Assembly: GCF_900115685.1 (NCBI RefSeq)
Contig: NZ_FOXJ01000003.1
Coordinates: forward strand, 434,001 to 498,000
DNA length: 64,000 nucleotides
Source: Variovorax sp. 770b2
GTDB taxonomy: Bacteria > Pseudomonadota > Gammaproteobacteria > Burkholderiales > Burkholderiaceae_C
Direction of reading: 5' to 3'
The notes under the pieces were generated by a model. The model searched no databases. It had not been told where the DNA came from and saw only the letters and a list, made by a program, of their open reading frames with translations. Each line of letters starts with the position of its first letter. Within the stretch, counting starts at the first letter, position 1. Of the stretch, positions 1 through 64,000 are shown piece after piece. The translations under genes were made by a program, and so were the position numbers.

Positions 1-1
1 C

Positions 2-169
2 GCGCGGCCCGAGGGTTTGCAGGCCGCGAGTTTTCGCGACGCGACGGGGCTGGGGCGCAAGCGCGCGATCCAGCTGCTCGAGTTTTTCGATCGTGTGGGC
101 TATACGCGGCGCGTGAAAGACACGCACCTGCTGCGGCCCGATACGTCGCTGTTCGGGGCGAGCCCGTGA
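2..169 (+). CDS. selB: Selenocysteine-specific elongation factor SelB, C-terminal fragment
   Basis: The window opens inside this gene; 55 codons and a TGA at 167-169 remain. The translated tail contains FRDATGLGRKRAIQLLEFF followed by a short basic end with HLLR, which is the last winged-helix domain of SelB. In the family this domain holds the SECIS hairpin of the mRNA while the N-terminal EF-Tu-like part, outside the window, carries Sec-tRNA to the ribosome. The gene lies 11 bp before selC, as expected for a selA-selB-selC order. Identity is firm because tail, neighbour and orientation all agree; full length cannot be judged. Confidence 0.9.
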   Translation, partial: ARPEGLQAASFRDATGLGRKRAIQLLEFFDRVGYTRRVKDTHLLRPDTSLFGASP

Positions 170-180
170 ACAGCGCTCAT

Positions 181-273
181 GGGAGGGGATCGTCCCTGGT
201 GGGGCGGCTGGGCTTCAAACCCAGTGGGTGGCGCCATGCGTCGCCGGGAGGGTTCGACTCCCTCCCCCTTCCG
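181..273 (+). tRNA. selC: tRNA-Sec (anticodon TCA)
   Basis: Selenocysteine tRNA. The acceptor stem has 8 bp (181-188 with 265-272, one G-T pair) and the T stem 5 bp (248-252 with 260-264, loop TTCGACT), giving the 13-bp acceptor/T helix typical of bacterial tRNA-Sec. The anticodon stem is CTGGG/CCCAG (208-212, 220-224) around loop CTTCAAA, with anticodon TCA at 215-217 that reads UGA. A long variable arm lies at 225-247. G273 is the discriminator and CCA is not encoded (CCG follows), so the end must be added. It sits between selB and selD. Confidence 0.97.
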
Positions 274-301
274 CCGTTTTTGTCTTTGACTTTGTCTTGC
301 T

Positions 302-410
302 CCTTCCCCCTTTGGGGGAAGGTTGGGACGGGGGCACGCGGCGCTCACGAACCAGCCGCGCTCGATCGGTCGCCGCATGCCCCCACCCCGGCCCTCCCCC
401 AGCGGGGGAG
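302..410. repeat. Intergenic inverted repeat (two hairpins with related arms)
   Basis: Between selC and selD lie two perfect hairpins: CCTTCCCCC-TTT-GGGGGAAGG (302-322) and CTCCCCC-AGC-GGGGGAG (394-410). The sequence after the first (GGTTGGGACGGGGGCA) matches the reverse complement of the sequence before the second (TGCCCCCACCCCGGCC) with a few changes, so the unit is one large imperfect palindrome. This is the look of a REP/MITE-like intergenic element. It may also act as a bidirectional transcription stop between selC and the convergent selD. A degenerate relative, CTCTCCCCTTGGGGAGA, lies at 49091-49107 after queD. Confidence 0.6.
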
Positions 411-426
411 AGAGAAATACCCAGGT

Positions 427-1518
427 TCAGGACACGACGCGCAGCGCGGGCTTTCCGGCTTCGACACGGCCGATCACAGCCGCCTCTGCAAATCCTTCCT
501 TGCGGAAGATCTCCAGCACCGCATCGACCGCTTCGGGCGCGCAGCTCACGAGCAGGCCACCCGATGTCTGCGGATCGCTCAGCAGGTTCTGCGCAGTGGG
601 CGGCAGGCCCGCGGCCAGTTCCACGTCGGCGCCATAGCCCGCCCAGTTGCGGCCGGATGCGCCGGTGACAAAGCCCTCCGCAACCATCGCCTCGACGTTG
701 TCGAGCAGCGGCACCTTCGACCATTCGACGACGGCGGTGAGCTTCGCGCCCCGCGCCAGTTCGAGCGTGTGGCCGGCGAGGCCGAAGCCCGTCACGTCGG
801 TCAGCGCATGCACGCCATCGAGTGCCGCGAGCGCGATGCCGGGCGTGTTGAGCTTCGTCGTGTTCTCGATCAGCTGGCGGTAGCCGGCCTCGGACAACTG
901 CTCCTTCTTGAGCGCCGCCGACAGCACGCCCACGCCCAGCGGCTTGCCCAGCACCAGCACGTCGCCGGCTTTCGCATCGGCGTTGCGGCGCACGCGGTCC
1001 GGGTGCACCAGCCCCATCGCGACGAGGCCGTAGATGGGTTCGACCGAATCGATGGTGTGGCCGCCCGCGATCGGGATGCCCGCCGCGCGGCACACGTCCT
1101 GCCCGCCGCGCACGATCTCGGCGATCACTTCCACCGGCAGCTGGTTGATCGGCATGGCCACGAGCGCCAGCGCCATGATTGGCCGGCCGCCCATCGCGTA
1201 CACGTCGCTGATGGCGTTGGTGGCCGCGATGCGCCCGAACTCGTAGGGGTCGTCCACGATGGGCATGAAGAAGTCGGTGGTGGCGATCAGCGCCTGCTCG
1301 TCGTTGAGCCTGTAGACTGCCGCGTCGTCGGCGGTCTCGATGCCCACCATGAGCTCGGGCGGGATCATTCCCCCCGCGTGGTTCTTCAGGATCTGCGACA
1401 GCACGCCGGGCGCGATCTTGCAGCCGCAGCCGCCGCCATGCGAGAAGCTGGTGAGCCGCAGCGGCGCCAGCGGATTCAGGAGCTTGGAGGGTGCGGCATC
1501 GGTCATGGCAGCGGTCAT
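427..1518 (-). CDS. selD: Selenophosphate synthetase (selenide, water dikinase)
   Basis: Makes selenophosphate from selenide and ATP, the selenium donor for both Sec-tRNA and 2-selenouridine. The N-terminus carries SHGGGCGCKI, placing the catalytic Cys at residue 31 and the essential Lys at 34; the first position is Cys rather than Sec. AIRS-type ATP-binding segments follow (DFFMPIVDDPYEFGRIAATNAI). At 363 residues it is of usual length. The start at 1518 is followed by another in-frame ATG four codons later, so the exact start is open. It faces selC tail-to-tail and its 5' side faces the putative selenate importer, which suggests a shared divergent promoter region (1519-1624). Confidence 0.95.
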   Translation of the reverse strand: MTAAMTDAAPSKLLNPLAPLRLTSFSHGGGCGCKIAPGVLSQILKNHAGGMIPPELMVGIETADDAAVYRLNDEQALIATTDFFMPIVDDPYEFGRIAATNAISDVYAMGGRPIMALALVAMPINQLPVEVIAEIVRGGQDVCRAAGIPIAGGHTIDSVEPIYGLVAMGLVHPDRVRRNADAKAGDVLVLGKPLGVGVLSAALKKEQLSEAGYRQLIENTTKLNTPGIALAALDGVHALTDVTGFGLAGHTLELARGAKLTAVVEWSKVPLLDNVEAMVAEGFVTGASGRNWAGYGADVELAAGLPPTAQNLLSDPQTSGGLLVSCAPEAVDAVLEIFRKEGFAEAAVIGRVEAGKPALRVVS

Positions 1519-1624
1519 GGCAGCGGTTCGGTCGAATGAGACAAGCCGCGATTATCGAAGCCCTGCCCGCGTTGCGCCCACGCCCTTGAATACACCCCCT
1601 TTTTTCATCATCACTGGCATCCCC

Positions 1625-2479
1625 ATGAACAAACTCTCCCGATTGGCGCTTGCGCTGACTTTTTCTTTCGCCAGCTTCGGCGCGCTCGCCCAGGGCGTGC
1701 TGCGCGTCTCGGCCATTCCCGACGAGGCGCCCACCGAGCTGCAGCGCAAGTTCACGCCGCTGGGCGACTACCTGAAGAAGGAAACCGGCATGGACGTGCA
1801 GTTCACGCCCGTGACCGACTACGCCGCCGTGGTCGAGGGCCTGGCCACCAACAAGATCGACATGGCCTGGCTGGGCGGCTTCACCTTCGTGCAGGCACGC
1901 ATCCGCACCAACGGCGGCGCGGTGCCGATCGTGCAGCGCGCGGAAGACGAAGTGTTCACCAGCAAGTTCATCGTGCCCATCGACAGCCCCGCCAAGACGC
2001 TGGCCGACCTGAAGGGCAAGACCTTCGCGTTCGGCGCACCCTCGTCCACCTCGGGCAGCCTGATGCCGCGCTACTTCCTGCTGCAGGCCGGCATCAACCC
2101 CGAGAAGGACTTCAAGACGGTCGCGTTCTCGGGCGCGCACGACGCCACCGTGGCCTTCGTGGCCGCATCGCGTGCCGAAGCGGGCGTGCTCAACGCGTCG
2201 GTGTGGGACAAGCTGGTCGAGTCGAAGAACCCCAACGCCGCCAAGGTGCGCGTGCTCGCGACCACGCCGACCTACTACGACTACAACTGGACGGTGCGCC
2301 CGGGCATGGACCCCGCACTGCAGAAGAAGCTGACCGATGCGTTCCTGAAGCTGGACGCGTCGAACCCGGTGCAAAAAGAAATCATGGCGCTGCAGCGCGC
2401 GAGCAAGTTCATCCCGACGAAGTCGTCGAACTACGACGGGATCGAGACGGCGGGGAAATCGGCTGGCCTCATCAAGTGA
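1625..2479 (+). CDS. Putative selenate ABC transporter, substrate-binding protein (PhnD-like)
   Basis: A 284-residue periplasmic receptor with a clear signal peptide ending near ALAQG (about residue 22). The mature part is PhnD-like (PF12974 type), with [12 protein letters not shown] and [10 protein letters not shown]. PhnD homologues bind phosphonates, but a distinct subfamily found beside selD is annotated as a putative selenate receptor. The position divergent to selD and directly before mnmH supports that reading; substrate is inferred from context. It leads a tight operon with an ATPase and two permeases. Phosphonate or phosphite transport is the alternative, but no phn catabolic gene is near. 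Confidence 0.75.
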
Positions 2480-2492
2480 GCGGGACGCGCGG

Positions 2493-3305
2493 ATGAGTTT
2501 TTCGCTCGACGGCGTGGGCGTGGTGCATCCCAACGGCCAGCGCGCGCTGGCCGGGGTGACGCTGGCCGCGCGCGATGGCGAGCGCATCGCCGTCATCGGC
2601 CCTTCGGGCGCGGGCAAGACGACGCTGCTGCGCGTGCTCGGCGCGGCATTGCGGCCCGGTGAAGGCGAAGTGCAGGCGCTGGGCGCGAAGCCCTGGCAGT
2701 TGCCGGCCGGCGCACTGAAGAAACTGCGCGCACGCATCGGCACCGTGCACCAGGCGCCGCCGATTGCGCCGCGCCTGCGCGTGGTGACCGCGGTGCTTTC
2801 GGGCCGGCTCGGCGAGTGGTCGATGTTGCGCGCGCTCGGATCGCTTTTCCACCCTTCGGACATTGCAGGCGCACACGAGGTGTTGTCGCGCCTCTCGCTC
2901 GAAGACCGCCTCTTCGAGCGCTGCGACCGCCTCTCGGGCGGGCAGTTGCAGCGCGTGGGCATCGCGCGCGTGCTGTACCAGCGGCCGGCCCTGCTGCTGG
3001 CCGACGAACCCGTCTCCGCGCTCGACCCGACGCTGGCCGATGCGGCCATCGGCCAGTTCGTCGCGCAGAGCGAAGCGACAGGCGCCACGCTGGTCGCCTC
3101 GCTGCATGCGGTGGACCTCGCGCTGCGCTGGTTCCCGCGTGTCGTCGGCATGCGGAGCGGGCAGGTGATGTTCGACCTGCCGACCACCGAAGTCACGCCC
3201 GCGATGCTCGAGGCGCTCTATGCGAGCGAAGGCGGCGTGGCGGTGCAGCGGGCGCCTCGGCCCGTCGCCGCTGAAGCGGCTTTCCAGCGCCCGGACTGTC
3301 CATGA
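2493..3305 (+). CDS. ABC transporter ATP-binding protein (PhnC-like) of the putative selenate importer
   Basis: A 270-residue nucleotide-binding subunit. It shows Walker A GPSGAGKT at 36-43, the signature [18 protein letters not shown], and Walker B LLLADEP followed by the D-loop SALDP and the switch His in SLHAVD. It is most like PhnC ATPases of phosphonate-type importers. The start lies 13 bp after the receptor gene, and its TGA overlaps the ATG of the first permease (ATGA at 3302-3305), so the two are translationally coupled. The last 20 or so residues form a variable tail. Confidence 0.85.
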
Positions 3306-4129
3306 CCGCCGCCATCGTCCACCGCGATCCGCAGGCGATGCGGCGGCTGGCCGGCTGGCTCGCCGCGCTCGTCATCGCCTGGCCGATGCTGGCACTCTCG
3401 GAGTTCAAGCCGTGGGCGCTGTTCGGCAGCGGCAATCTCGCGGTGATCGGCGGTTTTCTCGCGGGCTTCTTTCCGCCTGCAGGTTCGCCCGATTTCCTCG
3501 CATTGCTCGCCAAGGCCACGCTGGAGACGCTGGCCATGGCCACGGCCGGCACCGCGCTCGCACTCCTGATCGGCGCGCCGCTCGCGTTCGTCACGACGCG
3601 CGCCCTCTCCATCTCGCGCATCGGCCCGGGGCCGGGGCGCGCGCAGGCCGGCATCGTGCGGCAGGCCGCGCGCTGGCTGCTGATGGTGCTGCGCGCCATT
3701 CCCGAAATCGTCTGGGCGCTGCTCTTCGTGCGCGCGCTCGGCCTCGGCCCCGCGGCCGGTGTGCTGGCGCTGGCCATCACCTACGGCGGCATGCTCGGCA
3801 AGGTCTACGCCGAGATCCTCGAATCGACCGACACGCGGCCCGCACGCGCGCTGCTCGAAAGCGGCAGCGGCCGGCTCGCGGCGCTGTGCTACGGCCTCCT
3901 GCCGCACACCGCGCAGGAGCTGGCCTCGTACACCGTCTACCGCTGGGAATGCGCAGTGCGCGCCTCGGTGGTGATGGGCTTCGTCGGCGCCGGCGGCCTC
4001 GGCCAGTTGATGGACCAGTCGATGAAGATGCTCAACGGCGGCGAGGCGAGCAGCATCCTGCTCGTGTTCCTCGCGCTCGTGCTGCTGGCCGATGTGATGA
4101 GCAATGCGCTGCGGAGACTGCTCGCATGA
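3302..4129 (+). CDS. ABC transporter permease 1 (PhnE-like) of the putative selenate importer
   Basis: An integral membrane subunit of 275 residues with about six hydrophobic segments, the first at roughly residues 18-36. Near the C-terminal third is the BPD-permease EAA-like loop ([19 protein letters not shown]) that docks on the ATPase. Its start overlaps the ATPase stop and its stop overlaps the next start, so all three are coupled. It is a paralogue of the next gene: both share FFPP..SPDFLA near residue 55 and a TVYRWE/TLYRWE motif, which implies that the importer uses a permease heterodimer. Confidence 0.85.
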
Positions 4130-4923
4130 ACAACCTCCCGCCGCGTCCGCCGCCGTGCCTGCGCTGCTGGTTCGCCGTGGGGCTGATCGCGGTGGCGGTC
4201 GTCGCGAGCTTCGTCTACCTCGGCATCGACTACCGCGCGCTGGGCTCGGCCGAATCGCTGCGGCTCATGGGCAAGTTCATCGCAGAGTTTTTCCCGCCCG
4301 ATGTGTCGCCGGACTTTCTCGCGAAGGTCGGCAGCGGTGCGCTGCAGACGCTAGCGGTGTCGGCGCTCGGAACGGTGCTGGCGGCCATCGCGGGCGCGGT
4401 GCTCGCGCTGCCCGCCTCGGGCCGCGCCGGATGGGTGCCGCGGCATGTCGCGCGCTTCATCCTCAATTTCCTGCGCAGCGTGCCCGAGTTGGTCTGGGCC
4501 GCGCTGATGGTGCTGGCCGCCGGCATCGGGCCGTTCGCGGGCGCGCTGGCCCTCTCGCTGCACACCACCGGCGTGCTGGGGCGCCTGTTCGCCGAGGCGC
4601 TGGAAAACGCGCCGCGCGAACCCGAACACGCGCTCACGCTCTCGGGCGCCGGCCCGGTCACCGCGTTCAGCTATGCGAGCCTTCCGATCGTGCTGCCGCA
4701 GTGGGTGGCCTACACGCTCTACCGCTGGGAGATGAACATCCGCATGGCCGCGGTGCTCGGCTTCGTGGGCGGCGGCGGGCTGGGGCAGCTGCTGTACTTC
4801 CACCTGTCGATCTTCCAGCAGCAGCAGGCGATGACGGTGCTGATCGCGATGTTCGTGCTGGTGACGCTGGTGGACTTTGCGAGCGCTCGCTTGCGCCGCG
4901 GATTGGGTCCGGCCTACGCCTGA
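4126..4923 (+). CDS. ABC transporter permease 2 (PhnE-like) of the putative selenate importer
   Basis: A second permease of 265 residues, starting at the ATG that overlaps the previous TGA. Hydrophobic segments include residues about 12-28 and 60-85; the EAA-like loop is around LENAPREPEHALTLSGAGP. It is homologous to the preceding permease and probably pairs with it. Longer upstream extensions in this frame run through the permease 1 gene and are not used. The operon seems to continue to mnmH 36 bp downstream, linking uptake with selenium use. Confidence 0.85.
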   Translation: MNNLPPRPPPCLRCWFAVGLIAVAVVASFVYLGIDYRALGSAESLRLMGKFIAEFFPPDVSPDFLAKVGSGALQTLAVSALGTVLAAIAGAVLALPASGRAGWVPRHVARFILNFLRSVPELVWAALMVLAAGIGPFAGALALSLHTTGVLGRLFAEALENAPREPEHALTLSGAGPVTAFSYASLPIVLPQWVAYTLYRWEMNIRMAAVLGFVGGGGLGQLLYFHLSIFQQQQAMTVLIAMFVLVTLVDFASARLRRGLGPAYA

Positions 4924-4959
4924 GGCCTCCGGCGACAATCGGGGCATGAGGTTCCTGCC

Positions 4960-6030
4960 ATGAGTCATCGCCAGCCCGTGCGGGTCGGCGACCACCACCC
5001 CTTCGACACGATCATCGACGCCCGCTCGCCGGCCGAGTTCGCGCTCGACCACATTCCCGGTGCCATCAACTGCCCGGTGCTCGACGACGAGGAGCGCCGC
5101 GTCGTCGGCACCTTCTACGTGCAGACCGGTGCCTTCGAGGCGCGGCGCATCGGCGGCGCGATGGTCGCGGCCAACATCGCCAGGCACCTGCGCGAGACGC
5201 TGGCCGACCGGCCCGAGAAGTGGAAACCGCTGGTCTATTGCTGGCGCGGCGGCATGCGCAGCGGCTCGATGGTGACGTGGCTGAGGCTGGTCGGCTGGGA
5301 CGCGCAGCAGCTCGCCGGCGGCTACAAGAGCTTTCGCCGCCACGTCATCTCGCAGATCGATTCGCTGACCCCGCAGCTGGACCTGCGCGTGATCTGCGGC
5401 GCCACGGGCAGCGCCAAGACGCGCGTGCTGCATGCGCTGGCCGAGCGCGGCGAGCAGACCCTCGACCTGGAAGATTTCGCGAGCCACAAGGGCTCTTTGC
5501 TCGGTTCGCTGCCCGGCGTGCCGCAGCCTTCGCAAAAGCATTTCGAGACGCGCATCGCGACCGTGCTCGAAACCATCGACCTGAAGCGCCCGCTGTACGT
5601 GGAAGGCGAGAGCATCCGCATCGGCCGGCTCTCGCTGCCGCTGTCGCTGGTGGCGCAGATGCGCGGCGCGCCTTGCATCGAGGTCGCGGCCACGCCCGAA
5701 GCGCGACTGGCCTACCTGCTGCGCGACTACGCCTACCTCGGCGACGACCGCGACGCGCTCGCCGACAAGCTCGGCGTGCTCAAGGAATTGCAGGGCAAGG
5801 AAACGGTGGCGCGCTGGCAGCAATGGGCGCACGAGGCCGACCTGCCCAAGCTCTTTGCCGAACTGATGGCGCTGCACTACGACCCGCATTACCAGAAGTC
5901 GCAGGAGCTGCACTTCAAGGCCTGGGAGCGCCGCCGCAGCGTGGCGACGACCGACCTGAGCGATCAGGGGATAGAGGCAGTGGCCGATGCAGTGCGCGCA
6001 TTCGAAGGCGGCGGCAGCCCGTCCGCATAG
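4960..6030 (+). CDS. mnmH: tRNA 2-selenouridine synthase (MnmH/SelU/YbbB)
   Basis: Converts 2-thiouridine at wobble position 34 of tRNA-Lys, -Glu and -Gln to 2-selenouridine using selenophosphate from SelD. The N-terminal rhodanese domain (about residues 14-130) carries the reactive Cys94 in YCWRGGMRSG. The C-terminal domain has P-loop GATGSAKT at 146-153 that binds the prenyl diphosphate used in the geranylated intermediate. It has 356 residues, normal for the family. Its 3' end runs 67 bp into the convergent fdhD gene. Its presence means selenium serves tRNA modification as well as selenoproteins. Confidence 0.95.
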   Translation: MSHRQPVRVGDHHPFDTIIDARSPAEFALDHIPGAINCPVLDDEERRVVGTFYVQTGAFEARRIGGAMVAANIARHLRETLADRPEKWKPLVYCWRGGMRSGSMVTWLRLVGWDAQQLAGGYKSFRRHVISQIDSLTPQLDLRVICGATGSAKTRVLHALAERGEQTLDLEDFASHKGSLLGSLPGVPQPSQKHFETRIATVLETIDLKRPLYVEGESIRIGRLSLPLSLVAQMRGAPCIEVAATPEARLAYLLRDYAYLGDDRDALADKLGVLKELQGKETVARWQQWAHEADLPKLFAELMALHYDPHYQKSQELHFKAWERRRSVATTDLSDQGIEAVADAVRAFEGGGSPSA

Positions 6031-6881
6031 AGCACGCCGCGCGGCGCGCGGCACAGCCCCCAGAAGCGCAGGCCGCTGAGCTCGGCCATGCGCACGCCCA
6101 TCGCGGTGGGCGCCGAGATGGTCGCCATCGCCGCGATGCCCAGGCGCCCGCACTTGCGCACGAGTTCGTGGCTGCCGCGGCTGGACATCAGCACGAAGCC
6201 CGGCTCCTCGAGGCGCCCCGCCCGCGCGAGCCGGCCCAAGAGCTTGTCGAGCGCGTTGTGGCGCCCCACGTCTTCCATCACGTCGGTGAGTTCGCCCTGC
6301 ACCGTGGCCCAGCCCGCGGCGTGGATCGCGCCGGCTTCGGCATTCAGGACCTGGCGCGCGGGCAGTGCCGCGAAGGCGCGCAGCACGGTTTCCAGATCGA
6401 TGCGTTCGATCCAGTCGCGTGGCGGCACGGGCTGCGGCGTGATGTCCAGGCCCGCGAAACTCTCGACGCCGCAGACGCCGCATCCCGTGCGACCCGCGAG
6501 GCTGCGGCGGCGGCCTTTCAGGCGCTCGAAGCTGCGGGTGGCAATGTCCAGCTGCACTTCGATGCCGGGCATGCCCTCGGGGAGGCCCGCCGAGACGGCA
6601 TCGATGGTCTGGACTTCGATGCCGCGGCAGTCGGCCGCGCTGTCCAGGATGCCTTCGCTCAGCGCGAAGCCGAGCGCGAAGTCTTCCAGGTCGAGCGGCG
6701 TGGCCATCATCACCGCGTGCGAGACGCCGTTGAAGACCAGCGCGACCGGCACCTCGGCGGCCAGCGTGTCGTCGCGCACCGCGCCTTCAGGGGCCACGCC
6801 GCGTTCGCCGAACACGCGCACGGCGTGCCGGGAGAGCGATGGCAGGGTGTCTTCGGAATCGGCGAGGTCTGGCTGTGGCAT
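5964..6881 (-). CDS. fdhD: Formate dehydrogenase accessory sulfurtransferase FdhD
   Basis: Transfers sulfur from IscS to the molybdenum cofactor of formate dehydrogenases. The hallmark TGCGVCG motif places the two sulfur-carrying cysteines at 134 and 137; VMEDVGRHNA and SSRGSHELVRK motifs follow. The chosen start at 6881 has a GGAG 11 nt upstream; an in-frame ATG at 6911, just after the previous stop, would add ten residues. The conserved fold ends near VLYADG, so the last 20 or so residues are an extension that exists only because the frame runs 67 bp into the 3' end of mnmH. It is the last gene of the FdhF-like operon. Confidence 0.93.
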   Translation of the reverse strand: MPQPDLADSEDTLPSLSRHAVRVFGERGVAPEGAVRDDTLAAEVPVALVFNGVSHAVMMATPLDLEDFALGFALSEGILDSAADCRGIEVQTIDAVSAGLPEGMPGIEVQLDIATRSFERLKGRRRSLAGRTGCGVCGVESFAGLDITPQPVPPRDWIERIDLETVLRAFAALPARQVLNAEAGAIHAAGWATVQGELTDVMEDVGRHNALDKLLGRLARAGRLEEPGFVLMSSRGSHELVRKCGRLGIAAMATISAPTAMGVRMAELSGLRFWGLCRAPRGVLYADGLPPPSNARTASATASIP

Positions 6882-6918
6882 GGACAGGGTGGCTCCGGGT
6901 AGGCCGGCCATTGTCCGC

Positions 6919-7206
6919 TCAGCCGGCGTTTTCGTCAGCCGGGGGCAGTGTTTGAACCTGCGCGCGCCCGGGGGCTTCCAGGTGCGCGACCCAGCGGTCG
7001 TCGTGCTGCTCCACGCGCACCCAGCCGGGGCCGCGCACGCCGCCGATGGCCGCATCGCCCATCAGCGTGAGCCGGCGCATCAGCACGCTCGCACCCTGGC
7101 CCAGCCGCTTGCCCAGGCGCGGCAGCGAGACGCCGCTGCCCACCGGCTCCTGCGCGAGCATGCGCAGGATGGCGACCGAGAGGCTGTCTTCGAGCAGTGC
7201 GCTCAT
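6919..7206 (-). CDS. Small winged-helix-like protein between the FdhF-like enzyme and FdhD
   Basis: A 95-residue protein. Residues 8-50 look like a helix-turn-helix (SVAILRMLAQEP, SLPRLGKRLG, SVLMRRLTLMG) and 60-77 like a beta-wing (GWVRVEQHDDRWVAHLE), so a winged-helix fold is likely. It lies 37 bp before the fdhD ATG at 6881 (7 bp before the alternative ATG at 6911) and 55 bp after the FdhF-like gene, with a repeat element supplying the gap. I do not know its function. Context suggests an accessory or regulator for this enzyme, not a general transcription factor. Confidence 0.75.
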   Translation of the reverse strand: MSALLEDSLSVAILRMLAQEPVGSGVSLPRLGKRLGQGASVLMRRLTLMGDAAIGGVRGPGWVRVEQHDDRWVAHLEAPGRAQVQTLPPADENAG

Positions 7207-7265
7207 TCGACAACCTCTGCGCTCCGCGCTGCGTTATTCGCCCTGGGAACGGCCCGGCGCCTCAT
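7207..7265 (-). repeat. Operon-linker repeat, copy 1 (between fdhF-like and the 95-aa gene)
   Basis: On the minus strand the element begins with ATGAG, whose TGA (7262-7264) is the stop of the FdhF-like gene. It continues with the core GCGCCGGGCCG, then CCCAGGGCGAA, and ends with a purine run GCAGAGG ten bases before the ATG at 7206. Copies 2 and 3 (15430-15494 and 19987-20063) share the ATGAG start, the core and the distal purine run. Here the element fills the whole intergenic space and seems to supply both stop codon and ribosome-binding site. It is the most divergent copy. Confidence 0.6.
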
Positions 7266-9616
7266 GCAGTTGCCACCATCCCGTCCGCCGCGTCCTCCGA
7301 CAGCTTCTGGATCGGCAGCTCGTGCGGCACCAGCACCACGGGAATGGACTTGGAGGTCGGCGTGCCCGCGTTCTCGGCCACGGCCGACAGCGGCACCAGC
7401 GGATTGGTCTCGGGGTAGTAGGCCGCGATGTTGCCGCGCGGAATGTCGTAGGCCACGAGCTTGAAGCGGTCGGCGCGGCGCTCCTGTCCGTCGTTCCACA
7501 CGGTCTGCAGGTCGACCCAGTCGCCATCCTTCATGCCGAGCGCGCGGATGTCCTCGGCGTGGATGAAGACCACGCGGCGCTGGCCGAAGACGCCCCGGTA
7601 GCGGTCGTCCATGCCGTAGATGGTGGTGTTGTACTGGTCGTGCGAACGCGTGGTGAAGAGTGTGAACACCAGCGTGTCGCGGATGCGCAGGCGCGCCCGG
7701 TGCGAGGGCGTGTCGCGCGGCACGGCGTGCGTGAAGAACACGGCCTTCTTCGAGGCGGTGGCCCACACGCGCTCGCTCGCGGTGTTGCGAAGGCGAAAGC
7801 CGCCGGGCTTGGCGACGCGGGTGTTGAAGTCCTTGAAGTCGTCGAACACCGCTTCGATCTTGTCGCGGATGCGTGCGTAGTCTTCGACGAGCCAGAGCCA
7901 CGGCGTCTTGCTGCGCGCGCCGATGGTGGCGGCCGCGAGCCGCGCCACGATGGCCGGCTCCGAGAGCAGCTGCTCGGACGCGGGCGGGTTGATGCCCATC
8001 GAGATGTGCACCATGCTCATCGAGTCTTCCACCGTCACGCCCTGCGGGCCGTTGGCCTGCATGTCGATCTCGGTGCGGCCCAGGCACGGCAGGATCAGCG
8101 CCTCGCGCCCGTGCACGATGTGGCTGCGGTTCAGCTTGGTGGTCACGTGCACCGTGAGGTCGCACTGCTGCAGGCCCTTCCAGGTCTGGTAGGTGTCGGG
8201 CGTGGCGGCCGCGAAGTTGCCGCCGAGCGCGAAGAACACGCGGCCCTTGCCGTCGAGCATCGCCTGGATCGCCTCGACCGTGTCCAGGCCGTTCTCGCGC
8301 GGCGGCTCGAAGCCGAACACCTGCTGCAGCCGGTCGAGCAGCGCCACCGGCGGCTTCTCCCAGATGCCCATGGTGCGGTCGCCCTGCACGTTGCTGTGGC
8401 CGCGCACCGGGCAGGCGCCCGCGCCCTCGCGGCCCATGTGGCCGCACAGCATGAGCCAGTTGACGATCATCTGGATGGTCGCCACCGAGTGCTGGTGCTG
8501 CGTGATGCCCATGCCCCAGCAGGCGATGACCTTCTTCGCGCCGAGGTACACCTCGGCCGCGGCGCGCAACTGCTCTTGCGTGAGGCCCGATTCCTGCACC
8601 AGCACGTCCCACGATTCGGCGCGCAGATCGTCCGCGAGCGATTCGAAGCCGGTGGTATGCGTGGCGATGAAAGCGTGGTCGAGCACCGAGGCTTCGCCGC
8701 GTGCGACGAGCGCGTCTTCGCGCTCGATGACATGTTTCATCATCCCCTTCACGGCGGCGAAGTCGCCGCCCACGCGCAGCTGGAAGTAGTGCGTGCTGAT
8801 GGGCGTGGAGCCCATGGTCGCCATCTCCAGCTTGTCCTGCGGGTCGGCAAAGCGCTCCAGCCCGCGCTCGCGCAGCGGGTTGAAGCTCACGATGCGCGCG
8901 CCGCGCTTCGAAGCCGCGCGCAGTTCGCCGAGCATGCGCGGATGGTTGGTGCCGGGGTTCTGGCCGAAGATGAAGATGGCGTCGGCCTTCTCGAAATCCT
9001 CCAGCGTGACCGTGCCCTTGCCCACGCCGATCTGCGGGCGCATGCCGCTGCCGCTGGGCTCGTGGCACATGTTCGAGCAGTCGGGGAAATTGTTGGTGCC
9101 GTACTCGCGCACGAAGAGCTGATACAGGAACGCAGCCTCGTTGCTCGCGCGGCCCGAGGTGTAGAAGATGGCCTGGTTCGGGTCGGGCAGCGCGTTCAGG
9201 TGGCGCGCGATCAGCGCGAAGGCGTCGTCCCAGCCGATGGGAATGTATTTGTCGCTGGCCGCGTCGTAGGCCATCGGGTGCGTGAGGCGGCCCTGGTCTT
9301 CGAGCCAGAAATCGCTCTGCTCGGCCAGTTGCGCCACGGTGTGCTTGGCGAAGAGCTCGGGGCCGGCGCGGCGCGCGGTGGCTTCGGCCGCCACGGCCTT
9401 CACGCCGTTCTCGCAGAACTCGAAGGTCGAGGCGTGGTTGCGGTCGGGCCAGGCGCAGCCGGGGCAGTCGAAGCCGTCGGGCTGGTTGGCCGAGAGCAGC
9501 GTCTTGGCGCCCTTGAGGGGAATGTCCTGCCGCAGCAGCGCGTTCGTCACGCTGCGAAGTGCACCCCAGCCGCCTGCGGGGCCCTTGTAAAACTCGATCT
9601 TCTGCTCACTGCTCAT
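7262..9616 (-). CDS. FdhF/YdeP-family molybdopterin oxidoreductase (formate-dehydrogenase-like)
   Basis: A 784-residue cytoplasmic enzyme of the DMSO-reductase superfamily. There is no signal peptide. The N-terminal CPGC (Cys51, Cys54) probably helps bind an Fe-S cluster; molybdopterin-binding segments include FTSGRASNEAAFLYQ, FIFGQNPGTNHPRM and the C-terminal dinucleotide-binding half. It resembles E. coli YdeP and FdhF-type proteins, but no in-frame UGA is seen, so it is not a selenoprotein. Whether it oxidises formate is unproven; linkage to fdhD makes a formate-dehydrogenase-like role likely. It heads the operon fdhF-like/95-aa gene/fdhD. No Shine-Dalgarno is evident before its ATG. Confidence 0.88.
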   Translation of the reverse strand: MSSEQKIEFYKGPAGGWGALRSVTNALLRQDIPLKGAKTLLSANQPDGFDCPGCAWPDRNHASTFEFCENGVKAVAAEATARRAGPELFAKHTVAQLAEQSDFWLEDQGRLTHPMAYDAASDKYIPIGWDDAFALIARHLNALPDPNQAIFYTSGRASNEAAFLYQLFVREYGTNNFPDCSNMCHEPSGSGMRPQIGVGKGTVTLEDFEKADAIFIFGQNPGTNHPRMLGELRAASKRGARIVSFNPLRERGLERFADPQDKLEMATMGSTPISTHYFQLRVGGDFAAVKGMMKHVIEREDALVARGEASVLDHAFIATHTTGFESLADDLRAESWDVLVQESGLTQEQLRAAAEVYLGAKKVIACWGMGITQHQHSVATIQMIVNWLMLCGHMGREGAGACPVRGHSNVQGDRTMGIWEKPPVALLDRLQQVFGFEPPRENGLDTVEAIQAMLDGKGRVFFALGGNFAAATPDTYQTWKGLQQCDLTVHVTTKLNRSHIVHGREALILPCLGRTEIDMQANGPQGVTVEDSMSMVHISMGINPPASEQLLSEPAIVARLAAATIGARSKTPWLWLVEDYARIRDKIEAVFDDFKDFNTRVAKPGGFRLRNTASERVWATASKKAVFFTHAVPRDTPSHRARLRIRDTLVFTLFTTRSHDQYNTTIYGMDDRYRGVFGQRRVVFIHAEDIRALGMKDGDWVDLQTVWNDGQERRADRFKLVAYDIPRGNIAAYYPETNPLVPLSAVAENAGTPTSKSIPVVLVPHELPIQKLSEDAADGMVATA

Positions 9617-9623
9617 GCCGGCT

Positions 9624-9653
9624 AGTGTTCGCCGCGGGCATGAGGAGCGTCAA
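9624..9653 (-). promoter_or_regulatory. Candidate promoter of the FdhF-like/fdhD operon
   Basis: On the minus strand a TTGACG -35 box (9648-9653) is followed after 18 bp by AACACT (9624-9629) as a weak -10. The same TTGACG-N18-xACACT arrangement occurs before the OFA transporter (22975-23004). The weak -10 fits activator dependence. Initiation about 7 bp further would fall at or next to the ATG at 9616, implying a leaderless or nearly leaderless message, consistent with the absence of a ribosome-binding site. Confidence 0.4.
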
Positions 9654-9654
9654 A

Positions 9655-9680
9655 TTGAATCGGGACATGCGCCGATTCAA
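9655..9680. promoter_or_regulatory. Operator dyad, site 1 (perfect 9-bp inverted repeat)
   Basis: TTGAATCGG (9655-9663), eight bases, then its exact reverse complement CCGATTCAA (9672-9680). It lies directly upstream of the -35 box of the FdhF-like operon, a position typical for a LysR-type activator, and overlaps the last bases of paoC. A 33-bp stretch around it (9648-9680) matches 28 of 33 positions with 22999-23031 upstream of the OFA transporter. The binding protein is inferred to be the LysR regulator at 23061-24008. Confidence 0.65.
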
Positions 9681-11908
9681 AAAGGAAATGACGGCAGCCC
9701 CGGCAGCAGCTTGTCGAGGGTGATCGGGTAGCTGCGCACCCGCACCCCGGTCGCGTTGTAGATGGCGTTGGCCACCGCCGCGCCCGAGCCGCAGGTGCCC
9801 AGCTCGCCGATGCCCTTGGACTTGATCGGGCTCGCGAGGTCGTCCGCATCCTGCAGGTAGACCGCGTCGATGGCCGGGATGTCGGCATGCACCGGCACCA
9901 AGTATTCGGCCATGTCGTGGTTGACGAAATAGCCGTGGTGCACGTCGACCACGGCCTCCTCGGTCAGCGCCGCCCCCACGCCGAACACCATGCCGCCGAT
10001 GGCCTGGCTGCGCGCCATCTTCATGTTGAGGATGCGCCCGGCCGCGAACACGCCGAGCATGCGGCGCACGCGGGTCTCGCCGGTGTCGATGTCCACGCCC
10101 ACTTCGCAGAAGTGGGCGCCGAACGCGGCCTGCGCGTAGCGGCGGTGCAGGTCGCCGGGCTCCACGGTGCCGAGCACGCTCAGGCCTTCGGCGCCGGCCA
10201 GCTCGCCCAGTGCGCGCGATTGCCGGCCGGAGGCGATGCGGCCCCGCTCGAAACGCGCGGTCTTCACGTCGAACCCCGCGCGCCGCACGAGCGTGGCGCA
10301 CAGATCCTCGCAACCATGGAAGACCGAAGCGCCCGCGCTCGATGCGCCGATGGAGGTGATCGAGCCCGCGCCGGCCGGAAAGGCCGTGTCGCCGAGCCGC
10401 ACGCCGATGCGGTCCATCGGGATGCCGGTCATCTCCGCGGCAATCTGCGCGAGCACGGTGTAGGTGCCGGTGCCGATGTCGGTCATCGAGGTCTCGATGG
10501 TCAGGCGCCCTTCTGCATCGAGCCGCAGGCGCGCGCTCGACGGGCGCACAGAATGGTGGTGGATGGCGCTCGCCACGCCCATGCCGACCAGCCAGCGGCC
10601 CTCGCGCACCCGGCCCGGCGTGGCACTGCGGCGCGCCCAGCCGAAGCGGCTCGCGCCTTCGCGCAGGCACTCGATGAGCTTGCGGCCGGAGTAAGGCCGC
10701 GACGGCCCGCGCTCGGGGTCGCACGGGCTGTCGTTGAGGATGCGCAGTTGCACCGGGTCCATGCGCAGCTTCTCGGCGAGCTCGTCGAGCGCGACCTCGA
10801 AGGCCAGCTGGCCGCTCGCGGTGGCCGGCGCGCGCATCGCGGCGGCTTCGGGCAGGTCGAGCGGCGCGAGGCGGTGCGCGGTCATGCGGTTGGGCGCGGC
10901 GTAGAGCAGCCGCGTCTGGCGCGATGCACCCTCGTAGTAGCTGCGGCCCGGCAGGTTGCTGGTCCAGGTCTCGTGGCCGATGGCGGTGAGCCGGCCATCG
11001 GGCGTGGCGCCCAGGCGCACGCGCTGCAGCGTCGCGGCGCGCCGCGTCGTGTGGTTGAGCAGTTGCTCGCGGGCCAGCGCCGTCTTCACCGGCCGGGCGA
11101 GTTCGCGCGCCGCGAAGGCCGAGAGCACCGCATCCGCATGCGTGCGCAGCTTGGAGCCGAAGCCGCCGCCGACGAAGGCCGAGACCACGCGCACCTGCTC
11201 GACCGGCACGTCCACCATCGCCGCCACGTCGCTCGCCGCCCAGTTGGCCATCTGGTGCGAGGTGTAGAGCGTGAGCCGGTCGCCGTCCCAGCGCGCGATG
11301 GTGGCCTGCGGCTCCATCATCGCGGGGTGCTGGTCGGGCGTGGCGTAGTTCTGGTCGAGCTGCACGGGCGCCGCGTCGTAGGCGCCCTGGAAGTCGCCGA
11401 TGGCCGTGTCGGCGGCGCTCTCGCTGCCGGCGCTCGGGTCGTCGCCGGGCTTCACCGCGGTGGCCTGCGCGGCGGCCAGGTCGAAGCGGCCCGCGGTGCT
11501 CTCGTAGTCGATGCGGATCAGGAACGAGGCGGCGCGCGCCTGCTCCAGCGTCTCGGCCACGACGAAGGCCACGGCCTGCCCATGGTGCTGCACCTCGGGC
11601 CCCGAGAGCTGCGACACCAGGTTCGCGCGCCCACGCGGCACCATGCGCGGCACGTTGGCATAGGTGTAGACCAGCAGCACGCCCGGCGCGCGCCGCACCT
11701 CGGCGGTATCGATGCGGACGATGCGGCCCTTGGCGATGCCGGCCAGCACGATCCAGCCGTAGGCCGCGTTGGGCACTTCCTCGTGGTACTCGTAGCTGTA
11801 GCGGGCGCGTCCGCTGACCTTGAGCGGGCCGTCGATGCGGTCGATCGGCTTGCCCAGGATGCGCTCGCGGTCCAGCGGGCTGGGGCCGGCGGCTGTGGTG
11901 AATTGCAT
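9677..11908 (-). CDS. paoC: Aldehyde oxidoreductase, molybdenum-binding large subunit (PaoC-like)
   Basis: Catalytic subunit of a xanthine-oxidase-family enzyme, 743 residues. The N-terminal hammerhead domain (about 20-130) is followed by the molybdenum cofactor domain with AFVGGGFGSK and, near the end, GIGELGTCGSG, whose Glu is the usual catalytic base. Of the E. coli enzymes, PaoC (periplasmic aromatic and aliphatic aldehyde oxidation) is the best fit in length and partner genes. It is third in the minus-strand operon paoA-paoB-paoC. No paoD-type cofactor-insertion gene follows; its stop overlaps the operator of the next operon. Confidence 0.88.
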   Translation of the reverse strand: MQFTTAAGPSPLDRERILGKPIDRIDGPLKVSGRARYSYEYHEEVPNAAYGWIVLAGIAKGRIVRIDTAEVRRAPGVLLVYTYANVPRMVPRGRANLVSQLSGPEVQHHGQAVAFVVAETLEQARAASFLIRIDYESTAGRFDLAAAQATAVKPGDDPSAGSESAADTAIGDFQGAYDAAPVQLDQNYATPDQHPAMMEPQATIARWDGDRLTLYTSHQMANWAASDVAAMVDVPVEQVRVVSAFVGGGFGSKLRTHADAVLSAFAARELARPVKTALAREQLLNHTTRRAATLQRVRLGATPDGRLTAIGHETWTSNLPGRSYYEGASRQTRLLYAAPNRMTAHRLAPLDLPEAAAMRAPATASGQLAFEVALDELAEKLRMDPVQLRILNDSPCDPERGPSRPYSGRKLIECLREGASRFGWARRSATPGRVREGRWLVGMGVASAIHHHSVRPSSARLRLDAEGRLTIETSMTDIGTGTYTVLAQIAAEMTGIPMDRIGVRLGDTAFPAGAGSITSIGASSAGASVFHGCEDLCATLVRRAGFDVKTARFERGRIASGRQSRALGELAGAEGLSVLGTVEPGDLHRRYAQAAFGAHFCEVGVDIDTGETRVRRMLGVFAAGRILNMKMARSQAIGGMVFGVGAALTEEAVVDVHHGYFVNHDMAEYLVPVHADIPAIDAVYLQDADDLASPIKSKGIGELGTCGSGAAVANAIYNATGVRVRSYPITLDKLLPGLPSFPF

Positions 11909-11926
11909 GGTGATGCCTTCTTGGGT

Positions 11927-12928
11927 TCAGGCGGTGGTCATCGCCTGCGCCAGCGTCACATCGAGCGTGCGGCGCAGCAGGGGAATCTTGAAATCGTTGT
12001 GGCCGTGGCCGCGCGCTTCAGCGAGCAGGAGGTCGGCGACGGCACGGCGGGCGTCCGCGCCGCCGTCGGTGCCCACAAGGCGCCGCTCCGCCTCCTCGTT
12101 GCGCCAGGGCCGGGCCGCAAGGCCGCCGAAGGCCAGGCGCGCCTGCGTGACGGTGCGGCCTTCGCGCACGACCACCGCAGCCACCGAGACGAGCGCGAAG
12201 GCGTACGACGCCCGATCGCGCACCTTGCGGTAGAGCTGCCGCCCGCCGAGCGGCGCGGGCAGCACCACGGCCGTGACGAGTTCGTCCGGCGCGAGCGCGG
12301 TCTCCACGTGCGGCGTCGCGCCCGGCAGGCGATGGAAGTCGGCGATGGGAATCTGCCGCACGCTGCTGCTGCTGCTGCTGCCGCTGGCCGAGACGGTCTC
12401 CACGCGCGCATCGAAGGCGCGCATCGCCACCGCCATGTCGGACGAATGCACCGCAATGCACTGGTCGCTCGCCCCGAGGATCGCGTGGATGCGGTTGAAG
12501 CCCTCCATCGCCGCGCAGCCGCTGCCGGGCGTGCGCTTGTTGCAGGGTTTGCTGGTGTCGTAGAAGTAGAAGCAGCGCGTGCGCTGCAGCAGGTTGCCCG
12601 CGGTGGTCGCCTTGTTGCGCAGCTGGGCGCTGGCGCCGGAGAGCAAGGCACGCGCGAGCAGCGGATAGCCCTGCCGCACGCGGATGTCGGCCGCCAGGTC
12701 GCTGTTGCGCACCAGCGCGCCGATCTTCAGGCCGCCCTCGGGCGTGGCCTCGATGCGGTCGAGCCCCAGGCGGTTCACGTCGACCAGGTGCGCCGGATGC
12801 TCGATGTCCAGCTTCATCAGGTCCAGCAGGTTGGTACCGCCCGCGATGAACTTCGCACCGGGCTGGCGCTGCACGGCCGCGGCGGCGTCGGCCGGGCTCT
12901 GCGCGCGTTCGTAGGTGAAGGCTCTCAT
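11927..12928 (-). CDS. paoB: Aldehyde oxidoreductase, FAD-binding medium subunit (PaoB-like)
   Basis: A 334-residue FAD subunit that passes electrons from the Fe-S subunit. FAD contacts lie around [14 protein letters not shown] (about 25-39). Residues about 110-160 hold RCFYFYD..PCNKR.PGSGCAA and, later, [12 protein letters not shown], the cysteine-rich insertion that binds an extra [4Fe-4S] cluster in PaoB and related enzymes; this insertion argues for PaoB over ordinary CoxM subunits. A run of six serine codons (near 12361-12380) sits in a linker, probably a slippage-prone simple repeat. Its start overlaps the paoA stop by 4 bp. Confidence 0.88.
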
Positions 12929-13572
12929 GCAGTTTCTCCCGCCGCTTTTCCCGCGACCTCTCGGATGGCCTCGATGATGTTCGGATACCCCGCGCACCGG
13001 CAGATGTTGCCGCTCATGCGCTCGCGCAGTTCCTCATCGCTGAACAGCGGGCGCACGGCGATGTCGTGCGTCACATGGCTGGGCATGCCGCGGCGCATTT
13101 CGTCCAGCATGCCGACGGCCGAGCAAATCTGCCCCGGCGTGCAGTAGCCGCACTGGTAGCCGTCGTGCTTGACGAAGGCGGCCTGCATCGGGTGCAGCTT
13201 CTTCGGGTCGCCCAGGCCCTCGATGGTCGTCACCGCATCGCCGTCGTGCATCACGGCCAGCGTGAGGCAGCTGTTGATGCGGCGGCCGTTCACCATCACC
13301 GTGCAGGCGCCGCACTGGCCGTGGTCGCAACCCTTCTTGGCACCCGTGAGGCGCAGGTGCTCGCGCAGCGCGTCGAGCAGCGTGACGCGCGGATCGATGG
13401 CCAGCGACCGAGGCTGCCCGTTGATGCGCAGCGTCACGTTCGCAAGCGCCGCGGTGTCGGCGGCCGGCGCGGCATCGACACCGAGCGGCAGCGTGGCCGC
13501 CACCACGCCGGCAGCGCTGGTGACCAGCACGGCGCGGCGCGTATAGCCGTCTTTCGGGTCGGCATCGTCCAT
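12925..13572 (-). CDS. paoA: Aldehyde oxidoreductase, 2Fe-2S small subunit (PaoA-like)
   Basis: A 215-residue electron-transfer subunit with two [2Fe-2S] clusters: the plant-ferredoxin-type [10 protein letters not shown] in the first half and GYCTPGQ plus CRCAGYP in the second. The N-terminus ([13 protein letters not shown], then a hydrophobic stretch ending near DAAPA) resembles a twin-arginine signal, as in E. coli PaoA, which exports the folded PaoABC complex to the periplasm; the motif is degenerate. It is the first gene of the operon, 13 bp after the small secreted-protein gene. Confidence 0.88.
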
Positions 13573-13585
13573 CGCGTTCGCCGGC

Positions 13586-13942
13586 TCAGAAGCGCGTGGC
13601 GGGTGCGATGGAGGCTTGCGCCTTCGCCGCCGGCATCGTGGAGACGACGACGCTGTTCACGCGCGATCCGCTGCTCACGTTCTGGTCGGGTGCATGGGCG
13701 GTGAGCACGGCGTCCTCGTAGACCGACTGGGCAGATGCGGTCGAGGTGAACGGGTCGGCGCCGCGCGAGCCGCGCGTCACGTTCTGGTTGGGGGCATGTG
13801 CCGTGGAGACGGCTTCGGCCGCCACCGCGTCGCGCTCGCGCAGGTTTGCGCCCTGGTGCACGCCTTCGTAGGCTTCGGCATGGGCCGCGACGGCGGCAAG
13901 GCTGGTGGCAAGCACGGCCAGCAGGTGGGTGATGTTTCGCAT
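13586..13942 (-). CDS. Small secreted protein with an internal repeat, unknown function
   Basis: A 118-residue protein with a good signal peptide (cleavage near AAHAEA, about residue 22). The mature part holds two copies of a unit, STAHAPNQNVTRGSR and LTAHAPDQNVSSGSR, about 35 residues apart. Small proteins starting AEAYEGVH with such repeats are common in Variovorax-like genomes, but I know no function. It lies 13 bp before paoA and may share its transcript, or be regulated with the two-component genes upstream. Confidence 0.7.
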   Translation of the reverse strand: MRNITHLLAVLATSLAAVAAHAEAYEGVHQGANLRERDAVAAEAVSTAHAPNQNVTRGSRGADPFTSTASAQSVYEDAVLTAHAPDQNVSSGSRVNSVVVSTMPAAKAQASIAPATRF

Positions 13943-14055
13943 GTGAGCTCCTGTTGGAAACCGAGGAAGACCCTCGAAAGGCGGCCGCTCTCTCGGCCTG
14001 GGCTCACTGTAGAAACGCTGCTTTACGCGTCCTTTATGCGAGAGTTAACTGGCCG

Positions 14056-15429
14056 TTAAGCCGCGCGCAGATGCACCCGCGCCAGCAGGCCGCAGACCGC
14101 GCCGCTGTCGTCCGTGCGGTTTTCCAGCGCGATGCGCATGCCGTTGCGCCCGGCCGCCATCTGCGCAATGGCCAGCCCCAGGCCGCTGCCTTCGGCCGTG
14201 GTGCCGGGCACGCGGTAGAAGCGGTCGAAGGCACGCTCCATGGCCTCGGGCGGAATGCCGGGGCCGTTGTCCACGACATCGACCACCGGCTCTCCGTTCA
14301 CCTGGTGCAGCCGCACGTCGACGATGCCGCCTTCGGGCGAGTGGCGCAGCGCGTTGTCGATCAGGTTGCCGAAGATGCTGTGCAGTTCCGCGGGCGGCGC
14401 GGTCACCGTCGTGTCGATCTCACCGTCGAAGCCGATGTCGATGCGGCGCCGGTCGGCAATCACCATGAGTTGCGCGATGCTGTCGCGCAGCACCGACGCC
14501 ACCTCCAGCGGCACCGAGGCTTCGCGCTGCGCATGGCTCTCCTGGTGCGACATGCGCAGCAGTTGCTCGATGAGGTGCTGGGCGCGCGTCACGCCGCCCT
14601 TGAGCTGCGCGTAGTGCTCCGCGGCGCGTTCGCCGGGCACCTCGGCGCGCATGTTGTCCAGTTGCAGGCCCAGCGCGGCGATGGGCGTGCGCAGCTCATG
14701 CGCCGCGTCCTGCACGAAGCGCCGCTGCGCGGCGAAGGCCTGGCGCAGGCGCACGAGCAGGCTGTTGAAGGCTTCCACCAGCGGCGCGATCTCGTCGGGC
14801 ACGTGGGACACCGACAGCGCCGACAGGCTGCGCTCGTCCTTCGCCGCTACGTCCAGCGCCACGCTGCGCAGCTTGCGCGACGAGGTCCAGACCACCAGCC
14901 ACAGCACGGCCAGCGACAGCGGCAGCAGCAAGGCGATGGGCGCTGCAGACTGCAGCGCGCGCCGCTCCACCAGCGCGCGCACGAAGCCGCCGTTCTGGAT
15001 CACCTGCACGCTGAAGCGCCCGCCGTCGGGCACCGCGCCGGTGGAATAGACGCGCCATGTCTCGTTGTCCCCGGGGCCGAGCCTCACCACGTGCAGCCCC
15101 GCCCCCGGCTGGCGCCCCACGGCCAGCGACGGCCAGGAGGTGGCCAGCAGCTCGCCCCGCGCGCTCCAGATCTGCACGATGAAGGCGCCCCGGTGGTAGA
15201 TGCCCTGCCTGTCGCCCGGCTTGAGCACCGGCACGTTCTCGTTGCTGGCGTAGGAGTCGGCCAGCGTCTGCATCTGGTCGTCCTTGAAGGTGACGATGAG
15301 GCGGTCGTAGCTCGTGTAGGTGAACCACGCCACGCCGATGGCCGCGAGCACGTGCACCAGCACCAGCCAGAGCAGCAGCTTGTTGCGCAGGGACCCCGGC
15401 GAATACCACCGGCGCGACTGGACGCTCAT
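14056..15429 (-). CDS. Sensor histidine kinase (QseC/TctE-like)
   Basis: A 457-residue membrane sensor. TM1 is at about 17-37, a periplasmic domain at 38-163, TM2 at about 164-184, a HAMP-like linker, the HisKA dimerisation helix with phospho-acceptor His244 in DAAHELRTP, and HATPase_c with DNGPGIPPEAM and GSGLGLAI. The start at 15429 follows a GGAGG within the operon-linker repeat. It is the partner of the OmpR-type regulator directly upstream. The signal is unknown; QseC and tricarboxylate-sensing TctE are the nearest models. Confidence 0.9.
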   Translation of the reverse strand: MSVQSRRWYSPGSLRNKLLLWLVLVHVLAAIGVAWFTYTSYDRLIVTFKDDQMQTLADSYASNENVPVLKPGDRQGIYHRGAFIVQIWSARGELLATSWPSLAVGRQPGAGLHVVRLGPGDNETWRVYSTGAVPDGGRFSVQVIQNGGFVRALVERRALQSAAPIALLLPLSLAVLWLVVWTSSRKLRSVALDVAAKDERSLSALSVSHVPDEIAPLVEAFNSLLVRLRQAFAAQRRFVQDAAHELRTPIAALGLQLDNMRAEVPGERAAEHYAQLKGGVTRAQHLIEQLLRMSHQESHAQREASVPLEVASVLRDSIAQLMVIADRRRIDIGFDGEIDTTVTAPPAELHSIFGNLIDNALRHSPEGGIVDVRLHQVNGEPVVDVVDNGPGIPPEAMERAFDRFYRVPGTTAEGSGLGLAIAQMAAGRNGMRIALENRTDDSGAVCGLLARVHLRAA

Positions 15430-15494
15430 TGCACAGCCTCCGTGCCTCGCACTGCGGTGCGAGCTTGCCCGGGGCGGCCCGGCGCGGCGCTCAT
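15430..15494 (-). repeat. Operon-linker repeat, copy 2 (between response regulator and kinase)
   Basis: On the minus strand the element starts ATGAGCGCCG, whose TGA (15491-15493) is the stop of the response regulator. Core GCGCCGGGCCGCCCC is followed by GGGCAAGCTC, then GCACCGCAGTGCGAGG and a GGAGG seven bases before the kinase ATG. The 34 bp at 15461-15494 match 20030-20063 at 32 positions. It fills the entire gap between two genes that must be co-expressed and supplies the ribosome-binding site of the second. Confidence 0.7.
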
Positions 15495-16150
15495 GAATCC
15501 ACCACGCGCCACCCCAGCCCGCGCACGTTGCGGATGGTGTCGGCACCGAGCTTGCGGCGCATGTTGTGGATGATCACGTCGACCGCGTTGCTCATCACCT
15601 CTTCGCCCCAGCCGTAGATGCGGCTCTCCAGTTGCTCGCGCGAGAAGATGGCGCCGGGGCGCTCCAGCATGGCGTGCATCAGCGCGAACTCGCGCGCCGT
15701 GAGCACCTCGCGCGTGCCGTTGTGCAGGATCTCGCGCGTGGTGAGGTCCAGCTGCACGTTGCCGCTGCCGATGATGGAGTTCGACGCGCCATGCCGCCGC
15801 CGCACCACCGCGCGCATCCGCGCCAAGAGCTCGGGCAGCTCGAAGGGCTTGAGCAGGTAGTCGTCGGCGCCCAGGTCCAGCCCCTCGACCCGCTGGCCGA
15901 GGCCGTCGCGCGCGGTGAGGATGAGGATGGGCGTGTCGTCCTTCAGGCTGCGCGCGCGGCGCAGCACCTCCAGGCCGTCCGCCTTGGGCAGGCCCAGGTC
16001 GAGCAGCACGCAGCTGTAGTCGCCGTCGGCCATCGCACTCTGCGCGAGCAGGCCGTCGCGCACCCAGTCCACGGCCCAGCCCGACCGCTCCAGGCCACGG
16101 ACAAGGCTCTTCCCGATCATTTCGTCGTCTTCGACAAGCAGCGTGCGCAC
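15491..16150 (-). CDS. OmpR-family response regulator (QseB/TctD-like)
   Basis: A 219-residue transcription regulator. The receiver domain has acidic pocket EDD at 8-10, phospho-acceptor Asp51 (VLLDLGLP) and Lys101 (LLKPFE). A winged-helix output domain follows (about 125-217; REFALMHAMLERPG, VDVIIHNMRRKLG). It is first in an operon with the sensor kinase. Targets are not evident; the neighbouring paoABC and secreted-protein genes lie downstream in the same direction and are candidates. Confidence 0.92.
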   Translation of the reverse strand: MRTLLVEDDEMIGKSLVRGLERSGWAVDWVRDGLLAQSAMADGDYSCVLLDLGLPKADGLEVLRRARSLKDDTPILILTARDGLGQRVEGLDLGADDYLLKPFELPELLARMRAVVRRRHGASNSIIGSGNVQLDLTTREILHNGTREVLTAREFALMHAMLERPGAIFSREQLESRIYGWGEEVMSNAVDVIIHNMRRKLGADTIRNVRGLGWRVVDS

Positions 16151-16236
16151 ACCGGCCCCCTTTTGTTGGTGCGAGGCGGAAGGTAGCTCAGAAGCGTTAG
16201 GTCAACGTTAACGCCGAATCGGCCCGGGGGCGAGCC

Positions 16237-16255
16237 CTGGCACCGGAGGTGCCAG
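16237..16255 (-). terminator. Hairpin just after modC
   Basis: CTGGCACC (16237-16244) and GGTGCCAG (16248-16255) form a perfect 8-bp stem with a 3-base loop, touching the modC stop codon. No T run follows on the minus strand, so it may slow transcription or protect the mRNA end and not act as a classical intrinsic terminator. Confidence 0.5.
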
Positions 16256-17044
16256 TCAGGGCTGCACGTCCTGCATCAGGAGGCCGCGCAACTTGCTGCG
16301 CAGCGGCGTCTCCTGGACGACCGGCACGCCGGCGACTTCGCGCAGCGCGACGTCGCGGCTCTCGGCGGTGTGCAGGTCGATCTCGCGCACCACCTGGCCG
16401 TCCTTGTAGACGAAGGCGACATCGGCGAGCGCGAGCACGTCCTCGATGTCGTGCGTGATCATCAGCACCGGAATGCCCCACTGGCGGCGCACCTGCGCAA
16501 GCTCGTTGCGCAACTCGCTGCGCAGCATGGGGTTGAGGGCGGCGAAGGGCTCGTCCAGCAGCAGCACCTGCGGCTGGCAGGCCAGCGCGCGCGCGAGCGC
16601 CACGCGCTGCTGCTGGCCGCCGGAGAGTTTCTGCGGCCGGCTGTCGGCCAGACCCGCGAGGCCGAAGCCCTCGAGCAGGGCCTGCACCGTCTCTGCCTCC
16701 TTCGGCGGCAGCCGGCGGCGGCGCCACGAGGTGAGGCCGAAGGACACGTTCTCGCGCACCGTGAGGTGCGGGAACAGCGCGTAGTTCTGGAACAGGTAGC
16801 CGATGCGCCGCTCGGGCGCGGGCACGTCGATGCGCTGCGCCGCGTCGTAGAGCGTGCGGCCGTCCAGCCGCACATGGCCCGCGGAGGGCTGCAGCAGACC
16901 CGCGATGGCCTGCAGCGTGAGCGACTTGCCCGCGCCCGAGGGGCCATAGAGCGCAGCGAAGGGAACGTCGGTCTGAAAGCGCGCGGCCAGGTCGAAGCGT
17001 CGCGCCCCGTCCTTGACCGTGAGCTTCAGATCGACGTCGATCAT
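16256..17044 (-). CDS. modC: Molybdate ABC transporter ATP-binding protein, without TOBE domain
   Basis: ATPase subunit of molybdate uptake, 262 residues. Walker A GPSGAGKS lies near residue 34, the signature [15 protein letters not shown] near 140, and Walker B VLLLDEP after it. Typical ModC is about 350 residues and ends in a molybdate-binding TOBE/Mop domain; here the protein stops shortly after the ATPase core, so the usual regulatory domain is absent. The start overlaps the modA stop (ATGA). Assignment rests on modA and modB; sulfate or tungstate ATPases look alike. Confidence 0.82.
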
Positions 17045-17790
17045 GGCTTGCCGAATCCGTAGCGGGTCAGCACTTCCTGCGCGGCGGCGGTCGAGAGGAA
17101 GCTGAGGAAGTCGGCGGCCACTGCCTTCTGCTTGCTCTCGGCGACCACCGCGATCGGGTAGGTCACGGGGCTGCTGCCCGAGGGCGAGAGCACGATCTTG
17201 ACCTTGTCGCCCGCCACCGCCGCATCGGTGCGGTAGACGAAGCCGGCCTCGACCTCGCCGCGGCTCACGTAGTCGAGCACCTGGCGCACGCTGTCGGCCT
17301 GCACGAACTTGGGTTCGAGCACGGTCCAGAGGTTGGCGCCGTCCAGCACCTGCTTGGTGTAGCGGCCGACCGGCACGGTGGCGGTCTTGCCGACGGCGAT
17401 CTTCTTGACGCTGGCACCCGTCAGGTCCTGCAGCGACTTGACGCCCACGCCGTCTTTCGCGGGCTCGATCAGCACGAGGCTGTTGGTCACGAAGTCCTTG
17501 CGGGTGGCGGTGTCGATGAGCTTCTGCTCGACGCCGCGGTTCATGGTTTCCTGGTCGGCACTGGCGAACACGTCGACCGGCGCGCCCTGCCCGATCTGCT
17601 GCAGCAGCACGCCCGAGGCGGCGAAGTTGAAGCGCACCGTGGCGCCGGGCTTGGCGGCCTCGAACCTGGGGCCGATTTCCTTGAACGCATCGGTCAGGCT
17701 CGCGGCCGCGGACACGGTGATCTGCTGCGCGGCGGCGGCCAGCGGCAGGGCCAGGGCGACAACGAGGGACAAGAGGCGGAACGGGCGCAT
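17041..17790 (-). CDS. modA: Molybdate ABC transporter substrate-binding protein
   Basis: A periplasmic molybdate receptor of 249 residues. The signal peptide ends near AAAAQQ (about residue 22). The mature protein begins ITVSAAASLTDAFKEIG and has FNFAASGVLLQQI and PVDVFASADQ, characteristic ModA segments whose Ser and Asp/Tyr positions hold the oxyanion. It is the middle gene of the operon, between modB and modC. The supply of molybdenum fits the several molybdoenzymes within 10 kb. Confidence 0.93.
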   Translation of the reverse strand: MRPFRLLSLVVALALPLAAAAQQITVSAAASLTDAFKEIGPRFEAAKPGATVRFNFAASGVLLQQIGQGAPVDVFASADQETMNRGVEQKLIDTATRKDFVTNSLVLIEPAKDGVGVKSLQDLTGASVKKIAVGKTATVPVGRYTKQVLDGANLWTVLEPKFVQADSVRQVLDYVSRGEVEAGFVYRTDAAVAGDKVKIVLSPSGSSPVTYPIAVVAESKQKAVAADFLSFLSTAAAQEVLTRYGFGKP

Positions 17791-17824
17791 GGGTATCTCC
17801 TGGATTATTGAAGAGAGGAACGAA

Positions 17825-18508
17825 TCAGCGAAGAGAGAAAAAGCGGTTCGACAGAACCAGCACGACGATCGACAGCACCGAGGTCACGATCACCAGCAGC
17901 AGCGCGAGGTCGTCGTGCCCGGCCTGCACCGCGTCGTAGATGGCCATCGAGAGCGTCTGCGTCTGCTTGGGGATCGAGCCCGCCACCATCAGCGAGGCGC
18001 CGAACTCGCCCATGGCCCGCGCGAACGCGAGCAGCGTGCCGGCCAGGATGCCGGGCCATGCGAGCGGAAGAGTCACGCGCAGGAACACCGAGAACGGCGA
18101 CTGCCGCAGCGTGCTGGCCGCGGCTTCGAGCGATCGGTCGACGTTCGAAAAGGCGGCGCTGGCCGACTTGAGCACCAGCGGCAGCGCGACCACGGCCGAG
18201 GCCACCACGGCGCCGTGCCAGCTGAAGATGATGGTGTAGTCCAGGTGCTCGCGCAGCCACGCGCCCAGCGGGCTGCGGCGGCCGGCCGCGACAAGGATCG
18301 CGTAGCCGATGACGGTGGGCGGCAGCACCAGCGGCAGCATGAACACGGCTTCCAGCACCGTGTGGCCGAAGAAGCGCTTGCGCGCGAACACCCAGCCCAG
18401 CGCCACGCCCGCGATCAGCGCCAGCACGGTCGCGACCGCGGCGACCTTGAGCGACAGGACCAGGGGCGACCAGTCGGTCGTGGCGATGAGTGAGCTCGTC
18501 GTGTTCAT
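17825..18508 (-). CDS. modB: Molybdate ABC transporter permease
   Basis: A 227-residue inner-membrane permease with about five hydrophobic helices. It contains MLPLVLPPTVIGYAIL and the EAA loop (LEAAASTLRQSPFSVFLRVTLPLAWPGI), with ARAMGEFGASLMVAG after it, all characteristic of ModB. It is the first gene of the operon, so the order is modB-modA-modC, unlike the common modA-modB-modC. A candidate ModE site lies 68 bp upstream. Confidence 0.92.
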   Translation of the reverse strand: MNTTSSLIATTDWSPLVLSLKVAAVATVLALIAGVALGWVFARKRFFGHTVLEAVFMLPLVLPPTVIGYAILVAAGRRSPLGAWLREHLDYTIIFSWHGAVVASAVVALPLVLKSASAAFSNVDRSLEAAASTLRQSPFSVFLRVTLPLAWPGILAGTLLAFARAMGEFGASLMVAGSIPKQTQTLSMAIYDAVQAGHDDLALLLVIVTSVLSIVVLVLSNRFFSLR

Positions 18509-18575
18509 GAAAATACGGCGCGATTGTTACACGGTGAGCCCTAAGGTTCTCACGGGGGTGCGCGAATCGCGCAGT

Positions 18576-18599
18576 CTTCATATACTGGTGAACATAGCG
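18576..18599. promoter_or_regulatory. Candidate ModE-type operator
   Basis: Read on the minus strand, towards modB, the site is CGCTATGTT-N6-TATATGAAG, a 9+6+9 layout like the E. coli ModE box (CGnTATATA half-sites). The first half fits well, the second partly. It lies between modB and the divergent 79-residue gene, where a ModE-like repressor (encoded at 20060-20407) could control both. TATACT on the plus strand within it could also be a -10 for the divergent gene. Confidence 0.35.
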
Positions 18600-18617
18600 T
18601 TGCACACCTGCAAGCCC

Positions 18618-18857
18618 ATGCGCCTCTCACTCCACGACACCGTCGTCCGTTCGATCTCCGGCAGGCCGGAGCTTCGGCACGTGACGCAGGTGCAGGAATG
18701 GCGCATCGAACGCGCGATGGACTCCGACAGCTTCGTGATCTACATCATCGCCCCAGGGGGCGAGAGCCAGTCCTTCCTCGTCGCAGAGGCCGATGCGCGC
18801 GACATCGGCGAGGTGCTGCGCCGCAAGGCCGTGTGGGTCGACCGCCAGGAGCAATGA
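18618..18857 (+). CDS. Small conserved-looking protein of unknown function
   Basis: A 79-residue cytoplasmic protein with no signal or membrane segment. The middle reads RHVTQVQEWRIERAMDSDSF and the end DARDIGEVLRRKAVWVD. The start at 18618 is the first ATG after the presumed modB operator; longer in-frame starts would run through that region. Its stop overlaps the start of the nitroreductase gene (ATGA, 18854-18857), so the two are translationally coupled. I do not recognise the family. Confidence 0.65.
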   Translation: MRLSLHDTVVRSISGRPELRHVTQVQEWRIERAMDSDSFVIYIIAPGGESQSFLVAEADARDIGEVLRRKAVWVDRQEQ

Positions 18858-19531
18858 CTGCGATGTGGCGGCACATGACGGGTGCGGAACGCATCCTCGA
18901 AGTTTTGCTGACCCGGCGCTCGGTGTCGCCGCGCCGGCTGCAGCAGCCCGGCCCCAACCCCGACGAGCTCGACGGCATCCTGCAGGCGGGCCTGCGCGCG
19001 CCCGACCACGGCGGGCTGCATCCGTGGCGGGTGATCGAGTTCCGTGCGCAGAACCGCGAGGCGCTGGCCTGGTGCTTCGAACAGGAGAAGTTGAGGCGCG
19101 ATCCGCTCGCGAGCCCCTCGGACCTGAAGCGTGCGCGCGAACACGCCACGCGGCCGCCGCTGCTGCTGGGGTTCGTGGTGTCGCCGCGCGAGCGCAGCAA
19201 GATCCCCGGCCGGGAGCAGTGGCTCTGCGCGGGCGCGGCGCTGGGCAACATCCTCGCCGCGGCGCACCAGCTGGGCTACGGCGCGATCGTGCTGAGCGGC
19301 GAGCGCTGCTTCGACGAAACGCTGGTGCGGCAGGTCGGCGTGCAGCCCGGTGAATACCTGGCGGGATTCATCAGCGTGGGCACCATCGCGGAAGCGCCGC
19401 CGCAGGCGCGCGAGACGCTCTCGCAGGATGTGTGGTCGTGCTGGCAGGGCAACGACCTGGCGGGCCCGGACAACCTCCAGCCCCCGCCCGATCAGCCCAT
19501 CCTGCCGTCGGACCGGATGCCCGGCAGCTGA
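18854..19531 (+). CDS. Nitroreductase-family protein (YdjA/RutE-like)
   Basis: A 225-residue FMN-binding oxidoreductase. RRSVSPRRL near the N-terminus and GLRAPDHGGLHPWRV (about 43-57) are the FMN-contacting segments of short nitroreductases such as YdjA; GAALGNILAAAHQLGYG forms the dimer core. These enzymes use NAD(P)H to reduce nitro, quinone or similar groups; the physiological substrate is unknown. It is coupled to the 79-residue gene and its 3' end overlaps the convergent trmO gene by 40 bp. Confidence 0.85.
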   Translation: MTAMWRHMTGAERILEVLLTRRSVSPRRLQQPGPNPDELDGILQAGLRAPDHGGLHPWRVIEFRAQNREALAWCFEQEKLRRDPLASPSDLKRAREHATRPPLLLGFVVSPRERSKIPGREQWLCAGAALGNILAAAHQLGYGAIVLSGERCFDETLVRQVGVQPGEYLAGFISVGTIAEAPPQARETLSQDVWSCWQGNDLAGPDNLQPPPDQPILPSDRMPGS

Positions 19532-19986
19532 TCGAGCCTGGCGCCGAACCAGCCGATGCGCCCGGTCTCGCGCACGTCGAAGCGCGGCACGTAGGGCTTG
19601 ATGTCGAGTATCGGCGTGCCGTCCATCATGTCGTTGCCGCTGAAGTGCAGCGTCGTGCCTTCCACCGACACCAGCCGCACGATCGACAGGCCCAGCCGGT
19701 TCGGCCGTGCCGGCGCGCGCGTGGCGAAGACGCCGTGCGATTCGTTGTCCAGAAAGGGCACCACCTCCAGCCGCTCGTGCGCGCACTGGTGCAAGTGGGT
19801 GATGAGGATCAGGTAGTCGAAGCCCTCGATGTCCCGAAGGCCCGGCGCGAACTCGGCGAACACCTCCAGGCGGCCCGGCTCGTCGGGTGCGCCGGCCGTC
19901 TGGATCGGCATGCCGGTGGCTTCGGTGAAGCGGCTGCGCACCAGGCCGACGGGGCGGCAGACGACCGGGTCGGCGGGCGAAGTCAT
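19492..19986 (-). CDS. trmO: tRNA (N6-threonylcarbamoyladenosine) methyltransferase TrmO (TsaA/YaeB family)
   Basis: A 164-residue SAM-dependent enzyme of the UPF0066/TsaA family, which methylates t6A37 in tRNA-Thr. Recognisable segments are VGLVRSRFTEATGMPIQ near the start, GFDYLILITHLHQ, the ATRAPARPNRLGLSIV signature and LDIKPYVPRFD. The family's longer members have an extra C-terminal domain; this is the short form. It follows modE through the third operon-linker repeat. Confidence 0.9.
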   Translation of the reverse strand: MTSPADPVVCRPVGLVRSRFTEATGMPIQTAGAPDEPGRLEVFAEFAPGLRDIEGFDYLILITHLHQCAHERLEVVPFLDNESHGVFATRAPARPNRLGLSIVRLVSVEGTTLHFSGNDMMDGTPILDIKPYVPRFDVRETGRIGWFGARLDQLPGIRSDGRMG

Positions 19987-20063
19987 TGGCGCACCCTTGG
20001 CGCTGCGCGCCTTCCGGCCCAGCGGGAGCGAGCTTGCCTGGGGCGGCCCGGCGCGTCGCTCAT
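19987..20063 (-). repeat. Operon-linker repeat, copy 3 (between modE-like gene and trmO)
   Basis: On the minus strand the element starts ATGAGCGACG, whose TGA (20060-20062) ends the modE-like gene. Core GCGCCGGGCCGCCCC is followed by AGGCAAGCTC, then a GC-rich stretch GGCGCGCAGCGCC and AAGGG eight bases before the trmO ATG. The 34 bp at 20030-20063 differ from copy 2 at two positions. It is the longest copy (73 bp between the genes). Confidence 0.7.
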
Positions 20064-20407
20064 GGGGCCAGCAACCGGGTCAGCGCGCGGATGTCGGCGG
20101 CCGTGGCCAGCTTCGCGGCGTTCTCGATGGCCCGGTAGTGCTTGACGATTTCCTCGCCCACCGGCGTGAGCGCCGTGCCGCCGCCGCGCGAGCCGCCGGC
20201 GGCTGTGTTCACCGCGGGCGAGGTCAGGGCCTTGTTCATCTCGTCGACCAGCATCCAGGCCCGGCGGTACGACATGCCCAGCTGGCGGGCCGCGGCAGAA
20301 ATCGAACCTGTCTCGGCCACGGCCTCGAGCACGGCGATCTTGCCGGGGCCGATGGCGATGGTGTCGTCCCGATAGACGCGCAGGCGGAACTGGACTTTGG
20401 ATTTCAT
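20060..20407 (-). CDS. Short ModE-type winged-helix regulator
   Basis: A 115-residue DNA-binding protein matching the N-terminal domain of ModE: KIAVLEAVAETGSISAAARQ and LGMSYRRAWMLVDEMN form the helix-turn-helix, and a Gly-rich wing precedes LTPVGEEIVKHYR. It lacks the C-terminal molybdate-binding (molbindin) domains, so any metal sensing must come from elsewhere. The start at 20407 gives the standard MKSKV.. opening. It lies beside a molybdenum-related lipoprotein and 1.6 kb from modBAC, which makes molybdate regulation likely. Confidence 0.82.
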   Translation of the reverse strand: MKSKVQFRLRVYRDDTIAIGPGKIAVLEAVAETGSISAAARQLGMSYRRAWMLVDEMNKALTSPAVNTAAGGSRGGGTALTPVGEEIVKHYRAIENAAKLATAADIRALTRLLAP

Positions 20408-20466
20408 CTTGGCGCGAAGGGTAAACCATGCGGGGCCGCCATTGTCCGCCCGCGGCCGCACGGCGC

Positions 20467-20490
20467 CGTCATGCAAGAATAAATACAGCG
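20467..20490. promoter_or_regulatory. Weak ModE-like site between the modE-like gene and the lipoprotein gene
   Basis: CGTCATGCA-N6-AATACAGCG has the same 9+6+9 layout as the site at 18576-18599. The right half resembles AACATAGCG, the left half is poor. It lies 27-50 bp before the GTG of the lipoprotein and 60 bp before the modE-like gene, which suits autoregulation. It contains an AT-rich AGAATAAAT that could be a -10. Confidence 0.22.
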
Positions 20491-20516
20491 TCCCCTTCGG
20501 GAAACGAGGAGTCCCC

Positions 20517-21104
20517 GTGAAAGATCGAACGTTGTTCCCGCGCCGGCTGTGCGGCGCTGCCGTGGTGGCGGCCCTGCTGTCGGTGCTCGCGGGCTGCGCG
20601 GCGCCCGGCGGCGCGCCGGCCGGTGCCGCTCCCGCTCCCACAACGGCAGCGGCAGCGGCAACGGCAGCCGCCAGCGCAGGCGAGTCGCCCAGCTTCACCG
20701 TGTCGGGCGCCGTCGCCCGCCGCGCCACCTTCGACCTCGCCGCGCTGAAGGCGCTGCCGCCCATCACGCAAACGGTCGGCAGCAACACCTACACCGGCGT
20801 GAGCCTGTGGACCCTGCTGAACGACAGTGCGGTCGGCCTGAAGCCCGACACGGCCCTGCACAACCCGATGCTCTCGATGTATGCGCTGGTCACCGGCACC
20901 GATGGCTATCGGGCGGTGGTGGCGCTGGGAGAAATCGCGCCGGAGTTCGGCAACCGGCCCGCGATCGTGGCCTACAGCGTGAACGGCGCGCCGCTGGGCC
21001 GGAGCGGCATGGCGCGCCTGGTGGTGACCGGCGACAGCAAGCCGGGCCGGTCGGTGGCAAGGCTGGCGGCGATCGAGGTGTTCGCCGCAAAACCTGGTCG
21101 CTAA
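20517..21104 (+). CDS. Lipoprotein with molybdopterin-oxidoreductase (sulfite-oxidase-like) fold
   Basis: A 195-residue protein. The GTG start at 20517 is preceded by GAGGAG; a lipobox LAGC marks the acylated Cys at about 28. An Ala-rich linker follows, then about 140 residues (SFTVSGAV, FDLAALKALP, YTGVSLWTLLNDS, VALGEIAPEFGNRPAIVAY) resembling PF00174-type domains. After the lipid Cys there is no further cysteine, so the usual Cys ligand of molybdenum is missing. It may bind molybdate or cofactor without catalysis; function unknown. It is divergent from the modE-like gene. Confidence 0.7.
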   Translation: MKDRTLFPRRLCGAAVVAALLSVLAGCAAPGGAPAGAAPAPTTAAAAATAAASAGESPSFTVSGAVARRATFDLAALKALPPITQTVGSNTYTGVSLWTLLNDSAVGLKPDTALHNPMLSMYALVTGTDGYRAVVALGEIAPEFGNRPAIVAYSVNGAPLGRSGMARLVVTGDSKPGRSVARLAAIEVFAAKPGR

Positions 21105-21163
21105 CCCCCAGTCTTCGCGCACTTCGTGTCGCTTCGCCAACCCCCTTGCAGGGGGCAACACCA

Positions 21164-21190
21164 GCGGCCCGGCAAAGCCGGTTCCGCGGT
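21164..21190. repeat. 27-bp interspersed repeat, copy A
   Basis: The 27 bp here recur exactly, in reverse orientation, at 55899-55925. Core: CGGCCCGGCAAAGCCGG, itself a partial palindrome. The surrounding 80 bp are also related: both copies have a stretch like CCCCCTxxxGGGGG and an ACTTCG run. It lies between the convergent lipoprotein and OFA transporter genes; the other copy lies between ctpA and moeB. Confidence 0.7.
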
Positions 21191-21224
21191 GTTTGCCGAA
21201 TGAGCCGCTACAAAGGCGAAGCGG

Positions 21225-22922
21225 TCAGTTGAAGAACTTCACCACGCTGCCGAGCGTCCTGTAGACACCCCAGGCAAGGGGAATGCCCACCGCCGCCCAG
21301 GCCAGCATCACGAAGACCGGGCTCACCGTGTCGGCGCCGCCCGAGCCGCTGCCCACTTCGGCGGCCGAGGCCTTTTCGTGCGCGAGCTTCTTCTCGACGG
21401 CCAGTTCGGCCTCGGTCATGAAGTGCTTGTCGGCCACCGGGCGCACCAGCAGGTTGGCGATGAAGCCGATGGCCAGCATGCCCACGAGGATGTACATGGT
21501 CTGGTTGTAGACCTGCTCGCGCGGCAGGCCCAGGCCCAGCTGGTACTCGCGCATGTAGTTCACCACCACCGGGCCGAGGATGCCGGCCGTGGCCCATGCC
21601 GTGAGCAGGCGGCCATGGATGGCGCCCACGAACTGCGTGCCGAACAGGTCGGCCAGGTAGGCCGGCACCGTGGCAAAGCCGCCGCCGTACATCGACACGA
21701 TGATGCAGCACGCGCCCACGAACAGCAGCTTGCTGCCCGCACCGGCCGACGAGGGAATGCTCGCGTACAGGATCGCGCCCAGCACGAAGAACACCGTGTA
21801 GGTGAGCTTGCGGCCCAGCTTGTCCGAGAGACTGGCCCACACGAAGCGCCCGCCGATGTTGAAGAGCGACAGCAGCGCCGTGAAGCCGCCGGCCACCACG
21901 GCGATCGCCGCGAGCTGCACCTTGTCGAGCTCGCCGAATTTCTGCGACACGCCGACGAGCGCGCCGCCGAACACTTCCTGCAGCATCGGCGAGGAGATAC
22001 CGATCACGCCGATGCCGGCGCTCACGTTCATGCACAGCACCAGCCACACGAGCCAGAACTGGGGAATGCCCCAGACCTTCTTCACGTGCACGTGGCGCTG
22101 CGTGATCATGGCGTTGCCGGTCTGCGCCGGGGGCGGCGTCCAGCCTTCGGGCTTCCAGCCCGAGGGCGGCACGCGGTAGCCGAGCGCGCCGGCCATCATG
22201 AAGACGAAGTAGCCCAGCGCCATCACGACGAAGGTCTGCATCACGCCCACGTCGGTGGCGCTGGAGAAGCGCTTCATCAGGTCGACCGCCAGCGGCGAGC
22301 CGATCATCGCGCCGCCGCCGAAGCCCATGATGGCCATGCCGGTGGCCATGCCGCGGCGGTCGGGGAACCACTTGATCAGCGTGCTCACCGGCGAGATGTA
22401 GCCAAGGCCCAGGCCAATGCCGCCGATCACGCCCGAGCCGAGGATCATCAGCCAGAACTGGTGCAGGTGGATGCCCACGGCCGACAGCAGCATGCCGCCG
22501 CACCAGCACGCAGCCGACACCACGCCGGCCTTGCGCGGACCGGCCCGTTCGAGCCAGCCGCCCCAGAGCGCCGCCGAGCAGCCCAGGAACACGAAGAACA
22601 GCGTGTACATCCAGCCGAGGGTGGCCACGCGCCAGTCGCAGTGGGTGGCGAAGAGTTCGGCGAAGAAGCTCATCTCCTTCGCGCAGGCCTGCGCGCCGTG
22701 GCCGGCGGTGCCCAGCGCCTTCGACAGAGGCAGCCAGAACACCGAGAAGCCATAGGCCATGCCGATGCACAGGTGGATGGCCAGTGCGGCCGGGGGAACC
22801 AGCCAGCGGTTGAAACCGGGGCCCGCGATGATGCGTTCTTTATCCAGGAAGCCGGGTTGCTGCTGCACCCCTTCTCCAGCCATGCGCTCTCCATCGAGAA
22901 CGCCCGCAGTTGAGCCTGCCAT
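21225..22922 (-). CDS. OFA-family MFS transporter (oxalate/formate antiporter type)
   Basis: A 565-residue permease with about twelve membrane helices. Features: ALAIHLCIGMAYGFSVFWLPL for helix 1, the MFS loop DRRGMATGMAIMGFGGGA between helices, and a soluble C-terminal stretch before the last helix. OFA members carry oxalate, formate or other small carboxylates. The start at 22922 has AAGGAGAA seven bases upstream. Its promoter shares an operator with the FdhF-like operon, and a LysR gene lies directly upstream, so a formate or related substrate is a reasonable inference. Confidence 0.85.
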   Translation of the reverse strand: MAGSTAGVLDGERMAGEGVQQQPGFLDKERIIAGPGFNRWLVPPAALAIHLCIGMAYGFSVFWLPLSKALGTAGHGAQACAKEMSFFAELFATHCDWRVATLGWMYTLFFVFLGCSAALWGGWLERAGPRKAGVVSAACWCGGMLLSAVGIHLHQFWLMILGSGVIGGIGLGLGYISPVSTLIKWFPDRRGMATGMAIMGFGGGAMIGSPLAVDLMKRFSSATDVGVMQTFVVMALGYFVFMMAGALGYRVPPSGWKPEGWTPPPAQTGNAMITQRHVHVKKVWGIPQFWLVWLVLCMNVSAGIGVIGISSPMLQEVFGGALVGVSQKFGELDKVQLAAIAVVAGGFTALLSLFNIGGRFVWASLSDKLGRKLTYTVFFVLGAILYASIPSSAGAGSKLLFVGACCIIVSMYGGGFATVPAYLADLFGTQFVGAIHGRLLTAWATAGILGPVVVNYMREYQLGLGLPREQVYNQTMYILVGMLAIGFIANLLVRPVADKHFMTEAELAVEKKLAHEKASAAEVGSGSGGADTVSPVFVMLAWAAVGIPLAWGVYRTLGSVVKFFN

Positions 22923-22974
22923 ATTTCTCCTTGTTCGCCGGACCTGTAACTTTTGTGTTGAATCCGGGCCGCGG

Positions 22975-23004
22975 AGTGTGTCTGAACGTTTTACACGCCG
23001 TCAA
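22975..23004 (-). promoter_or_regulatory. Candidate promoter of the OFA transporter
   Basis: TTGACG (minus strand, 22999-23004) and CACACT (22975-22980) with an 18-bp spacer, matching the arrangement before the FdhF-like operon. Predicted initiation leaves a leader of about 45 nt with a good ribosome-binding site. Confidence 0.4.
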
Positions 23005-23005
23005 A

Positions 23006-23031
23006 TTCGATCGGCGCATGGGCCGATTCAA
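23006..23031. promoter_or_regulatory. Operator dyad, site 2 (upstream of OFA transporter)
   Basis: TTCGATCGG (23006-23014), eight bases, CCGATTCAA (23023-23031); seven of nine positions are symmetric, and the right half is identical to that of site 1 at 9672-9680. Spacing to the -35 box is the same as at site 1. The LysR gene ends 30 bp further upstream. Confidence 0.65.
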
Positions 23032-23060
23032 TAACTAAATGCCCGGCGCGGGATGGGCGC

Positions 23061-24008
23061 TCAGTCGCCGCCGAGCGTCCCGCTGTGCAGGCGGACCTGC
23101 TCGGCCCATTCGGGCGTCTGCAGGAAGGCCAGCGCCGCATCGAGCGCGCGCGAAGAGCGCACGCCGTCCTGCGTCATGAAGCCGATGGGCGTGCGCACCT
23201 CGGGCGCCACCAGCGGCAGCGCCTCCAGCTCGCGGTGGCTGCGCACGGCCGCGACCATCGCGCCCGGCAGCACGCTGCTGACGGTGCCCGCGCTCACGGC
23301 CAGCGTGAGCGTGAGCACCGAGTTGGTCTCGATGGCGGGCGCCACCGGCACGCCGGACTCGCGCAGTGCCTGGTTCATGATGGCGCGGTTGTGCATGTCG
23401 GTCGTGAGCAGGCACAGGGGCTGCCTGGCCGCCTCGGCCCAGGTGATCGGCTGGCCGATGTGCAGCTCGTCCGCCGAAGGCGTCTCGGCGCGCCGCAGCA
23501 GGAAGTAGTGCTCCACGCTCTGCGGCCAGGCCGTGAGCTTGATGCCCGGCAGGTGCATGCGCTCGGTGTAGCCCAGGGCCAGGTCGATGGAGAGGCTTTC
23601 CAGGCCGGTCTCCAGGTCCTGCGAACTCATCGACAGCACGACCGGCACGATGCCCGGGTGGCGCTGGTGCAGCATGGCCGCGAAGCGCGAAAGGATCGGG
23701 ATGGCGGTGGGCACGGCGGCCATGCGCAACCGGCCGTGCGGGTTGTCCACGTCGCTGCGCAGCTCCTGCAGCAGCACCTCGTTGTCGCGCAGCATGCGCT
23801 GCGCCGTGGCCAGCACGCGCTCGCCCTCGTGCGTGAGGCCCACGTAGACGCGGGCGCGCTTGACGATGACCACGCCGAACTCGGTTTCCAGCGCCCGCAG
23901 CGCGTTCGACAACGCGGGCTGGGTGATGTGGCAGGCCTGCGCGGCGCGGCCGAAATGCTTGTGCTCGCTCAGGGCGACCAGGTAGCGCATCGAAGCGAGC
24001 AGGTTCAT
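23061..24008 (-). CDS. LysR-family transcription regulator
   Basis: A 315-residue regulator. The N-terminal helix-turn-helix (HFGRAAQACHITQPALSNALR, about 18-38) is followed by a linker helix and the two-lobed ligand domain from about residue 93 (LRMAAVPTAIPILSRF). It is co-directional with the OFA transporter, 138 bp upstream of it. Part of the shared operator lies at its own start. It is the obvious candidate regulator of the transporter and the FdhF-like operon; ligand unknown, formate or oxalate being plausible. Confidence 0.9.
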   Translation of the reverse strand: MNLLASMRYLVALSEHKHFGRAAQACHITQPALSNALRALETEFGVVIVKRARVYVGLTHEGERVLATAQRMLRDNEVLLQELRSDVDNPHGRLRMAAVPTAIPILSRFAAMLHQRHPGIVPVVLSMSSQDLETGLESLSIDLALGYTERMHLPGIKLTAWPQSVEHYFLLRRAETPSADELHIGQPITWAEAARQPLCLLTTDMHNRAIMNQALRESGVPVAPAIETNSVLTLTLAVSAGTVSSVLPGAMVAAVRSHRELEALPLVAPEVRTPIGFMTQDGVRSSRALDAALAFLQTPEWAEQVRLHSGTLGGD

Positions 24009-24019
24009 TCCCGGCCCTC

Positions 24020-24031
24020 CGATCGGCGCAT
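24020..24031. promoter_or_regulatory. Half operator at the LysR gene start
   Basis: CGATCGGCGCAT is identical to 12 bases of site 2 (23008-23019). It lies 12 bp upstream of the LysR ATG and has no good second half. Such a position would suit negative autoregulation. Confidence 0.4.
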
Positions 24032-24075
24032 CTCAGACACAACCGGGCGAATCAAAGGCAAACGCGCGTCCGGGT

Positions 24076-25167
24076 TCAGGTGTTCTTGCTGATCGAGATG
24101 GTCGGGAATTTCGACGAGAAGTCCTTCGCCTTCTCCGAGATGCCCACGGCCACCTGGCGTGCCACCGCCTTGTAGATGCCGGCCACCTCGCCCTCGGGGT
24201 CGGCCACCACGGTGGGCGCGCCGCTGTCGGCCTGCAGGCGGATCTTGATGTCCAGCGGCAGCGCGCCCAGGTAGTCCATCTGGTATTCGGCCGCCATCTT
24301 CTTGCCGCCGTCGCTGCCGAAGATGTGCTCGGCATGCCCGCAGTTCGAGCAGATGTGCACCGCCATGTTCTCCACGATGCCCAGGATCGGCACGCCGACC
24401 TTCTCGAACATCTTGATGCCCTTCTTGGCATCGAGCAGCGCGATGTCCTGCGGCGTGGTGACGATCACCGCGCCCGTCATCGGCACGCGCTGGCTCAGCG
24501 TGAGCTGGATGTCGCCGGTGCCGGGGGGCATGTCGACGATGAGGTAGTCCAGGTCCTTCCAGTTGGTCTGGCGCAGCAGTTGCTCCAGCGCCTGCGTGGC
24601 CATGGGGCCGCGCCAGATCATGGCCTGGTCCTGGTCGACCAGGAAGCCGATGGACATCACCTGCACGCCGTGGCGCTGCATGGGTTCCATGGTCTTGCCA
24701 TCGGGGCTGTCGGGGCGGCCCTCGATGCCCATCATCATGGGCTGGCTGGGGCCGTAGATGTCGGCGTCCAGGAGGCCGACGCTTGCGCCTTCCGCGGCCA
24801 GCGCCAGCGCCAGGTTGGCCGCCGTGGTGCTCTTGCCCACGCCGCCCTTGCCCGAGGCCACCGCGATGATGTTCTTCACGTTGGGCATCAGCTGCACGCC
24901 GCGCTGCACCGCGTGGCTGATGACCTTGGTGACGATGTTGACCGACACGTTCTCCACGCCCGGCACGGTCCTGGCTGCGGCCACGAGCGCCTTGCGGATC
25001 GCCGCATGCTGGCTCTTGGCGGGGTAGCCGAGTTCGAGGTCGAACGACACGTCGCCGTCGGCGACCTGGAGGTTCTTGAGCGAGCGGGTGGCCGCGAATT
25101 CTTTGTGGGTGTTCGGGTCTGCGACGCTCTTGAGGGCGCCCATGATCGCGTCTTGGGTGATGGCCAT
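24076..25167 (-). CDS. apbC: Iron-sulfur cluster carrier protein ApbC/Mrp
   Basis: A 363-residue MRP/NBP35-type ATPase that carries and delivers Fe-S clusters. The N-terminal DUF59/MIP18-like domain covers about 1-85. The deviant P-loop GKGGVGKS is at 106-113, and CSNCGH provides the CXXC that bridges a [4Fe-4S] cluster between two subunits. Length is normal. Its neighbourhood contains several Fe-S molybdoenzymes, though Mrp is a general housekeeping factor. Confidence 0.95.
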   Translation of the reverse strand: MAITQDAIMGALKSVADPNTHKEFAATRSLKNLQVADGDVSFDLELGYPAKSQHAAIRKALVAAARTVPGVENVSVNIVTKVISHAVQRGVQLMPNVKNIIAVASGKGGVGKSTTAANLALALAAEGASVGLLDADIYGPSQPMMMGIEGRPDSPDGKTMEPMQRHGVQVMSIGFLVDQDQAMIWRGPMATQALEQLLRQTNWKDLDYLIVDMPPGTGDIQLTLSQRVPMTGAVIVTTPQDIALLDAKKGIKMFEKVGVPILGIVENMAVHICSNCGHAEHIFGSDGGKKMAAEYQMDYLGALPLDIKIRLQADSGAPTVVADPEGEVAGIYKAVARQVAVGISEKAKDFSSKFPTISISKNT

Positions 25168-25241
25168 TGATCAAACTCCTGAATGGCGGGTAGTCTAAGG
25201 TGCTCCCCAAGCCCTCACCGAACAGCCTGCCAATAACCAAA

Positions 25242-26435
25242 ATGACAGAGACAAGCCCCGCCACCGGCCTTCTGCTCACCGGAGGCGGCGCACGGGCGGC
25301 CTACCAGGTCGGCGTGCTCGAAGCCATTGCCGAAATGCGACGCGCCGCCGGCCCGGCCGCCGGTACCGGCAACCCCTTTCCCGTCATCACCGGCACCTCG
25401 GCCGGCGCCATCAACGCGGCGGCGCTGGCCTGCGGCGCGGACGACTTCGACCACGTGGTGGCGCACATCGCCGAGGTCTGGCGCAGCTTTCGCGCAGAGC
25501 AGGTGTACCGCGCCGATTCGCTCTCGGTCATCGGCAGCGGCGCGCGCTGGCGCATGCTGCTGGGGTTCGGGCGCTTCGCGGCCAACTGGATGCGCGTGAA
25601 GCCCAAGTCGCTGCTGGACAACGCGCCGCTGGCCGACCTGCTGCAGCGCATGGTGCCGCTGGATCGCCTGCCGCAGCTCATGCAAGCAGGCCATGTCAAG
25701 GCGCTGGCGGTGACCGCATCGAGCTACAGCTCGGGCGAGCACGTCACCTTCTTCGAGGCCGCGGTGCCGATGGAGCCCTGGGTGCGCTCGCAGCGCCTGT
25801 CGGTGCGCGACCGCATCACGCACCACCACCTGCTCGCGTCCTCGGCGATTCCCTTCGTGTTTCCGGCGACCGCGCTGCCGATGCAGGGCCACACCGAATA
25901 CTTCGGCGACGGCTCGATGCGCCAGTCGGCGCCCATCGCAGCGGCGATCCACCTGGGCGCCGAGCGCATCCTGGTGATCGGCGCGGGCCGCATGCACGAG
26001 CCGCGCGAGACCGATGCGCCCAACACGCACAGCGGCTACCCGACCATGGCGCAGATCGCGGGCCATGCGCTCTCCAGCATCTTTCTCGATGCGCTGGCGG
26101 TGGACATCGAGCGGCTGCGCCGCATCAACCACACGCTGGGGCTGATTCCCGAAGAAGTGCGCGCGTCGAGCGCGCTGCGCCCGCTCGACCTGCTGGTGAT
26201 CTCGCCTTCGGAGCGCCTGGACGTGATCGCGGCGCGCCACGTGGATTCGCTGCCCGGCGCGGTGCGGCACCTCCTGGGCGGCTCGAAGGCCGCGGCCGAC
26301 GTGAAGGGCGGCGCGCTCGCGAGCTACCTGCTGTTCGAGTCGGGCTACACGCGCGAGCTGATGGCGCTCGGGCGGGCCGATGCGATGAAGCAGCGCGACG
26401 AAGTGCTGCGCTTCTTCGGCTGGAACGCAGCCTGA
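25242..26435 (+). CDS. Patatin-like phospholipase
   Basis: A 397-residue serine lipase. The oxyanion-hole motif TGGGARAAYQVGVL (13-26), nucleophile GTSAG (Ser53) and the catalytic Asp in GDGSMRQSAP are all present, so an active Ser-Asp dyad is expected. No signal peptide is seen. The start at 25242 is the first residue of the conserved part; an ATG at 25200 is possible but sits in the apbC promoter region. Likely a lysophospholipase or acyl hydrolase of membrane lipids. Confidence 0.88.
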   Translation: MTETSPATGLLLTGGGARAAYQVGVLEAIAEMRRAAGPAAGTGNPFPVITGTSAGAINAAALACGADDFDHVVAHIAEVWRSFRAEQVYRADSLSVIGSGARWRMLLGFGRFAANWMRVKPKSLLDNAPLADLLQRMVPLDRLPQLMQAGHVKALAVTASSYSSGEHVTFFEAAVPMEPWVRSQRLSVRDRITHHHLLASSAIPFVFPATALPMQGHTEYFGDGSMRQSAPIAAAIHLGAERILVIGAGRMHEPRETDAPNTHSGYPTMAQIAGHALSSIFLDALAVDIERLRRINHTLGLIPEEVRASSALRPLDLLVISPSERLDVIAARHVDSLPGAVRHLLGGSKAAADVKGGALASYLLFESGYTRELMALGRADAMKQRDEVLRFFGWNAA

Positions 26436-26439
26436 CGAA

Positions 26440-27645
26440 CTAGAGCCGCACCGGCGCGCGCTGCCCGCGCAGGACCTCGTCCGCATCGAGCCCGACCAGG
26501 TCGCGGTACACCGAGGGTGCCGTCGCGCCCTCGGTGCTGATCAGCAGCACCTTGGAGCGCACGTCGAGGCGAACCTTTCGCCACAGGTCGTCCGACAGCG
26601 TGAGCACGCGCAGCGCCGCGATGCCCGCCGCGCCCGATTCGCCGCTCACGATGGGGCTGTCGTGCGCCGAGCCCCGCGCCAAGAGGCGCATCGCCTCGAC
26701 GGCGTCGCCGTCCTCGATGGTGAGGAAGGCATCGACCGAGGGCGCCAGGAAACGCCAGGCGAGCGGCGAGGTCTCGCCGCAGGCAAGGCCGGCCATCACC
26801 GAGTCGACGCTGCCGGTGGCATTCGATGCGTGGCCGTTGATCGCGCTCTGCAGCAGGCAATCGGCCTGGCGCGGCTCCACGACGATGAGGGTCGGCCGCT
26901 TCTCCCCGTACTGCTCCCACAGGTAGCTCGCCACGCCCGCGGCCAGCCCGCCGACGCCGCCTTGCAGGATCACGTGCGAGAACATCGCCATGCCCTCCTG
27001 CTGCTCCATCACCTCGTCGGCCAGGATGCCGTAGCCCTGCATCACGTCGCGCGGAATGTCTTCGTAGCCGGCGTAGGAGGTGTCGGAGACCACCTGCCAG
27101 CCGTTCTTTTCGGCCAATGCGGCCGCATGCGCGACCGAGTCGTCGTAGTTGCCCTCGATGCGCACGATCTCCGCGCCGAAGGCCGCGATGGCGGTTTCTC
27201 GCTCCACGCTCACATGCCGGTGCAGCACGATCACGCAGCGCACGCCGATGCTTTGCGCCGCCACAGCCAGCGCGCGGCCGTGGTTGCCGTCGGTGGCGCT
27301 GACGACGACCAGCGACCGGAGCCCTGCCGCATGCGCGCCGCGCAGCACGGCCACCGGGTCCCACGCGGGGTGGGCCCGAAGAACGAGCCGCACGAGCGCG
27401 GCCGGCGCGCCCAGCGCCTTGAAGCTGCCGAGCGTCGAGCGCTTGGATTCGTCCTTCACGAAGATGCCCGCCACGCCCAGTTCCTCCGCCATGTCGGGCA
27501 GTTGCCAGAGCGGCGTGGGCTCGGGCGCGAGCAACGGCCAGCGCGAGAGCCAGGCGCGCGTGCGCCGGGCCTCGGCGATGCAGAGGATGTCGCGAAGCTC
27601 GCCGGGGTAGGCGCCGCGGGTGGCGTTCTTGTTGATGACCAGCAT
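26440..27645 (-). CDS. dpaL: Diaminopropionate ammonia-lyase (YgeX family)
   Basis: A PLP enzyme of 401 residues that turns 2,3-diaminopropionate into pyruvate and two ammonia. PLP-binding Lys76 lies in GSFKALGA, the cofactor phosphate loop in QGGVGGLAAG, and SATDGNHGRALA is typical of the fold-type II lyases. It is second in an operon, 32 bp after an M20 amidohydrolase, the same pairing as ygeX-ygeY in E. coli. Its stop lies 4 bp from that of the convergent patatin gene. Confidence 0.9.
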   Translation of the reverse strand: MLVINKNATRGAYPGELRDILCIAEARRTRAWLSRWPLLAPEPTPLWQLPDMAEELGVAGIFVKDESKRSTLGSFKALGAPAALVRLVLRAHPAWDPVAVLRGAHAAGLRSLVVVSATDGNHGRALAVAAQSIGVRCVIVLHRHVSVERETAIAAFGAEIVRIEGNYDDSVAHAAALAEKNGWQVVSDTSYAGYEDIPRDVMQGYGILADEVMEQQEGMAMFSHVILQGGVGGLAAGVASYLWEQYGEKRPTLIVVEPRQADCLLQSAINGHASNATGSVDSVMAGLACGETSPLAWRFLAPSVDAFLTIEDGDAVEAMRLLARGSAHDSPIVSGESGAAGIAALRVLTLSDDLWRKVRLDVRSKVLLISTEGATAPSVYRDLVGLDADEVLRGQRAPVRL

Positions 27646-27677
27646 GGGGAAAAAAGAAAAAGGGGTTGTCTTGTCGG

Positions 27678-28847
27678 TCAGCGCGGAAGGCGCAGGCGGA
27701 CGATTTCCGCGAAGTAGCGGGCGCCCGTCGCGAGCACCTCGTCGTTGAAGTCGTAGCTGCCGTTGTGCAGCGGCGTGCCGCCGGGCGCACCCTCGGCGCC
27801 GTTGCCCAGGAACACGAAGGCGCCGGGCACCACCTTCAGGAACGCGCCGAAGTCCTCGGAAATCATCATCGGCGCCACGTTGGCATCGACGTTCTCCGCC
27901 CCCACCACGGCCGTGGCCGCTGCCACGGCGACGGGCATGCATTCGGCCCAGTTCACCGTGGGCGCGAACTCGTGCGTGTAGGTGAATTCGCACCCGGCGC
28001 CGTGCATGCGGCAGATGCCTTCGCTGATCTCGCGCATGCGCGCCGCCAGCATCTTCTGCACCTCGGGGTCGTAGCTGCGCGTGTCGCCCTTGATGATCAC
28101 GTTCGACGGAATCGCGTTGCGGATGCCGTCGGTGATGAACTCGGTGCACGAGACCACCGCCTGCGCGCCCGGGTCGAGCGTGCGCGAGACGATGGCCTGC
28201 AGCGCGAGCACGATCTGCGCGCCGATGACGATCGGGTCGATCCCCATGTGCGGTCGCGCGGCATGCGTGCCGCGGCCCTTCACGTGGATGACGAAGTTGT
28301 CCTCGCTCGCCATGAGGCCGCCCGCGCGCGTGGCGATCGTGCCCGCGCGCATGCCGGGCATGTTGTGCAGGCCGTAGATCTCGTCGACCGGAAAGCGCGC
28401 GAAAAGGCCGTCGTCCATCATGGCTTTCGCGCCGCGGCCGTGCTCTTCGGCGGGCTGGAAGATGAAGCGCACGGTGCCGTCGAAATCCTGGCGCTCGCGC
28501 AGCAGCCGCGCCGCGCCCAGGACGATCGACATGTGGCCGTCATGGCCGCAGGCGTGCATCTTTCCGGGGGTGGCCGAGGCGTAGGGGCGGTCGGTCGGCA
28601 CCTCGGCGATGTTGAGCGCGTCCATCTCGGCGCGCAGGCCGACGACGCCCTTGCCGCTGCCCACCTTCAGGTTCGCGACGAGCCCCGTGCCGCCGATGCC
28701 GGTGTGCACCTCCAGGCCCAGCGCCTTCAGCACGCCGGCCACGAAGGCCGAGGTCCTGGCCTCCTCAAAACCGGTCTCGGGCATCGCGTGCAATTGGCGG
28801 CGCCAACCCGAGAGCTGGTCGCGCAGGGGTTCGTCGGGGAATTTCAT
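27678..28847 (-). CDS. M20-family amidohydrolase (hippurate hydrolase/N-acyl amino acid amidase type)
   Basis: A 389-residue metal-dependent amidase. Metal ligands lie in HACGHDGH (98-105); the catalytic Glu pair is in QPAEEHGRGA, and the lid domain has GRGTHAARPH. No signal peptide. Upstream of dpaL, it probably frees diaminopropionate from an N-acylated form, an inference from the gene pair. A divergent Lrp-type regulator 82 bp away likely controls both. Confidence 0.88.
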   Translation of the reverse strand: MKFPDEPLRDQLSGWRRQLHAMPETGFEEARTSAFVAGVLKALGLEVHTGIGGTGLVANLKVGSGKGVVGLRAEMDALNIAEVPTDRPYASATPGKMHACGHDGHMSIVLGAARLLRERQDFDGTVRFIFQPAEEHGRGAKAMMDDGLFARFPVDEIYGLHNMPGMRAGTIATRAGGLMASEDNFVIHVKGRGTHAARPHMGIDPIVIGAQIVLALQAIVSRTLDPGAQAVVSCTEFITDGIRNAIPSNVIIKGDTRSYDPEVQKMLAARMREISEGICRMHGAGCEFTYTHEFAPTVNWAECMPVAVAAATAVVGAENVDANVAPMMISEDFGAFLKVVPGAFVFLGNGAEGAPGGTPLHNGSYDFNDEVLATGARYFAEIVRLRLPR

Positions 28848-28929
28848 GGCGCGATGCTATTGACAATGCGGCGATACAGGCACGCAAAATCGGGCCCTTC
28901 GACGCAACGTTTTTGCGTCACACGCCGCC

Positions 28930-29409
28930 ATGCCCCCTCTCGATGCCCAAGACCTTCGCCTGCTGGAGCTGATCCAGGCCAACAGCCGCATGTCGCAAAG
29001 CGAACTGGGCGAGCGCATCCACCTGTCGACGGCGGCCGTGAACCGGCGGCTCAAGCGCATGCGCGACGACGGGGTGATCCAGCGCTACGGCGCGGTGCTC
29101 GCGCCCGCCGCGCTGGGCCATCCGCTGTCCATCGTGGCCGAGGTGGAAGTCGAGAGCGAGCGCATCGACCTGCTCGATGCGATGAAACAGAGTTTCAGGG
29201 ACTGCCCAGAGGTGCAGCAGTGCTACTACGTGACGGGCGAGTGGGACTTCATCCTGATCCTGGTCGTGCAGGACATGGCGCAGTACACGACGCTGAGCCG
29301 GAAGCTTTTCTTCCAGAGCAACAACGTCAAGCGCTTTCGCACGCTGGTGACGATGGACCCGGTGAAGGTCAGCGTGGACGTGCCGGTGCGGCCGGAGCCG
29401 GTGGGGTAG
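28930..29409 (+). CDS. Lrp/AsnC-family transcription regulator
   Basis: A 159-residue regulator. The N-terminal helix-turn-helix (RLLELIQANSRMSQSELGERIHLS, split here over about 10-33) is followed by a RAM ligand domain (VAEVEVESERIDLLD, YYVTGEWDFILILVV). It is divergent from the M20/dpaL operon, so amino-acid-responsive control of that operon is likely. Start at 28930 chosen because MPPLDAQD precedes the conserved helix directly. Confidence 0.9.
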   Translation: MPPLDAQDLRLLELIQANSRMSQSELGERIHLSTAAVNRRLKRMRDDGVIQRYGAVLAPAALGHPLSIVAEVEVESERIDLLDAMKQSFRDCPEVQQCYYVTGEWDFILILVVQDMAQYTTLSRKLFFQSNNVKRFRTLVTMDPVKVSVDVPVRPEPVG

Positions 29410-29430
29410 ACATCGACGCTGCCGCGCGCG

Positions 29431-29796
29431 TCAGGAAAGCCCGAGAAGCACCGCGATGCCCGTGATGAACCAGCTCGCGGTCGTCGCGTGGGCCGCGCTC
29501 TCCCTGGAGATCGGCCACAGCTTCGCGCGCTTCCATGCGCGCAGGTTGCAGGCCACGGCCAGCACCAGCCCGCAGAGGAAGACCACAGAGGAATAGGACG
29601 ACGGCCAGCCGAGCGCGGCGATCAGCGAGACCACGAGGATCAGGGCCCCTGCTGCCCAGATGCCGCTGGCAGTGCTCGCAAGCACATGGCAAAGGCCGCC
29701 GCAGGCTTCGCACGTCGCAGGCGCGGCGCGGTTGGACCAGCGTTTGGCGAGGCCGGTGATGCCCGGCTTCCTGCAATGCGGACAGTCGTACTTCAT
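29431..29796 (-). CDS. Small zinc-ribbon membrane protein
   Basis: A 121-residue protein. The N-terminus has CPHCRKPG and, 25 residues on, CEACGG, a CXXC..CXXC zinc ribbon. Three hydrophobic segments follow (about 46-64, 68-86, 107-120). Function unknown. It overlaps the upstream membrane-protein gene by 4 bp (ATGA), so the two form a pair. Confidence 0.7.
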   Translation of the reverse strand: MKYDCPHCRKPGITGLAKRWSNRAAPATCEACGGLCHVLASTASGIWAAGALILVVSLIAALGWPSSYSSVVFLCGLVLAVACNLRAWKRAKLWPISRESAAHATTASWFITGIAVLLGLS

Positions 29797-30038
29797 GAAA
29801 AGAAAATCGTCAGGATGGGAAAGAGGACGAGAAACGCGAGAAAGCCGAGGGCATATACCGACATGCCCGCGCCGACCGCCAGGTACGGCACAAACGCGGC
29901 GAATCGCCTGAGTGCATCCGCGGCGCGATGCCCTCGCGGAAGCAGCGCGGCGACAAGAAGGGAGAGCACCATCAGCGCGACGGCCACGCCGGCCAGGACG
30001 GCGACGCCGGTCAGCATCAGCGAGAGTTTCGGTGTCAT
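29793..30038 (-). CDS. Small membrane protein of unknown function
   Basis: An 81-residue protein with two long hydrophobic stretches (about 8-34 and 50-78) and a short basic loop (PRGHRAADALRRF) between them. The start at 30038 is the ATG just before the first helix; a longer form reaching 30125 would overlap yceH. Coupled to the zinc-ribbon gene downstream. I do not recognise it. Confidence 0.6.
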   Translation of the reverse strand: MTPKLSLMLTGVAVLAGVAVALMVLSLLVAALLPRGHRAADALRRFAAFVPYLAVGAGMSVYALGFLAFLVLFPILTIFFS

Positions 30039-30087
30039 TCGCTGCGCAAGATAACGCAGTTCAGGCCCAACGCAAAACCGGAACGGG

Positions 30088-30774
30088 TCAGCCCGCGTCG
30101 GAAATCCCGAGCTCCGAACACACACGCGCGACCAGTGCCTTCAGCGTTGCCAGCTCGGCCTCGAGCCGAGCCACGTTGGCCTTGAGCGCCGCAACTTCAC
30201 CGAGCGATGCATCGTGCGATGCGTACGAACCGTCGCCCGATGCGCCGGCCGGCCCCGCGACCTCTTCCGCCGGCTGCCCGCTCAGCAGGTGCGCCCAGCG
30301 GCTTTCGCGCGCCCCGGGCAGCCGCGCCAGCTTGACCACCAGCGCACCGGCCGGCCGCTCCGAGAGCTCGTCCAGAAAGCCTTCGACCGACGAGATGTCC
30401 GCGAAGTTGTGCATGCGGTCGCAGGCGATGCGCAGTTCGCCGGCCGTTTGCGGCCCGCGCAGCATCAGCACGGTGAGCAGGATCACGGACTGCGAGGGAA
30501 TGCGCAGCACGCGGTCGATGTTGTGTTCGTAGCGGAATGCGCGGCCGCCGCTGCTTTCCGCGACGAGGCTGTAGCCCTTCAGGCTGTCGATGGCGGACTG
30601 GATCTGCGACTCGGTGAGTTCGAGCACCGGGTTGCGGCTGGTCTTCTGGTTGCAGCCCGAGACCAGCGAATTGAGCGTGAGCGGATAGCTGTCGGGCACG
30701 GTGCGCTGCTTTTCGGCGAGCACGCCGAGCACGCGGGTTTCGAGGAGGGACAGGATGGGCAGCGGTGTGGACAT
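30088..30774 (-). CDS. yceH: YceH family protein (UPF0502, DUF480)
   Basis: A 228-residue protein with two tandem winged-helix domains. Typical segments are LGVLAEKQRTVPDSYPLTLN near the N-terminus and NQKTSRNPVLELTE after it. The C-terminal 50 residues form a predicted coiled coil (LKANVARLEAELATLKALVAR). The family is widespread; its molecular role is not settled. The start at 30774 has no strong rival. Confidence 0.9.
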   Translation of the reverse strand: MSTPLPILSLLETRVLGVLAEKQRTVPDSYPLTLNSLVSGCNQKTSRNPVLELTESQIQSAIDSLKGYSLVAESSGGRAFRYEHNIDRVLRIPSQSVILLTVLMLRGPQTAGELRIACDRMHNFADISSVEGFLDELSERPAGALVVKLARLPGARESRWAHLLSGQPAEEVAGPAGASGDGSYASHDASLGEVAALKANVARLEAELATLKALVARVCSELGISDAG

Positions 30775-30824
30775 GGCTCAGCGACAGGATTCGAAAGTAA
30801 AGACACAAGGGGCCGCCGATGGAT

Positions 30825-31532
30825 TCATGGCGACACCACGCCGAGTATCGGCCCCAGGTCGCGCACGAAGTCGCTTCGCCCCAATGCCTTGGAGTGCAGC
30901 GCCGAGACGGTGCCGTCCAGGTACAGGGCATCGCGGCAGTGCAGCACGTCGCGGAAGTACACCGCGAAATCGTGGAAGTTCACCGGCGTCTCGCTCATCA
31001 CGAAGATCGCCGTGCGGCCCGATGCGCAGACGCCGTTGCGGATCTTGCGCGAGTCGGAGTTGGGAAGGAGCGCCGGGTGCAGCACGCCATGGCGCAGCAG
31101 CAGCGGGCCGGACTGCGTGGCAAGGCGCACGCCGCCGCGCTTGGCGACCGCCGGGTACTCCGAAGACTCGATCACCCGGGGCCCGTCGTCGGTGACGAGG
31201 AACACGCCGTTCGGCTTCAGGAAGAAGTTGCCGGTGCCGCTCGCCAGGTTGAGCGGCGACTCTTCGCGGCCGTCGCGAACGAAGAGGCCGACCGGGGAGA
31301 AGTCCGCGTGGTACATGCCCGCGTTGACCGCGAAGACGAGTTGCCTGTCATGCGCCTTCAGCCACGCATCCAGCCGGTCGAAGCGCTTGAACGCCACGCC
31401 CGTGTCGTCGTTCAGGAACAGCGCGAGCTTCTCGGTGCGAAGGTCGACCTTCACCACCGTGTAGCGCGGGTCCGCCGCAACGGACGCGCAACTCGCAAGG
31501 ACGACGGCCAGCAGAAGCAGAAGCTTTCTCAT
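30825..31532 (-). CDS. Phosphodiester glycosidase-domain (NAGPA/DUF2233) exported protein
   Basis: A 235-residue protein with a signal sequence whose LASC at about 12-15 may be a lipobox. The domain resembles the NAGPA/YigE phosphodiester glycosidase fold: VFAVNAGMYHADFSPVGLFV, NGVFLVTDDGP, ALYLDGTVSAL. In the family the Asp and Asn positions near such motifs act on sugar phosphodiesters. Substrate unknown. It lies 18 bp after the dehydrogenase gene and may share its transcript. Confidence 0.8.
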   Translation of the reverse strand: MRKLLLLLAVVLASCASVAADPRYTVVKVDLRTEKLALFLNDDTGVAFKRFDRLDAWLKAHDRQLVFAVNAGMYHADFSPVGLFVRDGREESPLNLASGTGNFFLKPNGVFLVTDDGPRVIESSEYPAVAKRGGVRLATQSGPLLLRHGVLHPALLPNSDSRKIRNGVCASGRTAIFVMSETPVNFHDFAVYFRDVLHCRDALYLDGTVSALHSKALGRSDFVRDLGPILGVVSP

Positions 31533-31550
31533 GGCCGCACCCTCTTCGGA

Positions 31551-32582
31551 TCAGCCGCCGTTGATGCGGCTGACCAGCGCCTTGGTGAAAGCGGCGGTGT
31601 TCGCCGTGCCGCCCAAGTCGCCGGTGCGCACGTTGTCGATGTTCAGCGTCTGGTCGATGGCCGTGCGCAGGCGCGTGGCCAGCTCGGGCATCTTCGTGTG
31701 GTCCAGCATCATCGCGGCGGCCAGCAGCAGCGCCGTGGGGTTGGCGATGCCCTTGCCGGCGATGTCGGGCGCCGAACCGTGCACCGCTTCGAAGATCGCC
31801 GCGTCGGTGCCGATGTTGGCGCCCGGCGCCATGCCCAGGCCGCCGACGAGTCCCGCCACCAGGTCCGAGAGGATGTCGCCGAACAGGTTGGTCGTCACCA
31901 GCATGTCGAACTGCCAGGGGTTGAGCACCAGCTTCATCGCGCAGGCGTCCACGATGATCGAATCGAGCTCGAACTTGCCCTTGTACTTTTCCGCGTAGAG
32001 CTGCTCGCCGGTCTCCAGGAACAGGCCGGTCAGCACCTTCATGATGTTGGCCTTGTGCACCAGCGTGACCTTCTTGCGGCCGGTGGCAATGGCGGTCTCG
32101 AACGCGTATTCGAGCACCCGGCGGCAGCCCTGCCGCGTGTTGATGCCGGTGGCCATGCCCACGGCATGCGGGTCGCCGTCGATGCGCACGTAGTGCTCGT
32201 GGCCGATGTACAGGCCCTCGAGGTTCTCGCGCACGATCATGAGGTCGATCTTGTCGAAGCGGCCGCCCGGGATGATGGTGCGCGCGGGGCGCAGGTTGGC
32301 GTAGAGCTGGAATTCCTCCCGCAGCCGCACGTTCGAGGAGCGGTAGCCGCCGCCCGAGGGCGTCTCCAGCGGGCCCTTCAGGGCCAGGCGGGTGGTGCGG
32401 ATGCTGTCCAGCGTGGCCTTGGGCAGCGGATCGCCCGAGGCCTTGACGCCGCCGAGGCCCGCGATCTGGGTGTCCCAGGTGAAGGGCGCCTTCAGCGCAT
32501 CGAGCGCGGCCAGCGTGGCGTCGACGATTTCGGGGCCGATGCCATCGCCGGGGATGAGGGTTGCGGGAATGGGGGTGGTCAT
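31551..32582 (-). CDS. Isocitrate/isopropylmalate dehydrogenase family protein (NAD-IDH-like)
   Basis: A 343-residue beta-decarboxylating dehydrogenase. Substrate-binding residues lie in SSNVRLREEFQLYANLRP; catalytic Tyr in IGHEHYVR-type context, Lys in VHKANIMK, and metal Asp residues in DILSDL. The NVRLREEF pattern is closer to isocitrate than to isopropylmalate enzymes. The coenzyme loop (VHGSAPDIAGKGIANP) suits NAD. An extra copy beside the main icd and leuB genes is usual in this group. Start at 32582 from MTTPIPATLIPGDG. Confidence 0.87.
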   Translation of the reverse strand: MTTPIPATLIPGDGIGPEIVDATLAALDALKAPFTWDTQIAGLGGVKASGDPLPKATLDSIRTTRLALKGPLETPSGGGYRSSNVRLREEFQLYANLRPARTIIPGGRFDKIDLMIVRENLEGLYIGHEHYVRIDGDPHAVGMATGINTRQGCRRVLEYAFETAIATGRKKVTLVHKANIMKVLTGLFLETGEQLYAEKYKGKFELDSIIVDACAMKLVLNPWQFDMLVTTNLFGDILSDLVAGLVGGLGMAPGANIGTDAAIFEAVHGSAPDIAGKGIANPTALLLAAAMMLDHTKMPELATRLRTAIDQTLNIDNVRTGDLGGTANTAAFTKALVSRINGG

Positions 32583-32662
32583 CGGCTGCGGCTCGCTTTC
32601 TGGCGTTCTGTATCGGGGGGTCGAGCATACGTCTCGTGCGAGACACCCCGCGCTTTCGTGGG

Positions 32663-33301
32663 TCACTCGTGGCCGGACAGTTCCTGGTCCAGCAGCGAGG
32701 CGCGGCCGACGACACGGCCGGGCCGCAGCAGCGCACCGGGCGCGACGACCGCGTTGGCACCGATGCGCGCCCCATCGCCGATGAGCGCACCGAATTTCTC
32801 GCAGCCCGTGGGCTGCAGCGCGCCGCCCTCGCCGCTGCGCACGAGGATCTCCTTGGCGGCGCGCTCGTTGCGGTGGTTGCAGACGATGCTGCCGGCTTCC
32901 ATGTTGACGCCCGCGCCGATCACCGAATCGCCGACGAAGTTGAAGTGCGCGAGCGCCGTGCCCGCGAAGACGAAGGAAGACTTGAGTTCGGTGCCCGGAC
33001 CGATGGTGCAGCGCGCGTCGACCCAGTTGCCGCCGCGCAGGTAGGCGCCAGCGGCCACGAAGCAGCCGGCGCCCAGGATCAGCGGTCCCTTGAGCACCGC
33101 GCCGGCCTCGACCCGGGCGCTGCGATGGATGGCGATGTCGCCGTCGATGGCGTATTCGTCGGCCGGCAGTTCCGCCAACAGCCGGCGCACGATTTCCGGA
33201 GCCTGCTGCGCCAACGCCCAGGGCATCGAGGCGCTCCACCGTGCGAGGGGAGAAGCGGCGAATCCGGCGATGTACGAGGAAAGGGCGATGGCGTGCGGCA
33301 T
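32663..33301 (-). CDS. Left-handed beta-helix acyltransferase-like protein
   Basis: A 212-residue protein. From about residue 50 it shows hexapeptide repeats ([21 protein letters not shown], then [13 protein letters not shown]) typical of LpxA/GlmU-type transferases, with conserved [14 protein letters not shown] and NHRNE segments as in sugar nucleotidyl or N-acyl transferases. The substrate is unknown. It is divergent from metG with 100 bp between. Confidence 0.78.
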
Positions 33302-33401
33302 CGGGCGATGCTGCCATCAAACACGGGGCCGGGCGCGGGGCGGACGCGGCCACCTAAAATGCCCGGTTCCCCGTCCGTCACTCCCGAAAGCGCCCTCCCC
33401 G

Positions 33402-35501
33402 ATGTCCGCCCCGCGCAAGCTCTTCGTCACCACCGCCCTGCCGTATGCCAACGGCAAGTTCCACATCGGCCACATGATGGAGTACATCCAGGCCGACATC
33501 TGGGTGCGGAACCAGCGAATGAACGGCGCCGAGGTCAACTTCGTCTGCGCCGACGACGCGCACGGCGCGGCCATCACCATCGCGGCCGACAAGGCCGGCG
33601 TGACGCCGCAGGCCTTCGTGGCCGAGATCGCGGCGGGCCGCAAGCCCTACCTGGACGGCTACTACATCTCGTTCGACAACTGGCACTCGACCGACGCGCC
33701 CGAGAACCACCAGCTCGCGCAGGACATCTACCGCGACCTGCGCGCCAATGGCCTCATCGAAACCAAGAGCGTCGAGCAGTTCTACGACCCTGAGAAGGGC
33801 ATGTTCCTGGCCGACCGCTTCATCAAGGGCGAGTGCCCCAACTGCCACTCGAAGGACCAGTACGGCGACAACTGCGAGGTGTGCGGCGCCGTGTATGCGC
33901 CCACCGAGCTGATCAACCCGTACTCGGCCCTCTCGGGCGCCAAGCCCGAGCTGCGCAGCTCGGAGCACTTCTTCTTCAAGCTCTCGGACCCGCGCTGCGA
34001 GGCCTACCTGAAGGAATGGACCGCCGCCCCCGGCCACGTGCAGTCCGAAGTGCAGAACAAGATCCGCGAGTGGCTCTACAAGGACGACGAAGGCAAGGGC
34101 GGCCTGGGCGACTGGGACATCAGCCGCGACGCGCCCTACTTCGGCATCGAGATCCCCGATGCGCCGGGCAAGTACTTCTACGTGTGGCTCGACGCGCCCG
34201 TGGGCTACCTGGCATCGCTGAAGAACCTGCTGGACAAGCGCTGCATCGAACTGGGCGGCGACGGCATCTCGTACACCGAGTACATGGCCGACCCGGACCT
34301 GGAACAGGTGCACTTCATCGGCAAGGACATCATCACCTTCCACACCCTCTTCTGGCCCGCGATGCTGCACTTCAGCGGCCGCAAGGCGCCCGACGCGGTG
34401 TACGTGCACGGCCACCTCACGGTGAGCGGCGAGAAGATGAGCAAGAGCCGCGGCACCGGCATCGACCCGCTCAAGTACCTGTCGATCGGGCTGGACCCCG
34501 AGTGGCTGCGCTACTACATCGCGGCCAAGCTCAACGGCCGCAACGAAGACATCGACTTCAACCCCGAGGACTTCGTCGCGCGCGTCAACAGCGACCTCGT
34601 GGGCAAGTACATCAACATCGCGAGCCGCGCGGCGGGCTTTATCGGCAAGCGCTTCGGCGGCCAGCTGGGCGAGGTGTCGGCCGATGGCGATGCGCTGCTG
34701 TTCGCGCTGCGCGATGCGGCCGGCCAGGTCCATTCGCTCTACGACGGGCGCGACTACGCCCGTGCGCTGCGCGAGGTGATGGCGCTGGCCGACAAGGTGA
34801 ACGAATACGTCGACCAGAACAAGCCCTGGGAACTGGCCAAGAAGGAAGGCGCCGAGGCGCGGCTGCACGACGTGTGCACCGTGTGCATCGAGGCCTTCCG
34901 CCTGCTCACGCTGTACCTGAAGCCGGTGCTGCCGGCGCTGGCCGTGAACGTCGAGGCGTTCCTGAAGATCTCGCCGCTGGTCTGGTCCGATGCCGCGCAG
35001 CCGCTCTCCGCGGGCCACGCGATCGGCGAGTACAAGCACCTGATGCAGCGTGCCGATGCCAAGGTGATGGACACGCTGTTCGATGCGCCCGAACCGGTGG
35101 CGGCCGCTGCTGCCGTGGAAGCCGCGGCCGATGCGCTGCCCGGCGGCGAAGCCATCGCGCCCGCGATCACCATCGACGACTTCGCGAAGATCGACCTGCG
35201 CATCGCGAAGATCGTGGCCTGCGAGAAGGTCGAGGGCTCGACCAAGCTGCTGCGCCTGACGCTCGATGCCGGCGAGGGACAGACCCGCAACGTTTTCAGC
35301 GGCATCGCCTCGGCCTACCAGCCCGAGCAGCTCGTGGGCAAGCTCACGGTGCTGGTCGCGAACCTCGCGCCGCGCAAGATGAAGTTCGGCATCAGCGAAG
35401 GCATGGTGCTGGCCGCGAGCCACGGCGACGAGAAAGCCAATCCGGGCATCCACGTGCTCGAGCCGTGGCCGGGCGCGACGCCGGGCATGCGGGTTCGCTG
35501 A
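33402..35501 (+). CDS. metG: Methionyl-tRNA synthetase
   Basis: A class I synthetase of 699 residues. HIGH at 21-24, KMSKS at 345-349, and zinc-knuckle cysteines at 145, 148, 158 and 161. The C-terminal 110 residues form the EMAP-II/Trbp-like tRNA-binding domain ([19 protein letters not shown]) that dimerises the enzyme. The linker around 570-590 is Ala-rich. The start at 33402 gives [25 protein letters not shown] at 33355-33360 may be its -10. Confidence 0.97.
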
Positions 35502-35513
35502 CGAAACGAAGAA

Positions 35514-36185
35514 CTAGCCGAACTTGTTGTTCAGCACGAGGTCGGCAAACACCTTGCCGCCCACCGAGATGTGGTCGCGCATCGCCTCCGCGGCGTTGTC
35601 GGCGTCGCCCTTGAGGATCCACTCCACCACCCGTTCGTGCTCCCGCTGCGAGGCGGCGAGCCGGCCCGGCTTCTCGAACATCCGCCCCCGGTAGGCCGCG
35701 ATGCGCAGGCGCACCGTCTGCGCCTGCTCGACGATGAACGGATTGCCGCTCGCGCGATAGATCACGTCGTGCAGCGCGGCGTTGGCGCGCTGGTAGCCCT
35801 CTGCATCGTCCGCCTGTGCCATGGCGGCCGTGCCTTCCAGTGCGCGCTGGAGTTCGCCGCGCAAGACCGGTCCGATGCGCAGGGCCGCCAGCCGCGCCAG
35901 CACCCCTTCGAGTTCGCCCAGCGCTTCCATCATCGCGACGAGCTCGTTCGCCCGCAGTTGGCGCACATAGATGCCGGTGCGCGGAACGATGTCGACCAGC
36001 CCCCGCGCGCTGAGCAGCAGCAGCGCCTCGCGCACCGGCGTGCGCGAGGTGTTGAAGCTCAGGGCCAGCGCCTTTTCGTCGATGGGCATGCCGGGAGGCA
36101 GCATGCCTTCCAGGATGTCGTGTTCGAGGCGGCTGCGGATCTGGTCCTGCAGGCTGCTGGTGTCGAGGGTTTTCGCGGGTTGCAT
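35514..36185 (-). CDS. GntR-family (FCD) transcription regulator
   Basis: A 223-residue regulator. Winged helix at about 10-75 (SRLEHDILEGMLPPGMPIDEK split; SRTPVREALLLLSARGLV), then an all-helical FCD ligand domain with metal-binding His residues (ALHDVIYRASGNP, REHERVVEWI). Divergent from an enoyl-CoA hydratase/Bug receptor/CoA-transferase operon, which it probably represses until an organic acid or CoA-ester precursor is present. Confidence 0.9.
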   Translation of the reverse strand: MQPAKTLDTSSLQDQIRSRLEHDILEGMLPPGMPIDEKALALSFNTSRTPVREALLLLSARGLVDIVPRTGIYVRQLRANELVAMMEALGELEGVLARLAALRIGPVLRGELQRALEGTAAMAQADDAEGYQRANAALHDVIYRASGNPFIVEQAQTVRLRIAAYRGRMFEKPGRLAASQREHERVVEWILKGDADNAAEAMRDHISVGGKVFADLVLNNKFG

Positions 36186-36243
36186 GGAGATCGGGATATT
36201 AGCTAACCTTACAAATATATCAATTCATCTGTTTGGTACATCA

Positions 36244-36999
36244 ATGCTTCCCTCGCTAGAGATCGACAGCCGCGTCGCCTTCCTGACATTGCGCCGCCCC
36301 AGCGCCGCCAACAAGCTGACGCCGGAGGACCTGCCCGAGCTCGTTCGCCACGTGGAGACGGTGAATCGCTCGCCCGAGGTGCTGGTGCTCGTCATCCGCT
36401 CCGAAGGCAAGTACTTTTGCAGTGGCTACGATATATCAGAGATCGCCGCCAGCAGCCAGACCGAGGGCAGCAGCTTCGGCGACATGGTCGATGCGCTGGA
36501 AAACTGCCGCGCCGTGACCATCGCGGCGGTGCATGGCGGCGTCTTCGGCGGCGCCACCGACCTGGTGCTGGCCTGCGACTTCCGCGTGGGCGTGCGCACC
36601 GCCGAGATGTTCATGCCCGCCGCCCGGCTCGGCCTGCACTACTACCAGAGCGGCATGGAACGCTACGTGTCGCGGCTCGGGCTGGACACGGCCAAGCGGC
36701 TCTTCCTGACCGCCGAAAAGCTCGACGGCCCCGCGATGCGCGACTGCGGATTCCTCACGCAACTGGTCGACGACGCCCCGGCGCTCGATGCCGAAGTGCT
36801 GCGCCTGCGCAGCACGCTCGCCGGCATGGCGCCACTCGCACTGCTCGGCATGAAGAAGCACCTGAACCAGATCGCGCGCGGCACCGCCGATGCCGCCTCG
36901 ATCCTGCGCGAGGTGCAGCGCACCGTCGCTTCCGAGGACCTGGCCGAGGGCGGCCGCGCCTGGCGCGAGAAGCGCCCGCCGGTCTTCAAGGGCCGCTGA
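36244..36999 (+). CDS. Enoyl-CoA hydratase/isomerase family protein
   Basis: A crotonase-fold enzyme of 251 residues. The first oxyanion segment is FCSGYDISEIA and the second VHGGVFGGATDLVLACDFRVG. It is the first gene of a catabolic operon with a Bug receptor and a CoA-transferase, suggesting breakdown of an imported carboxylic acid through a CoA ester. The start at 36244 has an AT-rich leader and no clear Shine-Dalgarno. The AT-rich stretch 36186-36243 between it and the GntR gene is the likely control region. Confidence 0.85.
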   Translation: MLPSLEIDSRVAFLTLRRPSAANKLTPEDLPELVRHVETVNRSPEVLVLVIRSEGKYFCSGYDISEIAASSQTEGSSFGDMVDALENCRAVTIAAVHGGVFGGATDLVLACDFRVGVRTAEMFMPAARLGLHYYQSGMERYVSRLGLDTAKRLFLTAEKLDGPAMRDCGFLTQLVDDAPALDAEVLRLRSTLAGMAPLALLGMKKHLNQIARGTADAASILREVQRTVASEDLAEGGRAWREKRPPVFKGR

Positions 37000-37037
37000 G
37001 TGCGCCCTCCCCTTCGACACAAAACAGGAGACAACCA

Positions 37038-38009
37038 GTGAACCCACTTCGAGCCATTTCATTCGCAGCCGCGGCCCTGCTCGCCCCGGCCGGCGCCTTC
37101 GCCGACACCTACCCCTCGCGCCCGATCACCCTCGTGATCGGCTTCCCCGCCGGCGGAGGCGCCGACACCGTGGCGCGCATCGTGAGCGACAAGCTCGCCA
37201 AGATCCTCGGGCAGCCCCTCATCATCGACAACAAGCCCGGCGCGGGCACCACCATCGCATCGGACCAGGTCGCGCGCGCGGCGCCCGATGGCTACACGCT
37301 GCTGCTGGGCAGCGCCAACCTCTACGGCAGCGACAAGCTGCTCTACAAGGCCGTGAAGTACGACGGGGCCAGGAGCTTCGTGCCGATCTCCCGCTGGAGT
37401 TCCGCGCCGATGCTGCTCGCGGTCAACAAGGACGTGAGCGCGAAGACCGTGCAGGCGCTGATCGCCCAAGCGCGGCAGAACCCCGGAAAACTGGCGTATT
37501 CGTCGTCCGGCACCGGCGTGGTGACGCACCTGGCGGGCCTGTCGTTCGAGAAGGCGGCCGGCGTGACGATGCTCCATGTGCCCTACAAGGGCGGCGCCCC
37601 GTCGATCCAGGCGGTTGCCGCCGGCGACGTGCAACTGACCTTCGGCACGCCGCCCTCGGTGCTGCCGATGGCGCAGGGCCAGAAGCTGCGCGTGCTGGCC
37701 GTCACCTCGGGCCAGCGCTCGCCGCTCTTTCCCGACGTGCCCAGCGTCGCCGAGGCCGGCGTGAAGGGCTACGACTACACCTTCTGGTTCGGCCTCTTCG
37801 CGCCGGCGGGCCTGCCGCCGGACATGGCGCAGAAGCTGTTCGACGCGAGCGTCGCGGCGCTCAACGATCCCGACGTGAAGGCGCGGCTGGAGAAGTCCGG
37901 CAACGAGTCGGCGCCCTCGACGTCGCTCGCCGAATTCCGCACCTGGGCGCAGGCCGAAGGTGTGAAGTCGAAGGACCTGACCGAGCGCTCGGGCGCGACC
38001 GTCGAATGA
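37038..38009 (+). CDS. Bug/TctC-family tripartite tricarboxylate transporter substrate-binding protein
   Basis: A 323-residue periplasmic receptor starting with GTG at 37038 behind AGGAGA. Signal peptide ends near AGAFADT (about residue 22). The mature domain opens YPSRPITLVIGFPAGGGADTVAR and has PGAGTTIASDQVARAAPDGYT, family hallmarks. Such proteins are numerous in this bacterial group and often work with distant membrane partners; none lies here. Overlaps the CoA-transferase start by 4 bp. Confidence 0.93.
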   Translation: MNPLRAISFAAAALLAPAGAFADTYPSRPITLVIGFPAGGGADTVARIVSDKLAKILGQPLIIDNKPGAGTTIASDQVARAAPDGYTLLLGSANLYGSDKLLYKAVKYDGARSFVPISRWSSAPMLLAVNKDVSAKTVQALIAQARQNPGKLAYSSSGTGVVTHLAGLSFEKAAGVTMLHVPYKGGAPSIQAVAAGDVQLTFGTPPSVLPMAQGQKLRVLAVTSGQRSPLFPDVPSVAEAGVKGYDYTFWFGLFAPAGLPPDMAQKLFDASVAALNDPDVKARLEKSGNESAPSTSLAEFRTWAQAEGVKSKDLTERSGATVE

Positions 38010-39193
38010 CGCCGGACATGGCGCCGGACATGGCGCCGGACATGCCGCAGGGCGGCCCGCTGCGGGGCTTCACCGTCATCGACCTGACGCGCGTGCTCGC
38101 GGGGCCCTATTGCACGCTGCTGCTCGCCGACCTGGGCGCGCGCGTCATCAAGGTGGAGCAGCCCGGCCTCGGCGACGACGCGCGGCAGATCGGCCCGTTC
38201 GTGGAGGGCGACTCGGCTTACTTCATGTCGGTCAACCGCAACAAGGAGTCGATCGCGCTGGACCTGAAGGCGCCGGCCGACCGGGCCATCTTCGAACGGC
38301 TGCTGGCCACGGCCGACGTGCTGGTCGAGAACTTCCGGCCCGGCACGATGGAAAAGCTGGGCTACGACTGGCCCACGCTGCACGCGCGCTTTCCGGGTCT
38401 CGTGTTCACCTCGGTCTCGGGCTTCGGCCAGACGGGGCCGTACAGCCGGCGCCCCGCCTACGACATGGTGGTGCAGGCGATGGGCGGCATCATGAGCCTG
38501 ACCGGCCACCCCGGCGCACCGCCGACGCGCGTGGGCGTCTCGATCGGCGACCTGGGCGCCGGCCTCTACGCGGCCATCGGCACGCAGGCCGCGCTGCTTC
38601 AGCGCGGGCGCACGGGCGTGGGCGACCGCGTGGACGTGGCGATGCTCGACTGCCAGGTCGCGCTGCTCGAGAACGCGATCTCGCGCATGGAAGCCGACGG
38701 GCGCGCACCGGGCCCGATCGGCTCGCGGCACCCGTCGATCACGCCGTTCGACGTGTTCCGCGCGGCGGACGGCTGGTTCGTGATCGCGGCGGGCAACGAC
38801 GCGCTGTTCCAGCGCCTGTGCACGGCGCTCGACCTGCCGGCGCTGCCCGAGGACGCGCGCTTTGCGAGCAACCCCGCGCGCTGCCAACACCACGAGGCAC
38901 TCAAGCAGTTGCTGGAGCAGCGCCTGGCCGGCGCGCCCTGCGCGCATTGGCAGGCGCTCCTGATGGCGCACAACATTCCGACCGGCGAGTACAACGACGT
39001 CGCCGCGGTGGTGAAAGACCCGCAGGTGCAGGCGCGCGAGATGCTGGTGCAGGTGAAGACGCAGGGCGGCCGGTCGCTCACGGTCGCGGGCAACCCGGTG
39101 CACGTGGGCGGGCACCGCACGCAGGTGCTGCGGCAGCCGCCGCGGCTGGACCAGGACCGGGACGCGATCCTGGCGAGCTTGGCGCAGGACTAG
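38006..39193 (+). CDS. CaiB/BaiF-family CoA-transferase
   Basis: A class III CoA-transferase of 395 residues. LRGFTVIDLTRVLAGPYCT and DLGARVIKVEQPGLGDDAR are the conserved N-terminal segments; the catalytic Asp should lie in VDVAMLDCQVAL. The first codons are a tandem array, MTPDMAPDMAPDMPQGG, from a 12-bp DNA repeat, so three further in-frame ATGs exist and the true start is uncertain. The start at 38006 overlaps the receptor stop. Confidence 0.9.
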   Translation: MTPDMAPDMAPDMPQGGPLRGFTVIDLTRVLAGPYCTLLLADLGARVIKVEQPGLGDDARQIGPFVEGDSAYFMSVNRNKESIALDLKAPADRAIFERLLATADVLVENFRPGTMEKLGYDWPTLHARFPGLVFTSVSGFGQTGPYSRRPAYDMVVQAMGGIMSLTGHPGAPPTRVGVSIGDLGAGLYAAIGTQAALLQRGRTGVGDRVDVAMLDCQVALLENAISRMEADGRAPGPIGSRHPSITPFDVFRAADGWFVIAAGNDALFQRLCTALDLPALPEDARFASNPARCQHHEALKQLLEQRLAGAPCAHWQALLMAHNIPTGEYNDVAAVVKDPQVQAREMLVQVKTQGGRSLTVAGNPVHVGGHRTQVLRQPPRLDQDRDAILASLAQD

Positions 39194-39225
39194 GTCCTGC
39201 CCGGGGGCGGGTGCAAAATCCGCGC

Positions 39226-39438
39226 ATGCAAAGGCTCCGCTCCCCCTTCCGGCTTCTGGTTCTTGCGCTGCTCGTCGCCGCGCTCGACGGCTGCGCCGTG
39301 GTCACCGTCGCCGGCACCGCCGTGAGCGTGGGCGCCAGCGCGGTGGGTCTCGCGGCCGATGCGGCCATCGGCACCGCGCGCATCACCGGCAAGGCCGTGG
39401 GCGCCGCGGCCGACGCGGTCATTCCGGACAGCAAGTAA
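39226..39438 (+). CDS. Small lipoprotein of unknown function
   Basis: A 70-residue protein with a basic N-terminus, hydrophobic stretch and lipobox ALDGC (Cys at about 23). The rest is Ala/Val/Gly-rich (TVAGTAVSVGASAVGLAADA). Similar small NF038104-type lipoproteins are common in the group; no known function. A TGCAAAATCC 10 bp upstream may be part of a promoter. Its stop lies 12 bp from the end of the convergent hypX-type gene. Confidence 0.75.
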   Translation: MQRLRSPFRLLVLALLVAALDGCAVVTVAGTAVSVGASAVGLAADAAIGTARITGKAVGAAADAVIPDSK

Positions 39439-39449
39439 GCAACTGGAAT

Positions 39450-41171
39450 TCAGCGCGGCAGGCCCAGCTGCGCGACGTGCGCGGGCGTGTGCTGTGCCTT
39501 CTCCTTGCGCACGAACGCCGAGCGCAAGGCCGCATGCGGCTCGCTGCGATCGAAGAAGTTGCGGCGCATGTGTGTCAGTTCTTCATCGCGGTACCGCTGC
39601 AGCGGCTTTGCCGATTCGTCTTCCGCGCGCTTTGCCTGCTTCTTCGCGATGCGGGCCGCCAGGTCGGGCGAGGCCGCGAGTTGCGTGGCCAGCCGCATCA
39701 CTTCATCGCCCAGTTCTTCCGGCGCGGCCTGCAGCACGCGCTCGGCCATGCCGAGCTCGACCGCGCGCTTCGCGCTCACCGGCAGCGCCGATTGCGTGAG
39801 CCGCTCGGCCTCGCTTTGGCCCACGCGGCGCGGCAGGGTGTAGGTCCAGTATTCGGAGCCGTAGAGGCCCATGAGCTTGTAGTGCGGGTTGAGGATGGCG
39901 CCGTCCCTGCACCACACCTCGTCCGCCGCGAGCGCCAGCATCACGCCGCCGGCCGCGGCATTGCCGCCCAGGGCCGCGACGGTGAGCCGGTCGGTGGTGG
40001 TGATCACCGCTTCGACCAGGTCGTTCATCGCATGGATGTTGGCCCACGACTCCTCGGCCGGATCGGGCGCCGCCTCGATCACGTTCAGGTGGATGCCGTT
40101 CGAGAAAAAATCGCGCAGCCCGCCGAGCACCAGCACCGAGGTCGGCCGGGTGCAGGCGAAGCGATAGGCCTCCAGCAGGCGGCGGCATTGCACGCTGCTC
40201 ATCGCGCCGCCGGGGAACGAGAAGTTCAGCACGCCCACCACGCCATGCTCGCCGTGCTCGCTGTAGCGCATGTCGGTCCAGGTGCGGCGGCCGGCTGGCA
40301 GCTGCAGCGGCGCGGGCACTTCGGGCAGGCCGGCGGGGAGCAGGTCGCCGAGCGCGTCGACGGCCGGCAGCTTGAAGCTGGCAAGCCCCGAGCCCGTTGC
40401 GCGCCAGGGGCGCAGCTGCACGATCCAGACCGCGCCGTCCGTCGTGGCGCGGCAGACGGCACCGGCGCGGGTGGCGATCAGCTCGCCGGGTGTGCCGCGC
40501 AGTTCGTCTTCGGGGTACGCGCCGTGCAGGTACCACTGCGCGGCCAGCAGTTCGTCGAGCACGCCGGGCTGCGAATCGGCGGCGCGCAGCTGGCGCAGCA
40601 CCGACTCGGTCGATTCGCGGGTCCAGTCGATGCGGCGCTCCGCCTGCTTCAGGAACGGGCGCCAACCCGCCGCGAGATCGGCCGCCTTCTGCCGTTTCGG
40701 CTTGTACGTGCCCGAGGTGAAGCGCTCGACCGCGAGCAGCACCGCGTCGACGGCCGCATCCGCCACCTCGCCGCGGTAGAGATCGCTCTTGCCCGCCAGC
40801 GGCGGCACCTTCAGCGGCGACCAGGCCCAGACATCGCCCGCGTCCATCTCGGCGACGGCGGCGAGCACGGTGACGCCCCAGCTTTCGGCGCCGTCGCGCA
40901 GCGTCCAGTCGAGCGAGGACGGGCCCCGGTCGCCTGGCGGGCCGGGGTGCACGATCAGGCAGGTGTGGGCGCGCCAGATGTCCTCGGGGATCGCGGTTGT
41001 CAGCATCGGCGCCACGATGAGTTGGGGCGCATGCGTTCGCACCGCTTCGCGCAAGGCCTCGTCGTTGCCCAGAGCCAGCTCGACGCCGACGGTGTGGCCG
41101 CGGTCCTGGAGTTCGGCCAGAACCCTCTGCGTCAGGCTATTGAATGCGCTTGCGACAAGCAGGATGTGCAT
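39450..41171 (-). CDS. hypX: HypX/HoxX-type hydrogenase maturation protein
   Basis: A 573-residue two-domain protein. Residues about 1-270 resemble formyl-tetrahydrofolate-using hydrolases/transferases (CLIVHPGPPGDRGPSSLDW), and about 300-500 a crotonase fold (VVGVLNFSFPGGAMSS, LGGLRDFFSNGIHLN). This arrangement is that of HypX, which makes carbon monoxide from formyl-THF for the [NiFe]-hydrogenase active site under air. No hydrogenase or hyp gene is nearby. Alternatives are other formyltransferase-crotonase fusions, but order and length fit HypX. Confidence 0.8.
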   Translation of the reverse strand: MHILLVASAFNSLTQRVLAELQDRGHTVGVELALGNDEALREAVRTHAPQLIVAPMLTTAIPEDIWRAHTCLIVHPGPPGDRGPSSLDWTLRDGAESWGVTVLAAVAEMDAGDVWAWSPLKVPPLAGKSDLYRGEVADAAVDAVLLAVERFTSGTYKPKRQKAADLAAGWRPFLKQAERRIDWTRESTESVLRQLRAADSQPGVLDELLAAQWYLHGAYPEDELRGTPGELIATRAGAVCRATTDGAVWIVQLRPWRATGSGLASFKLPAVDALGDLLPAGLPEVPAPLQLPAGRRTWTDMRYSEHGEHGVVGVLNFSFPGGAMSSVQCRRLLEAYRFACTRPTSVLVLGGLRDFFSNGIHLNVIEAAPDPAEESWANIHAMNDLVEAVITTTDRLTVAALGGNAAAGGVMLALAADEVWCRDGAILNPHYKLMGLYGSEYWTYTLPRRVGQSEAERLTQSALPVSAKRAVELGMAERVLQAAPEELGDEVMRLATQLAASPDLAARIAKKQAKRAEDESAKPLQRYRDEELTHMRRNFFDRSEPHAALRSAFVRKEKAQHTPAHVAQLGLPR

Positions 41172-41332
41172 GAGCCCGGCTCCCTCGGTAATGTTGGTTT
41201 CAAAATGTCAATTAATGTGAAAACTGTATCTTCATCCTTCGTTCTGGATAAGTTGATCGAAAGTACGCATGCCGGCCGATGGCCCTGCCGATGGCGCTCC
41301 CTGCGGGGCTCGCGAGCCACAATCGGCCACCC

Positions 41333-42988
41333 ATGCCATCCCCGCTGAACCTCACCCGCTTTCGCCCGCGCCTGCTGGACGCGATGGCGGACTACAACCG
41401 GGAGCGTTTCTTCAAGGACCTGGGCGCGGGCGCGACGGTCGGCATCGTGGCGCTGCCGCTGGCCATGGCCTTCGCCATCGCCTCGGGGCTCAAGCCCGAG
41501 GCCGGCATCTGGACGGCGATCATCGCGGGCTTCCTGATCTCGCTCCTGGGCGGCTCGGCGGTGCAGATCGGCGGGCCGGCCGGCGCATTCATCGTGATCG
41601 TCTACGGCATCGTCGAGCGCTACGGCGTGGCGAACCTGCTGATTTCCACCGCCTGCGCCGGCGTGCTGCTGTTCGCGGCGGGGCTCTTCGGCCTCGGGCG
41701 GCTGGTGCGCTTCGTGCCGCTGTCGATCGTGGTGGGCTTCACCAACGGCATCGCGGTGCTGATCCTGCTGTCGCAACTGAAGGACCTGCTCGGGCTGTCG
41801 GTCGAAAAGATGCCGGCCGACGTGTTCTCGCAGCTGCATGCGATGGCGCTGCAGATCGGCACCTTCAACCCCCATGCCTTCGCGCTCGGCGCGGCCTGCG
41901 TGGCCGGGCTGGTGCTGTGGCCGCGGCTGCCTCGCCTGACGGCCCGCCTGGTGCCGCACCGCGCGATCCAGCGCGCGGTACAGATGGGCACGCGCGTGCC
42001 GGGGCCGATCGTCGCGCTGGTCACGCTCACGCTGGTGTCATGGGGTTTCGCGCTGCCGGTGGAGACCATCGGCACGCGCTTCGGCGGCATTCCCGAGGGC
42101 CTGCCCGGCTTCGCGCTGCCCGACTTCTCGTGGGAGACGGTCAAGCAACTGGTCACGCCGACGCTGACCATCGCGCTGCTCGGCGCCATCGAATCGCTGC
42201 TGTGCGCGCGCGTGGCCGACCAGGTGAGCGGCCAGCCGCGCCACGACCCGAACCAGGAGCTGATGGCACAGGGCATCGCGAACATCGTCACGCCCTTCTT
42301 CGGCGGCATGCCGGCCACCGGCACCATCGCGCGCACGGTGACCAACATCCGTTCGGGCGGCAGCTCGCCGGTCGCGGGCATCGTGCATGCGGTGACGCTG
42401 ATGGTCGTGGTGCTGCTGGCCGCGCCGCTCGCGCGCCATGTGCCGCTCGCCGTGCTCGCAGGCATCCTGATCTTTGTCGGCCTGAACATGGGCGAGTGGC
42501 GCGAGTTCACGCCGGACCGGTTGCGGCACTTCAGCCGGCACTACCGGCTGCTGATGCTCGGCACGTTCTTTCTCACCGTGGTGTTCGACCTCACGGTGGC
42601 GGTGCAGGTGGGCATCGTGCTCGCATGCGCGCTTTTCATCCGGCGCATGAGCGGGCTCTTCAGCGTCGAGCTCGAGACGCTGCAGCCGCCGGTGCTCACC
42701 TACCGCATCTACGGCGCGCTGTTTTTCGGCGCCGCGGCCAAGCTCGACGAGGCGGTGAACGCGGCCGAGCGCGCGCCGCGCGGCATGACGGTGGTGCTCG
42801 ACGCCACGCACCTCATCTACCTGGATGCCACCGGCATCGATGCGCTGCGCCAGCTGCACCGCGCGGTGCTGGCGCGCGACGGGGTGCTGCGGATCGAATC
42901 TCTTCAGCCGCAACCGCGCGAGGTGATCGAGCGCTCGGGGTTCGCAGAAGAGCTGGCGGCCGGTCGGCCGCACACGGCCGAAGGCTAG
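41333..42988 (+). CDS. SulP-family anion transporter with STAS domain
   Basis: A 551-residue permease with about 10-12 membrane helices: GATVGIVALPLAMAFAIASGL opens the SLC26/SulP core, and QIGGPAGAFIVIVYGIV and PATGTIARTVTNIRSG are conserved. A cytoplasmic STAS domain occupies about 450-545 (VVLDATHLIYLDATGIDAL). Substrate may be sulfate, bicarbonate or another anion. The start at 41333 is chosen as closest to the conserved part; an ATG at 41279 is possible. Its stop overlaps the next, convergent gene by 4 bp. Confidence 0.88.
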   Translation: MPSPLNLTRFRPRLLDAMADYNRERFFKDLGAGATVGIVALPLAMAFAIASGLKPEAGIWTAIIAGFLISLLGGSAVQIGGPAGAFIVIVYGIVERYGVANLLISTACAGVLLFAAGLFGLGRLVRFVPLSIVVGFTNGIAVLILLSQLKDLLGLSVEKMPADVFSQLHAMALQIGTFNPHAFALGAACVAGLVLWPRLPRLTARLVPHRAIQRAVQMGTRVPGPIVALVTLTLVSWGFALPVETIGTRFGGIPEGLPGFALPDFSWETVKQLVTPTLTIALLGAIESLLCARVADQVSGQPRHDPNQELMAQGIANIVTPFFGGMPATGTIARTVTNIRSGGSSPVAGIVHAVTLMVVVLLAAPLARHVPLAVLAGILIFVGLNMGEWREFTPDRLRHFSRHYRLLMLGTFFLTVVFDLTVAVQVGIVLACALFIRRMSGLFSVELETLQPPVLTYRIYGALFFGAAAKLDEAVNAAERAPRGMTVVLDATHLIYLDATGIDALRQLHRAVLARDGVLRIESLQPQPREVIERSGFAEELAAGRPHTAEG

Positions 42989-43491
42989 TTGGCTTCGGTC
43001 GCCCGGTCCGGCGACGAGCCGCTGCGCACGACGCGCTGGCCGTCGTTCAGCGTCGCGGTGAACACCATCGGCGAGTTCGGCGGCTGCACCCAGCGCCACT
43101 CCCATTCGGATTCGCGCTTGAGCGCATAGGGCGTGACCTTGGCGGGCTTGCCGAGCAGCTTGCGCAGGTCTTCCATCATCATGCCGGGCTGCACCTTGGC
43201 GAAGTTCTCGGGCGTGAGCACCTGGCGCAGCGCGCTCATCTTGCCGTCGCGGCCGATGGTGATCATGTAGTTCTTCTGGCCCTGGGGCTGGCGGTTGTAT
43301 TCGAAGACGCGGCCGCCGTCCGGGGCGTCCCAGATGTTCTCGGGCTGGCCGAATCTGGTGCGCACGTCGGCTTCCGTGGCGACGCCTTCTTCAAGTTCGG
43401 CGATGCGCTGGTTGTCGCAGCCCGCCAGGCCGATCACCGCCGCCAGCAACGCCGTTGCCATGCCGATCTGCCACTGTTGCCGATGTCCCAT
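42985..43491 (-). CDS. BamE/SmpA-like outer-membrane lipoprotein
   Basis: A 168-residue lipoprotein with LAGC (Cys about residue 22). Two BamE-like units are visible: ELEEGVATEADVRTRFGQPE and FAKVQPGMMMEDLRKLLGKPA. BamE assists beta-barrel assembly in the outer membrane; this duplicated form is probably related and not the canonical BamE. The start at 43491 follows from the signal peptide; its promoter is shared with the divergent DUF3460 gene 39 bp away. Confidence 0.78.
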   Translation of the reverse strand: MGHRQQWQIGMATALLAAVIGLAGCDNQRIAELEEGVATEADVRTRFGQPENIWDAPDGGRVFEYNRQPQGQKNYMITIGRDGKMSALRQVLTPENFAKVQPGMMMEDLRKLLGKPAKVTPYALKRESEWEWRWVQPPNSPMVFTATLNDGQRVVRSGSSPDRATEAN

Positions 43492-43530
43492 GCCGTCCCC
43501 GGTAAAATTCGGTCTACAAAGGTCCAGTCT

Positions 43531-43737
43531 ATGTCCATCTTCCGCCGCCCCCACTACTCTTCCGAGATCACCAATTTCATCGAGGAGATGAAAGAAAAGA
43601 AGCCGACGCTGGAGGCCGAACAGCGCGCCGGCCGTGCCCTCCTCTGGGACAAGCACCTGGACCGCGGCCTGCTCGAGGAATACGGCGAAGCCCGCGTGCC
43701 GATGCAGCCGTACGTCTACCAGACCCAAGTCAAGTAA
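43531..43737 (+). CDS. DUF3460 family protein
   Basis: A 68-residue cytoplasmic protein opening MSIFRRPHYSSEITNFIEEM, with WDKHLDRGLLEEY. The family is limited to beta-proteobacteria, usually before scpA or pan genes, and has no known role. A TAAAAT at 43502-43507 is a possible -10. Confidence 0.88.
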   Translation: MSIFRRPHYSSEITNFIEEMKEKKPTLEAEQRAGRALLWDKHLDRGLLEEYGEARVPMQPYVYQTQVK

Positions 43738-43808
43738 ATGGTGCCAATTCGGCATCCGTTGCCCGTCTGCATTGCGCCAACAGCTATTGAAATGATAGCG
43801 TTCGCCCG

Positions 43809-44645
43809 ATGAGAAGAGACGAGGACAACGACACGCCGGTGATGGCGATGCCCGAGGTGGTCGACCAGGTCGCGCTCGCCAGGCTCTATGGCGAGCCGCT
43901 GTTCGCGATGCCCAAGGACCTGTACATCCCGCCCGAGGCGTTGCAGGTGTTCCTGGAGGCCTTCGAGGGCCCGTTGGACTTGCTGCTGTACCTGATCAGG
44001 AAGCAGAACTTCAACATCCTGGACATTCCGATGGCGGGCTTGACGCGCCAGTACCTGAGCTACGTCGACGAGATCCGCCAGACCAACCTCGAACTCGCGG
44101 CCGAATACCTGCTGATGGCCGCGATGCTGATCGAGATCAAGTCGCGCATGCTGCTGCCGCCCAAGAAGGTGGCCGAGGGCGAAGAGGCCGAAGACCCGCG
44201 CGCCGAGCTCGTGCGCCGCCTGCTCGAATACGAGCAGACCAAGCTGCAGGCCGCCGCCATCAGCGCGATGCCGACCTACGGCCGCGACTTCTGGAAGGGG
44301 CAGGTCTACATCGAGCAGTCGCTCAAGCCGCGCTTTCCCGAGGTGAACGTGATCGACCTGCGCGATGCGTGGGCCGACATCATGAAGCGCGCCAAGCTCG
44401 TGCAGCACCACAAGATCTCGCGCGAAGAACTCAACGTGCGCGAGCACATGAGCATCGTGCTGCGCCACCTGCAGGGCCAGCGCTTCGTGGAGTTCGAGAA
44501 ACTCTTCGACGTGTCGCGCGGCGCGCCCGTGCTGATCGTCACCTTCATCGCGATGCTCGAGCTCGCGAAGGAAACGCTGATCGACATCACGCAGGCGGAA
44601 GCCTTCGCGCCGATCTACGTGCGCCTGGCGTATTCGCCGGCCTGA
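43809..44645 (+). CDS. scpA: Segregation and condensation protein A
   Basis: A kleisin of 278 residues that bridges SMC heads for chromosome condensation. Conserved [23 protein letters not shown] and [19 protein letters not shown] segments are present, followed by a C-terminal winged helix ([15 protein letters not shown]). The N-terminus is about 25 residues longer than in many ScpA. scpB is not in the window. Confidence 0.95.
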
Positions 44646-44667
44646 CCCCGGCACCGAGGATCCCGCC

Positions 44668-46248
44668 GTGCTCGATTTCGACGTCCTCATCGTCGGCAGC
44701 GGCCTCGCAGGCCTCTCCGCCGCGCTGCACCTGGCGCCCACGCACCGCGTGGCCGTGCTCACCAAGCGCGCGCTGAACGACGGCTCCAGCGCCTGGGCGC
44801 AGGGCGGCATTGCCGCGGTGCTGGCCGCGGGCGACAGTTTCGATGCCCACGTGGAAGACACGCTGGTCGCCGGCGCGGGCCTGTGCGACCCCGAGGCGAC
44901 GCGCTTCGTCGTCGAGCACGCGCCCGAGGCCATCGGCTGGCTGCGCGAGCTGGGCGTGCCGTTCTCCGAAGAAGGCGGCGGCCTGCACCTGACACGCGAG
45001 GGCGGCCACAGCCAGCGCCGCATCGTGCATGTGACCGACGCCACCGGCGCGGCGGTGCAGCAGGTGCTGATCGAACGGGTGCGCCGCACGCCGAACATCA
45101 CGCTCTTCGAGCACCACACGCTGGTCGACCTGGTGACGGGCACCAAGCTCGGACTGAAAGATCCGGCCTGCGTGGGCCTCTACGCGCTGGACGACGCGAC
45201 CGACGAGGTGCTGGCCTTCCGCGCGTCGCACACCATCCTGGCGACGGGCGGCGCGGGCAAGGTCTACCTGTACACGACGAACCCCGACACGGCGACAGGC
45301 GACGGCATTGCCGCGGCATGGCGCGCGGGCTGCCGGGTGTCGAACATGGAGTTCATCCAGTTCCACCCGACGTGCCTCTATCACCCGCATGCCAAGTCGT
45401 TCCTGATCAGCGAGGCGGTGCGCGGTGAAGGCGGCCTGCTCAAGCTGCCTGAATCGGCAGGAGGCACGCGCTTCATGCCCAGGCACGACGAACGCGCCGA
45501 ACTCGCGCCGCGCGACGTGGTGGCCCGCGCCATCGACTTCGAGATGAAGAAGCACGGCCTGGACTGCGTGTACCTGGACATCTCGCACCAACCCGCGGCG
45601 TTCCTGAAGGAACATTTCCCCAACATCCTCGCGCGCTGCGCGGAGCTGGGCATCGACATCACGCGCGAACCGATTCCCGTGGTGCCGGCCGCGCACTACA
45701 CCTGCGGCGGCGTGCTCAGCGACCTCGCCGGTCGCACCGACGTGCCGGGCCTCTACGCCATCGGCGAGACCGCCTGCACGGGCCTGCACGGCGCCAACCG
45801 CCTGGCCAGCAATTCGCTGGTCGAGTGCATGGTGTTCGCGCGCGCCGCCGCGGCGGCCATCGTCGAAGCGCCCGTGCATGAAAGCGCCGACCTGCCCGCC
45901 TGGGACGACAGCCGCGTCACCGATGCCGACGAAGCCGTCGTCATCTCGCACAACTGGGACGAACTGCGCCGCTTCATGTGGGACTACGTGGGCATCGTTC
46001 GCACCAACAAGCGGCTGGAGCGCGCGAGCCATCGCATCGCGCTGCTGCAGGCCGAGATCCAGGAGTTCTATGCGAACTTCCACGTCACGCGCGACCTGCT
46101 CGAACTGCGCAACCTGGTGCAGGTGGCCGAGCTGATCGTGCGCTCCGCGCAGGCCCGCCACGAGAGCCGCGGGCTGCATTTCAGCCGCGACTATCCAACG
46201 CTGGCCGAGCCGACTGCACCGACCGTCCTGGTGCCGCCGGCCGGCTGA
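44668..46248 (+). CDS. nadB: L-aspartate oxidase
   Basis: First step of de novo NAD synthesis: FAD-dependent oxidation of aspartate to iminoaspartate. 526 residues, starting with GTG at 44668 behind GAGGA. FAD site [15 protein letters not shown] near the N-terminus, [13 protein letters not shown] and [10 protein letters not shown] are diagnostic, and the C-terminal helical domain is complete. It lies 22 bp after scpA. Its partners nadA and nadC lie 3 kb downstream on the other strand. Confidence 0.96.
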
Positions 46249-46321
46249 CCGCCCCACCCGTTTTCATCTTTCGCCACCCAAGGATGCCCGGCCACCGACG
46301 CCCGCAGGGAGAAACCCAACC

Positions 46322-48707
<2,386 letters not shown>

Positions 48708-48720
48708 CTGCCCGCCTTTT

Positions 48721-49083
48721 ATGCGCTTCACCATCAGCCAACGCTTTTTCTTCGACGCCGCCCACACGCTGAAACGCGACATCGAGGTGGAAGGCAGCCG
48801 CCGTATCCACGGCCATACGTACCACGCCGAAGTCTGGCTCGCGGGGGAGCGCGATCCTGTGACGGGGATGGTGATCGACCTGGGGTTGCTGCGCCGGCGG
48901 CTCGAAGACGTGCGCGAGCTGCTGGACCATCACCTGCTGGACGACGTGGCGGGGCTGCATCCGCCGACGCTTGAGAACCTTTGCGTGTTCATTGCGGACG
49001 CACTGCCGGAATTCCGGGCGTCGCTCGCGCGGGTGCGTGTCTGGCGCGAAGCGCTGGGTGACAGCTGCACGCTGGAGTTCTAG
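48721..49083 (+). CDS. queD: 6-carboxytetrahydropterin synthase
   Basis: A 120-residue QueD/PTPS enzyme that makes 6-carboxytetrahydropterin, the QueE substrate. Zinc ligands lie in FDAAHTL (His) and HGHTYHAEV (two His); LDHHLLDD and the C-terminal Glu-rich LEF fit. 13 bp after queE. A degenerate palindrome follows its stop. Confidence 0.93.
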   Translation: MRFTISQRFFFDAAHTLKRDIEVEGSRRIHGHTYHAEVWLAGERDPVTGMVIDLGLLRRRLEDVRELLDHHLLDDVAGLHPPTLENLCVFIADALPEFRASLARVRVWREALGDSCTLEF

Positions 49084-49122
49084 GCTTTGCTCTCTCTCCC
49101 CTTGGGGAGAAGAGACATCACT

Positions 49123-50241
49123 TCAGGCGGCGCCGATGCCGGCGATCAGGCTTCCGGGCGGCTGACCATTCTTGAGACCAGCGGTGAACGCCAGCATGCG
49201 ATCGATCGGCAGCCGCGCGCGCAGGCCCAGCGCCGGGTCGACATGGATTTCGCCGGCCCCCGTCTCCAACGCATTCGCCAGCTCCACCAGCCCGTTCATC
49301 GCCATCCACGGGCAATGCGCGCAGCTCTTGCACGTGCCGCCGTTGCCGGCCGTGGGTGCCTCGATGAAGGTCTTGCCGGGGTTCAGCGTGCGCAGCTTGT
49401 GCAACATGCCGGTGTCGGTGGCGACGATGAACTCCCTCGCGTCCATGCGCTGCGCGGCGTTCAGGATCGCCGAGGTCGAACCGACCGCATCGGCCAGCGC
49501 GATCACGTCGGCCGGCGACTCCGGATGCACCAGCACCTTTGCCGACGGGTGCGCCTTGATGAGCAGTTCGAGCTCCAGTGCCTTGAACTCGTCGTGCACG
49601 ATGCAGGCGCCGTTCCAGCTGACCATGTCGGCGCCGGTCTGGCGCTGGATGTAGTCGCCCAGGTGGCGGTCGGGGCCCCAGAGAATCTTGCGACCCTGCG
49701 CATGCAGCGCGCCCACCACGTCCAGCGCGCAGCTCGATGTGACGAGCCAGTCGGCGCGCGCCTTCACGGCCGCGCTGGTGTTGGCGTAGACGACCACGGT
49801 GCGGTCGGGGTGCTGGTCGCAGAACGCGCTGAATTCGTCGACCGGGCAGCCCAGGTCGAGCGAGCAGTTCGCGTCCAGGTCGGGCATCAGCACGCGTTTC
49901 TCGGGCGAGAGGATCTTGGAGGTCTCGCCCATGAAGCGCACGCCCGACACCACCAGCGTGGTCGCTGCGTGGTCACGGCCGAAGCGCGCCATCTCGAGCG
50001 AATCGCTCACGATGCCGCCGGTTTCCTCTGCCAGGTCCTGCAGGTCGGGATGCACGTAGAAGTGCGACACCATCACGGCGTTGCGCTCCCGCAGCAGGCG
50101 GCGGATGCGCTCCTTCAGGGCGACGCGCTGGTCCGGCGAGGGCTCGGCCGGCACGCGTGCCCAGGCGTGGCGGGTGTCGCAGACGGCGCCTGCCCTCGCT
50201 GCGGGTTGCTCGTAGTCGACATCGATGACCGGGGACGACAT
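49123..50241 (-). CDS. nadA: Quinolinate synthase
   Basis: Condenses iminoaspartate with dihydroxyacetone phosphate to quinolinate using a [4Fe-4S] cluster. 372 residues; likely cluster cysteines in [18 protein letters not shown] and CAHCPW. Opening start at 50241 is 7 bp after the nadC stop, so the two genes are one transcript. The Asp/Glu-binding [11 protein letters not shown] segment is conserved. Confidence 0.95.
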
Positions 50242-50248
50242 GGGCGGA

Positions 50249-51127
50249 TCAGCTTTCCTGGAAACGCATCGAGAAATCAATGGCCTTGACGTCCTTGGTC
50301 AACGCGCCGACCGAGATGCGGTCTACACCGGTCTCGGCCAAGGCGCGGAGGCCCTCGAGCGTGACGCCGCCCGAGATCTCCAGCACGGCCTTGCGGTCGT
50401 CGCCCGCCTCGTCGTTGATGCGGACGGCCTCGCGCAGCGTGGGCAGGTCCATGTTGTCGAGCAGCACCATGCGCGCGCCGGCGCCAAGCGCTTCGCGCAA
50501 CTGGGCCAGCGTCTCGACCTCGACTTCGACGAAGGCGGCGCGATCGGCCACCGGCGCCACCGCGCGCAGGGCTGCGGCGACGCCGCCGGCTGCGGCGATA
50601 TGGTTTTCCTTGATGAGCACCGCGTCGTAGAGGCCGATGCGGTGGTTGAGGCCACCGCCCGTGCGCACCGCGTACTTCTGCGCAAGGCGAAGGCCGGGCA
50701 GCGTCTTGCGGGTGTCGACGATGCGGGCGCGCGTGCCCTCTACGGCGTCGGCATACAGGGCGGTCTTGGTGGCAACGGCGCTCAGCAGTTGCAGGAAGTT
50801 GAGCGAGGTGCGCTCGGCCGTCAGCAGCGCGCGGGCGGTGCCTTCGATTTCCAGCACCGTCTGGTCGGCCGCGCAGCGTTCGCCTTCGGCGCAGAGCCAG
50901 GTGATGCGCACCTGCGGATCGAGTTGCCGAAGCGTCGCTTCGACCCAGGGCGCGCCGCACACCACGGCGGCTTCGCGCGCCAGCACGCGGGCGCGGGCCT
51001 TGCGGGCGGGATCGACCAGCGAGGCGGTGAGGTCGCCGTCGGCGACGTCTTCCTGCAATGCACGGGTGGCATCGGCGAGGGCCAGCGCGGCCACGGCCGA
51101 CGCTGAAAAATCGAAGCGAAGGCTCAT
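50249..51127 (-). CDS. nadC: Nicotinate-nucleotide pyrophosphorylase (carboxylating)
   Basis: Joins quinolinate with PRPP to nicotinate mononucleotide. 292 residues. [22 protein letters not shown] is the quinolinate-binding signature (given here split by function: DTRKT, KYAV, GGG), with LIKENH and EVEVETL further on. It lies between gpsA and nadA on the same strand. Confidence 0.95.
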
Positions 51128-51147
51128 GGCACTTTGTCTCTGCGTTT

Positions 51148-52188
51148 TTAAGAAGATTGACGAGGGGAAGCCGCTGCACCGGACGGGACCGCGACCGATT
51201 CCGGCACCGGGTCGCGGCCCGTGAGCGCGGCGACCGCGTCCTGGGGGCTCACGCGGCCGTCGAGCAGCGCGACCACGCCCTCGGCGATGGGCATCTCGAG
51301 CCCCAGGCCCCGGGCGCGCTGCACCACGGTGCGCGCGCAGTACACGCCTTCGGCCACGTGGCCCAGCGAATCGACCGCCTGCGCCAGCGTGCGGCCCTGG
51401 GCCAGCAGCAGGCCGACCTTGCGGTTGCGCGACAGGTCGCCGGTGGAAGTCAGCACGAGGTCGCCAAGGCCCGAAAGGCCCATGAAGGTTTCCGCGCGGG
51501 CGCCGAGCGCAAGGCCGAAGCGGGTCATTTCGGCGAGCCCGCGGGTGATGAGCGCGGCGCGCGCGTTGAGCCCCAGCGCCAGGCCGTCGCACAGGCCCGT
51601 GGCGATGGCCAGCACGTTCTTGACCGCCCCGCCGACCTCGACGCCGACGATGTCCTCGTTGGCGTAGACACGCAGGGCCGGTCCGTGGAAGGCGTCGACC
51701 AGCGCATCGCGCACCGCCGCATGCGGGCTGGCGGCGACCAGCGCGGTCGGACGGCCTTCGGCGACTTCCTGCGCGAAGCTCGGGCCGCTGAGTACGCCAG
51801 CCATCAAGTCGGGAGCGACCTGCCCCCATATTTCGTGGGCGAGCAGGCCGAAGGATGTGGCATCGAGCGCGGGCTCGACGCCCTTGCACAGCCATGCCAC
51901 CGGCGCAGTGCAGCCGCGCAGGGCGACGAGCTGTTCGCGCAGGGCCGCCATCGGCGTGGCCACGATGACGAGGTCGGCGCCGGCATGGGCCTGGCCGATA
52001 TCGCCCGCCCGCACGGCGAGCGAGGCCGGCAGCGCCAGCCCCGGCAGGTAGCGGGTGTTCTGGCGCGCCTTCGCGATGGCATCGGCCTGGGCGGCGTCGC
52101 GCGCCCAGAGCGTGACCTCGTGGCGGGCAGCCGCGTTGACAGCCACTGCCGTGCCCCAGGCACCGGCGCCATGAACGCAGATCTTCAT
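51148..52188 (-). CDS. gpsA: NAD(P)-dependent glycerol-3-phosphate dehydrogenase
   Basis: Makes glycerol-3-phosphate from dihydroxyacetone phosphate for phospholipids. 346 residues with Rossmann [13 protein letters not shown] at the N-terminus, the KGVEP segment and [12 protein letters not shown]. Order secB-gpsA is conserved in proteobacteria. About ten residues at the C-terminus are a variable tail. Confidence 0.95.
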
Positions 52189-52213
52189 CGGCGTTGGCGG
52201 CAGTTGTGCAGGC

Positions 52214-52678
52214 TTACTGCGCGAGCGTCGGCGCAGGCTGGCCGGCGGCCTGTGCCTGCTGCTGCTCGTACATCGCCTGGAAGTTGATTTCGGCCAGGTG
52301 CACGGGCGGGAAGCCGCCGCGCTGGATCACGTCGGCCACGTTGCCGCGCAGGTACGGGTAGACGATCTGCGGGCAGGCGATGCCCAGGATGGCGCCCATC
52401 TGGTCTTCGGGCAGGTTGCGGATTTCGAAGATGCCGGCTTGCTTGGCTTCGACCAGGAACACGGTCTTGTCCTGGATCTTGGTCTGCACGGTGGCCGAGA
52501 CGGTGATCTCGAAGATGCCTTCGGCCACGGGCTGGGCGTCCACGCCGAGCTGGATGTCGACGGTGGGTTGTTCCTGCTCCAGCAGGATCGCGGGCGAATT
52601 GGGTTGTTCGAGCGACAGGTCCTTGAGGTAGACGCGCTGGATCTGGAACACGGGATCTTGGGCTTGCTGGTCGGCCAT
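52214..52678 (-). CDS. secB: Protein-export chaperone SecB
   Basis: A 154-residue acidic chaperone that holds preproteins for Sec[19 protein letters not shown] and [18 protein letters not shown] are hallmarks. The C-terminus is Gln/Ala-rich as usual. Start at 52678 (MADQQAQDP); an ATG 21 bp upstream is less likely. Confidence 0.96.
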
Positions 52679-52796
52679 GGCTGAACTTTCGAGGATCAAA
52701 ACAATGCCCGCCGGGGAGAGGTTCCCGCAGCGGGCTGCAGATGGATGAGCAGACGATTATCGCCCGGTCACAAGACGGTTCCTGGCGCTTTGTGTT

Positions 52797-53057
52797 TCAG
52801 GCGCCTTGCAACAGCGGAACCAGGCCGCCGCGGCTGTCCAGGGCCATCAGGTCGTCGCAACCGCCCACGTGGGTGTCGCCGATGAAGATCTGCGGCACCG
52901 TGCGGCGCTGGGTGATCTCCATCATGGTGTTGCGGGCCTCGGGGTCGCTGTCGATGCGGATCTCTTCGATCTGCTCGACGCCCTTGGACTTGAGGATTTG
53001 CTTCGCACGCGTGCAGTAGGGGCAAACGGCGGTGGTGTACATCTTGACTGCTTGCAT
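52797..53057 (-). CDS. grxC: Glutaredoxin 3
   Basis: An 86-residue thiol-disulfide protein. Active site CPYC in [15 protein letters not shown], cis-Pro in TVPQIFIG and GGCDDLMAL complete the glutaredoxin fold. Start at 53057 (MQAVKMYTT). Between a rhodanese gene and secB, the usual order in this lineage. Confidence 0.95.
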
Positions 53058-53088
53058 ACGCTCTATCTCGGGGAAGTTCGGGGAGATT

Positions 53089-53505
53089 TCAGGCCTTTTC
53101 AACCGGCAGATTAGCGTCTTTCCAGGCCTTGAGTCCGCCGGCAACCGCTTGGGCCTGCTCGTAGCCGAGTTTCTTGGCCATGGCGACGGCGCGCTGGGCG
53201 CGGGCGCCGGTGGCGCACACCAGGAGGAGCGGCACGTTCTTGTTCTTGACCGTGCTGGCGAGCTTTTCGTCGAGCTGGTTCAGGGGCACGTTCTTGGCGC
53301 CGATCATGTGGCCGGTGGCGAATTCTTCGGGTTCGCGCACGTCGACCAGCACGGCGCGCTCGCGGTTGATGAGCTGCACGGCGCCCTGGGCCGTGAGCGT
53401 CCCGCCGCCAGAACCCCGGACCAGCGGCCAGGCCAGCATGCCGCCCGAGCTGAGTGCGATCAGGATCAGCATCCAGTTCGCGGTGACGAATTCGATCAAT
53501 TTCAC
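53089..53505 (-). CDS. Membrane-anchored rhodanese-like protein
   Basis: A 138-residue protein with an N-terminal membrane helix (about 8-29) and a single rhodanese domain whose reactive Cys lies in [11 protein letters not shown]. Similar to E. coli YibN, which shares the place before grxC-secB-gpsA. Sulfur transfer at the membrane is presumed; partners unknown. Confidence 0.9.
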
Positions 53506-53514
53506 GGGGGTTCC

Positions 53515-53542
53515 TTGGATGGCAAACCCGGGATTTTAGAAT
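53515..53542 (+). promoter_or_regulatory. Candidate sigma-70 promoter of gpmA
   Basis: TTGGAT (53515-53520), 16 bp, TAGAAT (53537-53542). Located 36 bp before the gpmA ATG and in the divergent gap with the rhodanese gene. Confidence 0.45.
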
Positions 53543-53577
53543 GCTGGTTTTCCCAAGCGCTTCCAAAGGCCTCCCAC

Positions 53578-54321
53578 ATGCACAAACTGGTACTGATCCG
53601 CCACGGCGAATCGACCTGGAACCTCGAAAACCGCTTCACCGGCTGGACCGACGTCGACCTGACCGAGACCGGCGTGGAACAGGCCAAGCAGGCCGGCCGG
53701 CTGCTCAAGGCCGAGGGCTACGACTTCGACGTGGCCTACACCAGCGTCCTGAAGCGCGCCACGCGCACCCTCTGGCACACGCTGGACGAACTCGATCGCA
53801 CCTGGCTGCCCGTGGTGCACTCCTGGCGCCTGAACGAGCGCCACTACGGCGGCCTGCAGGGCCTGAACAAGGCGGAAACCGCCAAGAAGTACGGCGACGA
53901 GCAGGTGCTGGTCTGGCGCCGCAGCTACAACACCCCGCCCCCGCCGCTGGAAGCGGACGACCCGCGCAGCGAACGCAGCGACGTGCGCTATGCCAAGCTC
54001 TCGCCCGAGCAGATCCCGCTGACCGAGTGCCTCAAGGACACGGTGGCGCGCGTGCTGCCGTTCTGGAACGAATCGATGGCGCCGGCCATCCGCACCGGGC
54101 GCCGCCTGGTCGTGGCGGCCCACGGCAACTCGATCCGGGCGCTAGTGAAGTACCTGGACGGCATCTCGGACGACGCCATCGTCGGGCTGAACATCCCGAA
54201 CGGGATCCCGCTGGTCTACGAACTGGACGACGATCTCAAGCCCCTGCGCCACTACTACCTGGGCGATGCCGCAGCCGCCGAAAAGGCCGCCGCCGCGGTG
54301 GCCTCGCAAGGCAAGGGCTGA
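53578..54321 (+). CDS. gpmA: 2,3-bisphosphoglycerate-dependent phosphoglycerate mutase
   Basis: Interconverts 3- and 2-phosphoglycerate. 247 residues. The phospho-His lies in LIRHGEST; the second catalytic His in [24 protein letters not shown] is also diagnostic. A short Ala-rich tail ([14 protein letters not shown]) ends the protein. Confidence 0.97.
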
Positions 54322-54424
54322 AAAGAAAACCCCCGCGTGCCGGTCCCCCCGTGGAACCCCGGCAAACAAATTGCTTCCAAGCTGTGTATATTGGTTCGAC
54401 AGCCGCCGACAAGGACAACCACTC

Positions 54425-55870
54425 ATGATGGGCCAGAAACTGAAGATCACCGGCTGGGTCGCCGCCGGCGCCGTAGCTGGCGTCCTGACCACCGTCTCCC
54501 TGCAGACGGTCGCACGCGGATCGCTTGCGCCGCTCCCGCTCGAGGAATTGCAGCAGCTCGCTGCCGTGTTCGGCATGGTCAAGAGTGACTATGTCGAGCC
54601 GGTCGACGAGAAAAAGCTCATTTCCGACGCCATTTCCGGCATGGTCGCCGGGCTCGACCCGCATTCCCAGTACTTCGACAAGAAGTCCTTCAAGGAATTC
54701 AGGGAAGGCACGACCGGCCGCTTCGTCGGCGTCGGCATCGAGATTTCCCAGGAAGACGGGCTCATCAAGGTCGTGTCGCCCATCGAGGGCTCGCCGGCCT
54801 TCCGTGCCGGCCTGAAGCCGAACGACCTGATCACCAAGATCGACGACACGGCCGTGCGGGGCCTCTCGCTCAACGAAGCCGTCAAGCGCATGCGCGGCGA
54901 GGCCAACACCAAGGTGCTGCTCACCATCTTCCGCAAGGACGAGAGCCGCACCTTCCCGGTCACGATCACGCGCGAAGAGATCCGTACCCAGTCGGTGCGC
55001 GGCAAGATCATGGAGCCGGGCTACGGCTGGATCCGCCTGTCGCAATTCCAGGAACGCACGGTCGACGACTTCGTGAAGAAGGTCGAAGACCTGTACAAGG
55101 AAGACCCGAACCTCAAGGGCCTGGTGCTCGACCTGCGCAACGACCCGGGCGGCCTGCTCGACGCGGCGGTGGCGGTGTCCTCGGCCTTCCTGCCCGAGAA
55201 CGTGACGGTGGTGACCACCGACGGCCAGCTTGCCGAAAGCAAGTCGATCTACAAGGCAGCGCCCGAGTTCTACCAGCGCCGCTCCGGCAGCGACCCGCTG
55301 CGCAACCTGCCTGCCGCCCTGAAGAACGTTCCGCTGGTGGTGCTGGTGAACGAAGGCTCGGCCTCCGCCAGCGAAATCGTGGCCGGCGCGCTGCAGGACC
55401 ACAAGCGCGCGATCGTCATGGGCAGCCAGACCTTCGGCAAGGGCTCGGTGCAGACGGTGCGCCCGCTCGGCCCGGACACGGGCCTCAAGATCACCACGGC
55501 GCGCTACTACACGCCCAGCGGCACCTCGATCCAGGCCAAGGGCATCGTGCCCAACGTGCTGGTCGACGAAAGCGCCGAGGGCAGCCCGTTCGCAGCCCTT
55601 CGTATGCGCGAGGCCGACCTCGAGAAGCACCTGGCCAGCGGCCAGGGTCCGGAAACCAAGGACCCGGAACGCGAAAAGGCCCGCGACGAAGCCCGCAAGC
55701 GCCTCGAGGAAGAAGCCAAGAAGCCGCCGCAGGACCGCAAGGCGCCCGAGTTCGGCACCGACAAGGACTTCCCGCTGGTGCAGGCACTCAACCGCCTCAA
55801 GGGCCAGCCTGTGCTCGTGAGCAAGACGCAGATCATTGTCGAGAACAAGGACGAGAAAAAGGAAAACTGA
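54425..55870 (+). CDS. ctpA: Carboxyl-terminal processing protease (S41 family, CtpA-like)
   Basis: A 481-residue periplasmic serine protease. An N-terminal anchor (about 6-27) leads to a helical region, a PDZ domain (about 105-180; GVGIEISQEDGLIKV) and the S41 core with Ser in NEGSASASEI and Lys in FGKGSVQ. The C-terminal 70 residues are highly charged (KARDEARKRLEEEAKK). Two tandem ATGs at 54425 and 54428 make the start uncertain by one residue. Confidence 0.94.
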   Translation: MMGQKLKITGWVAAGAVAGVLTTVSLQTVARGSLAPLPLEELQQLAAVFGMVKSDYVEPVDEKKLISDAISGMVAGLDPHSQYFDKKSFKEFREGTTGRFVGVGIEISQEDGLIKVVSPIEGSPAFRAGLKPNDLITKIDDTAVRGLSLNEAVKRMRGEANTKVLLTIFRKDESRTFPVTITREEIRTQSVRGKIMEPGYGWIRLSQFQERTVDDFVKKVEDLYKEDPNLKGLVLDLRNDPGGLLDAAVAVSSAFLPENVTVVTTDGQLAESKSIYKAAPEFYQRRSGSDPLRNLPAALKNVPLVVLVNEGSASASEIVAGALQDHKRAIVMGSQTFGKGSVQTVRPLGPDTGLKITTARYYTPSGTSIQAKGIVPNVLVDESAEGSPFAALRMREADLEKHLASGQGPETKDPEREKARDEARKRLEEEAKKPPQDRKAPEFGTDKDFPLVQALNRLKGQPVLVSKTQIIVENKDEKKEN

Positions 55871-55898
55871 GCGCCAGGCGCTCGGTTCATTCCAAGGT

Positions 55899-55925
55899 AC
55901 CGCGGAACCGGCTTTGCCGGGCCGC
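55899..55925. repeat. 27-bp interspersed repeat, copy B
   Basis: Reverse complement of the 27 bp at 21164-21190. Related sequence continues to about 55980, so the repeat makes up most of the ctpA-moeB gap and ends in GGGGGCGAGCC before the moeB ATG. Confidence 0.7.
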
Positions 55926-55986
55926 AGGTATCGCCCCCGGCAGGGGGTGGGCCGCCACGCGAAGTGGGCAGGCCTGGGGGCGAGCC

Positions 55987-56754
55987 ATGAATGATCACGA
56001 CCTGCTGCGCTACTCGCGCCACATCCTGCTTGAAGAATTCGGCATCGACGGCCAGGCGCGCGTCAGTGCCGGCCGCGCATTGGTCATCGGCGCGGGTGGA
56101 CTGGGCTCTCCCGTAGCGCTCTATCTGGCGGCAGCCGGCGTCGGCCACATCACGCTGGTGGACGACGACGAGGTCGACCTCACCAACCTCCAGCGCCAGG
56201 TCGCCCACACCAACGCCCGCGTGGGCAGCCCGAAGGTCGAATCCGCCGCAGAGGCGATGCGCGACATCAACCCCGACATCGCCATCGAGACGCACGCCCT
56301 GCGCGCCGACGAGGCCCTGCTGTCGCGCCTCGTCGCGGCCGCCGACGTGGTGGTCGACTGCTGCGACAACTTCGCCACGCGCCATGCGGTCAATCGCGCC
56401 TGCGTGGCGCATGGCAAGCCGCTCGTGGCAGGTGCCGCCATCCGCTTCGACGGCCAGTTGAGCGTGTACGACACGCGGGATGCGGCCTCCCCCTGCTACG
56501 CCTGCCTGTTCCCGCCCGATGCGGCTTTCGAGGAAACGCGTTGCGCGGTGCTGGGCGTGTTCGGTCCCGTGGTCGGCACCATCGGCACGCTGCAAGCCAG
56601 CGAGGCCTTGAAGCTGCTGGCCGGCATCGGCCCTTCGCTCGCCGGCAAGCTCCTGATGTTCGACGGGCGCAGCACGAGCTTCGACACCCTGCGCGTGGTG
56701 CGCGATCCGCACTGCAGCGTCTGCGCGCAGCGCCCTGCGACGCCCCTGGCCTAA
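55987..56754 (+). CDS. moeB: HesA/MoeB/ThiF-family adenylyltransferase (MoeB-like)
   Basis: A 255-residue E1-like enzyme that adenylates the C-terminus of a sulfur carrier such as MoaD or ThiS. ATP site GAGGLGSPVALYLAAAG, DDDEVDLTNLQRQ, and two zinc CXXC pairs (CYAC; CSVC near the end) are present; catalytic Cys is likely in EETRCAVLG. MoeB and ThiF roles cannot be separated by sequence alone. Stop overlaps the asmA-like gene by 4 bp. Confidence 0.88.
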   Translation: MNDHDLLRYSRHILLEEFGIDGQARVSAGRALVIGAGGLGSPVALYLAAAGVGHITLVDDDEVDLTNLQRQVAHTNARVGSPKVESAAEAMRDINPDIAIETHALRADEALLSRLVAAADVVVDCCDNFATRHAVNRACVAHGKPLVAGAAIRFDGQLSVYDTRDAASPCYACLFPPDAAFEETRCAVLGVFGPVVGTIGTLQASEALKLLAGIGPSLAGKLLMFDGRSTSFDTLRVVRDPHCSVCAQRPATPLA

Positions 56755-58763
56755 GGTTGTTTCGCGCCCTTGGCGCGGGCTGCGCCCTGGGCCGCGGCAC
56801 CCGCGGTGGGCTTGTTGGCCTCCGCCACCACGTCCTTGCAATCGGCATCCTGCCCGGGCCCGGTCTCGATGGTCGCGGCCAGCGCCAGGAGCGGATTGAC
56901 GGCGCCCAGCGCGAGCGCGGCCAGCCCGCGTCCGGCCAGCGGTCCGACCTCGACCCCGCCCGACGGCGCGCCGAACGTGCCGCGCACCACCAGCGGCGTG
57001 CGCAGCGAGAGGATGTTCTTCGACTTGGGCTCCGGCCGCACGACGAAGTCGAGCGTCTCGTTGGCCAAGCTGGCCTGTCCGGTGGCCGTGAAGACCGCGT
57101 TGGTCGTGTCCACCACGAGCGTGCGCCCGGTCATCAGGCCTTTGTTGACGTCGAATGCCACGGCCGCGCAGCGCAGCTCGACATTGCGGTCGCCGCGCAG
57201 CAGGAACTTGATGATGTCCCCGCCCACCAGCGTCGCGAACACGGGCAGCAGGTTGCCGAACTGGCCTCGACCCGCCATCACCGCCACGTCGCCGGACGAC
57301 CCACCGAGCCAGGTGGCCACCGAGCTGCCCGAGCCCGACAGATTGAGCCGCCCGTCGAGCCGGCCGACGCTGTTGCCCGTGGTTTCCAGCTTGGGGAACA
57401 GGCGCGCGAGCTGCATGCCGCGCAGGTCGAGCGAGGCGCGGATGTCCGCCGGGTTCTTCGCAGCATCGATGCGGATCGCGCCAGCCAGCTTGCCGCCGCC
57501 CACGCCCAGGTCGAGCGGATCGAGCGTCAGTACGCTGTCTTTCAGCTTCACCTGAACGCTGCCGCGGTCGAGCGGAATCTCGCGCACGTTCTGGATGCGG
57601 TCGGCCGTGTATTTGACATCGGCGTTCATGGCGCGCAGGCGCTCGAAGTCCAGCGGCGCCGTCGGCAGCACCTTGGCGCCCGCCGGGCGCTTCACCTGGG
57701 TGATGCTCGGCGGCGGTGCCACGCCTTCGACCGCGCCAGCCGATCGCGCCGTGGGCGGCAGGCCGATGAGCGGGCCGAGGTCGTCCATGTCCATCACCTT
57801 GGAGCGCAGGTCGCCGGCCAGGTGCGGCACCTGGGTGGCTTGGTCGAATTTCATGTCCCCGGCGATGTCGGACAGGCCCAGCTTGCCCTTGAGCCCGGCC
57901 ACTTGCCAGAGCGTGCCGCGCTTGCTCAGGTCGCCACTCAATGCATAAGGCGAGGTTTGCGGCAGCGCAATGCCCAACAGCGGGAACAGCGCTCCCAGCG
58001 TCTGGCCCTTGAGCTGGAATTTCGCATCGATGCCATCGAGCCCCGCCAGTTCAGCCACCGTGCCCGACGCCTTCAGCTTGGTCTGGCCGGCGGCCGCGTT
58101 GATCTCCAGCGGGAACGGCGGCGCGCCGGCCGCGTTGATCTGCAGCACGTTGCCCGTGCGCCCATCGGCGGTCAGGGGCTGGCCCTTGTAGCGGCCCTTG
58201 ATGCGGTAGCTCAGGGGCATCTCGCCCAGGCTCGTGTCGTAGTTCACGTCGGCGTGCAGGTCGACGCCCAGGTGCTTGGCGAGGAAGTCGATCGCGCCGC
58301 TGTCGATCTGCATGAGGCCGATGCTCGGCACCGTGCCCGCGTCGGAAGTGTCCTTGCCGAACGCCCAGGTGCGACGCCCGTCCTGCTCCATCTGCAGCCC
58401 GAGGGTGGGCGAGAAAAGCGCCAGGCGCGGAATGACGATTTTGCTGGTGACCAGCGGCCAGATCCGGATGTCGAACTCGGCGCGGTCCGCCTTGACGAGG
58501 TAAGGGTCGCGCGCCCAGGCGGGGTTGGCGAACTCGATGCCGTCGAACTTGACGGTGGCCGCGCGCCAGCCCAGGTCCACGTCGAGCCGCCGCGTGATCT
58601 CGAACTTGCGCCCCGTCTTCTCGCTCACGTAGCGATTGACCGGTTCGCGCAGCACGTCCCAGGGAAAGAACGCGAGCACGATCAGCAAGGCAGCGAACAG
58701 CAGCACGAGTGAGGCCAGCAATTTTTGCCACATCGGGCGGGCGCCAAGAATGTTCGTAGCCAT
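56751..58763 (-). CDS. AsmA-family protein
   Basis: A 670-residue envelope protein with one N-terminal membrane helix (about 18-36; LASLVLLFAALLIVLAFFP) and a long beta-rich periplasmic part typical of AsmA-like proteins, which are thought to act in lipid transport or outer-membrane homeostasis. DVDLGWRAATVKFDGIEFANP opens the AsmA N-domain. Start at 58763; MWQKLL at 58718 is an alternative. Confidence 0.88.
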   Translation of the reverse strand: MATNILGARPMWQKLLASLVLLFAALLIVLAFFPWDVLREPVNRYVSEKTGRKFEITRRLDVDLGWRAATVKFDGIEFANPAWARDPYLVKADRAEFDIRIWPLVTSKIVIPRLALFSPTLGLQMEQDGRRTWAFGKDTSDAGTVPSIGLMQIDSGAIDFLAKHLGVDLHADVNYDTSLGEMPLSYRIKGRYKGQPLTADGRTGNVLQINAAGAPPFPLEINAAAGQTKLKASGTVAELAGLDGIDAKFQLKGQTLGALFPLLGIALPQTSPYALSGDLSKRGTLWQVAGLKGKLGLSDIAGDMKFDQATQVPHLAGDLRSKVMDMDDLGPLIGLPPTARSAGAVEGVAPPPSITQVKRPAGAKVLPTAPLDFERLRAMNADVKYTADRIQNVREIPLDRGSVQVKLKDSVLTLDPLDLGVGGGKLAGAIRIDAAKNPADIRASLDLRGMQLARLFPKLETTGNSVGRLDGRLNLSGSGSSVATWLGGSSGDVAVMAGRGQFGNLLPVFATLVGGDIIKFLLRGDRNVELRCAAVAFDVNKGLMTGRTLVVDTTNAVFTATGQASLANETLDFVVRPEPKSKNILSLRTPLVVRGTFGAPSGGVEVGPLAGRGLAALALGAVNPLLALAATIETGPGQDADCKDVVAEANKPTAGAAAQGAARAKGAKQP

Positions 58764-58999
58764 GTTTGCTTGAATAACCCTCTTCAGACCACACACGGGT
58801 CGGCAACGGACCGCATCAACCGTGCGGTATTGCCTACGGACGGCGCGCTGCGAACGAAGTCGTCGGAACACGCCTACAACGCCCTGCACATGAACCCTGC
58901 ATGATGCGCTTGAGCGAAGCCTCAGTGTCCGCATGCAGGCATTCCGCCAGCGGGACGTTCGGGATGCACCCGCCAACGTGAGAGGAAGCGCGGTTCGGC

Positions 59000-59401
59000 A
59001 TGGACTCCAGATTGCAGACATACGTCGTCGAAGACAACCTCACGATCCGTGAAAACCTCATTGGCACTCTGGAAGAGCTCACCTGCACCACGGTCGTCGG
59101 CTTTGCCGAGACCGAAGACCACGCACGCGCGTGGCTGCTCGGCGCCGGCAACAGGTGGGACCTTGCCATCGTCGACCTTTTTCTCAAGCAGGGAAGCGGC
59201 CTGGGTGTTCTGCAGGCTTGCCGGTCACGCAGTCCGACCCAGAAGGTGGTGGTGCTCAGCAACTATGCAACGCCCGACATCCGCCGGCGCTGCGCCGAAT
59301 TCGGCGTCGACGCGGTGTTCGACAAGTCGAACGAAATCGATGCGCTGGTCGATTTCTGCGTCCTGCAGGCGAAGGCATTGCGCACTTCGCCCGGGGCCTA
59401 G
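59000..59401 (+). CDS. Stand-alone receiver-domain response regulator
   Basis: A 133-residue single REC domain with no output domain. Acidic pair ED at 11-12, phospho-acceptor Asp59 (LAIVDLFL), Ser87 and Lys109 (FDKS) are in place, so phosphorylation is likely. A GAGAGG lies upstream of the start. It is beside a NarL-type regulator and a CHASE3 kinase and may be a second partner or a phosphate sink for that kinase. Confidence 0.85.
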   Translation: MDSRLQTYVVEDNLTIRENLIGTLEELTCTTVVGFAETEDHARAWLLGAGNRWDLAIVDLFLKQGSGLGVLQACRSRSPTQKVVVLSNYATPDIRRRCAEFGVDAVFDKSNEIDALVDFCVLQAKALRTSPGA

Positions 59402-59408
59402 GCGCTCC

Positions 59409-60041
59409 TCAATCGATGAGCTTGTTCTTCAGCGCGTAGTAGGTCAGGTCGCTGTTGGAGGAAAGATTCATCTTCTCCATCAGCCGCGTGCGGTAGGTGC
59501 TCACCGTCTTGACCGACAGCGACAGCGTCTTGGCGATGTCGCCCGCGGTCTCGCCCTTGGCCAGCTTCAGGAACACCTGGAATTCGCGCTCCGAGAGCTG
59601 TTCGTGCGGCGCGGCGTCGTCCTTGCGGTCGAGCTGGCGCGCGAGCAGTTCGGCGACGGCGGGCGTGATGTAGCGGCGGCCCAGCGAGATGGTGCGGATG
59701 GCATTCACGATCTCGATCGGATCGCACTCCTTGTTCAGGTAGCCGCTCGCGCCCTGGCGGATCAGGTTCATCGCGTAGTGCTCTTCGGGATAGCCGCTCA
59801 GGATCAGGATCCCGACATCCGGCGCCTTGGCGCGGATCATGGCGAGCGCATCGATGCCGCTCTGCCCGGGCATGGAAAGGTCCATCACGAGCACATCGAG
59901 TTCGGTGGTGCGCACGAGCTCGATGGCTTCGCGTCCGCTGGCTGCTTCGCCCGCCACGCGCAGGTCCACGTGCTCGGAGAAGAACTGCCGGAGCCCCGAT
60001 CGCACGATGGCGTGGTCGTCCACAATTCCAATTTTGATCAT
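59409..60041 (-). CDS. NarL/FixJ-type LuxR-family response regulator
   Basis: A 210-residue regulator. REC with DD at 8-9, Asp54 (VLVMDLSMPG) and a LuxR-type helix-turn-helix at about 148-205 (SEREFQVFLKLAKGETAGD; SVKTVSTYRTRLMEKM). Divergent from the histidine kinase with 107 bp between; the pair likely forms one system. Its 3' end is 7 bp from the stand-alone receiver gene. Confidence 0.92.
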   Translation of the reverse strand: MIKIGIVDDHAIVRSGLRQFFSEHVDLRVAGEAASGREAIELVRTTELDVLVMDLSMPGQSGIDALAMIRAKAPDVGILILSGYPEEHYAMNLIRQGASGYLNKECDPIEIVNAIRTISLGRRYITPAVAELLARQLDRKDDAAPHEQLSEREFQVFLKLAKGETAGDIAKTLSLSVKTVSTYRTRLMEKMNLSSNSDLTYYALKNKLID

Positions 60042-60148
60042 CTGTTACTTTCGTCGTTGTGTTGCGCGCCACCTAGGCCGCAACATGCCGGTCCCTGAAT
60101 GTTGTCAATTATTCACGAACTTGCGCCGAACGCAGCCCTGAAAGTTTC

Positions 60149-61492
60149 ATGCACTGGTTAGCCCCCCCTCGAATGGCCTTGAGCCTGCTGCTCGCGGCAT
60201 TGGCCGCGCTGGCCCTGATCGGCATCAACGAGGCCGGCTTTCGCCAGTCCGCCCGCGCCCTGGCAGACATCGACGAGGCCCAGAAGGGGCGCGGCGTGGT
60301 CAACCAGATCCTGCAGAACATGCTCGACGCCGAAACCGGCCAGCGGGGTTACCTGCTGACCGGCGAGGCCAGCTATCGGCAACCCTACGACACGGCGATC
60401 AAGGAGGTCGACGGCAATCTCGCGGCCCTGCGGCAACTGTACGCCGACAGGCCCGCAGAACTCGCCCAGATCGGCGAGCTTTCCAAGCACGTGCTGCGCA
60501 AGGTGGCCGAAATGGACATGAGCGTGCGCCTGCGCCAGGACGGCAAGGAAGACGCCTGGAAGTTCGTCATCACGACCGACGTCGGGCGCGAGGAAATGGA
60601 CGCCATCCGCGCCACGGCCCTCCAGTTGGTCAACGTGAGCAACCAGACGCTGCACGAGGGCCAGGTGCAGGTGCTCAGGTCGCTGCAGCTCGCGCGCATC
60701 GGCACGGCCATCGTGGCATTGGCGGCGCTGATCGCCTTCTTTCTCTACCTGCGCCAGACGCATGCCTTGCGCTCGATCGGCGAGCGCCAGCAGGAAGCGC
60801 TGCAACGCGAACGCAATGCGCTGGAAGACGAGGTGCGCGAGCGCACCGCCTCGCTGGCCGAGCTGGCCACCCACCTGCAGGACGTGCGGGAAACCGAGCG
60901 CGGCTACCTGGCGCGCGAGTTGCACGACGAGCTCGGCTCGCTGCTCACCGCCGCCAAGCTCGACGTGGCACGCCTGAAGTCGCGGCTGGCGGAGGCGCCT
61001 GATGCCATCCAGCGGCTGCAGCACCTGACCGAGCTGCTCAACAGCGGCATCGCGCTCAAGCGCCGCATCATCGAGGACCTGCGGCCCTCGTCGCTCTCCA
61101 ACCTCGGGCTGGTCGCGTCGCTGGAGATCCTGGGGCGCGAGTTCGCCGAGCGCTCGGGGCTGCAGGTCGAGATGGCGCTGGAGCCCGTGACGCTGGACGA
61201 GTCGCGCCAGCTCACGATCTACCGCATGGTGCAGGAGAGCCTGACCAACATCGGCAAATACGCCGAGGCCGGCGAAGCGACGATCGTGATGAAGAACTAC
61301 GAGAACCACGTGATCGTGGAGGTCACGGACAACGGCAAGGGCTTCGACACGCAGCGCATGCGACCGTCCACGCACGGCCTTGCGGGCATGCGCCACCGGG
61401 TCGAGGCGGCGCGCGGCAAGCTCACGGTTTCCTCGACGCCCGGCAGGGGCACGCGCCTGAGCGCGATGCTGCCCGTCGTCAAACCCGCCTGA
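60149..61492 (+). CDS. CHASE3-domain sensor histidine kinase (HisKA_3 type)
   Basis: A 447-residue kinase. TM1 about 7-25, CHASE3 sensor domain about 30-180 with AETGQRGYLLTG at 61-72, TM2 about 183-201, a coiled coil, then HisKA_3 with His259 in ARELHDELGS and HATPase_c with DNGKGFD and GLAGMRHRVEAA. HisKA_3 kinases pair with NarL-type regulators, consistent with the divergent neighbour. Confidence 0.93.
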   Translation: MHWLAPPRMALSLLLAALAALALIGINEAGFRQSARALADIDEAQKGRGVVNQILQNMLDAETGQRGYLLTGEASYRQPYDTAIKEVDGNLAALRQLYADRPAELAQIGELSKHVLRKVAEMDMSVRLRQDGKEDAWKFVITTDVGREEMDAIRATALQLVNVSNQTLHEGQVQVLRSLQLARIGTAIVALAALIAFFLYLRQTHALRSIGERQQEALQRERNALEDEVRERTASLAELATHLQDVRETERGYLARELHDELGSLLTAAKLDVARLKSRLAEAPDAIQRLQHLTELLNSGIALKRRIIEDLRPSSLSNLGLVASLEILGREFAERSGLQVEMALEPVTLDESRQLTIYRMVQESLTNIGKYAEAGEATIVMKNYENHVIVEVTDNGKGFDTQRMRPSTHGLAGMRHRVEAARGKLTVSSTPGRGTRLSAMLPVVKPA

Positions 61493-61719
61493 GCGCCCTG
61501 AGCGCCCTGAGCGCCGCTCGCAAGAAACTGCATTCGCGGCATTGCGTCACACCTTGGCGCGGGTGGACTCGGTCGTCTCCTACGCTCCCCGCCCCCGGTC
61601 GCTGACAGGGTGCGGAGGGGCCCCCACTTAAGGTTGCTCCTGTGCCATCCGATGCTTCCCACGAAGACCGGATGCGCCGTTCCCAAAAACAACGAGGGAA
61701 AGCCTCGAAGGAGTTCCAC

Positions 61720-61884
61720 ATGTTGCATTACGCCGTGGTGTTTCTGGTCATCGCACTGATTGCCGCCCTGTTCGGCTTCGGTGGGATTGCGGCCAGCGCA
61801 GTCGGGATCGCCAAGATCCTTTTCGTGATCTTCGCCGTGCTTGCCATCGCGAGCTTCCTGGCCGGCTTGCTACGACGCAAGTAG
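61720..61884 (+). CDS. DUF1328 (YtjA-type) small membrane protein
   Basis: A 54-residue membrane protein: [22 protein letters not shown] and a second helix before a basic RRK end. An AAGGAG lies 8 bp upstream. The family is widespread and unassigned, often near stress genes. First of a run of five co-directional small genes. The 227-bp gap before it holds no gene; it contains a short tandem repeat (61487-61515). Confidence 0.9.
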
Positions 61885-61938
61885 CGTAGTTACGATCAAC
61901 AGGCTCCCGCATTTCATCTTCCCGGAAAGGACTTTCAC

Positions 61939-62316
61939 ATGAACACGACGACCAAGACTCCCTCGCAACTCGCCGACGACGCGCGCCAGACCGCCAACGA
62001 TGCGGTCGAATCCACCCGCGCCTACGCTCAGAACGCGGTGAATGCGGCGGGCGAAAAGGTCCGCGAACTGCGCCGCGATGCCGAGCCTGCCGTGGAGCAG
62101 CTGGCAGCCCGCGTGCAGCAAGCCGTTCAGCGCGGCCTGGACGCCGCATCGACCACGAGCGCACGGGCGCAGCGCCGCCTGGAGGCGGCCGCCGACGTCA
62201 CGGGGCGCTACATCTCCGACCAGCCCGTTCGCTCGGTGCTGCTGGCTGCAGCCGCCGGCGCCGCCATCACGGCACTCATCGTGCTGGCCAGCCGCCGCAG
62301 CCGGGACGATTACTGA
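61939..62316 (+). CDS. YqjD/ElaB-like (DUF883-type) membrane-tethered protein
   Basis: A 125-residue protein. Residues 1-90 are an amphipathic, Ala-rich helix-forming region (AYAQNAVNAAGEKVRELRRDA), followed by a hydrophobic C-terminal anchor (SVLLAAAAGAAITALIVLA) and RRSRDDY. This is the layout of ElaB/YqjD, which tether ribosomes or act in stress in E. coli. Homology is by layout. Confidence 0.75.
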   Translation: MNTTTKTPSQLADDARQTANDAVESTRAYAQNAVNAAGEKVRELRRDAEPAVEQLAARVQQAVQRGLDAASTTSARAQRRLEAAADVTGRYISDQPVRSVLLAAAAGAAITALIVLASRRSRDDY

Positions 62317-62354
62317 TCGCTTGAGTTTTCTTCGTTCCCTGGATCCCCGGCACC

Positions 62355-62738
62355 ATGCTTCATCCGATTTTCTCCACGGTGCTCGGGCATCCGGACCTCG
62401 TCGCTGAACACCTCGCCAACTACGCCGCCCTCGTCCGCCAGGAATCTGCAGAGGCGGGGCGCGGCCTCGTCGCCCGCATCGTCGCGGGGGTGCTGGCAGC
62501 CGCCAGCGCCATGCTCGCCCTCGGGCTGATCGGTGTGGCCGTGCTGCTCGGCGTGCTCCACGGCAGCTTTCACTGGGTGCTGGTGGCCGTGCCAGGCGTG
62601 GCCGTGGTGATCGCGGCCGTTTGCGGTTGGTATGCGACGCGCCCCAGCCCGAGCTACGGTTTCGAAGACCTTCGCTCGCAACTGGAGGCCGACCTGCAGG
62701 CCCTGCGCGCTGCCGGAGCTGACCATGACCGGCGTTGA
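62355..62738 (+). CDS. Phage holin family (YqjE/holin-X-like) membrane protein
   Basis: A 127-residue protein with two hydrophobic helices (about 45-65 and 70-92) between polar ends (HLANYAALVRQESAEAGRGL). Named after a distant likeness to holins; in this setting it is the YqjE-like partner of the YqjD-like gene, not a phage gene. Overlaps the next gene by 14 bp. Confidence 0.78.
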   Translation: MLHPIFSTVLGHPDLVAEHLANYAALVRQESAEAGRGLVARIVAGVLAAASAMLALGLIGVAVLLGVLHGSFHWVLVAVPGVAVVIAAVCGWYATRPSPSYGFEDLRSQLEADLQALRAAGADHDRR

Positions 62739-63228
62739 ACGTTCCCCGCTGACTCCGCAGCAGCGCCTGGCCATTTCGCGCCGCGCGCTGGTGCGGCAAC
62801 TCCATGGCGGCGAAGACCCGCGCGACGCGCAGGACGCGCGCTACCTGGCGTCCGAACCCGACGACGACCTCGAATACGCGCACCACGACGCCTCGACCGC
62901 GCCAGCCGACGAACCCCGCTCTCGCGGCCGGGGCAACGTTTGGGGCTCGGTGGCGCGCAGCGTGGCGCAGCGCTGGTGGCGCCGCCACCCGGCCCACGCC
63001 GTGGGCCAACTCGCCCGCCCCTTGCTGGAGCACTACGCGCGCAAGGAGCCGGCCAAGCTCATGGCTGCGGCCGCGGCCACCGGCGCATTGCTGGTGCTCG
63101 TGAAGCCGTGGCGGCTGCTGTCGGTCACTGCCGTGCTGGCAGCGGTACTCAAGACATCCGACGTGGCTGACGTCGTCAACACGTTGATGCAGAAGACCCC
63201 AAGCCCCCCACGAAAGGACCCCCCATGA
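62725..63228 (+). CDS. Hypothetical membrane-associated protein
   Basis: A 167-residue protein. The N-terminal 70 residues are polar and disorder-prone (LASEPDDDLEYAHHDAS), followed by a basic region (VAQRWWRRHPAHAVGQ) and one weakly hydrophobic segment (LMAAAAATGALLVLVKPW). Probably the third member of a YqjDEK-like unit. Start overlaps the holin-X-like gene; stop overlaps the ferritin-like start. Confidence 0.65.
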   Translation: MTGVERSPLTPQQRLAISRRALVRQLHGGEDPRDAQDARYLASEPDDDLEYAHHDASTAPADEPRSRGRGNVWGSVARSVAQRWWRRHPAHAVGQLARPLLEHYARKEPAKLMAAAAATGALLVLVKPWRLLSVTAVLAAVLKTSDVADVVNTLMQKTPSPPRKDPP

Positions 63229-63785
63229 AAGCCGATGCTTCATCCGCCAAGGCAGCGGAATCCCACCAGCACCTGGTGCTTGACCAGAGCGCCATCGACG
63301 CCGCGAGCCGGAGCCTGGACGAAGGCGCCGTGACGCCCAGCTACGGGCCATGGCGCGAAGACGTCGTCAAGCTGCTGAACGACGCGCTCGCCACCGAACT
63401 GGTGTGCGTGCTGCGCTACAAGCGCCATTACTTCACGGCCAACGGCGTCGAGTCGCCAGCGATCGCCGAGGAGTTCCTCGTGCACGCCAACGAAGAGTCC
63501 GCCCACGCCGACCGCATTGCCGAGCGCATCGTGCAGCTGGGCGGCGAGCCCGACTTCGCACCCGGCCACCTGCTGGAGCGCAGCCATGCGGGCTACGACG
63601 AATCGACCGACCTGCAGGCCATGGTGCGCGCCAACCTGGTGGCCGAACGCATTGCCGTCGAGACGTACCGCCAGATGATCGTGCTGATCGGCGACAAGGA
63701 CCCCACCACCCGCCGCATGCTCGAAGACATTCTTTCCGACGAGGAAGAACACGCCGACGAGTTGAAGGACTGGCTCGGCCACTGA
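63225..63785 (+). CDS. Ferritin-like (bacterioferritin/Dps-type) protein
   Basis: A 186-residue four-helix protein. Diiron-type ligands are visible: Glu in ALATELVCVLRYKRH, E..H in HANEESAHADRI, Glu in NLVAERIAVETY and E..H in SDEEEHADELKDWL. Probably iron storage or oxidative-stress protection. Translationally coupled to the preceding gene, which ties it to the envelope-stress unit. Confidence 0.88.
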   Translation: MKADASSAKAAESHQHLVLDQSAIDAASRSLDEGAVTPSYGPWREDVVKLLNDALATELVCVLRYKRHYFTANGVESPAIAEEFLVHANEESAHADRIAERIVQLGGEPDFAPGHLLERSHAGYDESTDLQAMVRANLVAERIAVETYRQMIVLIGDKDPTTRRMLEDILSDEEEHADELKDWLGH

Positions 63786-63823
63786 CCGATCGAAGACCCG
63801 GGGCCCAAGAGGCCTCGTCCATG

Positions 63824-63850
63824 AAAAAGCCCGGACGAACCGGGCTTTTT
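63824..63850. terminator. Bidirectional rho-independent terminator
   Basis: AAAAAGCCCGG (63824-63834), loop ACGAA, CCGGGCTTTTT (63840-63850): an 11-bp perfect stem with T runs on both strands. It ends the DUF1328-ferritin run and the convergent BON-domain gene. Confidence 0.93.
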
Positions 63851-63870
63851 CATTGGAGCGGAGCTGAGGA

Positions 63871-64000
63871 TCAGCTCTTCACTTCCAGCTCGTTGCTCAC
63901 CGAGGTCACGCCCTGCACGCCCTTGGCGATTTCCTCGGCGCGGGCCTTCGCCGCTGCCGTGGGGGCCGGGCCCTTCAGGCTCACGGCGCCGCCCTTGGTG
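63871..64000 (-). CDS. BON-domain protein, C-terminal fragment
   Basis: The last 42 codons and the TGA (63871-63873) of a gene that runs out of the window. The end reads KGGAVSLKGPAPTAAAKARA and IAKGVQGVTSVSNELEVK, the C-terminal beta-alpha-beta of a BON domain (OsmY-like periplasmic or outer-membrane-binding protein). Its position opposite the stress unit fits an osmotic or envelope-stress role. Confidence 0.8.
   Translation of the reverse strand, partial: TKGGAVSLKGPAPTAAAKARAEEIAKGVQGVTSVSNELEVKS

Follow-up and report, generated by a model that had tools for sequence, protein, structure and literature searches.

Results

Genes and promoters at the locus

Two promoters 13 kb apart in the window (the whole 64-kb stretch analysed here, DNA of the soil bacterium Variovorax) carry closely similar dyads directly ahead of their -35 boxes, one at a gene for an FdhF/YdeP family molybdenum oxidoreductase and the other between a LysR-type regulator gene and the gene of an MFS transporter (Table 1). 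At site 1 the gene order is paoC - dyad - fdhF - fdhD, with the stop codon of paoC overlapping the dyad. This paoC closes a PaoABC-like set of periplasmic aldehyde oxidoreductase genes (9677-13572); in several relatives modC, rather than Pao genes, lies directly ahead of the site. Between the two promoters are modABC (assigned from their translations), a ModE-like gene, trmO and a two-component system. The ModE-like regulator (20060-20788) scores just below the cut-off of TIGR00637 and has HTH_1 as its sole Pfam match, and its gene overlaps an opposite-strand open reading frame (20397-21104) with a weak Oxidored_molyb match.

Table 1. Coordinates within the window of the two promoters and of the genes that they adjoin
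Feature	Position	Strand	Description
fdhD	5964..7055	-	formate dehydrogenase accessory sulfurtransferase, start codon uncertain; TIGR00129 177 bits (cut-off 141); PF02634
fdhF	7262..9616	-	FdhF/YdeP family molybdenum oxidoreductase; TIGR01701 974.5 bits (cut-off 582)
-10 box AACACT	9624..9629	-	18 nt from -35; ends 7 nt ahead of fdhF ATG
-35 box TTGACG	9648..9653	-	fdhF promoter; one base (T) from site-1 dyad
Putative operator, site 1	9655..9680	-	26-bp dyad TTGAATCGG-CGCATGTC-CCGATTCAA (9-N8-9), before fdhF
MFS transporter gene	21225..22922	-	OFA/SfMCT group by likeness, 565 aa; NF049980 (SfMCT) 290.7 bits, below cut-off 320
-10 box CACACT	22975..22980	-	transporter promoter; 18-nt spacer from -35
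-35 box TTGACG	22999..23004	-	transporter promoter; one T after site-2 dyad
Putative operator, site 2	23006..23031	-	dyad TTGAATCGG-CCCATGCG-CCGATCGAA (N8 spacer), between lysR and transporter gene
lysR	23061..24008	-	LysR-type regulator, candidate binder of both sites; PF00126 and PF03466; co-directional with transporter gene

When the fdhF product was aligned to FdsA (6tg9), its Cys184-His185 and Arg405 fell at the Cys-His pair of FdsA and at the Arg of PLRGQNN, which we take to be catalytic residues of formate dehydrogenase. With a family model matched above its cut-off and these active-site residues in place, the FdhF-like protein qualifies as a predicted formate dehydrogenase.

The transporter falls well below the cut-offs of the oxalate/formate antiporter models (TIGR00890, 135 against 375; TIGR04259, 114 against 335), and as its scores stay under every membership cut-off we regard it as a relative of OFA and SfMCT rather than as a proven member. 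The only two solved relatives found were SfMCT (6g9x), followed by OxlT (8hpj). SfMCT is an L-lactate/monocarboxylate transporter, from which the window protein differs by an extra domain that is fused to its C-terminus as a tail (NF047966, MFS transporter small subunit; 39 bits, cut-off 24). Given that the protein is nearer to SfMCT than to OxlT, formate is a likelier substrate than oxalate, and the transporter probably carries formate.

The first-pass annotation had described a perfect 9-bp dyad with an 8-bp spacer beside TTGACG ahead of the FdhF-like gene, and this is what lies at site 1. It is the sole perfect dyad of this arm and spacer length in the window, where 9-bp dyads with other spacer lengths (0-20) do occur. 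As a correction, the dyad at site 2 is imperfect. The reported likeness between the 33-bp stretches at 9648-9680 and 22999-23031 is borne out, with 28 of 33 positions identical and the -35 box included, as is the common 18-nt spacing to a weak xACACT -10 at both sites. The next-best same-orientation matches of 33 bp in the window reach 19/33 to site 1 and 20/33 to site 2; on the reverse strand both dyads align with themselves and with each other at 21-23 of 33 positions, and other places at 20 or fewer. Both dyads are centred near -50 and adjoin the -35 box.

A scan for the sigma-70 consensus called no promoter at site 1, because the -10 is weak. The fdhF -10 (9614-9629 region) is 7 nt from the ATG, and in the loci of twelve close orthologues (L115-L126, one of them the window's own) dyad and start are 38 bp apart. 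Given this short distance and constant spacing, we predict a leaderless fdhF mRNA.

Rarity of the dyad in the genome

A search of the whole genome (7,452,180 bases, 16 contigs) for the dyad pattern TTGAATCGGNNCATGNNCCGATNNAA gave just these two places at ≤1 mismatch, so that the motif is not scattered at random, as it might have been had the proposed regulon been spurious. At ≤3 mismatches there is one extra place (L003, 2 mismatches), and a reversed control pattern likewise has one. We rejected L003 as an operator, since it overlaps the ATG start codon of an unrelated LysR gene. Off-target matches like L003, which was itself read, recur in many congeners among the matches listed.

The first-pass annotation had also judged chance similarity of the two sites to be very unlikely. 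This stands for a pair at promoters (about 3e-6 by a rough simple model that assumes about 60 promoters x 50 offsets) but not for the window as a whole, in which the same simple model expects about 0.1 such pairs among all pairs of places. The pair is strong by itself only because both copies sit at promoters. Alone it is suggestive and not conclusive, and it is the comparison with relatives that settles the matter.

Conservation within Variovorax

A search for FdhF in Variovorax gave a match in 37 of 61 genomes, paralogues included. We read the upstream regions of 30 orthologues (83-100% identity), leaving out 21 paralogues (48-62%). The dyad is present at ≤2 mismatches in 24 of the 30, at 38-59 bp ahead of the aligned start, and all 24 of these sites have TTTGAC behind the dyad, with the same promoter layout across the orthologues. 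Together with the family-wide loci described below (27 of 30 beside formate genes), this is the recurrence ahead of orthologous genes that a shared regulon predicts.

Six Variovorax orthologues are without a clear site (L135, L137, L139, L141, L143 and L144). In five of them apbC (L135), lysR (L139, L141) or the MFS gene (L143, L144) lies upstream within the flank, and degenerate sites with 4-5 mismatches occur in L139, L141 and L143.

Across the genus, 79 of 100 genomes carry the pattern at ≤3 mismatches, off-target matches of the L003 type included. The loosest of these matches are no evidence by themselves, because at the same tolerance most of the genus genomes also have about one match to the reversed control; weight falls on the close matches and on where they lie. 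In 20 larger genus loci the site lies before fdhF and/or behind lysR.

Distribution in the family and the order

Among 299 genomes of Comamonadaceae, 32 match the dyad with its -35 box at ≤3 mismatches and none matches the reversed control. The search gave 38 rows with strand duplicates, corresponding to 30 loci, every one of which was covered, and lysR, MFS, fds or fdhF genes lie beside the site in 27 of them. We treated the remaining three as chance matches: L059 and L071 have no relatives of the query genes nearby, and L060 has only a 44% NuoF-like match.

From these 30 we selected 20 larger loci, those omitted being mostly weaker. In all 20 the site is followed by formate genes (shown by tblastn in 19 and by reading in L095), and 18 have a LysR gene upstream, the exceptions being L095 and L100. 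At L095 (6366-6910) a site that looks intact precedes a fragment of fdsG, and no other formate gene was matched in this 15-kb locus, which is probably a decayed operon. Family-wide, the site precedes two kinds of fds operon, operons with an OFA-type transporter, and FdhF-FdhD.

Of 291 genomes sampled from the order outside the family, two match, each with 3 mismatches, and these (L105, L106) were treated as chance. As far as the pattern can see, the operator appears to be restricted to the family Comamonadaceae.

Loci found through the LysR gene

Searches that started from the regulator rather than from the motif gave a similar picture. The LysR gene is found at E ≤1e-75 in 86 of the 299 family genomes. 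Loci from 70 of these genomes were read, and in 36 of them a site with no more than 5 mismatches lies in the 400 bp that follow LysR, compared with 6 of 1,400 mononucleotide shuffles.

A second set comprised the best 80 of at least 526 relatives, the nearest of which are Variovorax strains with a LysR protein up to 97% identical. A formate gene (MFS, fds or fdhF) lies within 600 bp in 53 of these loci, and 46 of the 53 have a site at ≤4 mismatches; in the 27 loci with no formate gene within that distance, none has a site even at ≤5 mismatches (46/53 against 0/27, Fisher p 3e-15, with rows that are not independent). In one of the 27, L273, LysR is directly followed by fdhD, which the count did not treat as a formate gene, and there is no site. 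Among the 27 are 14 loci in which a formate gene follows 0.6-3 kb further on, and in 10 of these 14 the site stands before that gene at ≤4 mismatches. The other four (L304, L308, L315 and L317) have a common variant, TGTGATCGACCCATGTGCATC followed by CAATTTGACG, in the same layout. The site thus mostly stays with the formate operon when other genes separate LysR from it. In the seven loci of the 53 without such a site the dyad is absent or badly degenerate, and in four of these seven, the Variovorax loci L271, L274, L275 and L277, the -35 and -10 are kept between lysR and MFS with the dyad absent.

A matrix built only from 12 unique FdhF sites was then applied to the regions downstream of LysR, a comparison that involves no circularity between the gene groups, in loci that are related, partly redundant and not independent. 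With a formate gene present, 96 of 109 regions beat all 150 shuffles; with none present, 0 of 41 regions scored above shuffles. These counts and the 46 of 53 above place an operator beside the regulator gene and ahead of the target operon, as expected of a LysR-type system.

Structure of the operator

Reduced from 154 unique sites, 80 non-redundant ones give a consensus of approximately TTGAATC(G/A)N3CATG(T/C)N2-3 GATTCAATTTGAC, followed after about 18 nt by an xACACT-like -10. Across the 80 sites, T6, A13, T14, A21 and A26 are each occupied 75-80 times (A13 75/80, T14 78/80, A26 80/80) and T1 58 times; these counts are biased, since the pattern, together with a -35 filter, served to select the sites. 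The T-N11-A spacing that is the signature of a LysR box occurs twice, from T1 to A13 and from T14 to A26. The centre of the dyad is even, which is unusual for a LysR box; T-N11-A is nevertheless present in each half.

Discussion

Alternative readings of the dyad

The likeness of the two sites could in principle be due to chance or to a recent duplication that serves no function, and the expectation for the window as a whole leaves some room for this. We consider it extremely unlikely, given that both promoter sites are kept across the genus and that the site stands before formate genes in the family far beyond what shuffles give. Somewhat less remote, and in our judgement still very improbable, is a role as RNA, in which the dyad would form a terminator or attenuator hairpin for the upstream genes paoC and lysR. 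The dyad does follow the stop codons of both genes, and its 9-bp stem has a folding energy of -11.6 kcal/mol (z -1.86), which 8 of 200 shuffles equal or better. However, there is no T-run, and 0 terminator-like sites were found in 9500-9800; the dyad is upstream of the -35 and so is not transcribed by its own promoter. No covariation of the arms beyond column composition was detected in the 80 non-redundant sites, and therefore a protein site fits better than an RNA stem. The dyad also goes mostly with the downstream formate operon rather than with the 3' end of lysR (10/14), and it is kept before fdhF where modC, not paoC, precedes.

If the dyad is a protein site, the adjacent LysR gene is the best candidate for its regulator, as gene and site tend to occur and to vanish together. 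The LysR gene is missing at E ≤1e-90 from 9 of 100 Variovorax genomes, three of which are only 58-73% complete, and eight of the nine have no match at ≤3 mismatches; the other, G055, has two matches with 3 mismatches. Among the genomes with LysR, 78 of 91 have a match at this tolerance, off-target matches included. The protein itself matches PF00126 (HTH_1) and PF03466 (LysR substrate domain) above gathering scores, which marks it as LysR-type, and a Foldseek search with an AlphaFold2 model built from 23 sequences (mean pLDDT 78.7, pTM 0.67) groups it with full-length LysR-type regulators, the top match being OxyR at 23-24% identity. The best PDB neighbours in both sequence and structure are OxyR chains. 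The model confirms the fold and is silent on the ligand. We think it likely that the neighbouring LysR-type protein reads both sites and controls formate uptake and oxidation. The dyad might instead be the operator of another regulator encoded elsewhere, with the LysR gene as a mere fellow traveller. Site 1 has no adjoining LysR gene, and in two of the 20 larger family loci (L095 and L100, the latter with its site 684 bases from the start of the contig) there is no LysR upstream. Yet LysR is upstream in the other 18, and site and LysR share presence and loss, including in G054 (L135), where both are gone and fdhF is retained behind apbC; T-N11-A occurs at T14 in 78/80 and at A26 in 80/80, in a set picked with a pattern that names both. 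On balance we find a regulator other than LysR rather improbable. Compatible with a LysR operator, and a little easier to entertain, is the idea that LysR responds to something other than formate itself (oxalate, a C1 intermediate or redox state) or that it acts mainly as a repressor. A ligand is not readable from sequence, and the best neighbours in the PDB are the OxyR chains noted above; on the other side, formate oxidation and the transporter are what the sites share across species, and the nearest named model of the protein is CynR, whose inducer, cyanate, is also a small C1 anion. Such a different signal or sign of control seems to us unlikely, if by no means far-fetched.

A possible formate switch in the Comamonadaceae

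Returning to LysR as the regulator of both promoters, we infer a mechanism from what the sequences show, namely the sites, how they are conserved, the way in which they track formate operons, and the presence of the LysR gene alongside them. This mechanism would involve LysR binding, activation, formate as the signal and formate transport. A LysR dimer or tetramer would sit on the 26-bp dyad near -50, beside a promoter whose TTGACG -35 is close to consensus and whose xACACT -10 is poor. Upon a small-molecule signal, most likely formate, LysR would help RNA polymerase to start transcription. In the window species one promoter would drive the monocarboxylate (probably formate) transporter, and the other the Cys-containing FdhF/YdeP formate dehydrogenase together with the sulfurtransferase FdhD. 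In relatives the same switch would drive fds operons, directly or behind the transporter gene, and an fdhF that lies apart from the transporter operon tends to carry its own copy of the operator.

With somewhat more confidence than doubt, we suggest that this amounts to a Comamonadaceae-wide regulon. It would be governed by a formate-sensing LysR, of a family other than the PBP_like regulators discussed below, through a 26-bp even-centred operator that abuts the -35 and consists of two back-to-back T-N11-A boxes meeting at CATG. Its members would be interchangeable modules (two kinds of fds, and FdhF/YdeP-FdhD) and one formate importer, with a displaced module keeping or gaining its own copy of the operator. 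A search of the open literature, with subscription papers mostly outside it, found no description of this regulon, and the small formate regulon is apparently undescribed.

Formate is an inexpensive feedstock, and promoters that respond to it are useful tools. Should it be confirmed, the system would offer a compact promoter-regulator pair for Variovorax and its relatives, and it would place the FdhF/YdeP protein and a likely formate importer in a regulatory context.

Comparison with known formate regulators

The genome of the window also has a second, canonical fds operon (L112:4839-11775), with its own different LysR and no dyad. Given this separate operon without the site, the regulator proposed here would not cover all formate dehydrogenases of the genome.

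In the sister family, canonical fdsB is found in 53 of 100 genomes. We read 30 fds loci, two of which start too late to show the region; in the 28 scored, the best match to the dyad in the 250 bp before fdsG has at least 6 mismatches, and neither LysR was matched in the stretch. The four loci read in detail have a divergent open reading frame upstream of fds, and the two regulators scanned there (L220:3-833 and L224) carry the PBP_like domain PF12727, which is related to a domain of a molybdopterin biosynthesis protein. These regulators are thus divergent from fdsG and of the PF12727 type, whereas the window LysR has PF03466 and PF00126 only and is co-directional with the transporter gene. A LysR search of 120 sister-family genomes at E 1e-60 came back empty, a result that carries no weight. 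The observations suggest that the two sister families differ in the protein family of the regulators that they place on formate dehydrogenase operons.

We considered whether the window LysR could be the FdsR of Cupriavidus necator, presumably the regulator of the fds operon there, and dropped this identification given the sister-family fds operons with a PBP_like regulator and no dyad; the distinction is drawn through those sister-family regulators. The FdsR/PH16_RS03165 system of Cupriavidus necator (Ralstonia eutropha) is described as formate-inducible, with 4.5-fold induction and a Km of 130 uM (PMC7057948). In Methylosinus trichosporium OB3b a LysR gene beside fds is annotated as fdsR, and the available portion of that paper gives this as an annotation only, with no operator and no transporter/FdhF regulon (PMC3615186). 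For Azoarcus, a link of formate dehydrogenase genes to BoxR has been suggested (PMC6449761).

Closer in sequence are the LysR proteins of two Azospirillum plasmids (L113, L114), which are 36-39% identical to the window protein and encoded directly before fds genes; the gaps between their LysR and fds genes show 7-8 mismatches to the pattern, that is, no such dyad. The position of these distant homologues ahead of fds genes speaks for formate as the signal. Among named models the nearest NCBIfam relative is CynR, the LysR-type activator of the E. coli cyn operon, which the window protein matches at 129.6 bits, far below the cut-off of 277, and the target genes of the two differ. Set beside these systems, the mechanism we propose would be a familiar local LysR-type switch that has been reused at a second, distant promoter, and the novelty would lie in the content of the regulon and in its operator.
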